Of a stretch of 64,000 bases of DNA, positions 1 through 64,000 are shown piece by piece. The translations under genes and the position numbers were made by a program. Positions within the stretch are counted from its first letter, which is position 1. Every line of letters starts with the position of its first letter. The notes below the pieces were generated by a model, which saw nothing but the letters and a program-made list of their open reading frames with translations, searched no databases and was not told the origin of the DNA. This DNA is from Hyphomicrobium sp. (GTDB taxonomy: Bacteria; Pseudomonadota; Alphaproteobacteria; Rhizobiales; Hyphomicrobiaceae). The DNA lies in the NCBI GenBank assembly GCA_013141015.1, contig JABFRT010000029.1, positions 1-64,000 of the forward strand, given 5' to 3'.

Positions 1-1
1 G

Positions 2-2026
2 GTAACCGTCCGTCCGTTTGCATCGCCCGAGCGCAGAACCGAAAGCTCGGCCCGCGAAGTCCTGTCACTTTGGAACATCGCCGACGTATCGGGTGACAAG
101 ACCCGCGAAGCCCAGAAGATCGGCAACCTGGAAGCAGCTCTCGCCGCCTTCGACACGATGCCGGCCGGCTTCATGTCGATCTCGGGCGACGGCACCATCA
201 GCCATGTGAACAGCTCTTTTGAAGCCTGGCTCGGCCATGACGCCGGCACACTGCGCTCGCGCGCTGTCAAGTTGTCCGACGTTGCCGGAGACGATGGCGC
301 GAGTCTGCTATCCTCGCTTGCAACGGAAGACGACGCCGAACGCCGGACGATTGACCTCGATTTGACGCGCGCCGATGGCCGCATCGCCCCACTGACGCTG
401 TTTGTCGAGCCTTCCCCGGCACATGGTACGGGCGGGTTCACGGTCACCGCAATCCAGCGCAGCGCGCGCGGCTCTACCGGCAGCGGCGCGCACCAGGAAA
501 TCCGCTTCTCGCAATTCTTCCAGTCAGCGCCATTCGGCATTGCCACGCTTGACGCGGAAGGCCGCATCGCCAGCTGCAATACCGCGTTCATGCGCATGGT
601 GCTGGATGGCCGCGCGGCTCACGACATCTTGGCGACTAGCGCGCTCTGCCGCAACGCTGAGCCGGAAGAGCGCACCGCAATTGACGCGGGCCTCGCCGAA
701 GTTCTCACCGGCCGCGGCAATGTGCAACCGATCGAAGTCACCGGCGGCGACAACAAGCAGTATTCGCGCCGCGTTTATTTATCGCCGGTGTCGATTACCT
801 CGGGCAGCGAAGCGGCAGCCCTCTATGTGGTCGATGTCACCGAGCAGAAGGCGCTCGAACAGCGCTTTGCCCAGGCCCAGAAGATGGAAGCGGTCGGCAA
901 ACTTGCGGGCGGCATTGCCCACGACTTCAACAACGTGCTGACGGCCATCATCGGCTTCTCGGATCTGCTGTTGCAGACCCATCGCCCGAGCGATCCTGCA
1001 TACAAAGACATCAAGAATATCCAGTCGGCCGCCAACCGCGCTGCCGGCCTCGTCGCCAACCTGCTCGGCTTCTCGCGCAAACAGACGCAGCAGGTTTCAG
1101 TTTTGAACCTCGCGGAAGTCGCGACCGATCTGACACCGATTTTGCGAACATCTGTCGGCGAAAAGATCGAGCTCAAGATCCAGTCGGAACGCGACATGTG
1201 GTACGTGCGCGCCGACAAGAGCCAGATCGACAACGTGCTGATCAATCTGTGCGTCAATGCGCGTGACGCGATGCCCTCAGGTGGCAAGCTGACCATTCGC
1301 ACGCGCAACGTAACGGAACGCGAAAGCCAGAAGATGAGCGGCGTCGTCGGGTTCACGCCGGGCGAATATGTGCTGATCGAGGTCGCCGACAGCGGCACCG
1401 GCATGAGCGCTGAAGTGATGGCCAAAATCTTCGAGCCGTTCTTCACCACCAAGGGCGTCGGCAAAGGCACTGGTCTTGGCCTTGCGTCCGTCTACGGCAT
1501 CATCAAGCAGTCGGGCGGGTTCATTCAGCCGGAAAGCGAAATCGGCAAGGGCACAACGTTCCGCGTGTTCCTGCCGCGTTACGTGCAGACGGATGAAGAA
1601 ATCGAAGCCGCCATTCCCAAGGCCGCCGCAATCCGCAATGCGGCTGCGATGGATTTGACCGGCACAGGCCGCGTGCTCCTCGTTGAAGACGAAGTCGAGG
1701 TCCGCTCATTTGCGGTGCGCGCCTTGAAGCGCCAGGGCTATCAGGTTTTGGAAGCCGCCGACGGCGTTGAAGCGCTGGCCGTAATGGAAGCCAACCAAGG
1801 CACGGTCGATATCGTCGTCTCAGACGTGGTGATGCCGGAAATGGATGGTCCGACGCTGTTCAAGGAATTGCGCGCCCGCAATCCGCATATCAAAGTGATC
1901 TTCGTCTCGGGCTATCCCAACGAAGCCTTCCGCGAAAGTCTTGGATCAGATGATTTCGCGTTCCTGCCAAAGCCGTTCTCGCTGCCGCAGCTGGCGCAGA
2001 AGGTGAAAGAAGAACTGGCGAAGTAA
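2..2026 (+). CDS. cckA: Hybrid sensor histidine kinase CckA (5' end outside window)
   Basis: The reading frame is open from the first full codon at nt 2, so the N-terminus, which in this family carries membrane segments, lies outside the window; the ATG at 158 is internal. Visible in order are PAS-like sensory segments (about nt 60-840), a HisKA domain with the phosphoacceptor His in GGIAHDFNN (codon 920-922), an HATPase with N-box NARDAM and glycine boxes (about 1190-1580), and a C-terminal receiver with acceptor Asp at 1823-1825 ([10 protein letters not shown]) and Lys in LPKPF. The H-box context, SRKQTQQ and KSQIDN-type segments resemble CckA, the cell-cycle kinase that phosphorylates CtrA and CpdR through ChpT. 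That partner assignment is from family knowledge; neither ChpT nor CtrA is in the window. Another PAS hybrid kinase is the less likely alternative. Confidence 0.85.
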
Positions 2027-2213
2027 GTCTAATCGTTTACTCGTCCACCGGCGCGACACCCACTGTCATCCTAGGCCTCGTGATTAGGAATTCATCTAGC
2101 AAATCCCTCCTCGTCAAAGACTAAGCGTCTGACAATGTGATCGCTGTCTGACTTGCGGAACCGGCTCAATAAAACTAGCCATTGAGCTGACCGATTTGCC
2201 AGGAGCTTGTGGC

Positions 2214-2720
2214 ATGAGTGCAAAAACTGAAGCGCATTTGACGCCGGCAGAAACACCCACAATTACTCGCGAGAATGGTCTACTTGTCGTTTCCGATAGG
2301 CAAAACGAAACACTCAACATTGGAAAGTTGACAATTTGGTTTGCCTGCCTACTTCTGCCACTGCAGTTCATCACGATGTCCCCAGCCCCAAGCATGCTGT
2401 TCCTGCTCACGGTGGCCCTCCTCGTTCTGCCAAAAAGCCTGCCTGTGACGAAATTGGTGGTCGATCCCGATCAATGCAAAATTCGAATTGGAGTTTTATG
2501 GACGGGAGACGAATCAGGATTGCGGGTGCTTGATTTCGCCGATGTTCAAGAGATTGCCGTCATCTACGATTCCGACATTGGCTATCTTCCCTACCTCCTT
2601 CTGCGAACGGGCGAGGACGTGCTGTGCCCCTCTCGCGGGGCATCCCAGGAAGAAGCCGAGCATGTTGCAGAAGTAATTCGCGTCGAAATGGCCCAAGCTA
2701 AAGTTGCTGAGTTGCAGTGA
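2214..2720 (+). CDS. Hypothetical membrane protein with two membrane segments
   Basis: 168 aa. I place the start at the ATG at 2214 because AGGAG lies 8 bases upstream; an upstream TTG at 2196 has no such site. The first 45 residues are polar. Two adjacent hydrophobic stretches follow (around IWFACLLLPLQF and MLFLLTVALLVLP), then a soluble C-terminal domain of about 90 residues rich in acidic and aliphatic residues. The architecture resembles small bacterial proteins with a hairpin membrane anchor and a PH-like cytosolic domain, but I do not recognise the family. It is monocistronic, 190 bases downstream of cckA. Confidence 0.6.
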   Translation: MSAKTEAHLTPAETPTITRENGLLVVSDRQNETLNIGKLTIWFACLLLPLQFITMSPAPSMLFLLTVALLVLPKSLPVTKLVVDPDQCKIRIGVLWTGDESGLRVLDFADVQEIAVIYDSDIGYLPYLLLRTGEDVLCPSRGASQEEAEHVAEVIRVEMAQAKVAELQ

Positions 2721-2812
2721 TTTCGGGAGTCCATTTGACCGTTCTGAGCGGCGTTTGCTGAGCGATTTATCATAAGCTCGAGGCTTAAGACTGCACAACG
2801 TTCTCACCCGCG

Positions 2813-3238
2813 TTAGATGCGCGAGATGCCGTCTCGATCCCAGCGGTAAAAAGACGTCAGATAGAACAGCGCTAAATAAATCGCGCCGAACGTGATTGCG
2901 CCAAGCGCTGCGGCCGCTTCGTAAATCGTGAAGCCCGCCAGATAATCGGGTTGCGCGTTGCCGAAGCCCGGCAGTTCGGTCGCGGTCTTCGAAAGTTTGC
3001 GCCACGCGGTCTCTGTCCCGAGCAGCAAGCCATTCAGTCCGCTCGTCATCACCCCCATGAACGCGAGCCCGCTTGAGAGCAGCAGAAACGCCAGCGCGCG
3101 CAACGCAAACGGCGCGTCTTTGAGAAATAGCCACAGCGCCGCGATGTACGCCGAAATCATCGTGAACGAGAAGCCCGCAACCGATACGACAATCGCGGTT
3201 ACATCATTGCGGACGGTCAAAATCTCGGCTTCGGTCAT
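2813..3238 (-). CDS. Hypothetical four-segment membrane protein
   Basis: 141 aa from the ATG at 3238; an ATG at 3274 would add 12 residues, and neither start has a strong ribosome site. The start at 3238 is preferred because MTEAEI reads like a natural N-terminus. Four hydrophobic segments alternate with short charged loops: roughly residues 15-38, 45-68, 93-112 and 115-130. No catalytic motif is visible. The gene stands alone, convergent with the preceding small membrane gene and upstream of nothing obviously related. Family not recognised. Confidence 0.55.
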   Translation of the reverse strand: MTEAEILTVRNDVTAIVVSVAGFSFTMISAYIAALWLFLKDAPFALRALAFLLLSSGLAFMGVMTSGLNGLLLGTETAWRKLSKTATELPGFGNAQPDYLAGFTIYEAAAALGAITFGAIYLALFYLTSFYRWDRDGISRI

Positions 3239-3317
3239 GCGGGAGTCCCCTTTCGGCGCCAAAGCCCTGAGCATAGGGGAGCGGTGATACTTGCGCCAGC
3301 CGAGGCCCGGCAGAGTT

Positions 3318-3929
3318 TCAGGTTTGACGGAACAGCGAAAGGGACATTTCGCGTGGCGGCCCAGCCGCCGGTTGCGCGACTATTCGTGACCCGATTGAAA
3401 TGAGCATTGCCGACATATCACGCGGCACGTCATCGTTGGCGGCAATCACTGGCGCCTCAAACTCTGGCTGAGCCACCGCAACGGCCGCAACGGTTTCAAC
3501 CAAGTTTGTGCGGGCCTTCCTCAGCCGCGCCACAAGTTCAGTGGCCTGCTGAGATCGCGTCGCGTGTTCCTGGGTGCAGTCTTCAACGATAACCGGCATC
3601 ACACGCGTTGCCGGATCAGCGGGCGCCACGACTTGCCGAAGCGCAATCGCCAAAGGTCCGCATGCGAACTGAACACCGGCGCGATGTCCACGCTGATGGC
3701 GGACGTCGCAGATGATCTCGTTGACGCTGCCGCCAATCGTCAGGCGGATGCGCGGCGGCAATTCGATTTGCTCTGAAAATTCGAGCAACGCGCCACCTTC
3801 CGACACGTCGCGCACGGTGCAGGCTATGATTGTCCGGTGATTGATGCGAACCACAGCTGGCAGCAACGTTTCGCGGCGGCCGAAGGCGCGGCGCTCGAAG
3901 CCTGATTTTGCTGTGTTCAAGTGGCTCAT
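3318..3929 (-). CDS. PilZ-domain protein
   Basis: 203 aa. The N-terminal 90 residues carry the two PilZ signatures for cyclic-di-GMP binding: an arginine-rich RRAFGRRE segment (about residues 13-20) and DVSEGGALL (about 41-49), followed by beta-rich sequence ending in a GVQFACG strand. The remaining 110 residues are low in pattern, Ala/Val/Arg rich, and probably a flexible tail. PilZ proteins relay cyclic-di-GMP signals to motility, adhesion or polysaccharide machinery; no such machinery is adjacent, so the output is unknown. The GR spacing varies a little from the classical RxxxR, so ligand binding is likely but not certain. Confidence 0.75.
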   Translation of the reverse strand: MSHLNTAKSGFERRAFGRRETLLPAVVRINHRTIIACTVRDVSEGGALLEFSEQIELPPRIRLTIGGSVNEIICDVRHQRGHRAGVQFACGPLAIALRQVVAPADPATRVMPVIVEDCTQEHATRSQQATELVARLRKARTNLVETVAAVAVAQPEFEAPVIAANDDVPRDMSAMLISIGSRIVAQPAAGPPREMSLSLFRQT

Positions 3930-4209
3930 GTTCGCGTGCCCGCCCCCGGGGCCTTAAGTGTCTTTGAATTACACCAACTTACACATGACCGATTGAAATC
4001 CTGGCCCATACCGGTGGCGCAATTTGCCGGGCGCCGTTAAGCTTGGCGCAACACATCCACCGCGATTCCGGCCGGCTGCCCGCGGCGGCGTCTGAAGCAC
4101 CCTCAATAATGAACACCAGATGAATTTGGCCTTCAGGCTTCGTTCAACGCTTGAGGAGTAATCTTTGATTCATGTCATCGGGGTGCGGGCAGACAAAGGA
4201 GTTACTGCC

Positions 4210-4296
4210 ATGCCGGAATTCTTTCGCTCAAGCGCCATCATGCTGATGGGCCTTACGGTTATGGCGGCAGGCGTCGCTGTTGTGCTTTACGGCTAA
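4210..4296 (+). CDS. Small single-span membrane peptide (28 aa)
   Basis: An ATG at 4210 is preceded by AAGGAG at 4196-4201 with 8 bases spacing, one of the best ribosome sites in the window. The 28-residue product starts with a short polar MPEFFRSS stretch and is then almost entirely hydrophobic, ending VVLYG before a TAA. That is the layout of a tiny single-pass membrane protein. The frame also extends upstream to a TTG at 4165 with GAGGAG before it, giving a 43-residue alternative. A terminator-like hairpin follows at 4456. Function unknown. Confidence 0.5.
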   Translation: MPEFFRSSAIMLMGLTVMAAGVAVVLYG

Positions 4297-4356
4297 ATCG
4301 AGACGCCCGCGGCGGGCTGAACCGCGCCGTTTTACCCGTGGTTTTACTTAGCACCT

Positions 4357-4403
4357 AGTCCTGGCCCTCAGTCCTGGCCCTATTTGCTTGCCCCGGCCAG
4401 GAC
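4357..4403. repeat. Short direct and inverted repeat cluster
   Basis: AGTCCTGGCCCT occurs twice with a 13-base period (4357 and 4370), and GGCCAGGAC follows in inverted orientation at 4395-4403. The transcript could fold into alternative hairpins ahead of ycjX. No known regulatory RNA is recognised. The rest of 4297-4455 holds nothing else visible. Confidence 0.5.
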
Positions 4404-4455
4404 CACCGCTCACTTCACTGTACGCCTTGTTGTTTCCTCCAACTTGCGCCACTTA

Positions 4456-4484
4456 AAGGGGACCCTACGGTCCCCTTATTTTGT
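4456..4484 (+). terminator. Intrinsic terminator just before ycjX
   Basis: A perfect 9-bp stem AAGGGGACC/GGTCCCCTT with loop CTAC is followed by ATTTTGTT. It would end transcripts of the small peptide gene at 4210. The U-tract runs into the proposed TTG start of ycjX, so it may instead sit in the ycjX leader. Confidence 0.65.
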
Positions 4485-5944
4485 TGGCGCACGCCTTGGC
4501 AGATCTGATCTCTTTCGACACACTTAAAGGCGCACAAGCGCGGCTTGGCGATTATCTTACCCCCGCCGTGCGCCTCGGCGTGACCGGGTTATCGCGCGCC
4601 GGCAAGACGGTGTTCATTACAGCCCTGGTGCGCAGCTTAGTGACCGGCGGACGCTTGCCTTTTTTTGCCCCCGACGCGGAAGGGCGCATTGTGCGCGCTT
4701 ATCTGGAGCCGCAGCCGGACGACAGCGTGCCGCGCTTCGACTATGAGGCGCATCTTGAAGAATTGACCGGCGATCCACCGTTCTGGCCTGACAGCACGCG
4801 GCGCATTTCTGAATTGCGCGTCACCATCGAATACCGTTCCGACAATCCGTGGAAGCGGGCGCTTGGGCTCTCGAAGCTGCACCTCGACATCGTGGATTAT
4901 CCCGGCGAGTGGCTGGTTGATCTGCCGCTACTCAATCAATCTTACCAGGATTTCTCGCGCGAAGCCTTAGCGCTCAGCGCCGATCCGATGCGCGCGGGCG
5001 TCGCCAAACCGTGGCTCGACTTTTTGGCGGGCACCGATCCGGGCGCCGGCGAAAACGAGCAGATCGCACTGTTTGGCACCAAGCTTTATGTTGATTATCT
5101 GAAAGCGTTGCGCGCAGGCGGCGCGCAAGCAACGCTCGCACCCGGGCGGTTTTTGCTGCCGGGCGATCTTGAAGGCTCGCCGGTGTTGACGTTTTTTCCG
5201 ATGCCGCTGATTGCCGGCACAGCCCCTCAGCGCGGATCGCTCGCCGCCATGATGGCGCGGCGCTATGAGAGTTACAAAGCTCAGGTTGTACGGCCTTTTT
5301 TCACAGACCATTTCGGGCGCCTCAACCGCCAGATCGTGTTGGTCGATGTGCTTGGCGCTTTGGACCAGGGCGCAGGTGCGGTTGGCGAGTTGGAACGCGC
5401 GATGGGCGGCGTGCTCAACGTCTTCCGTCCCGGCGCCAATTCGTGGTGGTCGCTGATCGCCGGCAAAAAGATCGACAAGGTTTTATTTGCAGCCACCAAA
5501 GCCGATCACTTGCATGCCGCCCATCACGACCGGCTTGGCGCTATTTTGAAACGCATCGTTGATCGCGCGTTGCTCAATGCCGAAGCGCAAGGGGCGGGGG
5601 TATCCGCGATGGCGTTATCCGCAATCCGCGCGACGCGCGAAGCCGAGGTCAAAATCAAAGGCGAGACGCTGCCGTGCCTCAAGGGCGTGCCGTTGACCGG
5701 CGAGCGCATCGGCGACGTGACCTTCGACGGCGTGCAGGAAGCAGCCATTTTTCCAGGCGACTTGCCCGCCACGGCTGACGAAGCCCTTGACCGTGCCAGA
5801 TCCGGCAAGCCCGGATCATTGGCCCTGGTCCGCTTCCGGCCACCGAAGCTGCCACCCAAACAACCGGGCGTCAAAGACGCGGCGCTCCCGCACATCCGCC
5901 TCGACCGCGCTTTGGATTTCTTGATATCGGATTATCTGACATGA
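4481..5944 (+). CDS. ycjX: YcjX-family P-loop GTPase-like protein
   Basis: About 487 aa. The N-terminus holds a Walker A motif, GLSRAGKT (residues 36-43), and the product follows the YcjX (DUF463) pattern throughout: DYPGEWLVDLPLL, RFLLPGDLEGSP, RQIVLVDVLGAL, KVLFAATKADH and the closing PHIRLDRALDFLI. YcjX is a stress-linked nucleotide-binding protein of unknown biochemical role that co-occurs with the membrane protein YcjF. The start is uncertain. An in-frame stop lies at 4454, leaving only TTG codons at 4481, 4484 or 4496 (or the ATT at 4478), none with a well-placed Shine-Dalgarno. The stop overlaps the ycjF start as ATGA, so the two are translationally coupled. Confidence 0.9.
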   Translation: MLAHALADLISFDTLKGAQARLGDYLTPAVRLGVTGLSRAGKTVFITALVRSLVTGGRLPFFAPDAEGRIVRAYLEPQPDDSVPRFDYEAHLEELTGDPPFWPDSTRRISELRVTIEYRSDNPWKRALGLSKLHLDIVDYPGEWLVDLPLLNQSYQDFSREALALSADPMRAGVAKPWLDFLAGTDPGAGENEQIALFGTKLYVDYLKALRAGGAQATLAPGRFLLPGDLEGSPVLTFFPMPLIAGTAPQRGSLAAMMARRYESYKAQVVRPFFTDHFGRLNRQIVLVDVLGALDQGAGAVGELERAMGGVLNVFRPGANSWWSLIAGKKIDKVLFAATKADHLHAAHHDRLGAILKRIVDRALLNAEAQGAGVSAMALSAIRATREAEVKIKGETLPCLKGVPLTGERIGDVTFDGVQEAAIFPGDLPATADEALDRARSGKPGSLALVRFRPPKLPPKQPGVKDAALPHIRLDRALDFLISDYLT

Positions 5945-6996
5945 CACGCGATCCCAATGCGCCAACCCCTTCGCCGCCGCCACGAGCGCCGCGTGTGTTC
6001 AAACTCGACGATCCAGCGCTGCAAACAGCCGGTGACGATGACGTGTTCGCAGACGCAGGCGCTTCAACGTCGCGGCGCAATGAGGCCGCCCCGCGCAAAC
6101 TGACGGCAAGCGATCTCAATCGCGGCATCCGCTGGGGCAGTATTTTGCTGTCGGCGATGGCAGCCCTTGCGTCACTGGCTGCGGGATTGTGGTTCACCCG
6201 CTTCGTATCCGTCGCGCTGGAGCGACAGGACTGGGTTGGCTGGGTCGCATTCGGTTTAATGATGATCATTGCCTTAGCGCTGGCCGTCATTCTGCTGCGT
6301 GAAGTGCTCGGCTTCCGGCGGCTCGCGCGGCTTGCCAAACTGCGCCAGTCCGTGCGCCAATCGATCGCCGCCAAAGACGCTCAACAGGAACGCACCGCGG
6401 TGACGGCGTTGGCCCGGCACTATCATGGCCGCGCAGATATGACGTGGGGCCTGGCGCGGCTTGCCGATCACAAAGGCGACGTTTTGGAACCGGGCGAATT
6501 GCTGCGCCTCGCTGATCGCGAATTGCTGAGCCCGCTCGATACTGAAGCGCGCCGCGTTATCCTCAAAGCCGCCAAACGGGTGGCAACTGTCACCGCGCTG
6601 TCGCCGATGATGTGGATCGCGATGGGTTTCGTGCTTGTTGAAAACGTCCGCATGTTCCGCACCCTCGCTGGCCTATATGGCGGACGGCCCGGCACACTTG
6701 GCGCGCTCCGGCTGGCGCGGCTGGTCGTCACCCACATTATCGCGACCGGTGGCCTCGCCATGACCGACGATCTTCTCGGACAGTTTCTCGGGCAAGATGT
6801 GTTGCGGCGCTTGTCGCGTCGTCTTGGCGAAGGCGCATTTAACGGTGCCTTGACCGCGCGCTTGGGCGTTGCCGCTGTCGAGGTGACCCGGCCGTTGCCG
6901 TTCCTCGACGCTGATCCGTTGCGAGTACGCGAGATTTTCGCAGAGCTGTTTAAATCACTGCGCGGTGGCGACAAGACTTTAGCGGAGAAGGTGTAA
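5941..6996 (+). CDS. ycjF: YcjF-family (DUF697) inner membrane protein
   Basis: 351 aa. It begins inside the ycjX stop (ATGA overlap). A proline-rich cytosolic start leads to two membrane segments (about 63-85 and 97-120), an amphipathic region, and a third hydrophobic stretch around TALSPMMWIAMGFVLVEN with the DUF697-type C-terminal domain containing repeated RLxR helices. In enterobacteria ycjX-ycjF is a two-gene unit tied to envelope stress; the pairing here is the same. Biochemical role is not established. Confidence 0.85.
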   Translation: MTRDPNAPTPSPPPRAPRVFKLDDPALQTAGDDDVFADAGASTSRRNEAAPRKLTASDLNRGIRWGSILLSAMAALASLAAGLWFTRFVSVALERQDWVGWVAFGLMMIIALALAVILLREVLGFRRLARLAKLRQSVRQSIAAKDAQQERTAVTALARHYHGRADMTWGLARLADHKGDVLEPGELLRLADRELLSPLDTEARRVILKAAKRVATVTALSPMMWIAMGFVLVENVRMFRTLAGLYGGRPGTLGALRLARLVVTHIIATGGLAMTDDLLGQFLGQDVLRRLSRRLGEGAFNGALTARLGVAAVEVTRPLPFLDADPLRVREIFAELFKSLRGGDKTLAEKV

Positions 6997-7033
6997 ACCT
7001 TTTTTTATCAGCCGGCTCGCCGCAGAGGGCTCG

Positions 7034-9007
7034 TTAGGCAGCTTTGGCGAGGCCGCTTGCCGCATCATTGGGTGGCAACCGCTCCGCCCATTCTGCGGCC
7101 CGAGCGTTAGCGGCCACCAATATTGGCGGCGGCGTGCGTTCTTCTTCCGTCGCCAGCGCCCAGCGCGAAAATGCGCCCGCGCGCCGCGATGTCAGCCAGC
7201 TGACCGGACCGGCAAGTGCCAATCCGAGCACGACGGGTGCCATCCAGGCCAGCAACCCCGGCGACACTGCATAGGCGATGCCCGCCACAAACACACCGAT
7301 ACCGGTATGCCAGCGGGCAAACCACATCGCGTCGTTAAAGCTCAATGCGCCGTCATCGCGCTTCTGAGCCTTCCAACCGGAATCGAGACCGGCAAAAATC
7401 TGGATTGCGCCAACCGTCTGCGTCAACATCAATATCGGTGCGATCAGCATCGAATAGACAGTCTCGTACATCACGCCGGCGGTTGCCCGCACGGCGTGCA
7501 AAGGACTGCGGATCCGGCGCGCCTTTTTCAACTCAAGCAAAAGACCGAGCGCCTTCGGCAACAGCACCACACCAAGCGTCGCCAGGAACAAGCGCAGCGC
7601 GGCGCCAGGATCGATGATCGGCCAAATCGGAAACAGTGTCTTTGCATCGCGGAAGTAGCTAGGAATGATCTGCTGGCCTTGCAGCGCCAGGATCAGGCCA
7701 ACGATCAGCGACAGCGCCCAGATGGCCGAAATCAGATACGATGTGGCACCCATTCCCAGATGAACACGGCCCATAGTCGTGATTCCGGGCTGCGAAACGA
7801 TCGCCAGGTGCTGCAGGTTACCCTGCGCCCAGCGCCGGTCGCGCGTGACCACATCGACGATATTCGGCGGCATGCCTTCGTATGATCCTTCGAGCGAGGG
7901 CATCATATGCACGCCCCAGCCGGCCCGCTGCAGCAGCACGGCTTCGACGAAGTCATGGCTCATGATATGGCCGCCAAATGGTTTGCGGCCCGGCAGATCA
8001 GGCAAGCCCGCCGCCGTCGCGAAAGCATGCGTGCGGATGATGGCGTTATGACCCCAGTAGTTGCCCTGGTCGCGATGCCAGAAGGCAAGACCGGCCGCTA
8101 CCGACGGCCCATAAGTATTGCAGGCGAACTGCTGCAAATGCTGCAACAGGCTGGTTCCACCAACAAGGCGCGGAACCGACTGGATCAATCCAGCCTTCGC
8201 ATCGCGTTCCATCGCCTGGACCAGACTGACAAGGGTCGCACCCGACATCACGCTGTCGCCATCGAGAATGACGAAATGCTCATAAGCTGCACCGAACCGG
8301 CCGATCCATTCGGCGATGTTGCCAGCCTTGCGCGCATAATTGTTGGCGCGGCGGCGGTAAAACACGGAAACGAGGCCGTGCAATTTGGACTGCAAGGCTT
8401 GGTACACGCGCGCTTCACGCGGGCCATCCATATCACCGCGGGTATCCGACAGCACGAATATATCAAAATGCGTTTGGCGGCCGGCCTGTACGAGTTCGTC
8501 TGCCATTGCCTCGATCGCGCCCGACACCCGGGTCGGGTCTTCGTGATATACCGGAAACAGCAGTGCCGTGCGGGTGGTGAGCGGCGTTGCAGCGGCAGGC
8601 AGCGCTACGGAGTCGGCGCGTTCGCCGGCAAACAGCGGAAGAAAACCCAGAGCGCCACTCAAGCTGCCAAGCGCGATCCACCCGAACGCAATTGTTGAAA
8701 GCACAAGAAAAGTGAACTGCAGCGGTGTCATCACCGCAAACGCCAGGATCGAGAACAACTCATAGCCGAAGGCTGCGGTCAGCACCGCGGCGCCGGCGAA
8801 GATTGCGGCACGCGGAACCCAATAGCCGCGACGGCGCGGCTCAGCAGCAATTTCGACCTTCGCCGAGAAGTCCTGCACCGGCATGACGAGCGGCGACGCC
8901 GGCGGAACGTGGACCCATGGTCCGGCATCATCGCTCTTGACCGCGATGGGACCCGGCACCGGGCCCGGAAAATTTTCGTTTACAGCTTCGTCCATCGATA
9001 AAGCCAA
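7034..9007 (-). CDS. mdoH: Glucans biosynthesis glucosyltransferase H
   Basis: 657 aa. A family-2 glycosyltransferase embedded in the inner membrane that builds the beta-glucan backbone of osmoregulated periplasmic glucans from UDP-glucose. Two membrane segments precede the catalytic domain (about 66-90 and 96-122). Visible are the nucleotide-binding Asp in LSDTRGD (about 186-192), DGDSVMSG (249-256) and the acceptor motif RDRRWAQGN, followed by several C-terminal membrane segments. It lies downstream of mdoG and overlaps its 3' end by 28 bases; a second in-frame ATG at 8995 is an alternative start. Being shorter than enterobacterial MdoH (about 850 aa) is common in alphaproteobacteria. Confidence 0.92.
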   Translation of the reverse strand: MALSMDEAVNENFPGPVPGPIAVKSDDAGPWVHVPPASPLVMPVQDFSAKVEIAAEPRRRGYWVPRAAIFAGAAVLTAAFGYELFSILAFAVMTPLQFTFLVLSTIAFGWIALGSLSGALGFLPLFAGERADSVALPAAATPLTTRTALLFPVYHEDPTRVSGAIEAMADELVQAGRQTHFDIFVLSDTRGDMDGPREARVYQALQSKLHGLVSVFYRRRANNYARKAGNIAEWIGRFGAAYEHFVILDGDSVMSGATLVSLVQAMERDAKAGLIQSVPRLVGGTSLLQHLQQFACNTYGPSVAAGLAFWHRDQGNYWGHNAIIRTHAFATAAGLPDLPGRKPFGGHIMSHDFVEAVLLQRAGWGVHMMPSLEGSYEGMPPNIVDVVTRDRRWAQGNLQHLAIVSQPGITTMGRVHLGMGATSYLISAIWALSLIVGLILALQGQQIIPSYFRDAKTLFPIWPIIDPGAALRLFLATLGVVLLPKALGLLLELKKARRIRSPLHAVRATAGVMYETVYSMLIAPILMLTQTVGAIQIFAGLDSGWKAQKRDDGALSFNDAMWFARWHTGIGVFVAGIAYAVSPGLLAWMAPVVLGLALAGPVSWLTSRRAGAFSRWALATEEERTPPPILVAANARAAEWAERLPPNDAASGLAKAA

Positions 9008-10575
9008 CTTTCCGATATTGCCTGCTCAGCGGCCTTCAGCACCAAACGCAACTCGACAAGCTCCGTTCCACCTGGGCTCATTTCAAACGACACGCGAATG
9101 CCGGAAATGTCTGGATTGCGCTGCACGACGACGTTTGCAACGCTGCCCTGGTTGGCCGTGAGTTCGGCAACAGGGAGGTCGCGAAGCTCTTTAACCGCTG
9201 GTCCTTCAAAGTCGATCACGAACAGAAAAGTTTCCGGCTTTTTGCCGGCGCCAATGCGCGTCTTTGCGACGCGGGCACCGGACCACGCAGCCGGAACGTT
9301 GTCTGCCCAGTGCAGCCGGTAATCGAACTTGTGAGACTTGCCGGCTTCCAATCCCTTAGCCGGCTTCCAATAAACCGCGACGTTGTCGTGAATCTCATCC
9401 TCGACCGGGATTTCGACAAGTTCAATGAAGCCCTCACCCCAGGCCCCCTTGGGCTCAACCCAAACACTTGGACGGCGTTCGTAGCGGGCTTCGAGATCTT
9501 GGAAATCTGGAAAGCTGCGGCCGCGCTGCCAAAGCCCGAATCCTTTAGGATCCTTGTCCATAAAGGCGCTGATCTGCAGCGTTTTCGGATTGACCAGTGG
9601 TCGCCAGATCAATTCGCCGCCGCCATTCCACAATGCCAGCCCCTCGCTATCATGAACCTCGGGGCGGAAATCGCGGCTTGGGCGCTGGTCAGCGGGGCCG
9701 TGCAAAAACATGCTTGTCAGCGGCGCAATGCCGACGTGCGGAATTTGCTTGCGCGTGAACAGCGTCGCTTCGATGTCCATAACCGTTGCTGCGCCGGGCT
9801 GGATCACAAACCGGTAGGCGCCGGTGGTGGACGGGCTGTCGAGCAAGCCATGCACAACGATTTCCGGCGTGCCAGCCTTTGGCTTCTCAATCCAGAACGT
9901 GCGGAAGAACGGGAACTCCTCGCCACCAGGGCGGGCGGTATTGATCGCCAAACCACGCGCTGATGCGCCGTAGTTTTGTCCACGGCCAACGGCGCGCAAA
10001 TAACTGGCGCCCTGAAATACCAAGTATTCGTCGAAGTAATCGGCGCGATTGATGGGTCCGTGGACGCGAAATCCGGAAAATCCGAAGGGTGCCGCCTCGG
10101 GCCCCTGACCGATCAGCGGCCCCAGCGCAAACAGTTTGCCATCGGCCACCAGCTTCTTGGCATCGCCTTGATCGACAACATAGATATCGACCGGCGTTTC
10201 ATAGAGCCAGCCCATCGGAAAAAGTTGTATCTCAAAATCGACCTTCTCCCCATGCCACACGGCGTGGTCGGTGCGGAAGCGAATGTCGCGATATTGGTCG
10301 TAGGACAGCTTGTTGAACGGCTCGGGCAGATCAATGACCGGCTTGACGAAATCTGCGGCGGCCAGCGCCATTGCCGCTTCAAGCACCTTGGCGGCGGTAA
10401 AAGCCGGCGGCGCAACGGCGGCAGCAGCGGTTGGATCAGCCGGCGCGGCAGCCGGCGCCGTCTCACCAGCCAGCGCCTGACCCGACGCCCCCAGCGCCCG
10501 GACGAAAGCTACTGCTGCTGCCATCGACACGGACGTGCCGAGGACCGACCGGCGATCGATCTTTTCTATTGTCAT
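8980..10575 (-). CDS. mdoG: Glucan biosynthesis protein G/D, Tat-exported
   Basis: 531 aa periplasmic protein of the OpgG/OpgD family, which modifies or releases the periplasmic glucan made by MdoH. The N-terminus has a twin-arginine signal, DRRSVLGTS followed by a hydrophobic Ala/Val segment, ending near ALAGE. The Tat-type signal is more typical of OpgD than of the Sec-exported OpgG, so the product could equally be called OpgD. Family motifs include YDQYRDIRF, LFPMGWLYE, FGFSGFRVHGPIN and EFPFFRTFWIEKP. It is the first gene of a two-gene operon with mdoH, transcribed away from the 10902 gene. Confidence 0.9.
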   Translation of the reverse strand: MTIEKIDRRSVLGTSVSMAAAVAFVRALGASGQALAGETAPAAAPADPTAAAAVAPPAFTAAKVLEAAMALAAADFVKPVIDLPEPFNKLSYDQYRDIRFRTDHAVWHGEKVDFEIQLFPMGWLYETPVDIYVVDQGDAKKLVADGKLFALGPLIGQGPEAAPFGFSGFRVHGPINRADYFDEYLVFQGASYLRAVGRGQNYGASARGLAINTARPGGEEFPFFRTFWIEKPKAGTPEIVVHGLLDSPSTTGAYRFVIQPGAATVMDIEATLFTRKQIPHVGIAPLTSMFLHGPADQRPSRDFRPEVHDSEGLALWNGGGELIWRPLVNPKTLQISAFMDKDPKGFGLWQRGRSFPDFQDLEARYERRPSVWVEPKGAWGEGFIELVEIPVEDEIHDNVAVYWKPAKGLEAGKSHKFDYRLHWADNVPAAWSGARVAKTRIGAGKKPETFLFVIDFEGPAVKELRDLPVAELTANQGSVANVVVQRNPDISGIRVSFEMSPGGTELVELRLVLKAAEQAISESWLYRWTKL

Positions 10576-10901
10576 TGGGGATTACCTGCTGCCAGCCCTG
10601 CAACGGTCAAAAATTGCCGTAAAACATAGGGTCCGACCGCTTCATACCGCGAAGAACCCGTTATCTGCGTTTCTTTAGTCATCGATTGTGGCATATTTTA
10701 CACGGCGGCGCTCCAGGTGTGTGACATTCTCGTCAGCGCATCACGTTTGTTGGGCCCAAGCCTCGCCTGCTCTATCCTGTCATGCTGCCGCGCAATGCCG
10801 GTCTTAAACGGCATGTCTGAGGCAATGATTGGCGCTGGCCGGGCGGCCGGTTATACAGGACCCGTTCAGCAGCGGAACAGACGACCTAAGGGGAATATTT
10901 T
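10576..10901. other. Divergent intergenic region
   Basis: 326 bases between mdoG (leftward) and the 10902 gene (rightward). It must contain both promoters. Sequence around 10690 (GGCATATTTTACACGG) is the most AT-rich patch and a plausible -10 area, but I see no convincing -35/-10 pair, operator or RNA gene. Confidence 0.4.
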
Positions 10902-11375
10902 ATGTCACTTTTGAACGAAGGCTCGCTGGTCGAGGCGATGATGGACGCGCGCGGCCAGATCGACTTTCTCTGGCAGTTTTTTGTCACCGTTCACATCGCA
11001 ATTTTCGCGTTGCTTTTCATCTACGACCACGCCGTCGAAGGCTTCAACTGGATCGCCAAAATTTTCTCCGTCGCCGGCATCGCCGCATTCGAGTGGATCA
11101 ACGGCAATGCGCTTGCAAATGCCTATTTTCTGCTGGATTCCATGCATGAGCAGTATCGCTGGGCATTCGGACAGGTTGATCGCTTCCACGCCTCGTTCTA
11201 CCAGCATTTTGTGCTGCAAAGTTACGCGACCCGGCCTGAAATGGTTGTCTACACGCACAGCACTGCGCTGGCCGTCATTCTGCTGGCATTTGTGTCGCGC
11301 CGTTTCATCCAATCGAAAGGAGAAAGCGCGGCCCTTACCACCCGCCTCGCCCGTGGCCATGACCCGCATCCCTGA
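10902..11375 (+). CDS. Hypothetical membrane protein
   Basis: 157 aa with an AAGGGGAA ribosome site just upstream. Hydrophobic segments lie at about 27-47 (FVTVHIAIFALLFIYD), 50-66 and 121-137 (STALAVILLAFVSRRF). The middle is aromatic rich (HEQYRWAFGQVDRFHASFYQHF), suggesting a membrane-surface helix. Family not recognised. It stands alone, divergent from mdoG and 310 bases before the porin cluster. Confidence 0.6.
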   Translation: MSLLNEGSLVEAMMDARGQIDFLWQFFVTVHIAIFALLFIYDHAVEGFNWIAKIFSVAGIAAFEWINGNALANAYFLLDSMHEQYRWAFGQVDRFHASFYQHFVLQSYATRPEMVVYTHSTALAVILLAFVSRRFIQSKGESAALTTRLARGHDPHP

Positions 11376-11685
11376 AACTGGCTAAACAGGCGCAAATGGG
11401 CGCCGCCGGAAGCGCCGCGAATGCGGCCAGCAGACAGCCTTCCCAGCCGGCGCCCGGCAGGCCTTCGTGACATTCGCGCAACAAAATTCGGGAAATCCAC
11501 TGACAAACGGGTCAAGCCCATTTCCTGAGCAGTTCATATCTGCTTTATGGTGAGCCCTAGCGGTGATTCGGGGGGCAACCCAACATCGCCAACGACGGGT
11601 TGAGGACGGAATTCTTATTGAAGCAGGGCAGAACAGTTCCGTTCCGTCCGCAATTTAACAAGTCGAAGCAGACGGGAGTTATGTA
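11376..11685. other. Intergenic region upstream of porin 1
   Basis: 310 bases without a credible gene. The last 15 bases hold the porin ribosome site (GGGAG 6 bases before the ATG). Upstream sequence should include a strong promoter, but no clear hexamer pair stands out. Confidence 0.35.
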
Positions 11686-12918
11686 ATGAACAAATATAGT
11701 CTCAGTGCCCTGGTGGCGGCTGGCCTGCTCGCAGGCTATGCGACCAGCGCCTCTGCAGCCGATCTTGGGGGCAACTGCTGTGCGGACCTCGAAGAGCGCA
11801 TCGCTGAACTCGAAGCTACGACCGCTCGCAAGGGCAATCGTAAGGTCTCGCTGACCGTCTCGGGCTGGGTTTCCCAGCAGGTTATGTATTGGGATGATGG
11901 TTTCGAATCGAACGTTTACGTTTCCGATATCGGCACCACGCTGTCGTCGAACGTCAAGTTCACAGGCCAAGCCACCATCGCTCCGGGCTACTCGGCCGGT
12001 TACGTGATGCACCTTGAAACCGTCAGCTCGGAAGCACTGCTTGGTATCAACCAAAACGCAGACAACGGCAGATCAATTCTAGCTGACCGCCCCAACGCGG
12101 TGCAGGTTGTTCAGTCGTACTGGTTCATCAAGAGCGAAGCCCTTGGTAAGGTTTCGGTCGGCCTCCAGTCGCACGCTTCGGATAACACGGCTATCCTGGT
12201 TGACGGTTCGGGCTCGCTCGTTCCTGCTAACTACGTGGCGTTCGATTACGGTGGGTTCTTCCATGGCGCATCCGCTCGTCCGATGATTGCAGACATCGCT
12301 TGCATGGACTGCAACGGCGTGCCGAACAACGCGGTGCGTTACGACTCGCCGTCGTTTGCCGGCTTCTCGGTTTCGGCATCGTGGGGTGAAGACGACTTCT
12401 GGGACGTTGCAGCTCGCTACGCTGGTGAATTCAGCGGCATCAAGGTTGCCGTTGCTGCCGCCTACTCTGAGTCAACGGATAACAATGGCCCTGGCCTTAA
12501 TCAGCTTGGTGCCCAGGTCCAACCTCTCCAGGGTGGGGATTCTCAGTTCTTCCAGGTGGGCGCTTACGTTCAGCACGTACCGACCGGACTGTTCTTGTAT
12601 GGTGCCTACGCTACTTTGGACGTGGATAACGGCATCGAGTCGGACAGCTGGTACGCGAAGGCTGGTATCCGTCAGCGTTGGTCGAGCCTTGGTCACACCG
12701 TATTGTTCGGTGAATACCTCGACGGCAACATCGACGCCAACAACGGCGTCGGCTTGTCTGAAAACAACCTCTGGGGCGTTGGTGTTGTCCAAGAAATCGA
12801 CGCTGCTGCAATGTCGGTATGGTTGACCTACCGCAGTGCAGACGTCGAACAGCTCGGCATCAATGGTGTTCAGACAGACTTCGACTACGTGAAGTTCGGC
12901 GCGCTGATCAACTTCTAA
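11686..12918 (+). CDS. Outer-membrane porin 1 (alphaproteobacterial Porin_2 type)
   Basis: 410 aa. A Sec signal peptide (KYSLSALVAAG...ASAADL) is cleaved near residue 25. The mature protein opens with GGNCCADLEERIAELEA, a double cysteine leading into a short coiled coil, then KGNRKVSLTVSGWV starts the beta-barrel. The C-terminus ends ALINF, the terminal Phe being the outer-membrane assembly signal. Internally, CMDC (about residue 205) offers a second cysteine pair. It is a trimeric-type diffusion porin by family. It is nearly the same protein as porin 2 directly downstream (roughly nine in ten residues by eye), so the two arose by recent tandem duplication. A strong terminator follows. Confidence 0.92.
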   Translation: MNKYSLSALVAAGLLAGYATSASAADLGGNCCADLEERIAELEATTARKGNRKVSLTVSGWVSQQVMYWDDGFESNVYVSDIGTTLSSNVKFTGQATIAPGYSAGYVMHLETVSSEALLGINQNADNGRSILADRPNAVQVVQSYWFIKSEALGKVSVGLQSHASDNTAILVDGSGSLVPANYVAFDYGGFFHGASARPMIADIACMDCNGVPNNAVRYDSPSFAGFSVSASWGEDDFWDVAARYAGEFSGIKVAVAAAYSESTDNNGPGLNQLGAQVQPLQGGDSQFFQVGAYVQHVPTGLFLYGAYATLDVDNGIESDSWYAKAGIRQRWSSLGHTVLFGEYLDGNIDANNGVGLSENNLWGVGVVQEIDAAAMSVWLTYRSADVEQLGINGVQTDFDYVKFGALINF

Positions 12919-12948
12919 TCTGATCGACGCTTTTCCGATCTAAATCAG

Positions 12949-12977
12949 AAGGCCGCCCCTCGCCGGGCGGCCTTTTT
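12949..12977 (+). terminator. Intrinsic terminator of porin 1
   Basis: Perfect 10-bp stem AAGGCCGCCC/GGGCGGCCTT with a 6-base loop, followed by a T-run. Confidence 0.92.
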
Positions 12978-13347
12978 GCTTGTCCGCTGCACAGCTTATC
13001 CCCGTCGGGCAGTGGACAACCCTACCGGCACGCCAATTCGACACACCACGGAACGACGCCAACGAGCCGCCGTTTTCACATAGCCTTTTCAATAGCTTAA
13101 TGTCTTAAATTGAGATCTCGTGCGCACCCACGTGCGTTGCCGATGGGCAACTACGGCAATGCCGATGCCGTGATTTCGTAATGCGTAATTGTTGCGCAGG
13201 GGCGAATCGCAGAGTTTCCCGAGCAAGCGGCGAATTCACTTGGAAGGTATTCCGCCGTGTACCGCCCTGGGAGCGGGTATCGTTCACGGCGAAATATTTT
13301 GTACCGCGTTCCGCCATCTAGAAGTGATGAAGACGGGAGAAGGTCAT
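12978..13347. other. Intergenic region upstream of porin 2
   Basis: 370 bases. The porin 2 frame stays open to 13189, but the signal peptide fixes the start at 13348, so this stretch is leader. The AT-rich patch near 13090-13112 (CTTTTCAATAGCTTAATG) is the likeliest promoter zone. No RNA gene was recognised. Confidence 0.4.
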
Positions 13348-14577
13348 ATGAATAAGTTTAGCCTAAGCGCCCTGGTGGCTGCAGGCGTCCTCGCTGGCGG
13401 TTTCGCCACGAGCGCCTCTGCAGCCGACCTCGGCGGCAACTGCTGCGCCGATCTCGAAGAGCGCATCGCAGAACTCGAAGCCACAACCGCTCGCAAGGGC
13501 AACCGCAAGGTCTCGCTGACCATCTCGGGTTGGGTTTCCCAGCAGGTCATGTATTGGGATGACGGTGTCGAAAAGAACACCTACGTTTCGGACATCGGCA
13601 CCACGCTGTCGTCGAACGTGAAGTTCACGGGCTCGGCCACGATCTCGCCGGGCTACTCAGCTGGTTACGTGATGCACATCGAAACCGTCAGCTCGGAAGC
13701 GCTGCTCGGCATCAACCAGAACCAGGACAATGGCCGTTCAATTTTGGCTGACCGTCCTAACGCGGTGCAGGTTGTTCAGTCATACTGGTTCGTGAAGAGC
13801 GACCAGCTGGGTAAGGTGTCGATTGGTCTCCAGTCGCACGCTTCGGATAACACGGCCATCCTGGTTGACGGTTCGGGCTCGCTCGTTCCAGCCAACTACG
13901 TCGCGTTCGATTACGGTGGGTTCTTCCATGCTGCATCGGCTCGTCCGCTGATTGCTGACATCGCTTGCATGGACTGCAACGGCGTACCGAACAACGCAGT
14001 CCGGTACGACTCGCCGACGTTTGCCGGCTTCTCGCTCTCGGCATCGTGGGGTGAAGACGACTTCTGGGATATTGCGGCTCGCTACTCTGGCGAGTTCAAC
14101 GGCATCAAAGTTGCCGTCGCTGGTGCCTACTCTGAGTCAACGGATAACAATGGCCCTGGCCTCAATCAGTTTGGTGCCCAGGTTCAGCCGCTGCAGGGTG
14201 GAGATTCACAGTTCTTCCAGATTGGTGCTTACGTTCAGCACGTTCCGACCGGCCTGTTCCTCTATGGCGCCTACGCAACATTGGATGTTGATAACGGCGG
14301 CGAGTCGGACAGCTACTACGTAAAGGCTGGTATCCGTCAGCGTTGGTCGAGCCTGGGTCACACTGTGGCTTATGGCGAATACCTCAACGGCAACATCGAC
14401 AACAACGCTGGCTTGGGCGTGTCTGAAAACTCGCTCTGGGGCATTGGCCTCGTGCAGGAAATCGACGCAGCAGCAATGTCAGTGTGGTTGTCATACCGCG
14501 ATATCGAAGCCGAGCAGATTGGCGTTCTCAACAACGACTTCGACTACGTGAAGTTCGGCGCCCTGATCAACTTCTAA
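13348..14577 (+). CDS. Outer-membrane porin 2 (duplicate of porin 1)
   Basis: 409 aa. The start at 13348 is chosen because MNKFSLSALVAAG begins the signal peptide and GGGAGAAGG sits just upstream; the longer open frame is leader sequence. Same architecture as porin 1: signal peptide, GGNCCADLEERIAELEA coiled coil, barrel, CMDC pair and terminal ALINF. Differences from porin 1 cluster in predicted loops (for example the segment after YRDIEAEQ and the NGNIDNNAG turn), which is where selectivity would differ. It has its own leader and terminator, so the duplicates can be expressed separately. Confidence 0.92.
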   Translation: MNKFSLSALVAAGVLAGGFATSASAADLGGNCCADLEERIAELEATTARKGNRKVSLTISGWVSQQVMYWDDGVEKNTYVSDIGTTLSSNVKFTGSATISPGYSAGYVMHIETVSSEALLGINQNQDNGRSILADRPNAVQVVQSYWFVKSDQLGKVSIGLQSHASDNTAILVDGSGSLVPANYVAFDYGGFFHAASARPLIADIACMDCNGVPNNAVRYDSPTFAGFSLSASWGEDDFWDIAARYSGEFNGIKVAVAGAYSESTDNNGPGLNQFGAQVQPLQGGDSQFFQIGAYVQHVPTGLFLYGAYATLDVDNGGESDSYYVKAGIRQRWSSLGHTVAYGEYLNGNIDNNAGLGVSENSLWGIGLVQEIDAAAMSVWLSYRDIEAEQIGVLNNDFDYVKFGALINF

Positions 14578-14601
14578 GCTGATCATAAGCCTGACGACTT
14601 T

Positions 14602-14635
14602 GAAGCCGCCCCTCACCGGGCGGCTTCTTTGTTTT
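14602..14635 (+). terminator. Intrinsic terminator of porin 2
   Basis: 10-bp stem GAAGCCGCCC/GGGCGGCTTC with a 6-base loop, followed by TTTGTTTT. The hairpin sequence is related to that of porin 1, as expected from duplication. Confidence 0.92.
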
Positions 14636-14642
14636 GAAAATT

Positions 14643-14672
14643 GTCATTCCGGGGCTTGTCCCCGGAATCCAG
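14643..14672 (+). repeat. Palindromic element, left copy flanking GIY-YIG gene
   Basis: A 30-base palindrome starting GTCATTCCGGGG and closing CCCCGGAATCCAG. Its inverted partner lies at 15017-15045, so the pair brackets the GIY-YIG gene. The same end motif (GTCATYCC) delimits the 176-bp repeats at 45814 and 46031. Confidence 0.85.
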
Positions 14673-14691
14673 TTTGCGGCATACTCCGTTT

Positions 14692-15003
14692 ATGAAGTCG
14701 TACTGGGTCTATATTCTGGCGAGTGCGCCGCGCGGCACGCTATACGTCGGCGTCACCAATGGCCTCATTCGTCGAATTGATGAGCATCGCGCAGGCACTG
14801 CTTCCATCTTCACGCGCCGCTATAAAGTCACCTTGCTCGTCTGGTTTCAGGAATTTGCAGATGTGCGAGAAGCTATTCAGCGGGAAAAGACAATCAAGGA
14901 TTGGCGCCGCGATTGGAAAGTCAATCTCATTGAGCGCGAGAACCCGAATTGGGTCGATCTATATCCCACGCTGCCGGGCGTCTCGCCAAATGCGCAGCTC
15001 TGA
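14692..15003 (+). CDS. GIY-YIG nuclease-domain protein between inverted palindromes
   Basis: 103 aa from the ATG at 14692; the open frame reaches back into the palindrome, so the later start is preferred. The domain begins at once: WVYIL (the GIY-equivalent strand), TLYVGVTN (YIG-equivalent), then RRIDEHRAG with the conserved Arg and His, REAIQREKTIKDW with the metal-binding Glu, and NPNWVDLY. This is the short UPF0213/YhbQ-like single-domain form of the GIY-YIG family, whose members cut DNA in homing, repair and restriction contexts. Its bracketing by two inverted palindromes, with almost no other sequence, suggests gene and palindromes form one unit. DNA cleavage is inferred from family only. 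Confidence 0.88.
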   Translation: MKSYWVYILASAPRGTLYVGVTNGLIRRIDEHRAGTASIFTRRYKVTLLVWFQEFADVREAIQREKTIKDWRRDWKVNLIERENPNWVDLYPTLPGVSPNAQL

Positions 15004-15016
15004 GCTTGCTGCCACA

Positions 15017-15045
15017 TGGATCCCGGGAACGAGTCCCGGGATGAC
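15017..15045 (-). repeat. Palindromic element, right copy flanking GIY-YIG gene
   Basis: TGGATCCCGGG...CCCGGGATGAC, the inverted counterpart of the element at 14643. Together they delimit a 403-bp block (14643-15045). The right end stops 8 bases before the ATG of the VWA gene, leaving that gene without a visible Shine-Dalgarno. Confidence 0.85.
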
Positions 15046-15053
15046 AATCTAAT

Positions 15054-16229
15054 ATGTTCGAAACCTTTTTCCATGAACTGCGCAGCGCCAAGATTCCGGT
15101 CACGCTTAAGGAGTATCTGACGCTCCTTGAAGCTATCGACGCCGGGATCGCACAAGGCCGCGTCGAAGATTTTTATTATTTGTCCCGCGCGGCGCTGGTA
15201 AAAGACGAGCGCAACCTTGATCGTTTCGACCAAGTCTTCGGCCACGTCTTCAAGGGCCTCGAATTGACGGCCGAGGCCATCGAAGCCGCGATCCCCGAGG
15301 ATTGGCTGCGGCGCATGTCCGAGCTGCATCTCTCAGACGAAGACAAAGCCAAAATCGCCGAGCTCGGCGGTTGGGACAAGATCATGGAGGAGCTGCAAAA
15401 GCGCCTCGCTGAACAGAAGGACCGTCATCAGGGCGGCAACAAGTGGATCGGTACGGGCGGCACCTCCCCTTTCGGAGCCTATGGCTACAATCCGGCTGGC
15501 ATCCGAATCGGTCAAAAGGAAAGCCGTCATCGCCGTGCAATAAAGGTCTGGGACAAGCGCGAGTTCAAAGACCTCGCCGGCACCGCCGAAGTCGGCACCC
15601 GCAACATCAAAGTCGCGTTGCGCAAATTGCGCCAGTTCGCGCGCACCGGTGCGCCGTCCGAACTCGATCTTGATTCGACCGTGCGCGGCACCGCTGAACG
15701 TGGCTTTCTCGACATTCACATGCGGCCCGAGCGCCACAATGCCGTTAAGCTGCTGATGTTCTTTGATATTGGCGGCTCAATGGACGACCATATCAAGGAC
15801 GTCGAAGAACTCTTTTCAGCGACCCGTTCAGAGTTCAAGCATCTCGAATATTATTACTTCCACAATTGCCTCTATGAAGGCGTGTGGAAAGACAATGCGC
15901 GGCGCTATACCGGCCGCACTAGCACGTGGCAGGTGCTAAACACCTATCCATCTGATTATAAAGTCATCTTCGTCGGCGACGCGTCGATGAGCCCGTATGA
16001 AATCACGGTTGCGGGCGGCTCGGTCGAGCACATGAACCCAGAGCCCGGCGCGCTGTGGCTCAAGCGCGTTACTGACATCTACAAGCACGCGGTTTGGTTG
16101 AATCCGGTGCCGGAACGCCATTGGGACTGGACGCCGTCCATCGGATTGGTCCGTCAGTTGTTCGCGGGTCGCATGTACCCACTTACTTTGGACGGCCTTG
16201 ATGTTGCAATTCGCACACTGTTGCATTGA
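15054..16229 (+). CDS. CoxE-like VWA-domain protein
   Basis: 391 aa. The N-terminal half (FHELRSAKIPVTLKEYLTLLEAID and following) matches the region preceding the VWA fold in CoxE-type proteins; the C-terminal half is a von Willebrand A fold beginning LLMFFDIGGSMDDH. The metal site reads DIGGS instead of the classical DxSxS, a variant I associate with this subfamily. Such proteins work with MoxR AAA+ ATPases in cofactor insertion or metal-centre maturation. No MoxR gene is next to it; the palindrome-GIY-YIG block lies immediately upstream where a partner would be expected. Function is thus known only by family. Confidence 0.82.
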   Translation: MFETFFHELRSAKIPVTLKEYLTLLEAIDAGIAQGRVEDFYYLSRAALVKDERNLDRFDQVFGHVFKGLELTAEAIEAAIPEDWLRRMSELHLSDEDKAKIAELGGWDKIMEELQKRLAEQKDRHQGGNKWIGTGGTSPFGAYGYNPAGIRIGQKESRHRRAIKVWDKREFKDLAGTAEVGTRNIKVALRKLRQFARTGAPSELDLDSTVRGTAERGFLDIHMRPERHNAVKLLMFFDIGGSMDDHIKDVEELFSATRSEFKHLEYYYFHNCLYEGVWKDNARRYTGRTSTWQVLNTYPSDYKVIFVGDASMSPYEITVAGGSVEHMNPEPGALWLKRVTDIYKHAVWLNPVPERHWDWTPSIGLVRQLFAGRMYPLTLDGLDVAIRTLLH

Positions 16230-16347
16230 AATGCGGCAAACTTGGCGTTTCGACCAATATAACCGGCTTGTTTAGCGTTGTAGCAGACAGGTAGTGTCGA
16301 TAAAGAATATCGATATGCCGAATCTATCGGAAATGGGGGGGTAAGCC

Positions 16348-17655
16348 TTGAAACGATCCATGAAATTCGCCGCCTTTTCAGCAGCAGCGCTGTTGTCGAT
16401 GGCCGCAACCAGCGCACAGGCTGCCGACCTCGGTGGAAATTGCTGCGCTGACCTTGAAGAGCGCATTGCCGAACTTGAAGCCACGACCGCGCGCAAGGGC
16501 AACCGCAAGGTTTCGTTGACGATCTCTGGCTGGGTTGCTGAGCAGATCGGCTACTGGGATACCGGCGAAGAATCCAACGTTTACGTTGGCGGCATCGGCG
16601 GCACCCTGTCGAGCCACGTGAAGTTCACTGGCGGCGCCAAGATCGACGCGGACAACTCGGTTGGCTACGTTCTCCACCTTCGCGCCATCTCGACCAACAT
16701 CTTTGGTGTCAGCGAAGACAACGACAACTCGGCAGCCGCCAACTCGACCGCTGTCTATTACTCCTACTGGTTCGTGAAGAACGAAAAGCTGGGTAAAGTC
16801 TCGGTTGGCCAGCAGTCGCAGGCGTCCGACAACGCTGCAATCGTTCCTGACCAGTCTGGCACGCTTGTCGCCGCGAACTGGGCCATGTTCGATGGCTCTG
16901 CATTCCAGCTGTCGCGCGGCGGCGTGGGCGTGAAAGATGTGTTCGACACCCGCGTCAACCTCGGTCATGCAAGCTTCTGCGGCTTCGTTGGCCTCGGAAC
17001 CGCTGGCGACTGCACGGCCATCCCGACCTCGAACATTCGTTACGACTCGCCAACATTTGGCGGCTTCTCGGTTTCGGCAACCTGGGGTGAAGACGACCTC
17101 TGGGACGTTGCTGCCCGCTACTCGGGTGAAGTTGGTGGCTTCAAACTCGGCGCCGGCATTTCGTATGCTGAAACGACCGACGAGAACTTCACTGTTGGAA
17201 CCACCTTCAACAAGAAGCGCTCTGAGTTCTTCCAGGTTGGCGCCTACGCGCAGCACGTTGCTTCGGGCCTGTTCGTTTACGGTGCCTACGGCAAGGAAGA
17301 CAACAACTCGATCGTCAACGTGACGGGTGCTGGTGCACAGCCGTTCACTGCTGATGGTGATCGCTTCTACGTCAAGGCTGGTATCATCCAGAAGTGGAAC
17401 GCGCTCGGAAACACCGTGCTGTGGGGTGAATACGCTGAATCGAACGACATGTTCGGACCGGCACTCGCAGCTTCTGGCGTGACGGGCTCGGAATTCCAGC
17501 AGTGGGGCCTGGGCGCTCTGCAGCAGATCGATGCCGCTGCAATGTCTGTGTGGCTCAAGTACCGCCACTACGATATCGATCTTGAAGGTGGTGCGCTGGC
17601 TGGCAGCTACGACAGCTACAACACGGTCATCCTCGGCGGTCTGATCAACTTCTAA
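16348..17655 (+). CDS. Outer-membrane porin 3
   Basis: 435 aa, with TTG as a possible start and MKFAAFSAAALLSM following; the signal peptide ends near AQAADL. It shares the mature N-terminus GGNCCADLEERIAELEA and the KGNRKVSLT barrel start with porins 1 and 2, and ends GGLINF. The rest is clearly divergent, with longer loops (a GVGVKDVFDTR insertion and a C...C pair in SFCGFVGLGTAGDC instead of CMDC). It therefore represents an older duplication than the porin 1/2 split. Leader sequence starts after the VWA gene and a strong terminator follows. The coordinate given includes the TTG codon; the second codon-set Met at 16360 would shorten it by four residues. Confidence 0.9.
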   Translation: MKRSMKFAAFSAAALLSMAATSAQAADLGGNCCADLEERIAELEATTARKGNRKVSLTISGWVAEQIGYWDTGEESNVYVGGIGGTLSSHVKFTGGAKIDADNSVGYVLHLRAISTNIFGVSEDNDNSAAANSTAVYYSYWFVKNEKLGKVSVGQQSQASDNAAIVPDQSGTLVAANWAMFDGSAFQLSRGGVGVKDVFDTRVNLGHASFCGFVGLGTAGDCTAIPTSNIRYDSPTFGGFSVSATWGEDDLWDVAARYSGEVGGFKLGAGISYAETTDENFTVGTTFNKKRSEFFQVGAYAQHVASGLFVYGAYGKEDNNSIVNVTGAGAQPFTADGDRFYVKAGIIQKWNALGNTVLWGEYAESNDMFGPALAASGVTGSEFQQWGLGALQQIDAAAMSVWLKYRHYDIDLEGGALAGSYDSYNTVILGGLINF

Positions 17656-17680
17656 TCGATCACACCGGAAAACTTTCGAA

Positions 17681-17706
17681 GGGCCGGCGTTTCGCCGGCC
17701 CTTTTT
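17681..17706 (+). terminator. Intrinsic terminator of porin 3
   Basis: 9-bp stem GGGCCGGCG/CGCCGGCCC with a 3-base loop, followed by TTTTT. Confidence 0.92.
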
Positions 17707-17965
17707 CTTTGTGCCCCCATGCAATCAAAACGGCCGGTGTCTTGGTTCACCGAATTCAAAAGCCTGGCCTCTGAGACCGAGTGCTTGCGTCCGGTGCCAA
17801 CGCGGCGTGGGAACGCCTGATCAGATCCCGCATCGGCAAATCCGCCAAATAACCGAAAATCCCTGCTTCGCTGGTAATTAACCGGGGAACCTGCGATTGA
17901 GCCCGTTGACCGCCCGACAGCAAACAGCCAATGCTCTGCCAATCGCGATCACAGGGACAGCCGAC

Positions 17966-18520
17966 ATGACAATGCCCGTCAACACCCCGCTCAAGCGCTT
18001 TGCGGCATTCGCCCTATGTCTGAGCCTGACCGGCTGTGGCGCAAGCATACCTGGCCTATCGACCGGATCGCTTTTTGGCGGCAGCACCACCACCAAGACC
18101 GTGGACGCCGCGCCTCAGCCACCACCCAGCGACCCGACATCGCGCGCCATTCAGGTCGGCACCACCTCCGCCCGGGCCTTGAAGTGCGGCTTCAATTTCG
18201 ACCCTGTTAAGCTACGGACGCAATTTCTGGCGTCAGAATCGGCGGCCCTGACCAACGCCGACGAAGCGGCCAAACTCAGCAAGGTTTATGATGTCGGCTT
18301 TAACGGCATCTCCAAGGCGGTCGCCGGGAAGGACGAGGGCTATTGCAGCCAAGTCAAAACCACCAAGATCAAAGAGGCGCTGAACCGCCACCTCGCCGGG
18401 GATTACACGCCTTCAGCGCCTGAGCCGGCGGTCGAAGACGATGGTGGGTTGTTCGGAACTGTCGGGGGCACCAGCGACGGCGGCTACAAGGACAGCAACC
18501 CGCTGAGGCGGGACGAATAA
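17966..18520 (+). CDS. Putative lipoprotein
   Basis: 184 aa from the ATG at 17966, chosen because it puts the signal peptide at the N-terminus with AGGGACAG upstream; earlier TTG starts would bury it. A lipobox LTGC (Cys at about residue 26) predicts lipidation and membrane anchoring. A Ser/Thr/Pro linker follows, then a helical domain with two cysteines (KCGFNF and YCSQV) and a Gly/Asp-rich tail ending NPLRRDE. Family not recognised. The upstream 260 bases hold only the porin 3 terminator and an unremarkable leader. Confidence 0.7.
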   Translation: MTMPVNTPLKRFAAFALCLSLTGCGASIPGLSTGSLFGGSTTTKTVDAAPQPPPSDPTSRAIQVGTTSARALKCGFNFDPVKLRTQFLASESAALTNADEAAKLSKVYDVGFNGISKAVAGKDEGYCSQVKTTKIKEALNRHLAGDYTPSAPEPAVEDDGGLFGTVGGTSDGGYKDSNPLRRDE

Positions 18521-18553
18521 CCAGCAGTCCTCGTTTGCCGCTTTGAGCACCTC

Positions 18554-18919
18554 ATGCAACAGATCCTGTGGTTCGAACTGATCCTTAAAGCCGCCGCTGG
18601 CCTGACGCTTTTTCTCATTCCACTAACCTCGATCAAGATCACGGGAATGCAGCGGCCTGACACAGGCTTCTGGCCGCGTCTGCTCGGTGCGGTTGTCTTG
18701 GGCATTGCGGCGGCCGTATTCGTGACCCTCAATTTCCCTGACGCGCGGGGTGGGCTTGGGCCTGCCGGCTTAATCCCCATTAACCTTGCCGGCGCCATGG
18801 CAATGATCGCGCCGCTCATAATGGGAACGGCTGCCCCAACCCGGCGCGGCAGGCTGTTCATTTTGGCAAATGCCGTCGTGCTTCTGATCCTGGCTTTTCT
18901 GGAAATCGCCCATATTTGA
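18554..18919 (+). CDS. Hypothetical four-segment membrane protein
   Basis: 121 aa with four hydrophobic helices (about 5-22, 40-60, 74-90 and 100-119) and the motif RPDTGFWPRLLGAV between the first two. That motif is shared by small Hyphomicrobiales membrane proteins and faintly recalls TctB, the small subunit of tripartite tricarboxylate transporters, but no TctA or TctC gene is nearby, so I do not assign it. It starts 33 bases after the lipoprotein gene and may be cotranscribed. Confidence 0.6.
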   Translation: MQQILWFELILKAAAGLTLFLIPLTSIKITGMQRPDTGFWPRLLGAVVLGIAAAVFVTLNFPDARGGLGPAGLIPINLAGAMAMIAPLIMGTAAPTRRGRLFILANAVVLLILAFLEIAHI

Positions 18920-19025
18920 AGGGTGCGGATTTACCAGACGGCAATCGTAACCATGGCATACCGCTTGCTTTAACGAAGCCAGGGGCCGAACCGGTCCCAT
19001 TGGTTTTACTTGGCGTGAGTACGGT

Positions 19026-20276
19026 ATGATTGCCCAAGCCCGTTCGACAGAGACTGTCTTCTGCGCAGCGGCGGATGCCTGTACGCGCCCAGCCTTCAAA
19101 GCGAGCGCTAAGGTTGATAAAGCGCCTCTCGACTTCGCCCTGATTAGCGATCGTGCGTCATTCGATGCGCTTGAAACTGAGTGGAATGATCTGTTTGCGC
19201 GCTCAGGACTGCCGGCGCAGGTTTTCCAAACCTTCAATTGGAATTGGCACTGGGCCAATCACTATCTGGCCGGTGCGCCGGGCGGTATTGACGGATTGAA
19301 ACTCTCAATCGTGATTGCGCGGCGCAACGGACGGCTGATTATGATCTGGCCGTTGGTTGCTGAACGCGTGCGCGGCATTACCCAACTGTTCTGGATGGGT
19401 GAACCTGTCAGCCAATACGGCGACGTCATTATTGACGATTGTCCCGACGCGCTGGACGTTATGCGGGCCGGTTGGAACTTCCTCGCGTCACACGCCAAAG
19501 GCGACGTGGTCCGCCTGCGCCGCGTGCGCAGCGATGCAGCCGTTGCGCCGTTGATGAAAGAGATTGGCGCACGCATCGCCGACCGGCAGACCGCGCCCTA
19601 TATCGACTTGGCCAGCGCGCCGTCGTTTGCCAAATATGAAGAGCGCTACAGCAGCCACGCGCGTAAGAACCGCCGCCGTTTGAAACGCCGCCTTGAAGAA
19701 CGCGGACCGGTAGTGGTTGAGCGGCATTATGGCGGTCCTGAAGCCAGAGCACTGGCTGTCAAGGCGCTCGAACTCAAGGCCGGATGGTTGCGCCAGCGCG
19801 GATTGATTTCGCACGCCATTTCCGACGCGCGCATGAGCCGCTTCTTTGCCGATGCGGCAGGCGGCGAAGACAAGTCCACCAATTGCATCGTCTCGGTTCT
19901 CAAATCCAACGGCGAGGCGGCAGCCCTCGAAGTCGCATTCACCTGCAAAGGCCGGCTTGCCATGCACGTGATCGTCTATGATCTGAAATTCGAGAAGGCG
20001 GGCGCGGGCGTGCTGCTGATGGAGCAATGCCTCGCGGCTGGCTATAAGGATGGCCTTGGCGTCTACGACATGTTGGCGCCGGGCGACGGCTACAAGCTCG
20101 ATTGGGCCGATGGTTCAAGTGAAGTCTACGATTGGGTAAAGCCGCTGAGCCTCGCGGGCCACACCTACGCGCGCCTGTACCTTGGCTTGCTGCGCGGCCA
20201 CGCCAAAGCCGCACTGAAATCGATGCCGCAATCGCTGCGTAAATTGATTTCACGCGGTTATACGATGTCGCTGTAA
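19026..20276 (+). CDS. BioF2-like GNAT acetyltransferase (CelD/BcsL type)
   Basis: 416 aa. The fold is recognised from FALISDRASFDALETEWNDLF and VFQTFNWNWHWANHYL at the N-terminus and, in the second half, the KNRRRLKRRLEERG basic helix, AALEVAFTCKGRLAMHVIVYD, and the terminal GLGVYDMLAPGDGYKLDWADG. These are hallmarks of the Acetyltransf_6 (BioF2-like) domain found in proteins that modify surface polysaccharides or aminoacylate peptidoglycan precursors. Substrate is unknown, and no polysaccharide cluster is adjacent. It stands alone and is convergent with the ferredoxin reductase. Confidence 0.8.
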   Translation: MIAQARSTETVFCAAADACTRPAFKASAKVDKAPLDFALISDRASFDALETEWNDLFARSGLPAQVFQTFNWNWHWANHYLAGAPGGIDGLKLSIVIARRNGRLIMIWPLVAERVRGITQLFWMGEPVSQYGDVIIDDCPDALDVMRAGWNFLASHAKGDVVRLRRVRSDAAVAPLMKEIGARIADRQTAPYIDLASAPSFAKYEERYSSHARKNRRRLKRRLEERGPVVVERHYGGPEARALAVKALELKAGWLRQRGLISHAISDARMSRFFADAAGGEDKSTNCIVSVLKSNGEAAALEVAFTCKGRLAMHVIVYDLKFEKAGAGVLLMEQCLAAGYKDGLGVYDMLAPGDGYKLDWADGSSEVYDWVKPLSLAGHTYARLYLGLLRGHAKAALKSMPQSLRKLISRGYTMSL

Positions 20277-20301
20277 GCGCGGGCGCCACGCACCCGCCGC
20301 C

Positions 20302-21390
<1,089 letters not shown>

Positions 21391-21428
21391 TCAATGAGGT
21401 CTGTGTCGGCGCGCGCGCTGCGACCGGT

Positions 21429-21749
21429 TTAGAACTGCTTGGCGGGAAGGCGCACAACAAGGCCGTCGAGCGCGGCCGTCACCTTCATTTGGCAGCTGAG
21501 GCGGCTGCCTTCGCGCACGTCGAACGCAAAGTCGAGCATGTCTTCTTCCATGTCGGCGGGTTTACCCGTCGCCGCCCGCCACGCATCGTCAACGTAGACG
21601 TGGCACGTCGCGCAGGCGCAGGCGCCGCCGCATTCCGCCTCGATACCTTCAATGTTGTTGAGCTTGGCGGCTTCCATCACCGTCAACCCCGGCTCGGCAT
21701 TGACCGTCTGGCTGGTGCCGTCGGGCTGGATGAACGTGATCTTGGCCAT
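21429..21749 (-). CDS. Adrenodoxin-type [2Fe-2S] ferredoxin
   Basis: 106 aa from ATG 21749 ([11 protein letters not shown]); the open frame extends further but this start matches the family. The cluster ligands are CGGACACATC (C-x5-C-x2-C) with the fourth Cys in SRLSCQ. Such FdVI/FdxB ferredoxins carry single electrons to oxygenases or to Fe-S cluster assembly. Paired with the downstream reductase, it forms an NADPH to ferredoxin relay; the terminal acceptor is not visible here. Confidence 0.9.
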
Positions 21750-22015
21750 GTCGTTTCGCTGAGCCCTGGTTGCTGCCATGTCTGCTGCCATGTGACTGGC
21801 ACGTGTGGTGGCGTGATTACTGCTGCGTGATGGGAGATCGTCCGCCCGCTGCCGCGAACGAACGGCCGGCCGCACGCTCTATAAAACCCAGCGCAGGAAT
21901 AGTCGGGCCAACGCCCGAATTCAAGCATGCCGCCGGGCAATGGCTGCTCGGCTGGCGCGCAGCAATGCCGCAGATCTGGCGTCGAATGGTAAATCGGGTT
22001 GGCGTCAGTCGCCGG

Positions 22016-22426
22016 TCAAGACGGCGTCGCGTAGGTCGCTTCAATGAACGCGCGCGCCTCTTCGGCGGCTTCTTCAATGCGTTCGACGGCCTGTGAGCAC
22101 ATCACCTGATTCTTCAAATTAAACTGGCGCTCGGCCAATTCGGCTAACCGCGCCACCCGCCAAGCGCCAACAGCCCTGCCTGAGCCTTTGAGAGTATGCG
22201 CGGCCATGCGCCAATCCTTGTCGGTCACGGCCTCGCTTAGCGCCTTAATGGTCTGCGGCAGCTGGCCCAGAAACAAGCCGAGAATTTCTTTCTCAAGCGC
22301 ATAGTCGCCCATTGTGTAGCGGCGCAAATGCTTGAGATCGACGGGCGCAACCTGCAAGGCCTCGCACGGCACGTTAGGGACCGGAATTTCGCTCTCGATG
22401 ACATTCATAAGCATTTGCAGACCCAT
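22016..22426 (-). CDS. Hpt-domain phosphotransfer protein
   Basis: 136 aa from ATG 22426; ATG codons at 22414 and 22408 are equally possible because none has a strong ribosome site. A single histidine phosphotransfer domain fills the protein: LRRYTMGDYALEKEILGLF, then AAHTLKGSGRAVGA with the phosphoacceptor His, then LAELAERQF. It would pass phosphate between a hybrid kinase and a response regulator. It is not ChpT, which has a different fold, so linking it to the CckA kinase in this window would be speculation. Confidence 0.82.
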   Translation of the reverse strand: MGLQMLMNVIESEIPVPNVPCEALQVAPVDLKHLRRYTMGDYALEKEILGLFLGQLPQTIKALSEAVTDKDWRMAAHTLKGSGRAVGAWRVARLAELAERQFNLKNQVMCSQAVERIEEAAEEARAFIEATYATPS

Positions 22427-22786
22427 CTGTCGCTCGAGGCCGCGCGGATGAGCACCGGCGCGTCCTGTTTCTTGACCGATAGTTGCACGCCGGAAATAAG
22501 TCCGCGTAAAGTCGGCCCCCCGGAATCTAGCGGTCTCGGAAAGAGTCCGGTAACTTAAGCCCATCGCGTGCCGCCCGGCGCCGGCGCCCCGGCCCAGCCA
22601 TGAATGTGCCGTATTTCAGTCGCAATTCCCGTAGCTTGAGAGAGTTGCATACCCCTCAAAATGGCATGAATGAATGCGAATTCGCGTTTGAGCGAACAGG
22701 CAAAATAGCCTAAGTTGACGTCCAGGGGACCCCACGATCCGCGAACCGGCCGCTCATGGCTGGCGACGCGTTGAGGGACGTGAGTG

Positions 22787-25270
22787 ATGGCTCAAGACCA
22801 GATTGCGAAGTTAATGGCGATTGCCGGCCGGACGCCGGGCGACGATACTGGCGCGCCTGCTGCCAGCGCCAATGGCAATGACAGCCAGCACGAAGCACCG
22901 CCGCCGTTGGCGCAAAAGGCTCCGGGCGCGGCGTCCTCCGTTGCCGTGCAAGTCGCCAACGATGCACCGGCCCGGCGCGTTGCGCGCCGCCGCCCCGCTG
23001 GTCCCGTGCGAGGAAAGATCGCTGCCAACGACGACGTGCCAAGCATCGGCGGCCTGATCTACGCACTTGAGCAAAAGCCCTCGACACGGATTTTCCGCAT
23101 TGCCACCATCTCCAGCATCATCTGGTCTGTGGTCGGCATCGCTTACGGCGCGTTTACGCTGGTGCCGCAGTGGTCGGCCGGCGCATCCGTTCTGACGCTG
23201 CTAATGCACCCGGTAACTTTCTACACCGCGACCGCCGTCGTGGTTCCGGTCGCCATTTTCTGGCTGCTGGCGCTGCTGAACTGGCACATTGCCTCGCTCG
23301 CTCTCAAGTCATCGACGATGACCGAAGTTGCCATCCGCTTGGCTGAGCCCGACCGGGCCGCCGAACAGTCAATTGCCAGCCTCGGGCAAGCCGTCCGCCG
23401 CCAAGTCTCGTTCATGAACGATGCCGTGTCGCGCGCCCTTGGCCGCGCCGGTGAACTTGAAGCTCTGGTCCACAATCAAGTTGCCGATCTCGAGCGCTCA
23501 TATGAGCAGAACGAGCGGCGCATCCGCGGCCTCATCCAAGAACTCACGGGTGAACGCCACGCGCTGTTGAACACCTCAGGCAGTGTCACCGATACGCTGA
23601 AGACGCTTGGCACCGAAATTCCGCAGTTGATTGAGAAGCTCTCGACGCAGCAGGTCACGCTGGCTGGCATCATCAAGGGCGCCGGCGAAAACCTCGCCAA
23701 TCTCGAGGGCTCGCTCGCCACCTCAACCGGCCGCTTCGAACACGCGCTTGGGTCGCGCACGCAGCAACTGCAAACTGTACTCGAAGACTACACGACCGCA
23801 TTCTCGTCGGCTCTTGGCGCGCGCACCGAGCAGATGCGCGTCGCCTTTGACAGCTATATGCAAACGCTGGATACCTCGCTCGGCAACCGCACCGAAAATC
23901 TGCAAACGGTTTTTGAAGAGTACGCCCGCGCCCTTGACACGACACTTGCCAATCGCGCCCAGGCCCTCGATATTCAGCTGATTGAACGGACCAAGTCGCT
24001 CGACGATGCGTTCCAGAAGCGCCTTGAATTGTTTGACGATCAGATCGTCCGTTCGACAACGGCGATCGACAGCACCGTCAGCGAAAAGGCAGCCCGCCTG
24101 ACCGACGCGCTCGACCTGCATGCGCGCACCTTCCAGGAAACGATGACGCGGCAGGCCGCAGACCTCGACGACTCTGTGATGAATGGCGTCAACGCCGTCC
24201 GCCGCACCTCAGAAAATATAACCCGCCAGACCATGAAGGCCATCGACGGGCTATCCCAGCAGTCGGGCATTCTGCAGAACGTCGCCGAAAATTTGTTCGC
24301 GCAGATCCACGGTGTGACCAACCGTTTCGAAGACCAGGGCCAGCACATCATGAAGGTCGCAGGCGACCTCAGCGATGCCAACTCCCGCATCGATACGACG
24401 CTGCAGTCGCGCCACGCAGATCTATCGCGGACACTCGACCGCTTGTCTGGCAAGGCCGACGAATTCGGCCGGACCATCGCCGACTACTCGACCAATCTTG
24501 AAGGCTCACTTTCGAACATCGAGATCCGCGCCAAGCAATTCGCCGATGATCTGCGCGACGGCACAGAGCAACGCTCGCGCACGCTGATGGCCGAACTTGA
24601 GCGCGTCAAATCGCAGACTGAAAGCGAGAGCGAGCGCACGCTCAATAGCCTGCGCCAGCGCTTCACAAGCGTCTCTGGCGAATTGACGTCTGAGTTTGAA
24701 TCACTCTCGACACGCTTGGCGTCAGCCTCTGACGAAACACGCTTGCGCGCCGCAGAAGCCGCCGAAACGCTGGCCCGTGAGCAAGCCCGCATCCGCGAGG
24801 AAGCGGCCCGCCTGCCAGCCAGCAGCCGCGAAACCGCCGACGCCATGCGCCGCGCGCTCAACGACCAATTGAAAGCGCTCGACAAACTTTCGCAAATTTC
24901 CGCCCGCGCGGTCCGCCAGCACGACATCGTTGAACCTGATATCGCGGTTAGCGCCGCACCCGCAAACTTGGCAATTTCCCGCCCCGTTGCGGCACTCTCA
25001 GCCCCTGTTGCGCAGCACGACACGCCGCCGTCACGCGGCCGGGGTGCAGGCGGCGACGGCCGGGACGGCTGGTCGCTCGGCGATCTGCTGGCGCGCGCTT
25101 CACACGATGAGGAAGCCCAGGCCGAGGCCCGTGCTCAGGCCGAAGCCCGTGCACAACTCGAAGCCCGTGCACAACTCGAAGCCCGTGCTCACAACTCGAA
25201 GCCCGTGCTCAGGCCGAGGCTGCCGCCGCGCACGCGCGCAGCGAACCCTTCCGTCTCGATGTCGCAGTGA
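22787..25270 (+). CDS. Large coiled-coil inner membrane protein, frameshifted near 3' end
   Basis: 827 codons as read. ATG 22787 has GAGGGA 8 bases upstream; a GTG directly before it is an alternative. A disordered Ala/Pro-rich start (about 1-85) leads to two membrane helices (about 100-125 and 143-165). About 550 residues of heptad-like coiled coil follow, rich in Gln, Thr, Ser and Arg, with internal repeats such as RTQQLQTVLEDYTTAF/RTEQMRVAFDSYMQ/RTENLQTVFEEYAR. Hyphomicrobiales proteins of this kind carry a further C-terminal domain that here lies in the +1 frame (25198-25578). The natural product would be about 929 aa. The topology suggests a polar or division-associated scaffold, but the role is not known. 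Confidence 0.8.
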   Translation: MAQDQIAKLMAIAGRTPGDDTGAPAASANGNDSQHEAPPPLAQKAPGAASSVAVQVANDAPARRVARRRPAGPVRGKIAANDDVPSIGGLIYALEQKPSTRIFRIATISSIIWSVVGIAYGAFTLVPQWSAGASVLTLLMHPVTFYTATAVVVPVAIFWLLALLNWHIASLALKSSTMTEVAIRLAEPDRAAEQSIASLGQAVRRQVSFMNDAVSRALGRAGELEALVHNQVADLERSYEQNERRIRGLIQELTGERHALLNTSGSVTDTLKTLGTEIPQLIEKLSTQQVTLAGIIKGAGENLANLEGSLATSTGRFEHALGSRTQQLQTVLEDYTTAFSSALGARTEQMRVAFDSYMQTLDTSLGNRTENLQTVFEEYARALDTTLANRAQALDIQLIERTKSLDDAFQKRLELFDDQIVRSTTAIDSTVSEKAARLTDALDLHARTFQETMTRQAADLDDSVMNGVNAVRRTSENITRQTMKAIDGLSQQSGILQNVAENLFAQIHGVTNRFEDQGQHIMKVAGDLSDANSRIDTTLQSRHADLSRTLDRLSGKADEFGRTIADYSTNLEGSLSNIEIRAKQFADDLRDGTEQRSRTLMAELERVKSQTESESERTLNSLRQRFTSVSGELTSEFESLSTRLASASDETRLRAAEAAETLAREQARIREEAARLPASSRETADAMRRALNDQLKALDKLSQISARAVRQHDIVEPDIAVSAAPANLAISRPVAALSAPVAQHDTPPSRGRGAGGDGRDGWSLGDLLARASHDEEAQAEARAQAEARAQLEARAQLEARAHNSKPVLRPRLPPRTRAANPSVSMSQ
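25124..25215 (+). repeat. 18-bp tandem repeat with a 20-bp faulty unit
   Basis: Five units of the form GARGCCCGTGCxCARxYC (encoding EARAQA/L) begin at 25124, 25142, 25160, 25178 and 25198. Four are 18 bp; the unit at 25178-25197 is 20 bp because it combines GTGCTCA with ACAACTC, adding two bases and switching the frame. Slippage or unequal exchange between units explains it. Confidence 0.9.
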
Positions 25271-25578
25271 TCTCCCGCGCCGTCGATCCGGCAACCGCAT
25301 CTGCCATCTGGAACCGGATTCGCGCCGGTCAGCGCAACGTCATGGTGCGCAGCATCTACTCACCCGAAGCGCGCGGCGCATTCGATCAGGTGGCCGCCCG
25401 CGTCAAAACAGACGCGGATCTGGCGCAGACCGTGGCCCGCTACCTTTCGGACTTCGAGCGCATCGTCAAAGAAGCGGACAGCCGCGATCCCAGCGGACGG
25501 TTGGCGCATACGCATCTGATTTCCGATACGGGCCGCGTTTATCTGTTTCTGGCTCACGCCAGTGGCCGCATAAGCTGA
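25198..25578 (+). pseudogene. C-terminal domain of the coiled-coil protein, out of frame
   Basis: From the last 18-bp unit onward the frame that continues the repeat (EARAQAEAAAAHARSEPF) runs open to 25578 and contains a compact domain: VISRAVDPATASAIWNRIR, VRSIYSPEARGAFDQV, LSDFERIVKEA and SDTGRVYLFLAHASGR. It has no convincing start of its own, and the fusion to the upstream protein is seamless if two bases are removed at about 25190. I read it as the detached end of the 22787 gene. Confidence 0.82.
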
Positions 25579-25638
25579 AGCTCCCAACAGCGGAGCGGTT
25601 TTCAACGCGAGCATGCCCGTGCCACCTGAGGCGCCCCT

Positions 25639-26625
25639 GTGACCGGCCATCGCCCTCTGCTGCAGATCACTGCGCGCCACGAAGTCTGGCCGCTGCGTGA
25701 GGCCTTCAAAATTTCACGCGGCACCAAGACCACGGCCAGCGTGATCGTCGTCACAGTGTCAGATGGCATGTGCAGCGGCCGGGGCGAAGCTGTCCCCTAT
25801 GCCCGCTACGGCGAAACCATCGCCCAATCGCTGGCGGCAATCTCCGCCCTCGGGCCGGTCGTTGACCGCCGGGAATTGGCCCAGCGCATGCGCCCGGGTG
25901 CAGCCCTCAACGCCATCGATTGCGCGCTCTGGGATTTCGAAGCAAAACGCCAAGACACCACGGCGTCCGCGCTTGCCGGATGCGCGCTTATGAAGCCCGT
26001 GGTCACGGCCTTCACGCTCAGCCTCGACACGCCTGACGCGATGGCCGAAAAGGCGCGCGCCGCGGCCAATCTTCCACTCCTGAAACTCAAACTCGGCGGC
26101 GCAGGCGACGCGGCCCGCATGCAGGCCGTGCGCGCGGCGCGGCCCGACGCGCGGCTGATCGCTGACGCCAATGAAGCCTGGACGCCCGCCATGCTGCCGG
26201 ACCTGATGGCGCAAGCCGCACGGTTGAAGTTCGAAACCATCGAACAACCCTTACCGGAAACCGCCGACGAAGCGCTGCGCGGCGCGCGCTGGCCTGTGCC
26301 CATATGCGCTGACGAAAGCATTCACACCGCAGCCGGTCTGCCGCGGTTGATCGGCCTTTATGATGCGATCAACATCAAACTCGACAAGGCCGGCGGTTTG
26401 ACCGGCGCGCTTGAGCTCCACCGCGCGGCACGCGCCGCCGGCATCAAGATCATGGTCGGCTCGATGGTCGCCACGTCGTTGGCGGTCGCACCCGCGATGA
26501 TCTTAGCGCAAGACGCGGAGTGGACCGATCTCGACGGGCCGCTGCTGTTGGCCAACGACCGCGCCGATGGCATCGCGATCAGCAACGGCGTGATGTCACC
26601 GCCGGGTCCAGCACTCTGGGGCTAA
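25639..26625 (+). CDS. L-Ala-D/L-Glu (dipeptide) epimerase, enolase superfamily
   Basis: 328 aa with GTG start. An enolase-superfamily epimerase that interconverts L-Ala-D-Glu and L-Ala-L-Glu for murein peptide recycling. Visible are the capping segment EAVPYARYGET, the catalytic Lys pair in LLKLKLG (KxK), the metal ligands DAN, E in IEQPLP and D in CADESIH, and the second catalytic Lys in NIKLDKAGG. The set is complete, so the enzyme should be active. Its 3' end overlaps the convergent MFS gene by 4 bases. Specificity within muconate-cycloisomerase relatives is inferred. Confidence 0.88.
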   Translation: MTGHRPLLQITARHEVWPLREAFKISRGTKTTASVIVVTVSDGMCSGRGEAVPYARYGETIAQSLAAISALGPVVDRRELAQRMRPGAALNAIDCALWDFEAKRQDTTASALAGCALMKPVVTAFTLSLDTPDAMAEKARAAANLPLLKLKLGGAGDAARMQAVRAARPDARLIADANEAWTPAMLPDLMAQAARLKFETIEQPLPETADEALRGARWPVPICADESIHTAAGLPRLIGLYDAINIKLDKAGGLTGALELHRAARAAGIKIMVGSMVATSLAVAPAMILAQDAEWTDLDGPLLLANDRADGIAISNGVMSPPGPALWG

Positions 26626-27851
26626 GCCTTGCGAGCAGCCGCCGGTTCTGCACGGCGCTCATCAAACAGTGGTTCGCCGGCCCACACGCGGCCCAGTTGC
26701 ATTGACGCAAACAGCGCCGCAACAGCTATCCCGGTCATCGCGAAATAAGATGCCCCGCCGTGGCGCGCATAAAGCCAGCCAGCAATCAGCGTCGCGACAC
26801 CCATCGCCAGTCCGGCCGCAACAGTCGCGTATAGCGCTTGCGCGCTGCCGGCCGCGCGGACCGGCACCGCCTTGCCGATGAAGTGGATCGCGCCGATGTG
26901 CGATGCGCCGTAGGTCACGCCATGCAGGATCTGCAGCGGTATCAGCGCCCCGAGGCCTGGATCGAAGCCCATTGCGATCCAGCGGACAATGGATAGAGCC
27001 GCGCCCGCCGCCAGCAAACGGACGGCGCCAAAGGTGTTGACCAGCCATCCCGATACCGCGAACAACGCGACTTCGGCAAATACGCCGATGGCCCATAGCG
27101 CCCCAATCCACCCACCGCTCAAGCCCTGCTTCTGCCAGATCAGCGTGCCGAAGGTCATGAAGGTCGCGTGTGCCGCCTGCACGCCGCCCGACGCACAGAG
27201 AAATGCCACGAATGCCGGTTGGCGCAACAGCATCAAAGGTTCTTCGGCCTTCCACCACGGCGCGCGGTTTTCATCTGCCGCGTCGGTGGCCAGCGCCTCG
27301 CGCGGCAGCACATGGGCGGCGATCACTGTCAGCGCGCAGCCGCCGGCCACCAGCCAGATGCCCGCCGCGCTACCCCATAGAGAAATCGCAAATCCGCCGA
27401 GAAAGCTGGCCGCCACGAACGTCAGCGATCCCCACAACCGCATCCGGCCATAGTCGAGCCCAGCGTGGCGGACACCTGAAACCGCAACCGTCTCCGTCAA
27501 CGGCATGATGGTCGAGAACGTTACGATCAAAGGCACAGCCAGCAGCAGGATCGGCCAAAAGCCGTAAGCTTGGCTGAGCGCCAGCACCACGGCGAGACTG
27601 GCCCACGCGAGCGCGATCAGCATGATACGGTGGCGTCCGGTACGATCTGCGGCCATAGCCACGCCGGGCGTGATCAGCAGCCGCAGGAAGAACGGCGCCG
27701 CCATGACGGTGCTGATCTCAGACGCCGACAACCCGCGGCCATCCAGCCAGACCGGCGTATAGGGAACGTGCATGCCGTAGACGACGAACAGCGCGCCATA
27801 AAACAGCGCGACCCGCGTCCCGAACGCCCGCGCCCGCCGTGCCGCTTCCAT
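26622..27851 (-). CDS. MFS transporter, MFS_1_like / HcaT-type
   Basis: 409 aa from ATG 27851 (MEAARRARAFGTR); upstream codons in the same frame lack family similarity. Twelve membrane segments are recognisable, with the family entry ALFYGALFVVYGMHVPYTPVWLDGRGLSA split over two helices, the loop AADRTGRHR between helices 2 and 3, and the lumenal LWGSLTFVAASFLGG. It belongs to the PPP/HcaT-like branch, whose substrates include aromatic acids or nucleoside-like compounds. The actual cargo cannot be read from sequence. It is convergent with the epimerase gene. Confidence 0.82.
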   Translation of the reverse strand: MEAARRARAFGTRVALFYGALFVVYGMHVPYTPVWLDGRGLSASEISTVMAAPFFLRLLITPGVAMAADRTGRHRIMLIALAWASLAVVLALSQAYGFWPILLLAVPLIVTFSTIMPLTETVAVSGVRHAGLDYGRMRLWGSLTFVAASFLGGFAISLWGSAAGIWLVAGGCALTVIAAHVLPREALATDAADENRAPWWKAEEPLMLLRQPAFVAFLCASGGVQAAHATFMTFGTLIWQKQGLSGGWIGALWAIGVFAEVALFAVSGWLVNTFGAVRLLAAGAALSIVRWIAMGFDPGLGALIPLQILHGVTYGASHIGAIHFIGKAVPVRAAGSAQALYATVAAGLAMGVATLIAGWLYARHGGASYFAMTGIAVAALFASMQLGRVWAGEPLFDERRAEPAAARKA

Positions 27852-28003
27852 GTCCCAGCCCCGCTGCAGATTGCAAATTAGGTTGTATCCCGCCACTCAC
27901 CTAACCTGCCCGGGCCCCGCTGTCCGATGCCATAAAGAGTCACCTCGTCATTACCTCGCATCCGGCCCTAAAGACCCTTGGCGACAGGACCAGCGAATCA
28001 CGT

Positions 28004-28600
28004 ATGGCTAAAGAAATCTGTGGAAAAATTGGGACGGCGATGCAACGGCTATCACCTGCGGCGAGCGAAGATAGCGAAACCGAATACCGGGCCATCGAGG
28101 CAGCGCTGCTTGAATCTGCGCGCGGCCGCTGGTTTCTGGCCGAACACGGCCGCCGCGCCCGCCGCCTTGACAGTGCGCTTCTTGAAGACGCCATTGGCCG
28201 CCTGCAGTCGTCGCTTCGCCAGCCGCCCGCCCTACTTGGCCAGCTGCGGTCTGAAATCGAAGACCTGAAAATTCACCTGAGTGAAACGCGGGCCACCATG
28301 CTGGCCAAGGCGTCGGCGGTCGGCAGCAGCGAAGGCCAGCAGCCACAGCAGATCCTGAAGGCCGCGGAAGACATCCACGATATCGCCTGGTCCTTGCAGG
28401 CCAATCCATTCGATCCGAAAGGCTGCGAAGAGATCGCCCGCAACGCTGGCCGTCTCTATGTTCTGAGCCAGTCACAGGCCATTGAATCCGAGCGTACTCT
28501 CAAGACGGCGCAGGCGATTGATAGCGCGGCAGCAAGGCTTGATGCTCTGCTTGAGACTGTGATTCACGAATTGCAGATTGACTCCGCCGCTGCTGGCTAA
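28004..28600 (+). CDS. Hypothetical protein with RGRWFLAEHGRRAR motif
   Basis: 198 aa from ATG 28004, or 186 aa from the Met at 28040, which has GGGACGG upstream. An N-terminal helix pair contains ESARGRWFLAEHGRRARRLD, a motif I have seen in several Hyphomicrobiales hypothetical proteins of unknown role. The rest is amphipathic helix with the sequence AAEDIHDIAWSL near the middle. That helical motif resembles CheZ/phosphatase-like helical bundles, but the resemblance is not strong enough for assignment. A terminator follows, so the gene is a single unit. Confidence 0.62.
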   Translation: MAKEICGKIGTAMQRLSPAASEDSETEYRAIEAALLESARGRWFLAEHGRRARRLDSALLEDAIGRLQSSLRQPPALLGQLRSEIEDLKIHLSETRATMLAKASAVGSSEGQQPQQILKAAEDIHDIAWSLQANPFDPKGCEEIARNAGRLYVLSQSQAIESERTLKTAQAIDSAAARLDALLETVIHELQIDSAAAG

Positions 28601-28650
28601 CGCCTATTCAGCGCATCCACTCGTACACAGCCCAAAACCGGATTTTATCC

Positions 28651-28680
28651 CCCGCAGGCCCCTGGTCTGCGGGATTTTTG
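28651..28680 (+). terminator. Intrinsic terminator of the 28004 gene
   Basis: 7-bp stem CCCGCAG/CTGCGGG with a 9-base loop, followed by ATTTTTGTTG. Confidence 0.85.
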
Positions 28681-28741
28681 TTGCCCCTACTTCGGCACGT
28701 CGTCGTTTTTATTGCCGGACAGAAAGTCGTGCTGCCCCAAC

Positions 28742-28769
28742 AAAAAAGCCGGCCCCATGGGGCCGACTC
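28742..28769 (-). terminator. Intrinsic terminator of the FadL-like gene
   Basis: On the minus strand AGTCGGCCC/GGGCCGGCT forms a 9-bp stem with loop CATG, followed by TTTTTT. Confidence 0.88.
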
Positions 28770-28802
28770 TATTAGATTATCGCGCTTGGTTTGGCTAATG
28801 GC

Positions 28803-30068
28803 TTAGTGGCCGCTGAGCAGCCAATCCAGCTTCGAGCGCACGCCGATCGCGACCAAGTTGACGCTGCTATCCACGTCACCCAAGAATGCGCCGCCAGCCT
28901 GACTGGTCTTCGAATCCTCCACGAACACATGAGCGTAGGACAGATCGATCGTCATGTTCTCGCTGTACTTATACGATGCGCCGACAGAGAGCCAAATGCG
29001 ATCCGCGTCCGGCACGCGAAGGGTCCGGCCTTCGGCTGTCTGGATCGGCGATATTTCGTAGGCGACACCCCCACGCAAGGTCAACTGAGAATTATACTCG
29101 TGTTCAAGACCGGCCGAGAAGAACCAGCCATCTTCCCAATTCAGCGGCAACGTGCTCAACGCGCCACCAGCGGCGCAAACGCCGGGAGTAGCCGCGTCGC
29201 AGACCACTTGAAGCTGAGGCAAGCGGCTCCAATTGGTCCACTCAACCGTGCCAAGCACCGTCCAGTTCGGCGCAACAGCCTGACGCAAACTCAGCGTGAC
29301 GATGTCCGGCAGCTCGATGTCGGCATGAATTGGACGGTTCGGAACAACACCCGGAACGTGGAACGTACCTTCCAAGTTGTGTTCGATCATGGAGCGGTAT
29401 CCAAGGCCGATTGACGTGCCATCAGCCGGCGTCAGCAAAATGCCGGCCGTGAAGCCGAAGCCCCAATCGTCACCCTTCACTGCTGCAGTCGGACCTGCGG
29501 GACTGCCAAATGCCTGACGCAGCTGCGCATCGATATATTCAACCTGCAGACCTGCACCAACAATCACGCCCGGCGTAACGCGGTAAGCCACGGTCGGGTT
29601 GAAGTTGTAGGTCGTGATTTTAGATTCCCGCGCCAGCTGAGAGCCAGCCCAGGCGAATTTGCCGTCGGTCGTCAAACCAAACGGCGCATTGATGCCCATA
29701 CCAAGCACCATCTTGTCGTTGAGCTGGTAGCTCATATAGCTCGCGGGCAAGACTGCCGTGTCGCCAATATCGCCGCTCGACCGGAAGGCGGCTGGGCCAC
29801 CAGCTGCCGTGATCTCGGTATCCGGCAGGATCAGCGAGTAGTTTGAATCCGAGTTGATACCGTTCATCTGGCCGACAGCAGCCGGGTTCCAGAACATCGA
29901 GCTCAAAGCGCCACCTGCTGCGGCTCCAGCGAACGCCGAGCCGAGAAACAGTGCCGACTGCTCCTTTGGTGCGAACCCGCCGGCTGATGCCGTGCCAGCC
30001 GTGGCCACAAGCGCCGCGACTGCAACGCCTGCCCGAAGCACAGATTGAAAGCGTGATGCGATTTCCAT
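28803..30068 (-). CDS. OmpP1/FadL-family outer membrane protein
   Basis: 421 aa. A long signal peptide ends in TASAGGFAPKEQSA; the FadL hallmark N-terminal hatch segment follows, with GSAFAGAAAGGALSSMFWNPAAVGQMNG corresponding to the NPA motif. The remainder alternates in beta-strand pattern (for example DDWGFGFTAGILLTP and GLGYRSMIEHNLEGT) and ends in a charged tail with a terminal His instead of the usual Phe. FadL-type barrels import hydrophobic compounds such as fatty acids or aromatics; the substrate is unknown. It lies alone between two minus-strand terminators. Confidence 0.9.
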   Translation of the reverse strand: MEIASRFQSVLRAGVAVAALVATAGTASAGGFAPKEQSALFLGSAFAGAAAGGALSSMFWNPAAVGQMNGINSDSNYSLILPDTEITAAGGPAAFRSSGDIGDTAVLPASYMSYQLNDKMVLGMGINAPFGLTTDGKFAWAGSQLARESKITTYNFNPTVAYRVTPGVIVGAGLQVEYIDAQLRQAFGSPAGPTAAVKGDDWGFGFTAGILLTPADGTSIGLGYRSMIEHNLEGTFHVPGVVPNRPIHADIELPDIVTLSLRQAVAPNWTVLGTVEWTNWSRLPQLQVVCDAATPGVCAAGGALSTLPLNWEDGWFFSAGLEHEYNSQLTLRGGVAYEISPIQTAEGRTLRVPDADRIWLSVGASYKYSENMTIDLSYAHVFVEDSKTSQAGGAFLGDVDSSVNLVAIGVRSKLDWLLSGH

Positions 30069-30464
30069 GAGACCCCGTCCCCCGTGTGCCCGATTCCTGT
30101 TGAATCGGTTTCACATGCATTTTCCAATTTCGTATCTAGTCGGAAGTTTTGACCCGCCTCAACCAAAACACGTTCAGAAAACTGTCATGTGCACGGAAAG
30201 CGGGCGCGCTGTGCTATTGCGGCCACAAAAAAACCGGCCCGCCAAGGCGGACCGGTTTTATACCAGGCTCAGTTCCAAAAATCCCTCGAAACGAACCTAG
30301 TGCTCCCCCCGGAGACTGGTGGCGGCTAAGTCACCGCCGTCGAGGTGGAAACTGCCAAAGCCTGTCGATCTATGCAAGTCTGGCGAAGGACTTCTACCGG
30401 CAATGATGTAGTCGCGATGCTGGTGCGCAACACTGTTCATTGTGCAGGCGCGAAACACGGCGCC
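30069..30464. other. Intergenic region between thiD and the FadL-like gene
   Basis: 396 bases containing the thiD terminator (30226-30258) and the leader of the FadL-like gene. The 30070-30225 half should carry its promoter. No gene, riboswitch or repeat is recognised. Confidence 0.4.
30226..30258 (-). terminator. Intrinsic terminator of thiD
   Basis: On the minus strand AAACCGGTCCGCC/GGCGGGCCGGTTT forms a near-perfect stem with one mismatch and a minimal loop, followed by a seven-T run. Confidence 0.85.
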
Positions 30465-31313
30465 TCAAGTGGAATCTGCCCGTTTTTGCACATTAAAGAG
30501 GTGGTTCACGGGCCCCGCACCAGAACCGATTTTGTGCGCCGCGCCCGACACAAGTGCCGCCCACACGAAATCTTTGGCGTGTTGCACGGCATCATGCAGC
30601 GTCAGCCCGTTGGCCAATCCCGCTGTAATGGCGGCGGCCAGGGTGCAACCCGTGCCATGCGTGTTGCGCGTAGCAACACGCGGGCGGCTGAAACGGTGTT
30701 CGCTTGCCGCCGTCACCAGGTAATCGACGGCATCCCCCCCTGAACCGTGGCCGCCCTTCAGCAGAACCGCGCGGCACCCCAGCTGCAACAGCTGGCGGGC
30801 TTGGCCGATCATATCAGCGTCGGATTTGGCCACTTCGGTTTCGAGCAGAGCTGCGGCTTCCGGCAGATTGGGCGTGATCAGATCTGCCAAGGGGATCAGC
30901 GTGCCGCGCACAGCGGAAATCGCAGTGCCGTCGATCAGGCAGTCGCCGCTGGTGGCCACCATCACCGGGTCAACCACCAGATTGCGCAGCGCTTGAGATC
31001 CAAGACCTTTGCGCTTGAGCAGCTGCGCCACCATTGTCACCGTCTCAACGTCGGCCAGCATGCCGGTTTTAACGGCGGCAACCGCGAGATCTGAGGTAAC
31101 AGCATCGAACTGCGCGGCAATGAAACCGGCCGGCACCTTATGGACGCCCATCACGCCGCGCGTGTTCTGCGCGGTCAGCGCCGTGATCACGCTTGCGCCA
31201 TAGACGCCAAGCGCCGTGAAGGTTTTGAGATCCGCTTGAATACCAGCCCCGCCAGACGGGTCGGACCCGGCAATCGTCAGCGCAATGGGCGGTGTTGGCG
31301 TTGCTGCTGTCAT
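30465..31313 (-). CDS. thiD: Hydroxymethylpyrimidine/phosphomethylpyrimidine kinase
   Basis: 282 aa from ATG 31313; a GTG at 31331 is the alternative. ThiD phosphorylates HMP and HMP-P on the pyrimidine branch of thiamine synthesis. Ribokinase-fold motifs are present: TIAGSDPSGGAGIQADLKTF at the N-terminus, NLVVDPVMVATSG in the middle, KGGHGSGGDAVDYL, and the anion hole with catalytic Asp-type loop NTHGTGCTLAAAITAGLA near the C-terminus. It is not next to other thi genes and no TPP riboswitch is visible. It lies immediately after ccdA on the same strand. Confidence 0.93.
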   Translation of the reverse strand: MTAATPTPPIALTIAGSDPSGGAGIQADLKTFTALGVYGASVITALTAQNTRGVMGVHKVPAGFIAAQFDAVTSDLAVAAVKTGMLADVETVTMVAQLLKRKGLGSQALRNLVVDPVMVATSGDCLIDGTAISAVRGTLIPLADLITPNLPEAAALLETEVAKSDADMIGQARQLLQLGCRAVLLKGGHGSGGDAVDYLVTAASEHRFSRPRVATRNTHGTGCTLAAAITAGLANGLTLHDAVQHAKDFVWAALVSGAAHKIGSGAGPVNHLFNVQKRADST

Positions 31314-31344
31314 GACCTTATCAAAGCTCACACGATGGCTGCTT

Positions 31345-32142
31345 TTATCCGCCGCTCTTTTTCAGAATATCGCCGCGCAGGCTGTCAGGCGTCAGCCAGG
31401 ATTCGATGGCCGTCAGCCCGGGAAACGTCTCGATCATCCATTGGCCGAGCGCGTTCTGCGCGCCAAACAGGAACATCAGCCCGGTTATGACCAGCAGCAG
31501 GCCCATGACCTTTTCCATCAGGCCGAAGTGGCGTTTGAACTTCTGCATGAACCCAAGAAACGGCCGGATCGCCACTGCCGCCAAGATAAACGGAATGCCA
31601 AGGCCGAGCGAATAAACGAACAGCATGGCAATGCCAGACCACATGCTGCTCTCTTGCGCGGCGAGCGTCAGCACCGTCGCCAGGATCGGGCCGATGCACG
31701 GCGTCCACCCGAACGCGAACGCGAGCCCCATGACGTAGGCACCGGCTAAACTCGCGCCGGAGCTGCCGGTCTCAAAGCGCGCCTCTTTGTAAAGCAGCGG
31801 AATGCGCAGCAGCCCCAGGAAATGCAAACCAAACAGAACGATGATCGCGCCGGCCAGCGTGCCAAGCTCTGTGCGGTATGATTGAAGGATGCGGCCGAGC
31901 GTGCTGGCTGTCGCGCCGAGTCCAACGAATACGGTTGTAAAGCCGAGCACAAACACGACCGCGGCAATTACCACGCGCCGCCAGACGTCGCGATCAACGC
32001 CGTCTTCGCCGGTTAACTGATCGAACGTCGTGCCGCCGATATAGCCGAGGTAGGGCGGCACCAGCGGCAGCACGCACGGCGACAGAAAGCTGACGAGCCC
32101 CGCCAGAGCCACGCCGAAATAGATATGGAGATCAGCAAACAT
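31345..32142 (-). CDS. ccdA: Cytochrome c biogenesis protein CcdA
   Basis: 265 aa from ATG 32142, the start that gives the family's usual N-terminus. An integral membrane thiol-disulfide carrier that moves electrons from cytoplasmic thioredoxin to the periplasm for cytochrome c maturation. Two membrane-embedded cysteines are visible: FLSPCVLPLVPPYL in helix 1 and GWTPCIGPIL in helix 4. Six hydrophobic helices alternate with short loops. ResA/CcmG-like partners are not in the window. Confidence 0.9.
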   Translation of the reverse strand: MFADLHIYFGVALAGLVSFLSPCVLPLVPPYLGYIGGTTFDQLTGEDGVDRDVWRRVVIAAVVFVLGFTTVFVGLGATASTLGRILQSYRTELGTLAGAIIVLFGLHFLGLLRIPLLYKEARFETGSSGASLAGAYVMGLAFAFGWTPCIGPILATVLTLAAQESSMWSGIAMLFVYSLGLGIPFILAAVAIRPFLGFMQKFKRHFGLMEKVMGLLLVITGLMFLFGAQNALGQWMIETFPGLTAIESWLTPDSLRGDILKKSGG

Positions 32143-32206
32143 CAGACGCTCAAACTCCAGCGTTCCCATGGCGCGCCAAAATAGGCGCCCACTCTCATCG
32201 TGCGCT

Positions 32207-33409
32207 TCAGCCGCGCGTCAGTGCCGCGATGCCCGGCAGTTCCTGGCCTTCGAGCCATTCAAGGAACGCGCCACCGGCTGTCGAGACATAGGTAAAGTCA
32301 CCCGTCACGCTGGCCGCATTCAGCGCGGCGACCGTATCGCCACCGCCCGCCACAGAGACGAGCTTTCCGGCTTTGGTGAGGCGTGCCGCCTGCTTGGCAA
32401 GCGCAAACGTGCCCTCGCCGAACGGCGAAATTTCGAACGCCCCCATCGGGCCGTTCCACAGCAGCGTTTTGCAACCATCGAGAATGGCAGCGACATGCTT
32501 GACGCTTGCCGGGCCGGCATCGAGGATCATTGCGTCCGCTGGCACCTTATCAAGCGCCACGACCTCGTTGGCAGCACCGTCCTTGAATTCCCGCGCAATC
32601 ACCGCATCAACCGGCAGTACGATTTCGCAGCCCTTGGCCTTTGCAGCGGCCATGATCTCAAGCGCCGTCTTATGGAAGTCCGGCTCGGCCAGCGACTTGC
32701 CGACGTTGACACCTTGCGCCTGCAGGAACGTATTGGCCATGCCGCCGCCGATGATCAGCTTATCGACCTTGGCAACCAGATTGGTCAGAACCGGGATCTT
32801 GGTCGAGACCTTGGCGCCGCCGACAACGGCTGCGGTCGGTCGCTGCGGAATTTCGAGCGCCGTTCGAAGCGCGTTGATCTCTTCCATCAACAGCGGACCG
32901 GCATACGACGGCAGGTGATGGGTTACGCCTTCGGTCGAGGCATGGGCGCGGTGGGCGCACGAAAACGCGTCGCCGACGAAAATATCGCCAAGCTTGGCGA
33001 GTTCAGCCGCAAACGCCGGGTCGTTTTTTTCTTCACCCTTGTGGAAGCGCAAATTTTCGAGCACCGCGATGTCGCCGTTTTTCATGGCGCCAACCGTTGC
33101 GGCCGCAGCATCACCGATGCAATCGGCGGCAAACGCCACCTTCGTTCCAAGCAGGCTCGCGAACGTATCGGCCACGGGCTTCAATGAAAACTCGGCTTCC
33201 GGCCCATTTTTCGGGCGGCCGAAGTGCGAGATCACGATCACCTTGGCGCCGCGGCCGGCCAAATCCTTGAGGCCGGGCACCAGACGCTCAAGCCGCGTCG
33301 CATCCGACACGCGGCCATCGCGCACCGGCACATTGAGATCGGCGCGCACCAGCACGCGCTTGCCGGCCAGATCAAGTCCAGCAGTCGTTTTCAGCTTATC
33401 GAGGTTCAT
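32207..33409 (-). CDS. pgk: Phosphoglycerate kinase
   Basis: 400 aa, the normal length. ATG 33409 begins [17 protein letters not shown]; upstream in-frame codons are not conserved. Interconverts 1,3-bisphosphoglycerate and 3-phosphoglycerate with ATP. Motifs in order are [33 protein letters not shown] and [11 protein letters not shown] for nucleotide binding. The usual alphaproteobacterial order tkt-gap-pgk is broken here: gap is absent and a 144-aa hypothetical gene sits in its place. Confidence 0.96.
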
Positions 33410-33434
33410 GAAGCGTACTCTTGCGTTCGGACGT

Positions 33435-33869
33435 TTAGATTTTTTGCCATTGCGCGATGTAGCGCGTCTTGTCGGGATGCATTGCGAGTTCACCGGTGCA
33501 GCGGATGGTCCGGTCAGTATCGGAAAACAGGATCGCTTCGGTCAGCTGGTGCAATTCCTTATAGCGGTCAGCGTCTGGGCCCGTCGCCTCTGGCGTCAAT
33601 GGATGCGGACCCGCTTTGCCCGCTTGGTAGGCCGCAACCCAAGCGTTGTAGCGGTCATGCAGTTCGTTGAATTGGGCAAGCTCAGCGCCCGTCAAACGCT
33701 GCAGCATGAACTCCTTGTTCGGAGCCCAGCCCTGGGCTGCCTCATCATAAACTCTCTGAAAGCTGTAAAATCCGCCATCGAACAGCGTCACGCCGCTTAA
33801 TGGCAAATCCCAGATTTCACGGACCACAAGCACGTCATCGAATTTTGCCGGAGATTCAGGCGAGGCCAT
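33435..33869 (-). CDS. Hypothetical protein between tkt and pgk
   Basis: 144 aa from ATG 33869, which lies 14 bases after the tkt stop; the open frame extends into tkt but that part is out of register with any family. The product is acidic and soluble, with [31 protein letters not shown] at the N-terminus and a Tyr/His-rich tail. No motif was recognised. Its tight spacing with both neighbours implies cotranscription with tkt and pgk, so a link to carbon metabolism is possible but unproven. Confidence 0.72.
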
Positions 33870-33883
33870 TGGTATATGTCCGA

Positions 33884-35914
33884 TCAGGATTTCACCGACG
33901 CAATGCACGCCTTGGCCGCTGCCGCAACTTTCGACGCCGTAATGCCGAAGTGCTCGTACAGCTGCTTGGCTGGTGCTGACGCGCCAAACGACGACATGCC
34001 GATGAAGGTGTCTTTCTGGCGCAACCATTCATGCCAGCCTTGCGCGACCGCGGCTTCAATACCAACGCGCGGCGCATTGCCAAGCACGCCTAGACGGTAG
34101 CCTTCCGGTTGCTGGCGGAACAGTTCGAACGACGGCATCGATACTACTGCGGCATTGACACCGTCCTTGGCCAGCAACGCTGCGGCTTCCACCGCAATCG
34201 CCACTTCCGATCCTGTCGCGATCAACGTCACGTCGCGCTTGTACTCGCCGCTGACGACATAGGCGCCCTTGGCGGTCAGATTGTCGTCACTTGTGCGGGC
34301 TTTCAAAACGGTCGGCACCGCGTCGCGCGTCAACGCCAGAACCGATGGCGACTTTTCAGAGCTGAGCGCAATCTGCCACGCTTCTGCCGTCTCCAGCGCG
34401 TCGGCCGGGCGGAACACCTGCACGTTCGGCATGGCGCGGAGTGCCGCCACATGCTCAACCGGCTGATGCGTCGGGCCGTCTTCGCCAACGCCAATGGAAT
34501 CGTGCGTCATCACATAGATCACGCGCTTTTCCATCAGTGCCGAAAGGCGGATCGACGGGCGGCAATAATCGGTGAACACCAGAAACGTCGCGCCATACGG
34601 AATGAACGAGCCGTGCAGCGCGATGCCGTTCATAGCGGCGGCCATTGCGTGTTCGCGCACGCCGTAGTGCATATAGTTGCCAGAGAAGTTGCCCGGCGCG
34701 ACCGACGTGTGATGCTTGGTGCGCGTGCCGTTCGACGGCGTCAAATCGGCCGAGCCCCCCAGCAGTTCCGGCATTGCGGGGATGAGCTTTTCAAGCGTCA
34801 GCTGAGACCAGACGCGCGTGGCGCGCTTGGTGGTATCAGTAGCAAACGCGGTCTTGGCTTCTACAATAGCCGCGGCCGACGCCTTCGCCGCATCGCGGCC
34901 ATTGATCAGCGTCTTGGTCGCGGCGTCCGCTTTGGCGAATGATTTCTCCCACGCCGTTCGCGCACTGTGGCCACGGGCCCCCGCGGCGCGCCACGCTTTT
35001 AAAATGGCAGCCGGAACCTCGAACGGCGGATACGGCCAACAGAGCTTTTCGCGCGCCGCTGCAATTTCTTCGGCGCCGAGCGGTGAACCGTGCGTATCCT
35101 TGGTTCCCTGCTTGTTGGGCGCGCCGTATCCGATGATCGTCTTGCAGGCGATCAACCACGGCTTCGAGCTTTCGGCCTTGGCCTTTTTGATGGCCGCGGA
35201 AATCTCAGCCGGATTGTGGCCGTCAATCGCAATCGTGTTCCAGCCGGATGCCTGGAAGCGCTTCAACTGATCGTCTGACACCGACAAGCTGGTCGCGCCG
35301 TCAATCGAAATCGAATTGTCGTCCCAGAACACGATCAGCTTGCCGAGACCCAAGTGGCCAGCCATCGAAATCGCTTCGTGGCTGATGCCTTCCATCAGGC
35401 AGCCGTCGCCAGCGATCACATACGTGTGGTGATCGATCAAATTCTTGCCGGTACGCGCGGCCAGCAACTGTTCAGACAGCGCCATGCCAACCGCGTTGGC
35501 GATGCCCTGGCCGAGCGGACCTGTGGTTGTCTCGATGCCCGCCGCATGACCGTATTCCGGGTGGCCTGCGGTTTTGGAGCCGAGCTGACGGAAGCGCTTG
35601 ATCTCCTCAATCGTCATGCCCGGATAGCCGGTCAGATAGAGCAGCGAATAGAGCAGCATTGAGCCGTGACCGGCCGACAGCACGAAGCGGTCGCGGTTTG
35701 GCCAATCGGGCGCGCCCGCATCAAACGACAGCGCCTCGGTAAACAGCACAGTCGCGACGTCGGCCATACCCATCGGCATGCCGGGATGCCCTGAGTTCGC
35801 CGCCTGGACCGCGTCCATCGACAACGCCCGGATGGCATTCGCCATATCCTTGATAGCCACGCTTTCAGTGCCGGCGCCAGCGGTTGCGGCGGCCTTCGTC
35901 TGTGCTTTGGTCAT
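33884..35914 (-). CDS. tkt: Transketolase
   Basis: 676 aa from ATG 35914. Transfers two-carbon ketol units in the pentose phosphate and Calvin-type pathways using thiamine diphosphate. Present are the N-terminal SGHPGMPMGMADV and GHGSMLLYSLLYL, the ThDP/metal motif GDGCLMEGISHEA with the following NSISIDG, and the central pyrimidine domain with TYGVREHAMA-type sequence HYGVREHAMAAAMNG and DSIGVGEDGPTHQPVEH. Length and domain order are normal. First gene of the tkt-hypothetical-pgk run. Confidence 0.96.
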   Translation of the reverse strand: MTKAQTKAAATAGAGTESVAIKDMANAIRALSMDAVQAANSGHPGMPMGMADVATVLFTEALSFDAGAPDWPNRDRFVLSAGHGSMLLYSLLYLTGYPGMTIEEIKRFRQLGSKTAGHPEYGHAAGIETTTGPLGQGIANAVGMALSEQLLAARTGKNLIDHHTYVIAGDGCLMEGISHEAISMAGHLGLGKLIVFWDDNSISIDGATSLSVSDDQLKRFQASGWNTIAIDGHNPAEISAAIKKAKAESSKPWLIACKTIIGYGAPNKQGTKDTHGSPLGAEEIAAAREKLCWPYPPFEVPAAILKAWRAAGARGHSARTAWEKSFAKADAATKTLINGRDAAKASAAAIVEAKTAFATDTTKRATRVWSQLTLEKLIPAMPELLGGSADLTPSNGTRTKHHTSVAPGNFSGNYMHYGVREHAMAAAMNGIALHGSFIPYGATFLVFTDYCRPSIRLSALMEKRVIYVMTHDSIGVGEDGPTHQPVEHVAALRAMPNVQVFRPADALETAEAWQIALSSEKSPSVLALTRDAVPTVLKARTSDDNLTAKGAYVVSGEYKRDVTLIATGSEVAIAVEAAALLAKDGVNAAVVSMPSFELFRQQPEGYRLGVLGNAPRVGIEAAVAQGWHEWLRQKDTFIGMSSFGASAPAKQLYEHFGITASKVAAAAKACIASVKS

Positions 35915-36124
35915 AACGTTCGAAAAACCCGGGTTAAAAGAGCGTCGCGGCGCCCGCTGCAATTATCCCGACCATTTACCGGGGGTTTCGCCCCCCGTCT
36001 ACGGCTGGCGGCGCGGCGATCACCGGCAAAACGGCGCGGGCGGCGCGCAAATGGTGACGCACCCCCAGCTGGGCGCGGAATGTCCGGCGCGGAACAGCCA
36101 TTTCTCGGGTCGTTCGCGACCCGT

Positions 36125-37966
36125 CTAAACTGACGATTTGGTGTCGCGCCCCTTGCCATCGATGCGCGGCTCCGTTGAGACGGCCATCGCCTTGGCTTCC
36201 TCGGCCGCGTCTTCCTGGAACAGCTTTTCCAGCCGCAGGGAATCGCTGCGCGCCTTTTCCTGCAGCTTCTCAACATCGGAGGCGAGCTTGTAGTCCTCGA
36301 TCAAGCGGCGTTCGTCGTGCGTGCGGAAGGTTTGCACCGTGCGCAGCGCCACGCGGTCGGAATAGCCAAGCCCCGTCATCAGCTGGCGCGTCAATTCCAG
36401 CGACGACAAAAACGTCTCGCGCTGCAAGCCGGCGACGCCAAGGTCAAGCAGCCGGTGGGCGTGTGTGCGGTTTCGCGCGCGCGCGTAAATCGGTACGTGC
36501 GGATAACGCTCCTTGACATGCTCGGCGGTGCGCATCGACGCCTCGATGTCGTCAATCGCCAGCACGAATGCCCGCGCCTTGTCGATTTGTGCGGCTTCGA
36601 GAATTTCCGGACGGCTGGCATCCCCGAAGAACGCCTTGCTGCCGAATTTGCGGACGAACTCGATTTGCTCGGCGCTGATATCGAGGGCCGTAAAAGCTAT
36701 GCCTTTGGCGCGCAGCACGCGGGCGATAATCTGCCCGAAGCGGCCAAACCCGGCAATTACCACGTGCGCATCGCGATCAGGCAGCGCGTCGAAGGCTTTG
36801 AGGTTATCGGTCGATTTCGGAAACAGCCGGCGCTCAAGCAGCAGCAGCAGAGGCGTCATGGCCATCGATAGCGTAACGACGACGGCCAGCAGATCGGCGA
36901 TGCCCTTGCCGAAAATCTTGTTGGTTTGACCAACAGACAGAAGCACAAACGCAAACTCGCCGCCTTGCGCCAAGGCCAGTGCCAAGCGCCGCGCCGGACT
37001 TGCGTCCAGGCCCTGCCAGCGTCCGAGAAAATAAAGAATCACCGCCTTGATCAGCATCAGCGCCAAGGTCAGCGCCACGATCAGCCCAGGCTTCGAGACC
37101 AGCAGCCCCAGATTGAGCGACATGCCGATGGCCGTGAAGAACATGCCGAGCAACAAACCCTCAAACGGCGCGATGTCGGCTTCAAGCTGATGGCGGTAGC
37201 TGCTTTCAGCCAACAGCGCGCCGGCGATGAATGCGCCGAGTGAGGCTGGCAATCCGGCATACTGCATAATCAGCGTCACGCCGACGACGGTCAGCAGGGC
37301 TGCCGCCGTCATTGCCTCTTTCACCCGCGAAAGCGCGACCAGCCGCAACAGATAGTCGAGCAGGTAGTGGCCGGCCACGACCACGCCGGCAATCGTGCCG
37401 AGCCCCTTGGCGAACGCGGTTACATCAAGACTATCGATGGACGACGCCGCCGAGACCGCAAAAAACGGCGCCAGCGCAATCAGCGGAATGGCCGCCAGAT
37501 CCTGGAACAGCAGCACACTGAACCCAAGCCGCCCATGCCGGGTTGCCAGTTCTCCGTTCTCTTCCAGAACTTGCAGTGCGAATGCAGTCGACGACAAAGC
37601 CAGCGCCGCCCCCGCAAACAGCGACGACGTCCAGCGGAACCCCAACGCCACGCCAATCGCCGCAAAGGCCAATGCGGTCAGCACCACCTGCGCGGTGCCA
37701 AGCCCGAAAATCGCCTGCCGCATGGCGAACAAGCGCTTTGGCCGCAATTCAAGCCCGATCAGGAACAAAAGCAGCACGACGCCGAACTCGGCAACATGCA
37801 GAACTTCCTTAACCTCGGTTGCCGAGAACAGCGCGCCGAAGCCGAACGGTCCGATAAGCACGCCTGCCAGCAAATACCCGAGCACCGCCGCGATACCGGC
37901 AAAGCGCGCCAGCGGCGCCGCCAGAGCGAGAGCCGCCAGCAATACCGCGATTTCTTGAAGCGTCAC
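36125..37966 (-). CDS. Kef-type CPA2 cation/proton antiporter with TrkA-N domain
   Basis: 613 aa from GTG 37966 (VTLQEIAVLLAALALAAP), chosen because the upstream open frame has no membrane or family character and a G-rich ribosome site is near. Twelve or so membrane segments occupy residues 1-385, including the family's LGYLLAGVLIGPFGFG and ALALAQGGEFAFVLLS. A RCK/TrkA-N regulatory domain follows with the Rossmann signature VVIAGFGRFGQIIARVLRAKG. These antiporters export K+ in exchange for H+ and are often gated by glutathione adducts, so KefB or KefC is the closest name. No KefF/KefG subunit is adjacent. Confidence 0.88.
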   Translation of the reverse strand: MTLQEIAVLLAALALAAPLARFAGIAAVLGYLLAGVLIGPFGFGALFSATEVKEVLHVAEFGVVLLLFLIGLELRPKRLFAMRQAIFGLGTAQVVLTALAFAAIGVALGFRWTSSLFAGAALALSSTAFALQVLEENGELATRHGRLGFSVLLFQDLAAIPLIALAPFFAVSAASSIDSLDVTAFAKGLGTIAGVVVAGHYLLDYLLRLVALSRVKEAMTAAALLTVVGVTLIMQYAGLPASLGAFIAGALLAESSYRHQLEADIAPFEGLLLGMFFTAIGMSLNLGLLVSKPGLIVALTLALMLIKAVILYFLGRWQGLDASPARRLALALAQGGEFAFVLLSVGQTNKIFGKGIADLLAVVVTLSMAMTPLLLLLERRLFPKSTDNLKAFDALPDRDAHVVIAGFGRFGQIIARVLRAKGIAFTALDISAEQIEFVRKFGSKAFFGDASRPEILEAAQIDKARAFVLAIDDIEASMRTAEHVKERYPHVPIYARARNRTHAHRLLDLGVAGLQRETFLSSLELTRQLMTGLGYSDRVALRTVQTFRTHDERRLIEDYKLASDVEKLQEKARSDSLRLEKLFQEDAAEEAKAMAVSTEPRIDGKGRDTKSSV

Positions 37967-38100
37967 GTGTCCAACCCCCGTCTCGCTATGAGCGGCTGCG
38001 CGACAATCTATATGGCGCGGCAGCCATTTCTTAACAGATCCGCACCGATCCACCCGGCGCAAGCCCGCGTATGCCGTGACAGACGTTAAGAGGATCGGCT

Positions 38101-38700
38101 ATGATTCCCCAAATCGAAATCGCGCGGCCAATCGGCCGCGCACGGATCACGCCTGGTTCAATATCAATGGCCGATTTTCTACAACGTATCGCTGAGCGCG
38201 GCGACGTGGAGGCTTTTCGTAAGCTGTTCCAAGCCTACGGGCCGCGCGTCAAATCGTACATGATGCGCCAGGGCGCCGATGCCAACACCGCTGAAGAGCT
38301 GGCGCAAGAGACCATGCTGACGGTTTGGCGCAAGGCCAGTTTGTACTCCGGCGAAAAAGGCAGTGCGACAACTTGGATTTTCACGATTGCCCGCAATCTG
38401 CGGATCGACCGGCTGCGTAAGGAAATGACCTGGGTTGCTTTGCCCGAGGGTCATAACGAAGAGGCTTCCACCGATGCCTTGCCAGATGAAATCTTATCGG
38501 AACAAGAGCGCAAAAAGCGCGTTCAGGCGGCGCTCGCAGGTTTGCCGCCGGATCAGTTTGAAGTTGTATCCCTCTCCTATATCGAGGGCTTGTCACACAG
38601 TGAAATTGCCGAGCGTCTGGGCCTGCCGCTTGGCACCGTTAAATCACGTATGCGGCTTGCGTATCAAAAAATCCGCGAGCTTGTCGAGGACTTGAAGTAG
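38101..38700 (+). CDS. rpoE: ECF sigma factor of the RpoE-ChrR type
   Basis: 199 aa with AGAGGA 7 bases before ATG 38101; an internal Met at 38170 is an alternative. Region 2 (about 45-108) includes AEELAQETMLTVW and TWIFTIARNLRIDRLR; region 4 (about 149-196) includes YIEGLSHSEIAERLG and GTVKSRMRLAYQKI. The next gene starts one base after the stop and encodes its anti-sigma factor, ChrR. In Rhodobacter the cognate pair activates a response to singlet oxygen and organic hydroperoxides. I did not find a confident self-promoter in the upstream 130 bases. Confidence 0.9.
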   Translation: MIPQIEIARPIGRARITPGSISMADFLQRIAERGDVEAFRKLFQAYGPRVKSYMMRQGADANTAEELAQETMLTVWRKASLYSGEKGSATTWIFTIARNLRIDRLRKEMTWVALPEGHNEEASTDALPDEILSEQERKKRVQAALAGLPPDQFEVVSLSYIEGLSHSEIAERLGLPLGTVKSRMRLAYQKIRELVEDLK

Positions 38701-39345
38701 ATGAAAATCAATCACCATCCGCAGGCCGAGAGCTTGATGAGCTGCTCCGCTGGAAGCATGCCGGAGGCGTTTGCCGCCGTCATGTCTTCACACATGACGC
38801 TGTGCCCGGAGTGCCAGAAGGAATTGGCATTCATGGAGGCGATCGGCGTCGCTATGTTCGACGGTATTGCCGCGACGCCCGTGAGCGGCGACGCGCCCGT
38901 GATGGCCTTGCGCGCCAGTGAAGCCGGTGACGATGCGCCGGTTGCTGCCCTCAATGCGAGCGCCATTCCAGAACCACTGCAGCGAGTCATTGGCACCGAT
39001 CTGAACGCGATTAAATGGAAGCGCGTCAGCCCGGGTGTGTGGCAACACGTGATCCCGCTCTCAAAAACCGCGCGTGGCGATCTCAGGCTGATCAAGGTCG
39101 CACCGGGCAAATCACTTCCCGAACATGGCCACAGCGGCTCGGAACTGACGCTCGTGCTGCAAGGCGCCTATCGCGATTCAACCGGCCACTATCGCGCCGG
39201 TGACGTTGCCGATCTGGCGGGCGATGTCACGCATAGCCCGTCGGCCGACCCGCAGGAAGGCTGCATTTGCCTGATTGCGACAGACGGCAAACTGCAATTC
39301 AAAAGCCTGGCTGCCCGGATTTTTCAGCCATTTGCTGGAATATAG
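38701..39345 (+). CDS. chrR: ChrR-type zinc anti-sigma factor with cupin domain
   Basis: 214 aa. Holds the sigma factor inactive until singlet oxygen is sensed. The anti-sigma domain has zinc ligand candidates H6, H31, C35 and C38, exactly the spacing known for Rhodobacter sphaeroides ChrR. The C-terminal cupin lobe follows from about residue 105, with PEHGHSGSELTLVLQG and GDVTHSPSAD supplying metal ligands; in ChrR this lobe is needed for the oxidant response. The stop of rpoE and this ATG are contiguous, so they are translated together. Confidence 0.93.
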   Translation: MKINHHPQAESLMSCSAGSMPEAFAAVMSSHMTLCPECQKELAFMEAIGVAMFDGIAATPVSGDAPVMALRASEAGDDAPVAALNASAIPEPLQRVIGTDLNAIKWKRVSPGVWQHVIPLSKTARGDLRLIKVAPGKSLPEHGHSGSELTLVLQGAYRDSTGHYRAGDVADLAGDVTHSPSADPQEGCICLIATDGKLQFKSLAARIFQPFAGI

Positions 39346-39360
39346 GTTAGGCTTCGCGCT

Positions 39361-40143
39361 ATGAGCGCCTCTAACTCGCCGCGCCTTGTGTGGATCACAG
39401 GTGCCAGCACCGGCATTGGCCGCGAACTGGCGTTATCGTTTGCGCGCGATGGCGCAACCGTTGCCGTCTCCGCGCGCGGCGCTGACAAACTTGGCGAACT
39501 CGAAAGGCTTTCGCCCAACATCAAATCGTTTCCGTGCGACGTGACCGATGCGGCTGCCGTCGCGGCAACCGTGTCATCCATCGAGCAAAGCGTTGGCCCG
39601 ATTGATCTGGCGATACTCAACGCCGGCGTCTGGCATCCAATGACCGCTTCGAACTACGATCTCGCCAAAGTCAAAGCCTCAATGGACGTCAACTACTCCG
39701 GCGTCACCAATGCGCTTGCGCCGGTCATGAAAACCATGATCGGCCGCGCTCGCGGGCATATCGCAATTGTTGCCTCCGTCGCCGGATTGCGCGGGCTGCC
39801 TAAGGGGGCTGCCTATGCGCCAACCAAAGCCGCACTCATCTCACTCGCGGAAAGCCTTTACGCCGACTTGAAACTCAAGGGCGTGCGCATAACGGTCATC
39901 AACCCGGGTTTCGTCGCAACGCCGATGACGGACGTCAATACCTTCCCCATGCCGTTTCTGATTTCCGCGGATGAAGCTGTCAAAACAATCCGCCGCGGGC
40001 TGCAACGCGACACGTTTGAAATCATATTTCCTGGACGCATGGCGCTGCTCATGAAAACGCTGCGGCTGCTGCCTTACCGGCTGTTTTTCTTGGCAACCGG
40101 CAAGATCTCAAAACGCGAGCCGCCGTCAGCAAGCCAAAACTGA
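39361..40143 (+). CDS. Short-chain dehydrogenase/reductase
   Basis: 260 aa, 15 bases after chrR, probably in the same operon. The Rossmann motif TGASTGIGRELA is at the N-terminus. NAGVW follows, and the catalytic Ser, Tyr and Lys are in VASVAGLRGLPKGAAYAPTKAAL (Y and K spaced YxxxK). The C-terminus ends with basic and hydrophobic residues typical of membrane-associated SDRs. The substrate is unknown; its place beside rpoE-chrR implies a role in the oxidant-stress programme. Confidence 0.88.
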   Translation: MSASNSPRLVWITGASTGIGRELALSFARDGATVAVSARGADKLGELERLSPNIKSFPCDVTDAAAVAATVSSIEQSVGPIDLAILNAGVWHPMTASNYDLAKVKASMDVNYSGVTNALAPVMKTMIGRARGHIAIVASVAGLRGLPKGAAYAPTKAALISLAESLYADLKLKGVRITVINPGFVATPMTDVNTFPMPFLISADEAVKTIRRGLQRDTFEIIFPGRMALLMKTLRLLPYRLFFLATGKISKREPPSASQN

Positions 40144-40159
40144 GCGCTTCGTTTGCGCC

Positions 40160-41401
40160 TCAACCTTTGAGCGGTTTCGTCATCCGGTAAATCCCGACAT
40201 TGACGTCGCCCGACTCAAAACCCACTTCGCAATAGCTTAAGTAATATTCCCACATCCGCCGGAACCGTTCGTCAAACCCGAGCGCTTGGATTTCTGGCCA
40301 GCGGGCACGGAACCGTTCGCGCCATGCGTCCAGCGTATGAGCGTAGCTTTGGCCGAACTGTTCGACGGTCTCGAACGTTAATCCGGCACGGACGGCTTCC
40401 TCGCGCATCCGCGTCACGGTCGGCAGCATGCCGCCTGGGAAAATGTAGCGCTGAATGAAATCCGTGTGGCGGCGATACGCTTCAAAAAACCGCTCATCAA
40501 TGGTGATCGCCTGCACCGCCGCGCTGCCGCCCGGCTTCAAGCACTTGGCAAGCGCCGCGAAATAATCCGGCCAATGGGCTTCGCCAACCGCCTCGATCAT
40601 CTCAACGGATGCAATCGCATCGAATGTGCCGTCCGTATCGCGGTAATCCTGGAAGCGCAAATCTGCGTTTGCGGCGCAACCTTTTGCCGCCAACCGCTGA
40701 CGCGCGAATGACAATTGCTCAGCCGACAGCGTCAGGCCTGTCACGTGTGCGCCACGGCCGATTGCGCGCTCGGCCAACCCGCCCCAGCCGCAACCGATTT
40801 CCAAAAGCGTATCGCCGCGCTTCAGATCAAGTTGATCAAGCACGACGCGGTATTTTTCATCCTGCGCCGCGCTCAACGTCTGTTCGCGCGACCGGAAGAT
40901 CGCACTCGAATAGGTCATGCCGGGGTCGAGCCATAACGCATAGAACGCGTTGCCGAGATCATAGTGGGCGGCGATATTGCGGCGGCTGCCTTGGCGCGTA
41001 TTGTTGCGCCGCCGGTGCCACAAAATATCGCTGAAGCGCGGCTTGAAAACGCCGCCGCCCGCTTGCTCCAGGGAATTGTAGTTCTTGATGCAGAAGCGCA
41101 GCACACAGGCAAGGTCCGGCGTGTCGATTTCAGATCGCATATAGCTCTCGGCCAAGCCGATGCTACCGCGCGTCGCCAGGCGCCAGATCGCCCGGTAGGT
41201 GTGCAGCGTAACGCGCGCCGGTGGCGTGGCATCGCGGCCAAGCATGACGTGCAGCCCAGACGGCAGAATAACATCAAGACGCCCGCGCGTTGTCTCGCCA
41301 AACGTCGCTTCCAAGCCGCGCGCCAGCACCCGGTCCCGCCAAGACGCGGCGGACGGTGCGGTGCGGCGCTGGTCTTGAACGTCAGCGTTCCAATCGGTCA
41401 T
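40160..41401 (-). CDS. Cyclopropane-fatty-acyl-phospholipid synthase-like methyltransferase
   Basis: 413 aa. Uses SAM to methylate or cyclopropanate unsaturated acyl chains in membrane phospholipids. Landmarks include HYDLGNAFYALWLDPGMTYSSA (about 147-168), the SAM loop LLEIGCGWGGLAE (about 198-210), and SVEMIEAVGEAHWPDYF. The N-terminal 100 residues form the lipid-binding domain. In the rhodobacterial singlet-oxygen regulon related methyltransferases act in cyclopropane or furan fatty acid synthesis, so either product is possible. It is the last gene of the three-gene minus-strand operon. Confidence 0.88.
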   Translation of the reverse strand: MTDWNADVQDQRRTAPSAASWRDRVLARGLEATFGETTRGRLDVILPSGLHVMLGRDATPPARVTLHTYRAIWRLATRGSIGLAESYMRSEIDTPDLACVLRFCIKNYNSLEQAGGGVFKPRFSDILWHRRRNNTRQGSRRNIAAHYDLGNAFYALWLDPGMTYSSAIFRSREQTLSAAQDEKYRVVLDQLDLKRGDTLLEIGCGWGGLAERAIGRGAHVTGLTLSAEQLSFARQRLAAKGCAANADLRFQDYRDTDGTFDAIASVEMIEAVGEAHWPDYFAALAKCLKPGGSAAVQAITIDERFFEAYRRHTDFIQRYIFPGGMLPTVTRMREEAVRAGLTFETVEQFGQSYAHTLDAWRERFRARWPEIQALGFDERFRRMWEYYLSYCEVGFESGDVNVGIYRMTKPLKG

Positions 41402-41407
41402 CAGCCG

Positions 41408-42199
41408 CTATCCTTGCTTTGGTGTTTTGGCGGAAATTGTTGTGTAGCGCGGCGAAACGTGGCGGGTGGTCAGCGGAATTCCTTTCAGCCATAGCTTCAA
41501 GGCTTCCCAGTGAATCGCGGCGACAACTTTCAGGGTCAGGAGTGGATAGCGCAGCAACAGCAGGGCAAGGCGGGCGTCCGTCACTGCTTGGCGCGTTCCC
41601 CGGAAATGCGTTTTGATCAACGCGCCATCACCATCGCTGAGCAACACGGCAACCAGCGCTTCGCCGAGCGGATCGGTGATGCGGAAGCTATATCCGCCTT
41701 TGCCGCTGGCAAACGGCGACACGTACATCGTCTTCCGGCAGGCCTGTGCGAACACATGTCCCAGCTGCTCCACGCCCGCCGCAACCACATAACTTGTCCG
41801 CTCGCCAAAGGTGTTGTTGACCTCATAGATCAGCGTTTCCAAGCGGCCGCCGGGTGCGTAAACGTAAAACACGCTCAGCGGATTAAACACGTAGCCAAAG
41901 ATGCGCGGATACGAGAGCAGCAGAATCTGCCGGCCGTCGCATTCACGCCCAGCGCCTTTCAGGCAGGCCCGCGCAACCTCTAGAGCCGGCGTGCCATCGC
42001 CCGCGCCGTGATCGGAATCGTAGAACGAAAACACATTGAACCGGTTGCGCGAGAACAGCCGCAGACGCCCGCTCAACGCGTCGATTTTTTCAACATCGAG
42101 CAGCAGCGTGAACACGGCGTACTTCATGGCGTGCGGCTTCGGCCTCAAGCGCTTATGGACCACACTGCCGGCATAGATCGCGGCATCGCCGAGCATCAT
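41408..42199 (-). CDS. DUF1365 family protein
   Basis: 263 aa from ATG 42199, which overlaps the stop of the flavin oxidoreductase as ATGA; an earlier open frame is not conserved. The DUF1365 signature is clear: IYAGSVVHKRLRPKPHAMKY, VFSFYDSDHG, LLSYPRIFGYVFNPLSVFYVY and EVNNTFGERTSYVV. Biochemical function unknown. Members nearly always sit between a flavin oxidoreductase and a cyclopropane synthase-like methyltransferase, as here, suggesting a shared lipid-modifying pathway. Confidence 0.9.
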   Translation of the reverse strand: MMLGDAAIYAGSVVHKRLRPKPHAMKYAVFTLLLDVEKIDALSGRLRLFSRNRFNVFSFYDSDHGAGDGTPALEVARACLKGAGRECDGRQILLLSYPRIFGYVFNPLSVFYVYAPGGRLETLIYEVNNTFGERTSYVVAAGVEQLGHVFAQACRKTMYVSPFASGKGGYSFRITDPLGEALVAVLLSDGDGALIKTHFRGTRQAVTDARLALLLLRYPLLTLKVVAAIHWEALKLWLKGIPLTTRHVSPRYTTISAKTPKQG

Positions 42200-43557
42200 A
42201 CGACACCTCCAGCCACCACCGTTCCGGCCCGCGCAACCCGGCTCTTGCTCTCGTCCCACTGCCACGGCCGGACAACCGGATGCCCCAGCCGCGCGCTTAA
42301 ATGTTCGGCCGCCGCCAATCCAGATTGCAGGCCGTCCTCGTGGAACCCATAGCCCGCATAGCTGCCGGCAAACCACAGCGAATTGCGCCCTTGCAGCGCC
42401 GGCAATTGCGCTTGCGCGCCAAGGGCCGCGGCATCGAACATCGGATGGCGATAATCGAAACTCTGCACGATTCTGCGCGGATCGACCGGCTTTTGCGGAT
42501 TGAGCGTTACAAAATAGTCGGTCTTGGCCGCCAACGGCTGCAGCTTATTCATCCAATAGGTGACGGAGAGCGTCTGCGTGCCATCGCCTGCGCGCTCATC
42601 CGCTGAACCCATGTAGTTCCAGGCAGACCACAACGCACGGCGGCGCGGCATGTGCTGTGCGTCCGTGTGCAGCACCGCTTGATTGGCAGCGTACCGGAAT
42701 TTCGACAGCAGTTTCGCCGCTTCTCCGCCAAGCGGCGACGCAAGGCGCAATGCCTCGTCTGCGTGACAGGCAAGAATTGCAGCGTCAAAGGTTGCGGTCA
42801 GTCCGCGTTTGGTTGCAACCGCCACGCGGCCCGGCGCGCCATTGACCGACACCACAGGATCATTGGTGACGATCCGCCCTTGATAGCCAGCTGCCAGCCG
42901 CAGCACATATTCCCGGCTGCCGCCATTGACCGTCCGCCAAGGCGGGCGCTTGAACGTCTGCAGCAAGCCGTGATTGGCAAAAAAGCGGGCGAACGCGGCG
43001 AACGGAAAGTCCAGCATGTCGCTGGCGGGCGTCGACCAGATTGCAGCCCCCATCGGCACGATGTGCGCGTGGACGAACGGCTTTGAATATCCGTTGGCCT
43101 GCAACCACTGCCCCAGCGTCACGTGCCGATCTGTATTGGCGGCAGCCGCCGCACTCGCCTCGCGAAAGAAGCGGAAAATCTCAGCCATCAACCGCCAATG
43201 CGCGAGGCTGATCAGGTTGCGCCCCTGGCCGATCAGACCACTGATGCCGGTGCCTGCATATTCATACTGGCCATCGCCCAGCGAGACGGCGAAGCCCATG
43301 TCAGTCGGCGCCACCGGCACGTCCAAATGTTCAAACAACGCCATCAGATTGGGATAGCTGGCGGTGTTGTAGACGATGAACCCGGTATCGATCGGGCAGC
43401 GGCCATCCGGCCCGTGCACATCGACCGTGTTGGCATGGCCACCCAGCCGGTCATCCGCTTCGAAAAGCGTGACATCGAACGTCTTGCCGAGCAGCCAAGC
43501 GGCGCTAAGCCCGGTAATGCCGGCACCGATAACCGCCACTCTCAACGCATTGCCCAT
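42196..43557 (-). CDS. FAD-dependent amine oxidase-like oxidoreductase
   Basis: 453 aa from ATG 43557, with GGTGGGG nearby; a GTG four codons upstream is the alternative. The FAD-binding start VAVIGAGITGLSAAWLLGK and DRLGGHANTV follow the flavin-containing amine oxidase/desaturase pattern, and the closing FAGSYAGYGFHEDGLQSGLAAA is the C-terminal FAD motif. The enzyme heads the operon with DUF1365 and the methyltransferase. I infer oxidation or desaturation of a lipid acyl chain; the substrate is not directly readable. Confidence 0.88.
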   Translation of the reverse strand: MGNALRVAVIGAGITGLSAAWLLGKTFDVTLFEADDRLGGHANTVDVHGPDGRCPIDTGFIVYNTASYPNLMALFEHLDVPVAPTDMGFAVSLGDGQYEYAGTGISGLIGQGRNLISLAHWRLMAEIFRFFREASAAAAANTDRHVTLGQWLQANGYSKPFVHAHIVPMGAAIWSTPASDMLDFPFAAFARFFANHGLLQTFKRPPWRTVNGGSREYVLRLAAGYQGRIVTNDPVVSVNGAPGRVAVATKRGLTATFDAAILACHADEALRLASPLGGEAAKLLSKFRYAANQAVLHTDAQHMPRRRALWSAWNYMGSADERAGDGTQTLSVTYWMNKLQPLAAKTDYFVTLNPQKPVDPRRIVQSFDYRHPMFDAAALGAQAQLPALQGRNSLWFAGSYAGYGFHEDGLQSGLAAAEHLSARLGHPVVRPWQWDESKSRVARAGTVVAGGVV

Positions 43558-43793
43558 TGTTAACCCCACCGGCTGTCTACGGCGGTTAACGCTCTGTGGA
43601 TCTGCGCCCGGACCAAGACAATTGAAGTCTTTTTCTTTACCCCCCGGTTACCTTTAACGCGTCCTTAACCAAGATGACCGCATTCTCAACCTATCGGCGC
43701 CGGGAAGTCTCTCCCCTCCCCTCACGCCGGAAACGCAAAGTCACTGCAAGTGAAGTGTCGTCACCTATTTGTACTCAGTTGTGAGGTTGACCG

Positions 43794-44033
43794 ATGCACT
43801 ATGATCTCGTCTCGCGTGCGCTTGCCTACGTCTCCTGCCTGACATCGATGAGCCTGTTTGCGACCTCGATGGCCATTGCCGCCATCAACGTCGGACGCGC
43901 GCCATCACACGCCTGCTCCAGCCCGGCTTGCGCTGCGGCGCAGGTCCATCCCGCCGCCGCGCAATTCGGCGGACTGGTCAGCCGTACCCATGTCGAGGCT
44001 GTTGCCCAAGTCCTGTGGTCGCGCAAAATCTAA
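43794..44033 (+). CDS. Small exported or membrane peptide, uncertain
   Basis: 79 aa with GAGG 7 bases before ATG 43794. A hydrophobic helix (about 9-32, ALAYVSCLTSMSLFATSMAIA) is followed by a Cys-containing loop (CSSPACAAA) and a short tail. The size and layout fit a small secreted or membrane protein, but no family is recognised. Divergent from the flavin oxidoreductase operon across 236 bases that must hold both promoters. The minus strand also has an open frame here, which lowers confidence. Confidence 0.42.
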   Translation: MHYDLVSRALAYVSCLTSMSLFATSMAIAAINVGRAPSHACSSPACAAAQVHPAAAQFGGLVSRTHVEAVAQVLWSRKI

Positions 44034-44243
44034 GCAAAGCGATGCCCGGCCGGGTGTCCATAAAGTCTGGCGTGGCGTAGCACCCGCCTCGTTTCCAGAC
44101 CGCTTCCTGGCCGGAAAATTGATACCGGTCCAATTGCACTGAAGCTTCCGGTAACCGGCTTGAATTGATCAGCAAGCCGGGACCGCCGCGCCGGATTTTG
44201 TCACCCGGCAACGCGATCACGCCGCTCCACTGCCAGCTCTCAA

Positions 44244-44277
44244 AAGAGCGTACGCCTCAGTCCCGGCGTGCGCTCTT
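44244..44277 (-). terminator. Terminator overlapping the kdsA stop codon
   Basis: On the minus strand AAGAGCGCACGCC/GGCGTACGCTCTT forms a 13-bp stem (one G-U pair) with the kdsA stop codon TGA in its 8-base loop, followed by TTTG. The hairpin thus spans the end of the coding region. Confidence 0.65.
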
Positions 44278-45153
44278 CTGCTTTTCGAGCGCTTGGCGTT
44301 TGACGACCGCATCGATCTCTTGCAGACCGGCAATCAGGTTCGCGAAGTCTTTGAGCGGCACCATATTCGGCCCGTCTGACGGCGCGCGATCCGGGTCTTG
44401 ATGGGTCTCGATAAACAACCCCGCAACGCCCGCTGCCACCGCCGCCCGCGCCAGCACCGGCACGAACCGGCGGTCACCACCCGAAGACGTACCCTGCCCG
44501 CCCGGCTGCTGCACGGCATGGGTCGCGTCGAAGATCACCGGCGCGCCGGTCTCAGCCATCTGCGGCAACGCCCGCATATCGACAACCAGCGTGTTGTATC
44601 CAAAGCTTGAGCCGCGCTCCGTCACCAGCACTTGCGCGTTGCCGCTTTCGGTCACCTTGGCAACCACATTCTTCATGTCCCACGGCGCCAGGAACTGGCC
44701 CTTCTTGATTTTGATGACCCGGCCGGTTTGAGCGGCCGCCACCAGCAAATCGGTCTGACGGCACAGGAACGCCGGGATCTGCAGAATATCGGCGACCTCG
44801 GCCACCGGCGCGCACTGGCTGATTTCGTGAATGTCGGTGACAATCGGCAGACCCAGCGTCTCGCGGATTTCAGCGAACACGTCGAGCGCCGCGCTCAATC
44901 CGATGCCGCGCTTGCCGCTGAGCGAGGTGCGGTTGGCCTTATCGAACGACGACTTGTAGACGAGGCCTATGCCGAGCTTGGCCGCCGCCTCCTTCAGGGC
45001 CGACGCCATTTCGAGCGCGTGCGCCCGGCTTTCCATCTGGCAGGGGCCAGCCAGCACGGCAATCGGCGCATCGTTGGCAAACGTCACGCCGCCGACGGTC
45101 ACGCGGGCTAATGGTTTCAAGGGGGCGGGCTTTATGGGTGTGTGCTGTGTCAT
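44257..45153 (-). CDS. kdsA: 3-deoxy-D-manno-octulosonate-8-phosphate synthase
   Basis: 298 aa, the normal length. Condenses arabinose 5-phosphate with PEP to make Kdo-8-phosphate for the inner core of lipopolysaccharide. Visible are AVLAGPCQMES, YKSSFDKANRTS, TDIHE, QIPAFLCRQTDLL, IKKGQFLAPWDM, ERGSSFGYNTLVVDMR and FDATHAVQQPGG. An N-terminal 20-residue proline-rich extension is slightly longer than in enterobacteria. It is not next to pyrG or eno, unlike many proteobacteria. The pqqA gene lies 225 bases upstream on the same strand with its own terminator between. Confidence 0.95.
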   Translation of the reverse strand: MTQHTPIKPAPLKPLARVTVGGVTFANDAPIAVLAGPCQMESRAHALEMASALKEAAAKLGIGLVYKSSFDKANRTSLSGKRGIGLSAALDVFAEIRETLGLPIVTDIHEISQCAPVAEVADILQIPAFLCRQTDLLVAAAQTGRVIKIKKGQFLAPWDMKNVVAKVTESGNAQVLVTERGSSFGYNTLVVDMRALPQMAETGAPVIFDATHAVQQPGGQGTSSGGDRRFVPVLARAAVAAGVAGLFIETHQDPDRAPSDGPNMVPLKDFANLIAGLQEIDAVVKRQALEKQKSARRD

Positions 45154-45325
45154 GCCGCTTTATAGCCGCCTCTGCCCAGCACCGCGAGCCCCTGACGGCG
45201 CGCCGCGGCGGCTTCCCACAATGAATGGTGGTTTTCCGCAATAAGCCGCGGTTGGTCTGAAAAAGCAGTCCACCCGCTCCAAAACAATCAGACCTGGCTG
45301 CACCACCTGGCCGCCCCACAAACAA

Positions 45326-45353
45326 AAACGGCGGCTCGTGAGAGCCGCCGTTT
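45326..45353 (-). terminator. Intrinsic terminator of pqqA
   Basis: On the minus strand a perfect 12-bp stem AAACGGCGGCTC/GAGCCGCCGTTT with a 4-base loop is followed by a TTTTT-like tract, 25 bases after the pqqA stop. Confidence 0.92.
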
Positions 45354-45377
45354 CAAGAACCTTGCGGTTCGAAATCG

Positions 45378-45467
45378 TTAGATAACGTCGATTTCGGCCG
45401 GGAGGTAGCTCGTCACTTCAAGACCAACTTCCTGCTCGCGAACGGCCGGCTTTGTCCAGACTTTCAT
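45378..45467 (-). CDS. pqqA: PQQ precursor peptide PqqA
   Basis: 29 aa (MKVWTKPAVREQEVGLEVTS then YLPAEIDVI). The glutamate and tyrosine that become the PQQ backbone are present in the E-V-T-S-Y motif (E17, Y21), and the flanking KPxV...E-VGLEVTSY..AEID pattern matches known PqqA. GGAGG lies 8 bases before ATG 45467. PqqE, PqqD and the maturation enzymes convert it to pyrroloquinoline quinone, the cofactor of methanol and glucose dehydrogenases. No pqqBCDE gene is adjacent in the window, so pqqA is detached. It has its own promoter-like site and terminator. Confidence 0.93.
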   Translation of the reverse strand: MKVWTKPAVREQEVGLEVTSYLPAEIDVI

Positions 45468-45513
45468 AGGGTGTCCTCCTCGAAAAAACTGACAGGCATT
45501 TCCTGTTGAGAGG

Positions 45514-45543
45514 TACATAGCGGGGTGCGGCTGATAATGCCAA
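45514..45543 (-). promoter_or_regulatory. Candidate sigma-70 promoter of pqqA
   Basis: On the minus strand TTGGCA (45538-45543) and TATGTA (45514-45519) are separated by 18 bases, about 47 bases before the pqqA ATG. The -35 is one base from consensus, the -10 weaker. Confidence 0.42.
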
Positions 45544-45813
45544 TCGCATTTTGCTAACGCCGCCCAAACTTTTCGTGATCGATATCAATGACTTGTTATA
45601 TCGTTACACTTCGCGTGGCGCTCGGCGGCTCTCGTGTCCAGAGAGCCAGCCGCCGAGCGAGGAGCATGCCGGACTCCGCGGAACGCCAGTGCCGCCGCGC
45701 GCGGAGCATCCCGAATAACGCGGAGCAAGCCGCACGCGTGCCATGCCGGATGAGGCGGAGCATGCTGACCGGCAAGTGCAGTAGCGCCGGATGATGCGAT
45801 CTCTTTCGACTTC
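45544..45813. repeat. Repetitive intergenic stretch with GGAGCA motifs
   Basis: No credible gene. A hairpin CTCGGCGGCTCTC...GAGAGCCaGCCGCCGAG lies at about 45621-45657. Beyond it GGAGCAT or GGAGCAA recurs near 45660, 45704, 45722 and 45757 in a GC-rich, low-complexity run. It leads straight into the 176-bp repeats and is probably a decayed repeat zone. Confidence 0.5.
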
Positions 45814-45989
45814 GTCATCCCGTTGCCGCGCATCGCATGCGCGGTGTCACGAACGGGATCCAGACAAGTGTCTGTGGGGCATGAAACCACCGGCCTGCGA
45901 TAATCAAACGCTCCCTTGCCAACTGATGCCTGGATGGATCCCCGCCTGCCGTGCGTTCGGCAAGGTCGCTATCGCGACGCGGGGATGAC
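45814..45989 (+). repeat. 176-bp palindrome-ended repeat, copy A
   Basis: Begins GTCATCCCGTTGCC and ends GCGGGGATGAC. The left 50 bases (45814-45863) and the right 55 (45935-45989) are each palindromic, with inner ends GGGATCCAG and TGGATCCCC, the same arrangement as the pair flanking the GIY-YIG gene. Copy B lies 41 bases downstream in direct orientation with the same length and only scattered differences. No gene is inside. Confidence 0.9.
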
Positions 45990-46030
45990 GAAGCGGTGTC
46001 AGATGTGAAAAATGTGCACCTGCCACCTCC

Positions 46031-46206
46031 GTCATCCCGTTGCCGCGCATCGCATGCGCGGTGTCACGAACGGGATCCAGACAAGCGTCTGTGGGGCACA
46101 AAACCACCGGCCTGCGATGATCAAACGCTTCTTCGCCAACTGATGCCTGTTTGGATCCCCGCCTGCCGTGCGTTCGGCAAGGTCGCTATCGCGACGCGGG
46201 GATGAC
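46031..46206 (+). repeat. 176-bp palindrome-ended repeat, copy B
   Basis: Same length and end motifs as copy A; palindromes at 46031-46080 and 46152-46206. Differences are mostly in the 70-base spacer between the palindromes, so the palindromes are the conserved part. Confidence 0.9.
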
Positions 46207-46264
46207 GGTACGGCGGGGTTACATAAAAATACGAGCCGGGCTTCTTCGCTTTCATGGTTCCGCG

Positions 46265-46786
46265 CTATGCGGGCTTAATGACCCAACGTTCATAGAAACC
46301 GAGGGAACCAGCTATTAGCTGCACGGTCTCGACGCGCTTCAACTTTCCAAAAGTTCCCGAAAGAAATAGCGTAACCTTGCCCCCCAAAATGGGTTTTAAT
46401 ACTTCGGGCACATCAGGCAAAGGCTCGACCGCCATTGCCACTTGAACGATATTGCCGAGTAGACTGACTATGTCATTCCATAGTCGAAGTTTCTCGCCTT
46501 GTTGAATTTCCCGCGAAAACGACCGCGGACCCACACGAACGGTGCAATCTGGCCCTAGCGCCAATGGATTCCAATTGGTCAGATCCGAATGTGCTGCAGG
46601 TGGCCGCTGACTTGCAGAAAACGAAAATAGGAGATCGTGAGAACGATACTTGAATTGCCAAGAATCTCTGGATTGATGCACACCAACTTCCACGCCCGCA
46701 CAATTAATAAAAACCGTGAGTATGTGGGGGATCTGCGTATTTGCTATCAGTCCGTTTCCCCGGATTTCCAACTTCCAATTGCTCAC
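46265..46786 (-). CDS. Hypothetical protein of lower GC than its neighbours
   Basis: 173 aa from GTG 46786 with GAGGG upstream. The reading frame has normal residue use, with short beta-like stretches (LTVFINCAGVEVGVHQ, WQFKYRSHDLLFSFSA, GKVTLFLSGTFGKLKRV), but no known motif. Base composition is visibly more AT-rich than the rest of the window, and the gene sits directly after the 176-bp repeats. Together these suggest acquired DNA. Function not assignable. Confidence 0.58.
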   Translation of the reverse strand: MSNWKLEIRGNGLIANTQIPHILTVFINCAGVEVGVHQSRDSWQFKYRSHDLLFSFSASQRPPAAHSDLTNWNPLALGPDCTVRVGPRSFSREIQQGEKLRLWNDIVSLLGNIVQVAMAVEPLPDVPEVLKPILGGKVTLFLSGTFGKLKRVETVQLIAGSLGFYERWVIKPA

Positions 46787-47136
46787 AACACCCTCACATT
46801 CTTCCCGTCCTTGTTCCGGGATGAGCTGGTAGCATTGTGTTGGGTCTGCGCTCCGCTTGACGCCAACCTACAAGTGCTTTGCTCCTAAGCCCGGCCTGCT
46901 CGCCAGCCATCGCAACCAAACAACAAAAAAGGCCGCTGGGGTTATTCACCACCAACCGCCTAGATTTCCGACCATACAAAAATCCTATCACAGCAGCGTT
47001 GCGCTGGCCAGAAATTTGTATGGTTAGCACGCAACTTTGTCCGCGAACGCTCATTCGGTTTGCGCGGGCGCTTTGACGAAGCGGCTTGCCATAACGCCCG
47101 TTTGAAACCGGACACAAAAACTGGCACATCGGGCCC
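46787..47136. other. Intergenic region between the acquired-looking gene and rsmC
   Basis: 350 bases. Open frames of 65-118 codons occur on both strands but have no ribosome site or family character. I see no tRNA, repeat of the families above, or terminator. It probably holds the rsmC promoter. Confidence 0.4.
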
Positions 47137-48096
47137 ATGACCGCTGACACCCACGCTCTTTATGGCAGCCTGCCGCTCGATCTCATCGAGGATCGCGGCA
47201 CACGTTTGCAATGCTCGCCGCAGGTGCCGGGTGCAACCGCGCTCGCGAACATCGCTGTCCAGTCGCTCGCAGATTTCATCGTGCATGCGCCGCCGGGCAC
47301 AATCGAACGCCGCTGCGTTTTGGCGTTGGCCCTGCGCGCGCTCAAATCTGGCGCAACACTGACCGCCTTCGCCGCAAACACCAAAGGCGGCACGCGCATC
47401 GCGGCTGAACTCGAAGCGTTCGGTTGCGCCGTTGCCACGGATCACAGACGCCGCCACCAGATCGTGCGAACCGCGCGCCCTGAAAAACTATTACCCGCCG
47501 TCGATGACGCGATCAATGCCGGTGCGCCGCGCCTTCTGCCGGAGTTGCAACTCTGGTCGCAGCCGGGCTTGTTCAACTGGGACCGTATCGATCCCGGCAG
47601 CCAACTGCTGCTCGATCATTTGCCCCCGCTCAGCGGCCACGGCGCAGATCTCGGTTGCGGCATCGGCGTGCTGGCACGCGCCGTGCGCGCCACATCGCAC
47701 GCGACGCACATCACCTTGATCGACATCGATCAGCGCGCCCTCGACATGGCGCGCCGCAATGTGCCGGGTGACGGCGTCACAACCTTGTGGGCCGATGTCC
47801 GTAGCAGCCGTGATCTGCCAACCGGCCTCGATTTCATCGTCACCAATCCGCCGTTCCATGATGGCGGAGACGAAGACAAGGCGCTCGGCCAAGCCTTCAT
47901 CACCAAGGCCGCGTTGATGCTCAAACCCGGCGGTGTGTTGTGGCTGACCGCCAACCGCCACCTGCCGTATGAAGCAACATTGAAGCCGCTGTTCGAAACC
48001 GTTGCTCTGATCGCGCAAAAAAACGGCTTCAAAATTTATGCGGCGCACAAAGCTGCCATGCCGGCGCGTACCAAACATTCAAAGCCGCGCAAATGA
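47137..48096 (+). CDS. rsmC: 16S rRNA (guanine-N2)-methyltransferase RsmC-like
   Basis: 319 aa. A two-domain Rossmann methyltransferase; in E. coli it modifies G1207 of 16S rRNA. The active C-terminal domain shows the SAM loop GADLGCGIGVLARAV (about 170-184), DIDQRALDMARRNV, and the catalytic NPPFHDGG (about 234-241) followed by KPGGVLWLTANRHLPYE. The N-terminal domain is degenerate, as usual for RsmC. Its stop overlaps the rsuA start as ATGA. RsmC versus another RlmG-type enzyme is from length and motif only. Confidence 0.85.
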   Translation: MTADTHALYGSLPLDLIEDRGTRLQCSPQVPGATALANIAVQSLADFIVHAPPGTIERRCVLALALRALKSGATLTAFAANTKGGTRIAAELEAFGCAVATDHRRRHQIVRTARPEKLLPAVDDAINAGAPRLLPELQLWSQPGLFNWDRIDPGSQLLLDHLPPLSGHGADLGCGIGVLARAVRATSHATHITLIDIDQRALDMARRNVPGDGVTTLWADVRSSRDLPTGLDFIVTNPPFHDGGDEDKALGQAFITKAALMLKPGGVLWLTANRHLPYEATLKPLFETVALIAQKNGFKIYAAHKAAMPARTKHSKPRK

Positions 48097-48845
48097 GCGA
48101 CGCCGTTCAAAAAATGCGGCTCGACAGGTTGCTCGCCAACATGGGCTACGGCTCGCGCAAGGATATCCAAGCGCTCGTCAAGCATAGCCGCATCACGCTT
48201 GATGGTGTGGCGGTCAGCGATGCCGACATGCATGTGGCAGTGTCCGCTGACTTGAGCGCACGCTTGCGCGTTGCAGGCGCCGCACTCGATCCGCCGCCTG
48301 GCTTTATCGTGATGCTGCACAAGCCGCTCGGCGTAACCTGCAGCCACAAGGAGGCAGGCCCCCTCGTCTACGATTTGTTGCCGAACCGCTGGCGTGCGCG
48401 CAAGCCGGCGATCTCAACTGTTGGCCGTCTCGATAAGGAAACGTCGGGGCTGCTGCTGATGACCGACGACGGCGCGCTGCTGCACCGGATCATCGCGCCC
48501 AAAAGCAATGTCACCAAACGCTACCGCGCGACACTGGCCCGGCCGTTGCGCGGCGATGAAGCGCATACACTTGCTGCCGGCACATTGATGCTCGACGGCG
48601 AGAGCAAACCGCTGCTGCCGGCCGAAATGCAAATCGTAGCTGACCCGGCGGCGAGCGAACCTGTTGTCGAAGTCACCTTGTCGGAAGGCCGCTATCATCA
48701 GGTGCGGCGGATGTTTGCGGCGCTCGGCAATCACGTCACCGCGCTGCATCGCATTTCAATCGGCGCGCTGACTTTGCCCGATGATCTTGACGCCGGAACC
48801 TTTTGCAGTCTCTCGCCCGATCAGACATCGGCGATTTTCCAGTAA
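48093..48845 (+). CDS. rsuA: 16S rRNA pseudouridine synthase, RsuA family
   Basis: 250 aa. An S4 RNA-binding domain is at the N-terminus (MRLDRLLANMGYGSRKDIQ, residues about 8-26), and the synthase domain follows with the catalytic Asp in GRLDKETSGLLLMTDDG and later YHQVRRMFAALG. Acts on a uridine of the small or large subunit RNA; position 516 is the RsuA target, but RluB/E/F relatives are similar. Coupled by ATGA overlap to rsmC, so two rRNA-modifying enzymes form one operon. Confidence 0.88.
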   Translation: MSDAVQKMRLDRLLANMGYGSRKDIQALVKHSRITLDGVAVSDADMHVAVSADLSARLRVAGAALDPPPGFIVMLHKPLGVTCSHKEAGPLVYDLLPNRWRARKPAISTVGRLDKETSGLLLMTDDGALLHRIIAPKSNVTKRYRATLARPLRGDEAHTLAAGTLMLDGESKPLLPAEMQIVADPAASEPVVEVTLSEGRYHQVRRMFAALGNHVTALHRISIGALTLPDDLDAGTFCSLSPDQTSAIFQ

Positions 48846-49022
48846 GCGAAGCTCCGCGCGACAGCTTTGTCATGAAACCGGTACAACTCTCTGGGGTGCA
48901 CGGGACGCGGCACGCACGTTTCCAGCGTTACGCCGCCGCACGAGCGCGCTATACTGCGACTCGCATACGTCGCGGCGCTCAGCCTGAGCGCAAGACGACA
49001 CAACACATGCAAGGGGAAGACA

Positions 49023-49253
49023 ATGCTGGAAAATCTCGGCTGGCTGCAGCCAGTGCTTATTGCCGCCGCGGTCGTGTTCGTACTCGATCTGATCGGCAAT
49101 ATGATTTCGTTTTCGAACCGCATCATGAACGCGCTGACCACCGCACTGGTGTTTGCCGTTCTGTTTGGCACGCTGATCCATCTCGGCCTCGTCAAAATGG
49201 ACGTGAAGACCATTCCGGCGCCGGTTGCAGCACCAGCGGCAACAGCGCCCTAA
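49023..49253 (+). CDS. Small two-helix membrane protein
   Basis: 76 aa with AAGGGGAAG close before ATG 49023. Two hydrophobic helices (about 7-28 and 42-60) are joined by the polar loop NMISFSNRIMNAL, and the tail is rich in Ala and Pro. The size and helix layout are consistent with a small regulatory or accessory membrane protein. No family recognised. A terminator follows at once, so it is a single-gene unit. Confidence 0.65.
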   Translation: MLENLGWLQPVLIAAAVVFVLDLIGNMISFSNRIMNALTTALVFAVLFGTLIHLGLVKMDVKTIPAPVAAPAATAP

Positions 49254-49281
49254 GCGCTGACTGCACGTTTTCGAATTGAGG

Positions 49282-49312
49282 GCGGCGCGGATGTTCTGCG
49301 CCGCTTTATTTT
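49282..49312 (+). terminator. Intrinsic terminator of the 49023 gene
   Basis: 7-bp stem GCGGCGC/GCGCCGC with a 9-base loop, followed by TTTATTTTG. Confidence 0.8.
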
Positions 49313-49413
49313 GTCAGCGGCGTGATCTGCGCCAGCGACAGCGCAAGCAAACGCTTGCTGGGTGGCATTTTGTGTATTAGATTATCCTAATATTCAAAGC
49401 CAGGAGAATGCCC

Positions 49414-50034
49414 ATGCTCGTACGCAATCAGCCTTCCAAGCGCGCGCAACGCCTTGCCGTTGCAGGTTCGGTCCTTGCAGCCCTCGTGGCAGGTATTCAG
49501 CCGGGCTTTTCTGAAACACCAGCTCCAGACACCAGCGCGCGCATCGCGGCGGCGCGGGCGGCCAGCAAAGATCTGGGCGAGACGCTCAAGGGCCAGTTGG
49601 TCGCCGCCATCAAATCCGGCGGTCCAGCTTCGGCAATTCCGGTCTGCAAAACCATTGCGCCGGCAATCGGCAATGAGACCTCCACCAAACACAACCTCAG
49701 CATCCGCCGCACAAGCTTGAAGGTGCGCAACCCGGCCAACGCGCCCGACGCGTTCGAGCTGCGCGTACTTGAAGACTTCGTCAAAAAACTTGAAGCCGGC
49801 GCTGATCCCATGACGCTGGAACACAGCGAAGTCGTCAGCACCAATGGTGTTTCGGAATTCCGCTACATGAAAGCCATTCCGACCGCTGCCGAGCCATGCT
49901 TGGCGTGCCACGGCTCTGATCTGAAGCCCGAGGTCAAAGCCGGGATTTCAAAGCTCTATCCCGACGACAAAGCCACAGGCTTCAAAGCCGGCGACCTGCG
50001 CGGCGCGTTTTCCGTGACGCAGAAGATCAAATAA
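49414..50034 (+). CDS. DUF3365-type exported haem-binding protein
   Basis: 206 aa from ATG 49414, which lies 7 bases after AGGAG; an ATG two codons earlier would be only one base from it. A Sec signal peptide (LAVAGSVLAALVAGIQPGFS) precedes a Tll0287/DUF3365-like domain with RIAAARAASKDLGETLKGQLVAAI, then PCLACHGSDL near the C-terminus, a single CxxCH haem-c motif. The domain is known as a sensor or electron-transfer module. Here there is no kinase or other partner domain, so a periplasmic monohaem protein is likely. CcdA in this window is consistent with c-type haem attachment. Confidence 0.82.
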   Translation: MLVRNQPSKRAQRLAVAGSVLAALVAGIQPGFSETPAPDTSARIAAARAASKDLGETLKGQLVAAIKSGGPASAIPVCKTIAPAIGNETSTKHNLSIRRTSLKVRNPANAPDAFELRVLEDFVKKLEAGADPMTLEHSEVVSTNGVSEFRYMKAIPTAAEPCLACHGSDLKPEVKAGISKLYPDDKATGFKAGDLRGAFSVTQKIK

Positions 50035-50196
50035 GGGAGGGCGTTTTAGCGCCTCCCCCTCCGCTTGCGGTCCCGGGCGAGCAACCAAGCGCAAGCGCCG
50101 TTGCGAAGACCCGGGATCACGTCCCACGTAAATTTGCGTGATGCTCTTCCAATGTGATCCCGGCTCTCCAAAATTGCGCGCCCGCAATTTTTCCGG

Positions 50197-50305
50197 CCGG
50201 GATCTTTTGCGGTTGAGATCGGCAAACATTTTGCAGTGGATAAAGATCCCGTGTCTGCAATGCACCGCCGAGGGGGGCGCTGCATTGCGCACGGGAATGC
50301 GGGTG
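50197..50305 (+). repeat. Dispersed intergenic repeat, copy 1
   Basis: A 109-bp block in the gap between the haem protein and pyrG. Its ends match, in inverted orientation, the block at 59553-59655: 19 of 19 bases at GCGCACGGGAATGCGGGTG and 18 of 19 at the other end. The interior contains a palindrome around GATCCCGTGTCTGCAATGC. Upstream sequence (50065-50196) holds further GATCCCGG palindromes, so the whole gap is repeat-derived. Confidence 0.82.
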
Positions 50306-50322
50306 ATTTTGGAGTGTTCGAC

Positions 50323-52017
<1,695 letters not shown>

Positions 52018-52113
52018 TTAAGCGGCGGGCGTGGGTCTAGTGAGTGGTCCGCTGGCGGCGGGGCGGTTCAGACCTCGCGGACGCGGGTTTCCGGCATGCC
52101 TGCAACCTCCGCG

Positions 52114-52662
52114 TCAGCTGCCGCATTGGGCCGCGACTTCGGCAGCGGCGGCGGCGCGGGCAGAGTCATCGGCGTTTTCAGCAGCAAGCTCGGCTTTCAG
52201 CGCATCTGCAGTGCCCTTGGACGGACGAAAGTCCGGTCCGGTGGCAGCGCTCGCGTAAACCACGTCGATCTCGGCGACCGGATGGCCGCGCACCGGCAAC
52301 TGCTTCTTCTCGCCCTTTTCCAGGTAGTCGCGCTTAGCGCACCGGATCGCAACCTGCGGGGCCGTGGCCTGGAAAAACTTGTGGCCCTGCTCGGCGCCGT
52401 ATTCAGCGGCCCGCGCCAGCGCAATTTTCTCGACCCGGGCCTTGGGCGTCGATGGACTCCCGGTCGCCGTGACCCGGATGCGGCCATCGCCCAGGGCTGC
52501 CACATGATGGCCGGTTGGCGAAAACGCACTCGCTGCCTGATAGGCCGTGATGCTGTTGCCACCGATGGCACCGCCAAGATCTGTGCCGCACCCGGCCGCA
52601 AGCAGGATCGCGCCAGCAGCAGCACTTGCTCGGATCACAAAAGGCAGGCGACGGGACATCAT
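52114..52662 (-). CDS. Putative lipoprotein
   Basis: 182 aa from ATG 52662. A signal peptide with lipobox LAAGC (Cys near residue 24) follows MSRRLPFVIRASAAAG. The mature region has SITAYQAASAFSPTGHHVAALGDGRIRVTATGSPSTPKARVEKIALARAAEYG, consistent with a helical-plus-strand domain sometimes seen in cell-envelope lipoproteins of the CC0125-like type. No enzyme motif. It lies between secG and pyrG on the same strand; the secG terminator lies upstream. Confidence 0.7.
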   Translation of the reverse strand: MMSRRLPFVIRASAAAGAILLAAGCGTDLGGAIGGNSITAYQAASAFSPTGHHVAALGDGRIRVTATGSPSTPKARVEKIALARAAEYGAEQGHKFFQATAPQVAIRCAKRDYLEKGEKKQLPVRGHPVAEIDVVYASAATGPDFRPSKGTADALKAELAAENADDSARAAAAAEVAAQCGS

Positions 52663-52780
52663 GATGCGGGTGTGCCTGCTGTCTTTGAGTGAAAGCCTTA
52701 GACCGGTCTGATCCGCCAGTGTGGCACGAGAAGTGCGCGCGATCCAAGCGCTTCTGGGCCATAGGTCGCGACCCAACGAA

Positions 52781-52808
52781 AAACGGCCGGAGCACGCTCC
52801 GGCCGTTT
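52781..52808 (-). terminator. Intrinsic terminator of secG
   Basis: On the minus strand a perfect 13-bp stem AAACGGCCGGAGC/GCTCCGGCCGTTT with a 2-base loop, followed by TTTCG. Confidence 0.88.
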
Positions 52809-52831
52809 GGCACAATCACTTTTGAAGACGT

Positions 52832-53233
52832 TTACTGGCCGCCCGGAACCGCCGGGCCGCCACTCTGCAACTTGTCGAGAATACCGCCGCGGCCAGCAGG
52901 AGCTGCCGGCGCATCGCTGGGTGCGGCTGGGACGCCCGGCGTTGCTGGCGCGGTCGCAGCCGGAGCTGAACCGGGAGCGCTCGCATCAAACACCGAACCC
53001 ACGGGAACCGACTGCTTGGCGAGAATGGTCAGCAAAATCGAGGTGGTGAAAAACGCCGCCGCCAAGCCTGCGGTGGCGCGTGTCAAAAGGTTGGCCGTGC
53101 CGCGCCCGGTCAGGAACCCACCCGAACCGCCGCCGCCCATGCCGAGCGCGCCGCCTTCGGACTTCTGCAGCAGCACAACGCCGACAAGGGCAGCTGCAAT
53201 CATCAGGTGTACGACAAGGAGAACGGTGGCCAT
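52832..53233 (-). CDS. secG: Preprotein translocase subunit SecG
   Basis: 133 aa from ATG 53233 (MATVLLVVHLMIAAALVGVVLL); upstream in-frame residues are not family-like. Two membrane helices surround the GGALGMGGGGSGGFLTGRG loop that is the family signature, and the C-terminal tail is Ala/Pro rich. It is the third SecYEG component at the translocation channel. Secretion of the porins and exported proteins in this window depends on it. The next gene upstream on the other strand is the extensin-like protein. Confidence 0.93.
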   Translation of the reverse strand: MATVLLVVHLMIAAALVGVVLLQKSEGGALGMGGGGSGGFLTGRGTANLLTRATAGLAAAFFTTSILLTILAKQSVPVGSVFDASAPGSAPAATAPATPGVPAAPSDAPAAPAGRGGILDKLQSGGPAVPGGQ

Positions 53234-53476
53234 CGTCTTGAATATCCACAATAAAGCGGGCGAAGCCCAGCGCTTCTCAGCGCGCCGGAGCACGCAAGGT
53301 TGAGCGGCCTTCTACACCACCCGCCGCGTTGAAGCTAGTGCCCCGGGGAGTGGGACGAGCTCCCCGCACTTGGAAAGCCTGGAATTACCGCCTCACCCGG
53401 GCCGCAATCATTTCGCGTGTCGGGGTTCCGCTTGCTGGATAACGCAGCCGGCGGAAACACGGAGACCAGCTGACGC

Positions 53477-54193
53477 ATGTACGAGCCGCGCTCGAGACGA
53501 CGCCTGCATCCGCTGTTCGTGTTGGTGATGCTGACAATCGCGGTCCTCTATGGCTTCCGCCAGGGCTATGTGCCGCTCAGATATCTGCCTATCCCAGCGC
53601 TCGATCTGAACGCAGCGGACAGCTGGTTCCTCGACCTGCGCCTCGCGGCGCTCAAGCGCGACCGCACGCTCTGCGCCACCGCCGTACAATCGCCTGTAAT
53701 CGACGCCAGCGCGGTTGCCGACATGCCGGTCGATAATGGCTGCGGGTGGACCAATGCGGTTCAGATGACAAATGCGGGCGGGGCGCGCGTCAGCGTTGAC
53801 AAGATGACCTGCGATACCGCCGCCGCGTTCGCGATGTGGATGGAGCACGAGGTGCAGCCGCTCGCCAAGGAGCACCTCGGCTCAAGCGTCAAAAGCATTC
53901 AGCACATGGGCGTTTATGCCTGCCGCAATATTCAAGGCAGCAAGGCCTTCACCGCCTTTCGCAGCCAACACGCCCGCGCCAACGCCATTGACGTCGCGGC
54001 GTTCGTACTCGGCGACGGGCGCACGGTCAGCGTTGTCAAACATTGGCACGGCGATAGCGCGGAGGCCAAGTTTCTCCACGCCATACATCAGCGATCATGC
54101 CGCTATTTCCGCGTCGCCCTCGGGCCCGAATACAACGCCGCGCACCATAACCATTTCCACTTTGATCGTGGTGCGTTTAGGCGATGCACTTAG
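53477..54193 (+). CDS. Extensin-like C-terminal domain protein
   Basis: 238 aa. An N-terminal membrane segment (HPLFVLVMLTIAVLYGF) anchors a domain with the extensin-like pattern: MTCDTAAAFAMWMEHEVQP, SIQHMGVYACRNIQGSKAFTAF, SQHARANAIDVAAFVL and the closing AAHHNHFHFDRGAFRRC. The HARANAIDVAAF and HNHFHFD motifs supply His and Asp residues like those of zinc carboxypeptidases of the M15 type, so a cell-wall-active peptidase is possible. Four cysteines may form disulfides. Annotated extensin-like in family databases; the true substrate is not known. Confidence 0.82.
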   Translation: MYEPRSRRRLHPLFVLVMLTIAVLYGFRQGYVPLRYLPIPALDLNAADSWFLDLRLAALKRDRTLCATAVQSPVIDASAVADMPVDNGCGWTNAVQMTNAGGARVSVDKMTCDTAAAFAMWMEHEVQPLAKEHLGSSVKSIQHMGVYACRNIQGSKAFTAFRSQHARANAIDVAAFVLGDGRTVSVVKHWHGDSAEAKFLHAIHQRSCRYFRVALGPEYNAAHHNHFHFDRGAFRRCT

Positions 54194-54220
54194 GCACGGT
54201 GGGCTTCAACCCACGCGGCA

Positions 54221-54304
54221 CTACATCATCAGCACGTAAGCAACCGCGAGTGCAAGCAAGCCAATGCCGACGGTCCAAACTGTTGTGTATGTGAGGCGAT
54301 GCAT
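54221..54304 (-). CDS. Small single-span membrane peptide (27 aa)
   Basis: ATG 54304 with GGAAGGA about 8 bases upstream. The 27-residue product is MHRLTYTTVW followed by a hydrophobic helix (GIGLLALAVAYVLMM) and a TAG, a simple one-helix membrane peptide. The size resembles other tiny proteins missed by routine annotation. It stands alone, convergent with the extensin-like gene. Confidence 0.45.
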   Translation of the reverse strand: MHRLTYTTVWTVGIGLLALAVAYVLMM

Positions 54305-54412
54305 GGTTTCGATCCTTCCAACAAAATGAGGTTCGAATGCAAAAGCATCATACCACAAAAACGCCAGTCCGTCGAACGGCGCATACCCGCGCGATGATAG
54401 CGGCGCGCAATC

Positions 54413-54985
54413 CTAAGGCACCGCGGTTGCAGCCGGCTTATCAGCAGGCAGCGGCGCGACGTATTTCGGCGCGACTTTGAGGGCGTCGTTGGCACCGGAC
54501 AACGGTTTGTCCGCAGGCTTGGCGCTGGCGGGTTTCAGTTTGGGTGGCTTTGGTATGGCCTCAGGTGCGGGAGCTGCGGCAACCGGCTCATCCGCGGAGT
54601 GGCGCCGCCGCATCCGGCTTCGCATTGGGATCCGGCAGCGGCGCAAACGGATCAGCGTTCGGGTTGAGTTCCAGCCTTTTGGCGATTTCTTCGACGCGCA
54701 CCATTTCCGGCGTCAACGTTGCCTCGCGGCAGGCGAATTTGATCTGCTCATCAAGCATGATGTAGTGCTCGATTTCGCGCAATCGGTCGGCGGACAAATT
54801 GGCTTTGCCCCACGCCGGGCCGCGTTGCAGATCAGCCAGAATGCCGGACTGAATGAAGGTCGCCTGCTCCGTGTGCAGCTGGACGCAGGTATCCTTGTCC
54901 AGCTTCGGCTGCCCGGCGGAAGCCGGCGCAATCGAAACTGCGAAACAGCTGAAAAACCGGCAATCAACGCAAACCGCACAATCAT
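54413..54985 (-). pseudogene. Exported protein gene with two frameshifts, after tpiA
   Basis: The ATG at 54985 directly follows the tpiA stop. It reads MIVRFALIAGF and then shifts; adding one T to the run at about 54950 restores FSCFAVSIAPASAGQP, a normal signal peptide with cleavage after ASA. That frame runs through DTCVQLHTEQATFIQSGIL and REIEHYIMLDEQIKFACREA until PDAAAPLRG and a stop. A one-base change near 54600 links it to the Pro/Ala/Lys-rich tail HSADEPVAAAPAPEAIPKP that ends at 54413. The coding pattern in all three pieces is intact, so it is a single gene with two errors. Function not recognised. Confidence 0.72.
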
Positions 54986-55747
54986 TCAGCTCTCATAGGC
55001 GCGAAGTATGGCAAGAAAATCGCTGGCTTTGAGGCTTGCGCCGCCAACAAGCGCGCCGTTGACGTTGGCAACCGACAACAGCGCCTTGGCGTTATCGGGC
55101 TTTACCGAGCCCCCGTAAAGGATGCGCATTGCAGTACCGTTAGCGCCGAAGCGGGCGGTAAGATCAGCGCGGATGCGGGCGTGAACTTCGGCGACGTCGG
55201 CAATCGATGGCGTAAGGCCTGTGCCGATGGCCCAAACCGGTTCATAGGCAACAACCGTGTTTTGAGCCGTCGCCCCGTCCGGCAGCGCGCCCTTGAGTTG
55301 TCTCGACACCACGGTGAGTGTCAGACCAGCATGGCGTTCCCCCAGCGTTTCACCAATACAGACAATGGCGGCAAGACCAGCCCGGTGCGCGGCTTCAGCC
55401 TTGGCGCGGATCACGGCGTCGGTCTCGGCGTGGTCGGCGCGGCGCTCGGAATGGCCGGCAATGACGGCGCTGGCGCCCGCCTCTTTGAGCATCTCAGCTG
55501 AAACATCGCCGGTGTGGGCGCCGCTGGCCTTGGAGTGGCAATCCTGGCCAGCAAAGCTGAGTTTCCCGCCCCGGCAGGCCTCCGCCATAACCATTAGAAG
55601 GGTCGCGGGCGGCGCAATCATCACGTCGGCGGCACAGGTCGATTGGGCGGCAGACACCGCCTCGCGCACGGCCTGCGCCTCGCTGAGCCCGCTTTTCAGG
55701 CCGTTCATCTTCCAGTTTCCAGCAACGAGGGGACGAAGTGAGGTCAT
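54986..55747 (-). CDS. tpiA: Triosephosphate isomerase
   Basis: 253 aa. Interconverts dihydroxyacetone phosphate and glyceraldehyde 3-phosphate. The substrate Lys is in AGNWKMNGL, the electrophile His in IAGHSERR, the base Glu in [12 protein letters not shown], and the closing loop is [11 protein letters not shown]. Length and motif order are normal. It is part of the alphaproteobacterial secG-tpiA neighbourhood, here on the same strand but separated from secG by the extensin-like gene. Confidence 0.96.
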
Positions 55748-55992
55748 GTTAAATCCTTGAGAGAGGCGTCAGTCTTAGCCGAATTCCCGATCTGAGGGCC
55801 TTGGCCCTGATACGCGCAAGCAGAACTTGGCGCACACCCTTGCAATCGGCGCGGGCCTGCGCTTCATATCACGCCGAACCGGCCCGTCACCCACGGGCCT
55901 CAGACTTGCAACAGTTTTTCGAATGCGCTGACGGCCGCTCGCCCGTTTCCGAGCCCGGCCCGCGCCGACAACCCAAGGGATACTTCACCTTC

Positions 55993-57888
55993 ATGCTCGA
56001 AGCTATGAGACGCGGCGCCCAAACGTGGGTCGCCAAGATACTCTTCGGATTGCTGGTCGCGAGCTTCGCCATCTGGGGCGTGGCCGATGTGTTCACCGGC
56101 TGGGGCCGTGGCTCGGTCGCATCGATTGGCGGCACCGACATCTCGGCCGACGAATTCCAGCGCGAGTTCAACAAAGAGCTGGAAGCCGTCTCGCGCGACG
56201 CCAAACAGAAGCTGACCGCGGAACAAGGCAAGGCGATAGGCCTTGACCGGCGCGTGCTATCGCAGCTGCTTGGCGGAGCGGCCGTTGAAAAGCACGCCCA
56301 GGAGCTTGGTCTTGGCCTGTCCGACGCAACGCTGATCGACGCCTTGCAGAACGATCCCAACCTCAAGGGCGCCGATGGCAAGTTCTCGAAGGACGCTTTC
56401 TTCGCCCGCGTGCGCCAGCTCGGCTTGACCGAACGCGGCTTCCTGCATCTGTTCCGCAAGGACGAGTTGCGCACTCAGGTTCTCGGCGCTCTCGTCAAGG
56501 GCTTGAGCGTTCCAAAGGCGATGTTGGAACTGACCCACGCCTATGCGGAAGAAAAGCGCGCCGTTGAATGGGTGGCGATTGATGCCGCCAAGGCCGTCAC
56601 GGTTGCCGAGCCCGATGAGGCCAAACTCAAGGAACGTTATGAAGCCAACAAATCGCGGTACATGACGCCGGAATACCGCAAGTTCCAAGTGCTTACGCTG
56701 TCGGCCGATGATCTCAAAAAACAGATGACGGTGACGGACGCCGAAGTCGCCAAGTCGTATGAGGAAACCAAGGACAGCTATGACACGGCAGAGCAGCGCC
56801 GCGTCCAGCAGATCGCATTCAAGGACAAAGCCGCCGCTGAGGCAGCCCTCAAAGCCCTGCGCGACGGTTCTAAGTCATTCGGCGATGTGGCCAAGGAAAC
56901 CGGCGCCAAGGATACCGACGCCGACCTTGGCTTGATCACTAAGAAAGGCTTGATCGATCCGAAGATCGCCGACGCTGCATTTGCTCTGGAAAAAGACAAA
57001 TTTTCCGACGTCGTTGAAGGCCGGTTCGCAACCGTCGTTCTGCGCGTCACGCAAATCGAAGCGGGCGTTAAGCGCACGCTCGAAAAGGTAAAAGATGAAG
57101 TGCGCGACAAACTGGCCCTGAAAAAGGCCAAGGACGAGCTGCAGAAAAAGCACGACGAGGTCGATGATCTGAGGTCTGGCGGCAAGACACTGAAAGAAAT
57201 TGCCGACACCCTGAAGCTTCCGTTCCAGGAAGTCGCCGCTGCTGACCGCAAGGGCAACGGCCCGGACGGCAAGCCCGTTCTGACGACTACCGACTACGTC
57301 AAAATTATCGCTGACGTGTTCGCGCCGGACGCGAGCACGCTCGACCAGAGCGTGGAGTTGCCAAGCGGTGCATTCGCCTGGCTCGGCCTGCTTGGCACCG
57401 ATGCCCCCAAGCAAAAGCCGTTCGACGAAGTGAAGGCCGATGTCAAAGACGACTATATGGGCTCCGAACGCATGCGCCTTGTCACTGAACTCGCCAACAA
57501 GCTGGTCGACCGCGTCAATGGCGGCGAAGCAATGAGCGCGATCGAAGCGGCGGCGGGCGGCAAGGTTGAAAAGTCTGAAGCCTTCACGCGCACCACATTG
57601 CCGCAAGGTTTGTCGGAGGAGGCGGTCGCTCAAGCGTTCGTGTTAGCTGACGGCCGCGCGGGCACTGCTGAATCCGCTGACCACACGTCGCGCATCGTGT
57701 TCAAGGTGGCAGGCGTCACGCCTGCGCCGACACCGGCCAAAGAGCAACTCGACAAGATTTCCAAGGAACTCGAAGCTGATTTAACCAATCAGGTGCTCAA
57801 CGAGTACGCCGAAACTTTGAAGTCGCGGATGAAAGCCAGCGTCAACGAAGTCGAACTGCGCCGCGCGCTTGGAACGTCGGAACAATAA
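55993..57888 (+). CDS. ppiD: Periplasmic folding chaperone PpiD
   Basis: 631 aa from ATG 55993; the long upstream extension in the same frame is not protein-like, and homologues start at MLxxxR before the membrane helix. One membrane segment (about 15-36, LFGLLVASFAIWGVADVF) anchors a periplasmic SurA_N-like chaperone domain. A parvulin-type peptidyl-prolyl isomerase domain follows (RVQQIAFKDKAAAEAALKALRDG and DTDADLGLITKKGLIDPKIADAAF), then a C-terminal helical part. It assists folding of outer-membrane proteins such as the porins in this window. trpE starts 36 bases later. Confidence 0.92.
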   Translation: MLEAMRRGAQTWVAKILFGLLVASFAIWGVADVFTGWGRGSVASIGGTDISADEFQREFNKELEAVSRDAKQKLTAEQGKAIGLDRRVLSQLLGGAAVEKHAQELGLGLSDATLIDALQNDPNLKGADGKFSKDAFFARVRQLGLTERGFLHLFRKDELRTQVLGALVKGLSVPKAMLELTHAYAEEKRAVEWVAIDAAKAVTVAEPDEAKLKERYEANKSRYMTPEYRKFQVLTLSADDLKKQMTVTDAEVAKSYEETKDSYDTAEQRRVQQIAFKDKAAAEAALKALRDGSKSFGDVAKETGAKDTDADLGLITKKGLIDPKIADAAFALEKDKFSDVVEGRFATVVLRVTQIEAGVKRTLEKVKDEVRDKLALKKAKDELQKKHDEVDDLRSGGKTLKEIADTLKLPFQEVAAADRKGNGPDGKPVLTTTDYVKIIADVFAPDASTLDQSVELPSGAFAWLGLLGTDAPKQKPFDEVKADVKDDYMGSERMRLVTELANKLVDRVNGGEAMSAIEAAAGGKVEKSEAFTRTTLPQGLSEEAVAQAFVLADGRAGTAESADHTSRIVFKVAGVTPAPTPAKEQLDKISKELEADLTNQVLNEYAETLKSRMKASVNEVELRRALGTSEQ

Positions 57889-57924
57889 GGGAGCGCGGCA
57901 CGTCTGTGGGCCGGGCACGATAAA

Positions 57925-59517
57925 ATGACATCAGCGACAAGCCCGGCGCACGCGTCCGGCGGCAATCTGTGGCCGGCCTTCAAGCCGTTCTCGCAGACCT
58001 ACGGCGACGGACGCGCGCAAGTCGTGTGGACGCGGCTCGTTGCTGATCTCGAAACGCCGGTTTCGGCGTATCTGAAAGTCGCTGATAAGCGGCCGATGAG
58101 CTTTCTGCTGGAATCGGTCGAGGGTGGCGCTGCACGCGGGCGCTATTCGGTGATCGGGTTTGCGCCCGATCTGATCTGGCGCGCCAAGGGCGAGACGGCG
58201 GAAATCAACCGCACACCGCTGCGTGACGCCAACGCATTCGTGGCGGATGAAAAGCCAACGCTTCAATCGTTACGCGCGCTGCTCGCCGAAAGCGCAGTTG
58301 TACTGCCTGAAGGATTGCCGCCGATGTCGGCTGGCATTTTCGGCTACATGGGCTACGACACGGTCCGCTTGATCGAAAAACTGCCCGGGATGACACCCGA
58401 TGCGCTTGGCGTACCCGACGCGATTTTGATCCGCCCAACCGTCATTTTGATTTTCGATAGTGTCAAAGACGAGATGACTGTGGTGACACCGGTCCGGCCC
58501 GTCGATGGTGTCTTCGCTGATACCGCCTATGAGGCGGCCAAGGACCGGCTGGCGGCCGCCGTGCGCCTGCTCGATGCGCCGCTGCCGCATGCGACGTCGT
58601 CTGCTACACTTGCCGATCACCTGCCAGAACCGGTCTCCAACACAACGGCCACCGAATATCTGGACATGGTTGCCAAGGCCAAAGAGTACATCAAGGCCGG
58701 CGATATTTTCCAGGTTGTGCTGTCGCAACGTTTCTCGGCGCCGTTCGCCCTGCCGTCGTTTGCGCTCTATCGCTCGCTGCGCCGCTTGAACCCCTCACCG
58801 TTTTTGTTTCATCTCGATTTCGGAAATTTTTCGCTCGTCGGCTCGTCGCCTGAAATTCTGGTCCGCGTGCGCGACAACGTGGTCACCATCCGGCCGATTG
58901 CCGGCACCACGCATCGCGGCCAGACGGAAGCTGAAGACAAAGCGTTGGCGTCCGCCCTGCTCGCCGATCCGAAAGAACGCTCTGAGCATTTGATGCTGCT
59001 CGATCTCGGCCGCAACGACGTTGGCCGCGTCGCAAGTGTCGGCTCGGTCAGCGTCACCGATCAGTTCGTGATCGAGCGCTATAGCCACGTCATGCACATC
59101 GTCTCGAATGTGGTTGGCCGCTTGGACGAAAAAAACCACGACGCGATTGACGCTTTGATGGCAGGATTTCCGGCCGGCACCGTATCGGGCGCGCCGAAGG
59201 TCCGCTCGATGGAGATCATTGCCGAGCTGGAAAAAGCCAAGCGCGGGCCCTATGCGGGTTGCGTTGGATATTTTTCAGCCGGCGGCGAACTCGATACCTG
59301 CATCGTACTGCGCACGGCCGTTGTCAAAGACGGCATGCTGCACGTGCAAGCGGGCGCTGGCATCACCAACGACTCCATTGCTGAAAACGAACAGCAGGAA
59401 TGCATCAACAAAGCCAAAGCCATCGTGCGCGCCGCTGAAGAAGCCGTGCGCTTTGCCGCCAAAGCCCCGCGCGGCGGCTCTGGAAGTTCTGGCGGCAACG
59501 GCGGCGTGTTTGGGTAA
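57925..59517 (+). CDS. trpE: Anthranilate synthase component I
   Basis: 530 aa from ATG 57925. Converts chorismate and ammonia to anthranilate, the committed step to tryptophan. The chorismate-binding domain shows SQRFSAPF, RRLNPSPFLFHLDFG, SSPEILVRV, RPIAGTTHRG, LLDLGRNDVGRV, SYHVMHIVSNV-like RYSHVMHIVSNVVG and AGFPAGTVSGAPKVRSMEIIAELE. The N-terminal part carries LLESVEGGAARGRYSVIGFAP, the Trp feedback region. The C-terminus has a Gly/Ser-rich tail. No leader peptide with tandem Trp codons is evident in the 36-base gap. trpG is not adjacent. Confidence 0.96.
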   Translation: MTSATSPAHASGGNLWPAFKPFSQTYGDGRAQVVWTRLVADLETPVSAYLKVADKRPMSFLLESVEGGAARGRYSVIGFAPDLIWRAKGETAEINRTPLRDANAFVADEKPTLQSLRALLAESAVVLPEGLPPMSAGIFGYMGYDTVRLIEKLPGMTPDALGVPDAILIRPTVILIFDSVKDEMTVVTPVRPVDGVFADTAYEAAKDRLAAAVRLLDAPLPHATSSATLADHLPEPVSNTTATEYLDMVAKAKEYIKAGDIFQVVLSQRFSAPFALPSFALYRSLRRLNPSPFLFHLDFGNFSLVGSSPEILVRVRDNVVTIRPIAGTTHRGQTEAEDKALASALLADPKERSEHLMLLDLGRNDVGRVASVGSVSVTDQFVIERYSHVMHIVSNVVGRLDEKNHDAIDALMAGFPAGTVSGAPKVRSMEIIAELEKAKRGPYAGCVGYFSAGGELDTCIVLRTAVVKDGMLHVQAGAGITNDSIAENEQQECINKAKAIVRAAEEAVRFAAKAPRGGSGSSGGNGGVFG

Positions 59518-59552
59518 CGCGCCTTCGCGGTCTTCGCCGCGTACACCCTCCC

Positions 59553-59655
59553 CACCCGCATTCCCGTGCGCGATGCGGCATCCTTATGCGGCGTCGCAGA
59601 CACGGGACCTTTGCCCTTTGCAGTTTGTTCCGAATGCAACCGCGAAAGATCCCGG
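59553..59655 (-). repeat. Dispersed intergenic repeat, copy 2 (inverted)
   Basis: Inverted homologue of 50197-50305; both ends match nearly perfectly (see that entry). The remaining sequence to 59812 carries similar GGTCCCGG and CCCGCGG motifs, so the 308-base gap after trpE (59518-59825) is largely repeat. No gene recognised inside. Confidence 0.82.
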
Positions 59656-59825
59656 ATCTGCGTGACGCTCATGGATCGCGCTGGCCACTCTCCTTCGTCG
59701 AGCCGGCCACCAGCGCTTCGCGCATCACTCCGTCCGGGACCGCGGGTGATGGTATTTGCAGATGATCAGGGACGGCTGAGCGATGGGTCCCGGCAAAAAA
59801 TGCCGTGATGACAGTGCCGATGAGG

Positions 59826-60260
59826 CTATCGCGCCTTCACGGCCTTCGCAGCTTTCGCGCGGCCGGCAGATGCGGGCGGCTTCCAGCGTTTGTCCCAGGC
59901 GCGCGTCCAGGGATGCCAGCGCGGTTTCCAGAACAGGCTGATGAGGCTGTGCCAGATGGTGTAGATGATCAGCCAGCCGACAACGCGCAATGGCAGCGCA
60001 CCCAGCGCGAACGTCAAGCGGCGCGCTTTCACCCAAGCGCCCGTGCCGAATTTGAGCGATTGCTTTTTGATCCAGCCGCGGACGAGATCTGGCCCCAGCG
60101 CTTTCTCGGCAACGCGAAGCGCGATGAAGGCGACAATCGCAACCGGCAGCAGCAGCCACAGCAGCGTCCACAGCAGGGTGCTGATGATCCACCACAGGAT
60201 CGACAGCACCCAACTGACGAGCCAGATCAACGGCGCAAATATGGTCGCCAGCGTTTCCAT
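59826..60260 (-). CDS. Hypothetical membrane protein
   Basis: 144 aa from ATG 60260 (METLATIFAPLIWLVSW), with GAGGAAG 12 bases upstream; the longer open frame before it has no membrane character. Three hydrophobic helices (about 8-30, 32-58 and 96-115) are rich in Trp and Leu, and the tail is strongly basic (RAKAAKAVKAR). Family not recognised. It is convergent with trpE and divergent from sixA, so it interrupts the trp region. Confidence 0.6.
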   Translation of the reverse strand: METLATIFAPLIWLVSWVLSILWWIISTLLWTLLWLLLPVAIVAFIALRVAEKALGPDLVRGWIKKQSLKFGTGAWVKARRLTFALGALPLRVVGWLIIYTIWHSLISLFWKPRWHPWTRAWDKRWKPPASAGRAKAAKAVKAR

Positions 60261-60379
60261 TCCAGGTGGTGCTTCCTCGTCGCCGCAGACTTTAATCGCA
60301 ACAGTGCCACAGCCTTCTAGCGCAAACATGACCGCGCTGCACACTTGCCCAAACCGCTTGCGCCATGCATTGTCGGGCA

Positions 60380-60898
60380 ATGCTGCGCTTAGCCCTCCTC
60401 CGCCATGCCAAATCCAGCTGGGCCGAACCCGGCCTGCTCGATATCAACCGGCCGCTCAACGCGCGCGGGCGGGCGGCTGCACCCGTCATGGGCCACGTGC
60501 TCGCGTCGCTGAAATTCACCCCCGGCGCCATTCTCTGTTCGCCGGCCAAACGCACGCGCGAAACGCTTGAGCTTATTGCCGCCGATGTAAACGCCAGCGC
60601 CGCGGCCGTCACCTATGACGAAAATCTCTATCTGGCCGAAGCCGAAGAGTTGCTGCAGCATCTGCGTGCCCTGCCGGACAAGGTCAAATGCGCGCTCGTC
60701 GTCGGCCATAACCCGGGTCTGCACGAACTGGCAGCCCGGCTCGCCAAATCCGGCGACGTGGCCGAGATCACCCGGCTGCATGGCGCCTTCCCAACCGCCG
60801 CCGTTGCCCTGTTCAGCTTTCCGGACCAGACGTTCGAGGCCCTGGACCCAAAATCCGGGCACCTCGAGACCTTTATCACGCCGAAGGACCGGGCCTGA
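60380..60898 (+). CDS. sixA: Histidine phosphatase SixA-like
   Basis: 172 aa from ATG 60380 (MLRLALLRHAKSSW). The catalytic RHAKSSW and a second His in VVGHNPGLHEL match the SixA branch of the histidine phosphatase superfamily, which dephosphorylates phosphohistidine in phosphorelay proteins. The C-terminus is complete. A phosphorelay partner such as the Hpt protein at 22016 is conceivable but unproven. The gene lies between the hypothetical membrane gene and trpG. Confidence 0.85.
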   Translation: MLRLALLRHAKSSWAEPGLLDINRPLNARGRAAAPVMGHVLASLKFTPGAILCSPAKRTRETLELIAADVNASAAAVTYDENLYLAEAEELLQHLRALPDKVKCALVVGHNPGLHELAARLAKSGDVAEITRLHGAFPTAAVALFSFPDQTFEALDPKSGHLETFITPKDRA

Positions 60899-60989
60899 CC
60901 CCGTTGCGGGTTGACGCCTCAAGTCTAAGTCGGCACTAGGGTATCGCACCGGCGGCTTTCCAGGCCGCCCAAGATCCCAAGAGCGACCC

Positions 60990-61586
60990 ATGCTGATCCT
61001 GATCGATAACTACGACAGCTTTACCTACAATCTCGTCCACTATCTGGGTGAGCTCGGCGCGGAAAGCGTGGTCATCCGCAACGATAAGGTAACAGCTGAA
61101 GAGGTGATCGCGCAAAAGCCGAAGGCCATCGTGCTCTCGCCCGGCCCATGCACGCCGAACGAGGCTGGCGTCTGTCTCGATCTAATCAAAAAAGCCGGCG
61201 CCAAAATTCCGCTGCTCGGCGTCTGCCTTGGCCATCAATCAATCGGCCAATCGTACGGCGGAAAAGTCATCCGCGCACCGCAACCGATGCACGGCAAGCT
61301 CTCGACCATCACCCACACCAACAAGGGCATCTTTAAAGGGCTGCCGAAGTCGTTCGAAATCACCCGCTATCATTCGCTGATCGTCGAACGTGCGACGTTG
61401 CCCGATTGCCTTGAGATCACAGCCGAGACGGCGGACGGCATCATCATGGGCCTGCAGCACAAGACGCATCCCGTCCACGGCGTGCAATTCCACCCTGAAA
61501 GCATCGCATCCGAACAGGGCCACGCGCTGCTTGCCAACTTCTTGGCCCTCGCCGGCTTCAAGCCGAAGAAACTCAAAGCGGCGTGA
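60990..61586 (+). CDS. trpG: Anthranilate synthase component II (glutamine amidotransferase)
   Basis: 198 aa from ATG 60990. Provides ammonia from glutamine to TrpE. The nucleophile Cys lies in [16 protein letters not shown], with the His and Glu of the triad in [15 protein letters not shown]. The 5' region opens with [20 protein letters not shown] and [12 protein letters not shown]. It starts the trpG-trpD-trpC-moaC operon; trpD follows after 10 bases. Confidence 0.96.
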
Positions 61587-61596
61587 GATCTCCAAC

Positions 61597-62622
61597 ATGC
61601 CCGCCAAAGAATTGAAGCGCCTTCTCGCCCGCGTTGCCGATGGCGAGCGCTTATCGGAAACCGGAATGCAGGCCGCGCTCGACCTGCTGATGTCAGGCGT
61701 TGCGCCGCCGGTTGCGATGGGCGCCTTCCTTATGGCTTTGCGCGTGCGCGGCGAATCGATTGACGAGATCACGGGTGCTGCAAAATTCCTGCGCGCCCGC
61801 ATGACGTCGGTCGATGCGCCGCCAAACGCCGTCGATATCGTCGGCACCGGCGGTGACAGCCACGGCACCTACAATGTCTCGACCGCCGCGACGTTCGTGG
61901 CCGCCGGCGCTGGTGTGACAATCGCCAAGCACGGCAATCGCGCGGTCACGTCGTTGTCTGGCGCGTCTGACGTTTTGGCGGCGCTTGGTGTCAAACTCGA
62001 CGTGCCGCCCGTCGCGGTTACACGCGCGATTTCTGAGGCTGGTGTCGGCTTCTTGTGGGCCCCGCTCTATCATCCGGCGATGAAAACCTGGGCGCCGATA
62101 CGTGCTGATCTGGGCGTGCGCACGCTGTTTAATCTGCTGGGCCCGCTTTGCAATCCAGCTGGCGTGACGCGTCAAGTGCTCGGCGTCTATGACCGCCGTC
62201 TGGTCGAACCCATCGCTGAGGTATTGAAAAATCTCGGTTCGGTTCATGCCTGGGTGGTGCATGGGTCCGACGGCATGGACGAGTTGACGACGACCGGCGT
62301 CACCACCGTTGCCGAACTGCACGGCGGAAGCATCAGCGTGTTCGACGTGACGCCAGAAGGCGCAGGTCTGCCGCGCTCGGATATCGCAGCATTGAAAGGC
62401 GGAGATGCCGCCACCAACGCCCGCGCGCTGCGCGATTTGCTGCACGGCGAGCCGGGCGCCTATCGCGATATCGTGGTGCTGAATACGGCTGCGGCACTGA
62501 TTGTTGCGGGCAAAGCGAAAAGCCTTGAAGACGGAGTAGCCAATGCGCAGTCGTCAATCGACAGCGGACGCGCGGCCCTTGCTCTTGACCGTCTTGTCGC
62601 CGTTACCAATGAGGTTGCTTGA
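61597..62622 (+). CDS. trpD: Anthranilate phosphoribosyltransferase
   Basis: 341 aa from ATG 61597 (MPAKELKRLLARVADGE). Attaches the phosphoribosyl group of PRPP to anthranilate. The PRPP-binding GTGGDSHGTYNVST, KHGNRAVTSLSGASDVLAALG, FLWAPLYHPAMK, RTLFNLLGPLCNPAG and the C-terminal VVHGSDGMDELTTTG are present in the usual order. Length is normal. It lies between trpG and trpC. Confidence 0.96.
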   Translation: MPAKELKRLLARVADGERLSETGMQAALDLLMSGVAPPVAMGAFLMALRVRGESIDEITGAAKFLRARMTSVDAPPNAVDIVGTGGDSHGTYNVSTAATFVAAGAGVTIAKHGNRAVTSLSGASDVLAALGVKLDVPPVAVTRAISEAGVGFLWAPLYHPAMKTWAPIRADLGVRTLFNLLGPLCNPAGVTRQVLGVYDRRLVEPIAEVLKNLGSVHAWVVHGSDGMDELTTTGVTTVAELHGGSISVFDVTPEGAGLPRSDIAALKGGDAATNARALRDLLHGEPGAYRDIVVLNTAAALIVAGKAKSLEDGVANAQSSIDSGRAALALDRLVAVTNEVA

Positions 62623-62625
62623 GGC

Positions 62626-63429
62626 ATGTCCGATATTCTCGAAAAAATCACGGCGTATAAGCGCGAGGAAGTGGCCCGCGCCAAGGAACTGAAACCGCTG
62701 CGCGTGATTGCCGAATATGCGCGGTCAGCGCCGCGCGTGCGGCCCTTCGCTGGTGCGATCGAAGCCAAACTTGCCAAGAAAAAGCCGGCACTGATTGCCG
62801 AGATCAAAAAGGCTTCGCCGTCGAAAGGTTTGATCCGCGCGGATTTTGATCCGCCCGCGTTGGCGCGCGCCTATGAAGCCGGTGGCGCGGCTTGTCTTTC
62901 GATCCTGACAGATACCCCATCGTTCCAGGGCGCGCCGCACTATCTGGTCGCCGCCCGCGCCGCCTGCAAATTGCCGGTGCTGCGCAAGGACTTCATGATC
63001 GACACCTATCAGGTGGCTGAAGCCCGCGCCTGGGGCGCCGATTGCATTTTGATCATTCTCGCTGAAGTCGATGACACGACTGCCCACGATCTGGCGAGTG
63101 CGGCCCGCGACTGGGGCATGGACGCGATTGCGGAAGTGCATGACGGACAAGAACTCGACCGCGCATTGAAACTCGATTGCAAGCTCATCGGCATCAACAA
63201 CCGCAATTTGAAAACCTTCGACGTGACCTTGAAGACAACCGAAGACTTGGCGCCTCTGATTCCAAAAGACCGCATTGTCGTTGGCGAAAGCGGCATCTTC
63301 ACTGCTGCCGATATCGCGCGCTTGTCGAAAGCCGGCGTCGCAACCTTCCTTGTCGGCGAAAGCCTGATGCGCCAGGACGACGTGACGGCAGCGACGAAGG
63401 CGCTGCTCGCCAAGGAGGCCAAAGCGTGA
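62626..63429 (+). CDS. trpC: Indole-3-glycerol phosphate synthase
   Basis: 267 aa. Closes the indole ring of tryptophan on a (beta/alpha)8 barrel. Catalytic Lys and Glu residues sit in [65 protein letters not shown] and [13 protein letters not shown]. The trpC stop (63427-63429) is shared with the GTG of moaC as GTGA, indicating translational coupling. Confidence 0.96.
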
Positions 63430-63920
63430 GCAAACTCTCTCACCTCGACGACCAGGGCCGGGCCGTGATGGTCGATGTGTCGGACAAGGCCGTCACAGCG
63501 CGCACCGCGATTGCCGAAGGCTTTGTGGCGATGCATCCGGAAACTCTGGCGTTGATCGAATCCGGCTCCGCCAAGAAGGGCGACGTGCTGGCTACGGCGC
63601 GCATCGCCGGCATCATGGCCGCCAAGAAAACCCATGAGTTGATTCCGCTCTGCCACCCGCTCGCCATTACACAAGCGACCGTGAACTTTACACCGTCCAA
63701 TAACCCTGCAGGCATTCACGTGGCGGCAACTGTCAAGGTTTCCGGTCAAACCGGCGTTGAAATGGAAGCGCTGACAGCTGTCTCAGTGGCATGCCTGACA
63801 ATTTACGATATGCTGAAAGCGGCCGACAAGGGCATGACCATTGAAGGCGTTCGATTGGTTGAGAAGACCGGTGGCCGTTCAGGTCCGTTTAAGGTTGGTA
63901 CACTCAAGTCTGGCACCTGA
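63426..63920 (+). CDS. moaC: Cyclic pyranopterin monophosphate synthase MoaC
   Basis: 164 aa from GTG 63426, overlapping the trpC stop. Forms cPMP in molybdenum cofactor synthesis, after MoaA. The active-site Lys/His segment [42 protein letters not shown] and [11 protein letters not shown] are present, with the expected length. moeA usually follows trpC-moaC in alphaproteobacteria; the last 80 bases of the window show no recognisable start of it. Confidence 0.95.
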
Positions 63921-64000
63921 CCGCCTTCGCGACGTAACCGCAAGGAAGACTGAACGTCACGTTTCCTTTCGATACTCAACTCCTGTCGCTGGACCTGAAC

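Follow-up and report, generated by a model that had tools for sequence, protein, structure and literature searches.

The sections used here of a survey by Di Nocera, De Gregorio, Rocco 2013 (PMC3733652) describe REPs of the CGTC class as hairpins with an unpaired (C/T)GTC tag, a stem of 8-9 bp that opens with AT, a loop of 4-5 nt and a CCA tail, which often form inverted dimers and occur mainly in alphaproteobacteria. According to the same sections, CGTC-class REPs "apparently lack a dedicated transposase", and the agent of their spreading is left open (PMC3733652). In a second described system, the REPtrons, inverted REPs enclose a single small enzyme gene, and gene-free REPs and REP dimers are dispersed in the genome; the enzyme (RAYT, or TnpA-REP) is an HUH (Y1) tyrosine transposase, and the repeats carry a GTAG tag. 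A third system is said to exist in Neisseria, for which Chenal et al. reportedly described, in Nature Communications in 2025, site-specific single-stranded GIY-YIG nucleases (Ssn) and their NTS repeats; Ssn is reported to cut single strands at the NTS palindrome, and the Ssn/NTS system is reported to modulate natural transformation.

The locus analysed here lies in a 64-kb stretch of DNA from Hyphomicrobium sp. (the window) and, as far as can be judged from sequence, is taken to be Ssn-like in its enzyme and REPtron-like in its layout. As in the Ssn nucleases, the protein is small and stand-alone, with a GIY-YIG domain and intact catalytic residues, and its type is likewise associated with an apparently cognate palindromic repeat that is dispersed in the genome; to read the locus as a mobile unit bounded by REPs is to go further than the Ssn work reportedly did. 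The locus also has the arrangement of REPtrons, in which a small enzyme gene is enclosed by inverted REPs and gene-free REPs and dimers are dispersed, whereas the GIY-YIG nuclease and the TGTC (CGTC-class) tag take the place of the HUH transposase and the GTAG tag. GIY-YIG homing endonucleases and UPF0213/YhbQ-type proteins have the same catalytic fold (PF01541) as the window protein, but no intron and no interrupted target are apparent at the locus, where both REPs are whole.

A homologue in Neisseria gonorrhoeae, which is 46.9% identical to the window protein over residues 6-96, has hairpins of the CGTCATTCCCGCGCAGGCGGGAATCC type on both sides, and these belong to the same REP class. We take the gonococcal gene to be ssn, and its flanking hairpins are presumably dRS3/NTS. 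The original prediction knew of no described system of this form; this has become doubtful, since the Ssn nucleases with their palindromic NTS sites, as reported, come close, and the Neisseria homologue is flanked in the same way. A literature search for a link between GIY-YIG genes and REPs, the coverage of which did not extend to the Ssn work, found no description.

The block, its hairpins and its protein

The arrangement that had been described for the 403-bp block, a hairpin followed by a GIY-YIG gene and an inverted hairpin, was confirmed (Table 1). The left REP has the tag (T)GTC, a 9-bp stem (ATTCCGGGG/CCCCGGAAT), the 5-nt loop CTTGT and the tail CCAG. Both hairpins of the block fit the published CGTC class by their sequence, with the same tag (here TGTC), a stem of 9 bp that opens with AT, a loop of 5 nt and a CCA tail, the comparison being with those sections of the survey that are used here (PMC3733652). 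Both tags point outward, away from the gene, and outside the hairpins the inverted match runs on to ATTGTCAT/ATGACAAT; the inverted alignment of the two flanks scored 19.5 against a threshold of 13 (99.9% of shuffles).

Table 1. Positions of the REP-gene-REP unit, its neighbours and the gene-free elements in the window
Feature	Position	Strand	Remarks
Whole REP-gene-REP unit	14643..15045		403 bp
Left CGTC-class REP	14643..14672	+	GTCATTCCGGGGCTTGTCCCCGGAATCCAG
Right CGTC-class REP, inverted	15017..15045	-	TGGATCCCGGGAACGAGTCCCGGGATGAC; reverse complement GTCATCCCGGGACTCGTTCCCGGGATCCA
GIY-YIG nuclease gene, Ssn-like type, 103 aa	14692..15003 including stop	+	ATG 14692, TGA 15003
Terminator-like hairpin of the upstream gene; insertion-site context	14602..14627	+	Gene porin-like, by eye
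Conserved 391-aa gene marking the insertion site	15054..16229	+	Present in 22/22 genus genomes
176-bp gene-free element	45814..45989		Inverted pair of larger CGTC-tagged hairpins, different stems
Second, tandem copy of the 176-bp element	46031..46206		Starts 217 bp apart

REPs of the CGTC type are multicopy in the own genome, inverted pairs included, as judged from matches to the pattern GTCATYCCN{10,40}GGAWCCA, which was found 26 times compared with once for a reversed control. The pattern catches the right hairpin of the block and misses the left one (GGAATCCA). An alignment of 29-mer REPs of the own genome (n=17, 11 distinct) was drawn from the 17 loci that have a 29-nt pattern match: 15 of them were used together with the window's right hairpin, which stands for L026, and the window's left hairpin was added; L024, also a 29-nt match, was excluded. 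In this alignment 97% of the cells pair, and the stem covariation was 0.347 compared with 0.100 in shuffles (0/500 reached the observed value), while two of five covariation measures were weak, namely pairs changed on both sides (7/500) and further pair types (341/500). Because the cells pair at this level and covariation exceeds that of the shuffles, the hairpin appears to have been kept via compensating changes.

It should be noted that stable G+C-rich hairpins near the two ends of a small gene could simply be transcription terminators. This explanation was rejected as extremely improbable: the hairpins form sequence families with a conserved unpaired tag and tail that are scattered through the genome, they are matched across the gene and to the protein type, and T runs are absent after the hairpins of the block. 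A search of the window against Rfam at gathering thresholds gave no match, and a known Rfam RNA was therefore rejected as their identity. No target-site duplication was found at the block ends, where the flanks are AAAATT and AATCTA (one site only). The unit ends 8 nt from the start codon of the next gene (window 15045-15054), and in most relatives the distance from terminator to start codon at the same junction is 61-155 nt; the leader of the 391-aa gene may have been replaced.

The two 176-bp elements, which are alike at 167 of 176 positions, had been proposed to be non-autonomous derivatives of the unit. The motifs stated for them are present, GTCATCCC as the tag and GGATCCA(G) as the tail, but the stems and loops are unlike those of the block, so that the elements are not deletion derivatives of the unit and belong to a common superfamily without being close copies. 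Closer gene-free kin of the block are 29-nt hairpins elsewhere in the genome, among which are four inverted pairs 60-94 bp apart. In three other genomes (G023, G024 and G026) the starts of the two REPs are 61 bp apart in many inverted pairs, which suggests that the dimer has a fixed form and a spacer of 32 bp.

The window protein matches PF01541 with an E value of 1.6e-15, and GIY-YIG is its sole Pfam hit; an NCBIfam search with the protein at E 0.01 returned no family. Its predicted structure has a pLDDT of 94.3, and structures of UPF0213 (1zg2) and Slx1 are among the best structural matches of the predicted fold. Residues Y7, Y18, R28, H32, E65, K69 and N84 are conserved in 165-169 of 169 homologues, and dN/dS was 0.05-0.29 in 13 gene pairs, comparisons which show that the protein is under purifying selection and that its predicted catalytic residues are intact. 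The own genome has four GIY-YIG genes of the window type, a UPF0213-like one (L004) and one long GIY-YIG gene, which by eye we take to be UvrC. A profile of the four matched in 63/103 genomes of the family, 123/289 of the class and 213/398 of the phylum, tallies that count weak UPF0213-type hits too. Carriage by phages was rejected on the basis of a single, distant match to the window-type protein in 50,697 phage records.

Enclosure of the gene in other genomes

Bracketing was assessed with a motif-free test, in which the 250 bp upstream of a gene were aligned with the reverse complement of the 250 bp downstream and the cut-off was set at 99.9% of shuffles. Inverted matching flanks were found for 72 of 113 genes of the window type, compared with 4 of the 715 other genes that the 60 regions concerned contain, and 38 of 55 genes were bracketed in a second set from the class and phylum, which consisted of the best hits of a search and was not a random sample; the remaining 41/113 and 17/55 failed the test. 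The gene type is therefore usually flanked by palindromes, as had been supposed. In the comparison with other short genes that the original prediction had proposed, a bracket was found for 1 of 72 such genes that have intergenic space to the left and right, and the explanation that the bracket is an ordinary trait of short intergenic genes was rejected. The same applies to the idea that it is a trait of all small GIY-YIG genes, since only 2 of 20 UPF0213-type GIY-YIG genes of similar size passed, unlike those of the window type. These comparisons of flanks show that enclosure is, by this measure, typical of the window protein type.

Two properties of the test affect how these counts are to be read. 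Randomly mispaired flanks of different genes passed in 12.6% of cases, and the direct-orientation flank score was raised as well (64/113), because palindromes match both ways. Tags pointed outward in 43/68 and 26/39 two-sided cases, compared with 19/63 in other genes; only this contrast counts, because the hairpin detector was loose and fired at one or both sides of 310 of the 715 control genes. All six named loci chosen from 33 plasmid records passed the bracket test; they are from Neisseria gonorrhoeae, Novosphingobium, Azospirillum, Sinorhizobium, Planktothrix and Spirosoma.

Several individual loci deserve mention. The second copy in the own genome (L002; contig 28, about 75.05-78.27 kb) lies between inverted REPs, and one of its flanking hairpins is split by an insertion sequence that is IS30-like by eye. 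Another copy of the own genome (L005, contig 30) is flanked by long repeats in direct orientation, which are in turn composite elements of a CGTC-like kind. On Azospirillum lipoferum AZO_p3, a REP-bracketed GIY-YIG gene (L348) sits within the suf operon, in the gap between sufB and sufC, and at L135 (G095, contig 51) two adjacent gene copies in tandem encode proteins that are 96.9% identical. The Neisseria gonorrhoeae record NZ_CP119142.1 of 2.17 Mb is labelled a plasmid, but its size suggests a chromosome.

The type of the repeat was also compared with that of the protein. Within genomes, the two flanks of one gene matched each other better than the flanks of other copies in 48 of 69 cases (p 1.8e-6). 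Protein identity and REP similarity were correlated with a rho of 0.41 (2492 unrelated-site pairs of 72 bracketed loci), whereas shuffling the REPs within the same genome gave a mean rho of 0.24 and a maximum of 0.35, and 0/500 shuffles reached 0.41. These similarities show that protein and REP types, so measured, go together, a covariation that joint travel without recognition could explain.

The number of REPs follows the presence of the gene as well. The median number of pattern matches was 20 in 58 genomes with the gene and 3 in 45 genomes without it, genes being counted as profile hits with at least 58 bits, and the Spearman correlation of REP count with gene presence was 0.54 (within-genus permutation p 0.0008); for the 79 genomes with at least 90% completeness it was 0.48 (p 0.004). 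There are exceptions in both directions, seven genomes that lack the gene having 21-80 REP copies and nine gene-bearing genomes having at most 4 matches. Nevertheless, the proposed relation between palindrome number and the gene was borne out, and together with the general bracketing this association supports the supposed link between the GIY-YIG type and the palindromes.

GTAG REPs are moved or processed by RAYTs according to the literature, and a Y1 tyrosine transposase might move CGTC REPs and the enclosed gene in the same way; the own genome contains one weak PF01797 gene. This explanation was rejected and is very improbable. Genes with PF01797 (Y1/RAYT-type) occur in no more than 14 of the 103 genomes of the family and in 1 of the 22 of the genus, the median REP count of these 14 genomes is 4.5, and genus genomes that lack PF01797 reach 103 pattern matches. 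In addition, of 13 PF01797 loci that were tried, 9 were testable, and CGTC tags were found beside none of these, while 4 of the 9 have inverted flanks of another kind.

Possible relocation and empty sites

The closest view of a possible relocation is given by L103 in a genome of another genus (G023), the protein of which is 72% identical to the window protein. DNA homology between the two blocks coincides at both ends, to within 1 nt, with the outer edges of the REPs, and on the 10.7-kb contig of L103 the nuclease is the only frame (at least 80 aa) that matches the window. Homology likewise extends from REP edge to REP edge in L034/L103 and L061/L072, whereas in L108/L126, two copies of one genome, the common block stops at the end of the right REP but on the left reaches about 39 nt beyond the tag. 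In 182 unrelated-site pairs homology never extended more than 300 bp beyond the gene, although the extensions stopped within 8 nt of a detected tag in only 17 of 39 cases on the left and 6 of 25 on the right. The alignments of the window block with L103, of L034/L103 and of L061/L072 show the homology of copies at unrelated sites to end at REP edges, a coincidence that supports the earlier suggestion of a self-contained travelling unit. On the other hand, inheritance in place predominates among close copies, since 18 of 24 pairs with at least 80% identity have common flanking genes.

The original prediction had proposed to look for empty sites, and at the site of the window the block was indeed missing in all relatives that could be read. 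The upstream side of the 391-aa gene was readable in 20 of 21 relatives, and a nuclease gene was present at the site in 0/20, absence being judged by comparing the places of nuclease hits and 391-aa gene hits. Within this sample the block is therefore confined to the lineage of the window. No CGTC tag was found at the site in 19 of the 20; in the remaining one (G007, L183) the two genes that enclose the unit in the window have a lone CGTC REP with a different type of stem between them. At another site, two genomes (G016 and G006) have the order REP, gene, inverted REP, REP, and a third (G003), which lacks genes of this type, has just one REP there, joined to the same outer sequence on the right. 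The difference between G003 and G016 is either an insertion at a REP or, equally, a loss between direct REPs. The site of L060 has variable contents in six relatives and no clean empty allele.

These observations also bear on the alternative that the gene is passive cargo, i.e., that REP-rich intergenic DNA gathers and exchanges small genes by homologous recombination and that the protein is unrelated to the palindromes. The REPs are located in intergenic DNA, the contents of the L060 site differ in relatives, and recombination between direct REPs would explain the difference between G003 and G016, all of which would be expected of such a process. However, brackets are rare both around the other short intergenic genes of these regions and around UPF0213-type GIY-YIG genes of similar size, and the REP type tracks the protein type beyond within-genome shuffles, so that we regard passive carriage as unlikely.

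A further alternative is that the nuclease serves the host as a guardian or in the control of DNA uptake, cutting REP-bearing single strands that enter the cell or arise at forks and thereby limiting or shaping DNA exchange, while the spread of the REPs would have a different cause and the flanking copies would serve to protect or regulate the gene. A host-useful function would fit the purifying selection, and the reported influence of Ssn/NTS on natural transformation in Neisseria points in the same direction. But the gene set is patchy, multi-copy, partly broken and apparently relocated within REP boundaries, and therefore looks selfish, which makes this explanation, taken alone, quite unlikely. 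It should be noted that a guardian role and a mobile unit are compatible.

A possible partner enzyme of CGTC-class REPs

From sequence comparisons, we consider it probable that the block is a REP-bounded Ssn-type unit, the protein of which recognises its own hairpin in single strands, and that it is moved by REP-REP recombination or repair. The nuclease would recognise its REP hairpin in single-stranded DNA, either on the lagging strand or in incoming DNA, and would nick it, and host repair or REP-to-REP recombination would then copy or delete the module of REPs and gene. The dispersed satellites of such units would be the gene-free REPs, both single and paired. The unit would therefore have for CGTC REPs the role that RAYT genes have for GTAG REPs, but its enzyme would work by another chemistry.

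In the sections used here, the published survey of CGTC REPs links no transposase gene to them (PMC3733652), whereas in the genomes analysed here a nuclease gene is systematically enclosed, and this nuclease may be the partner enzyme that is missing for the class in that survey. Tentatively, one might go further and regard CGTC REPs in general as satellites of REP-bounded Ssn-type genes, i.e., as parts of a broad mobile class that occurs in several phyla and spreads with no transposase, a site-specific single-strand nuclease cutting the REP hairpin and host repair or REP-to-REP recombination providing the joining step; we hold this possible, but would not yet call it probable.

CGTC REPs are widespread, and an enclosed gene with a matching repeat type makes the question of their spread directly testable. 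The finding ties these repeats to a nuclease family that reportedly cuts single-stranded DNA at particular palindromes. If the nuclease indeed drives the spread, bacteria would have a mobile element that is free of a transposase, and the REP type of each genome would predict the cutting site of its nuclease.
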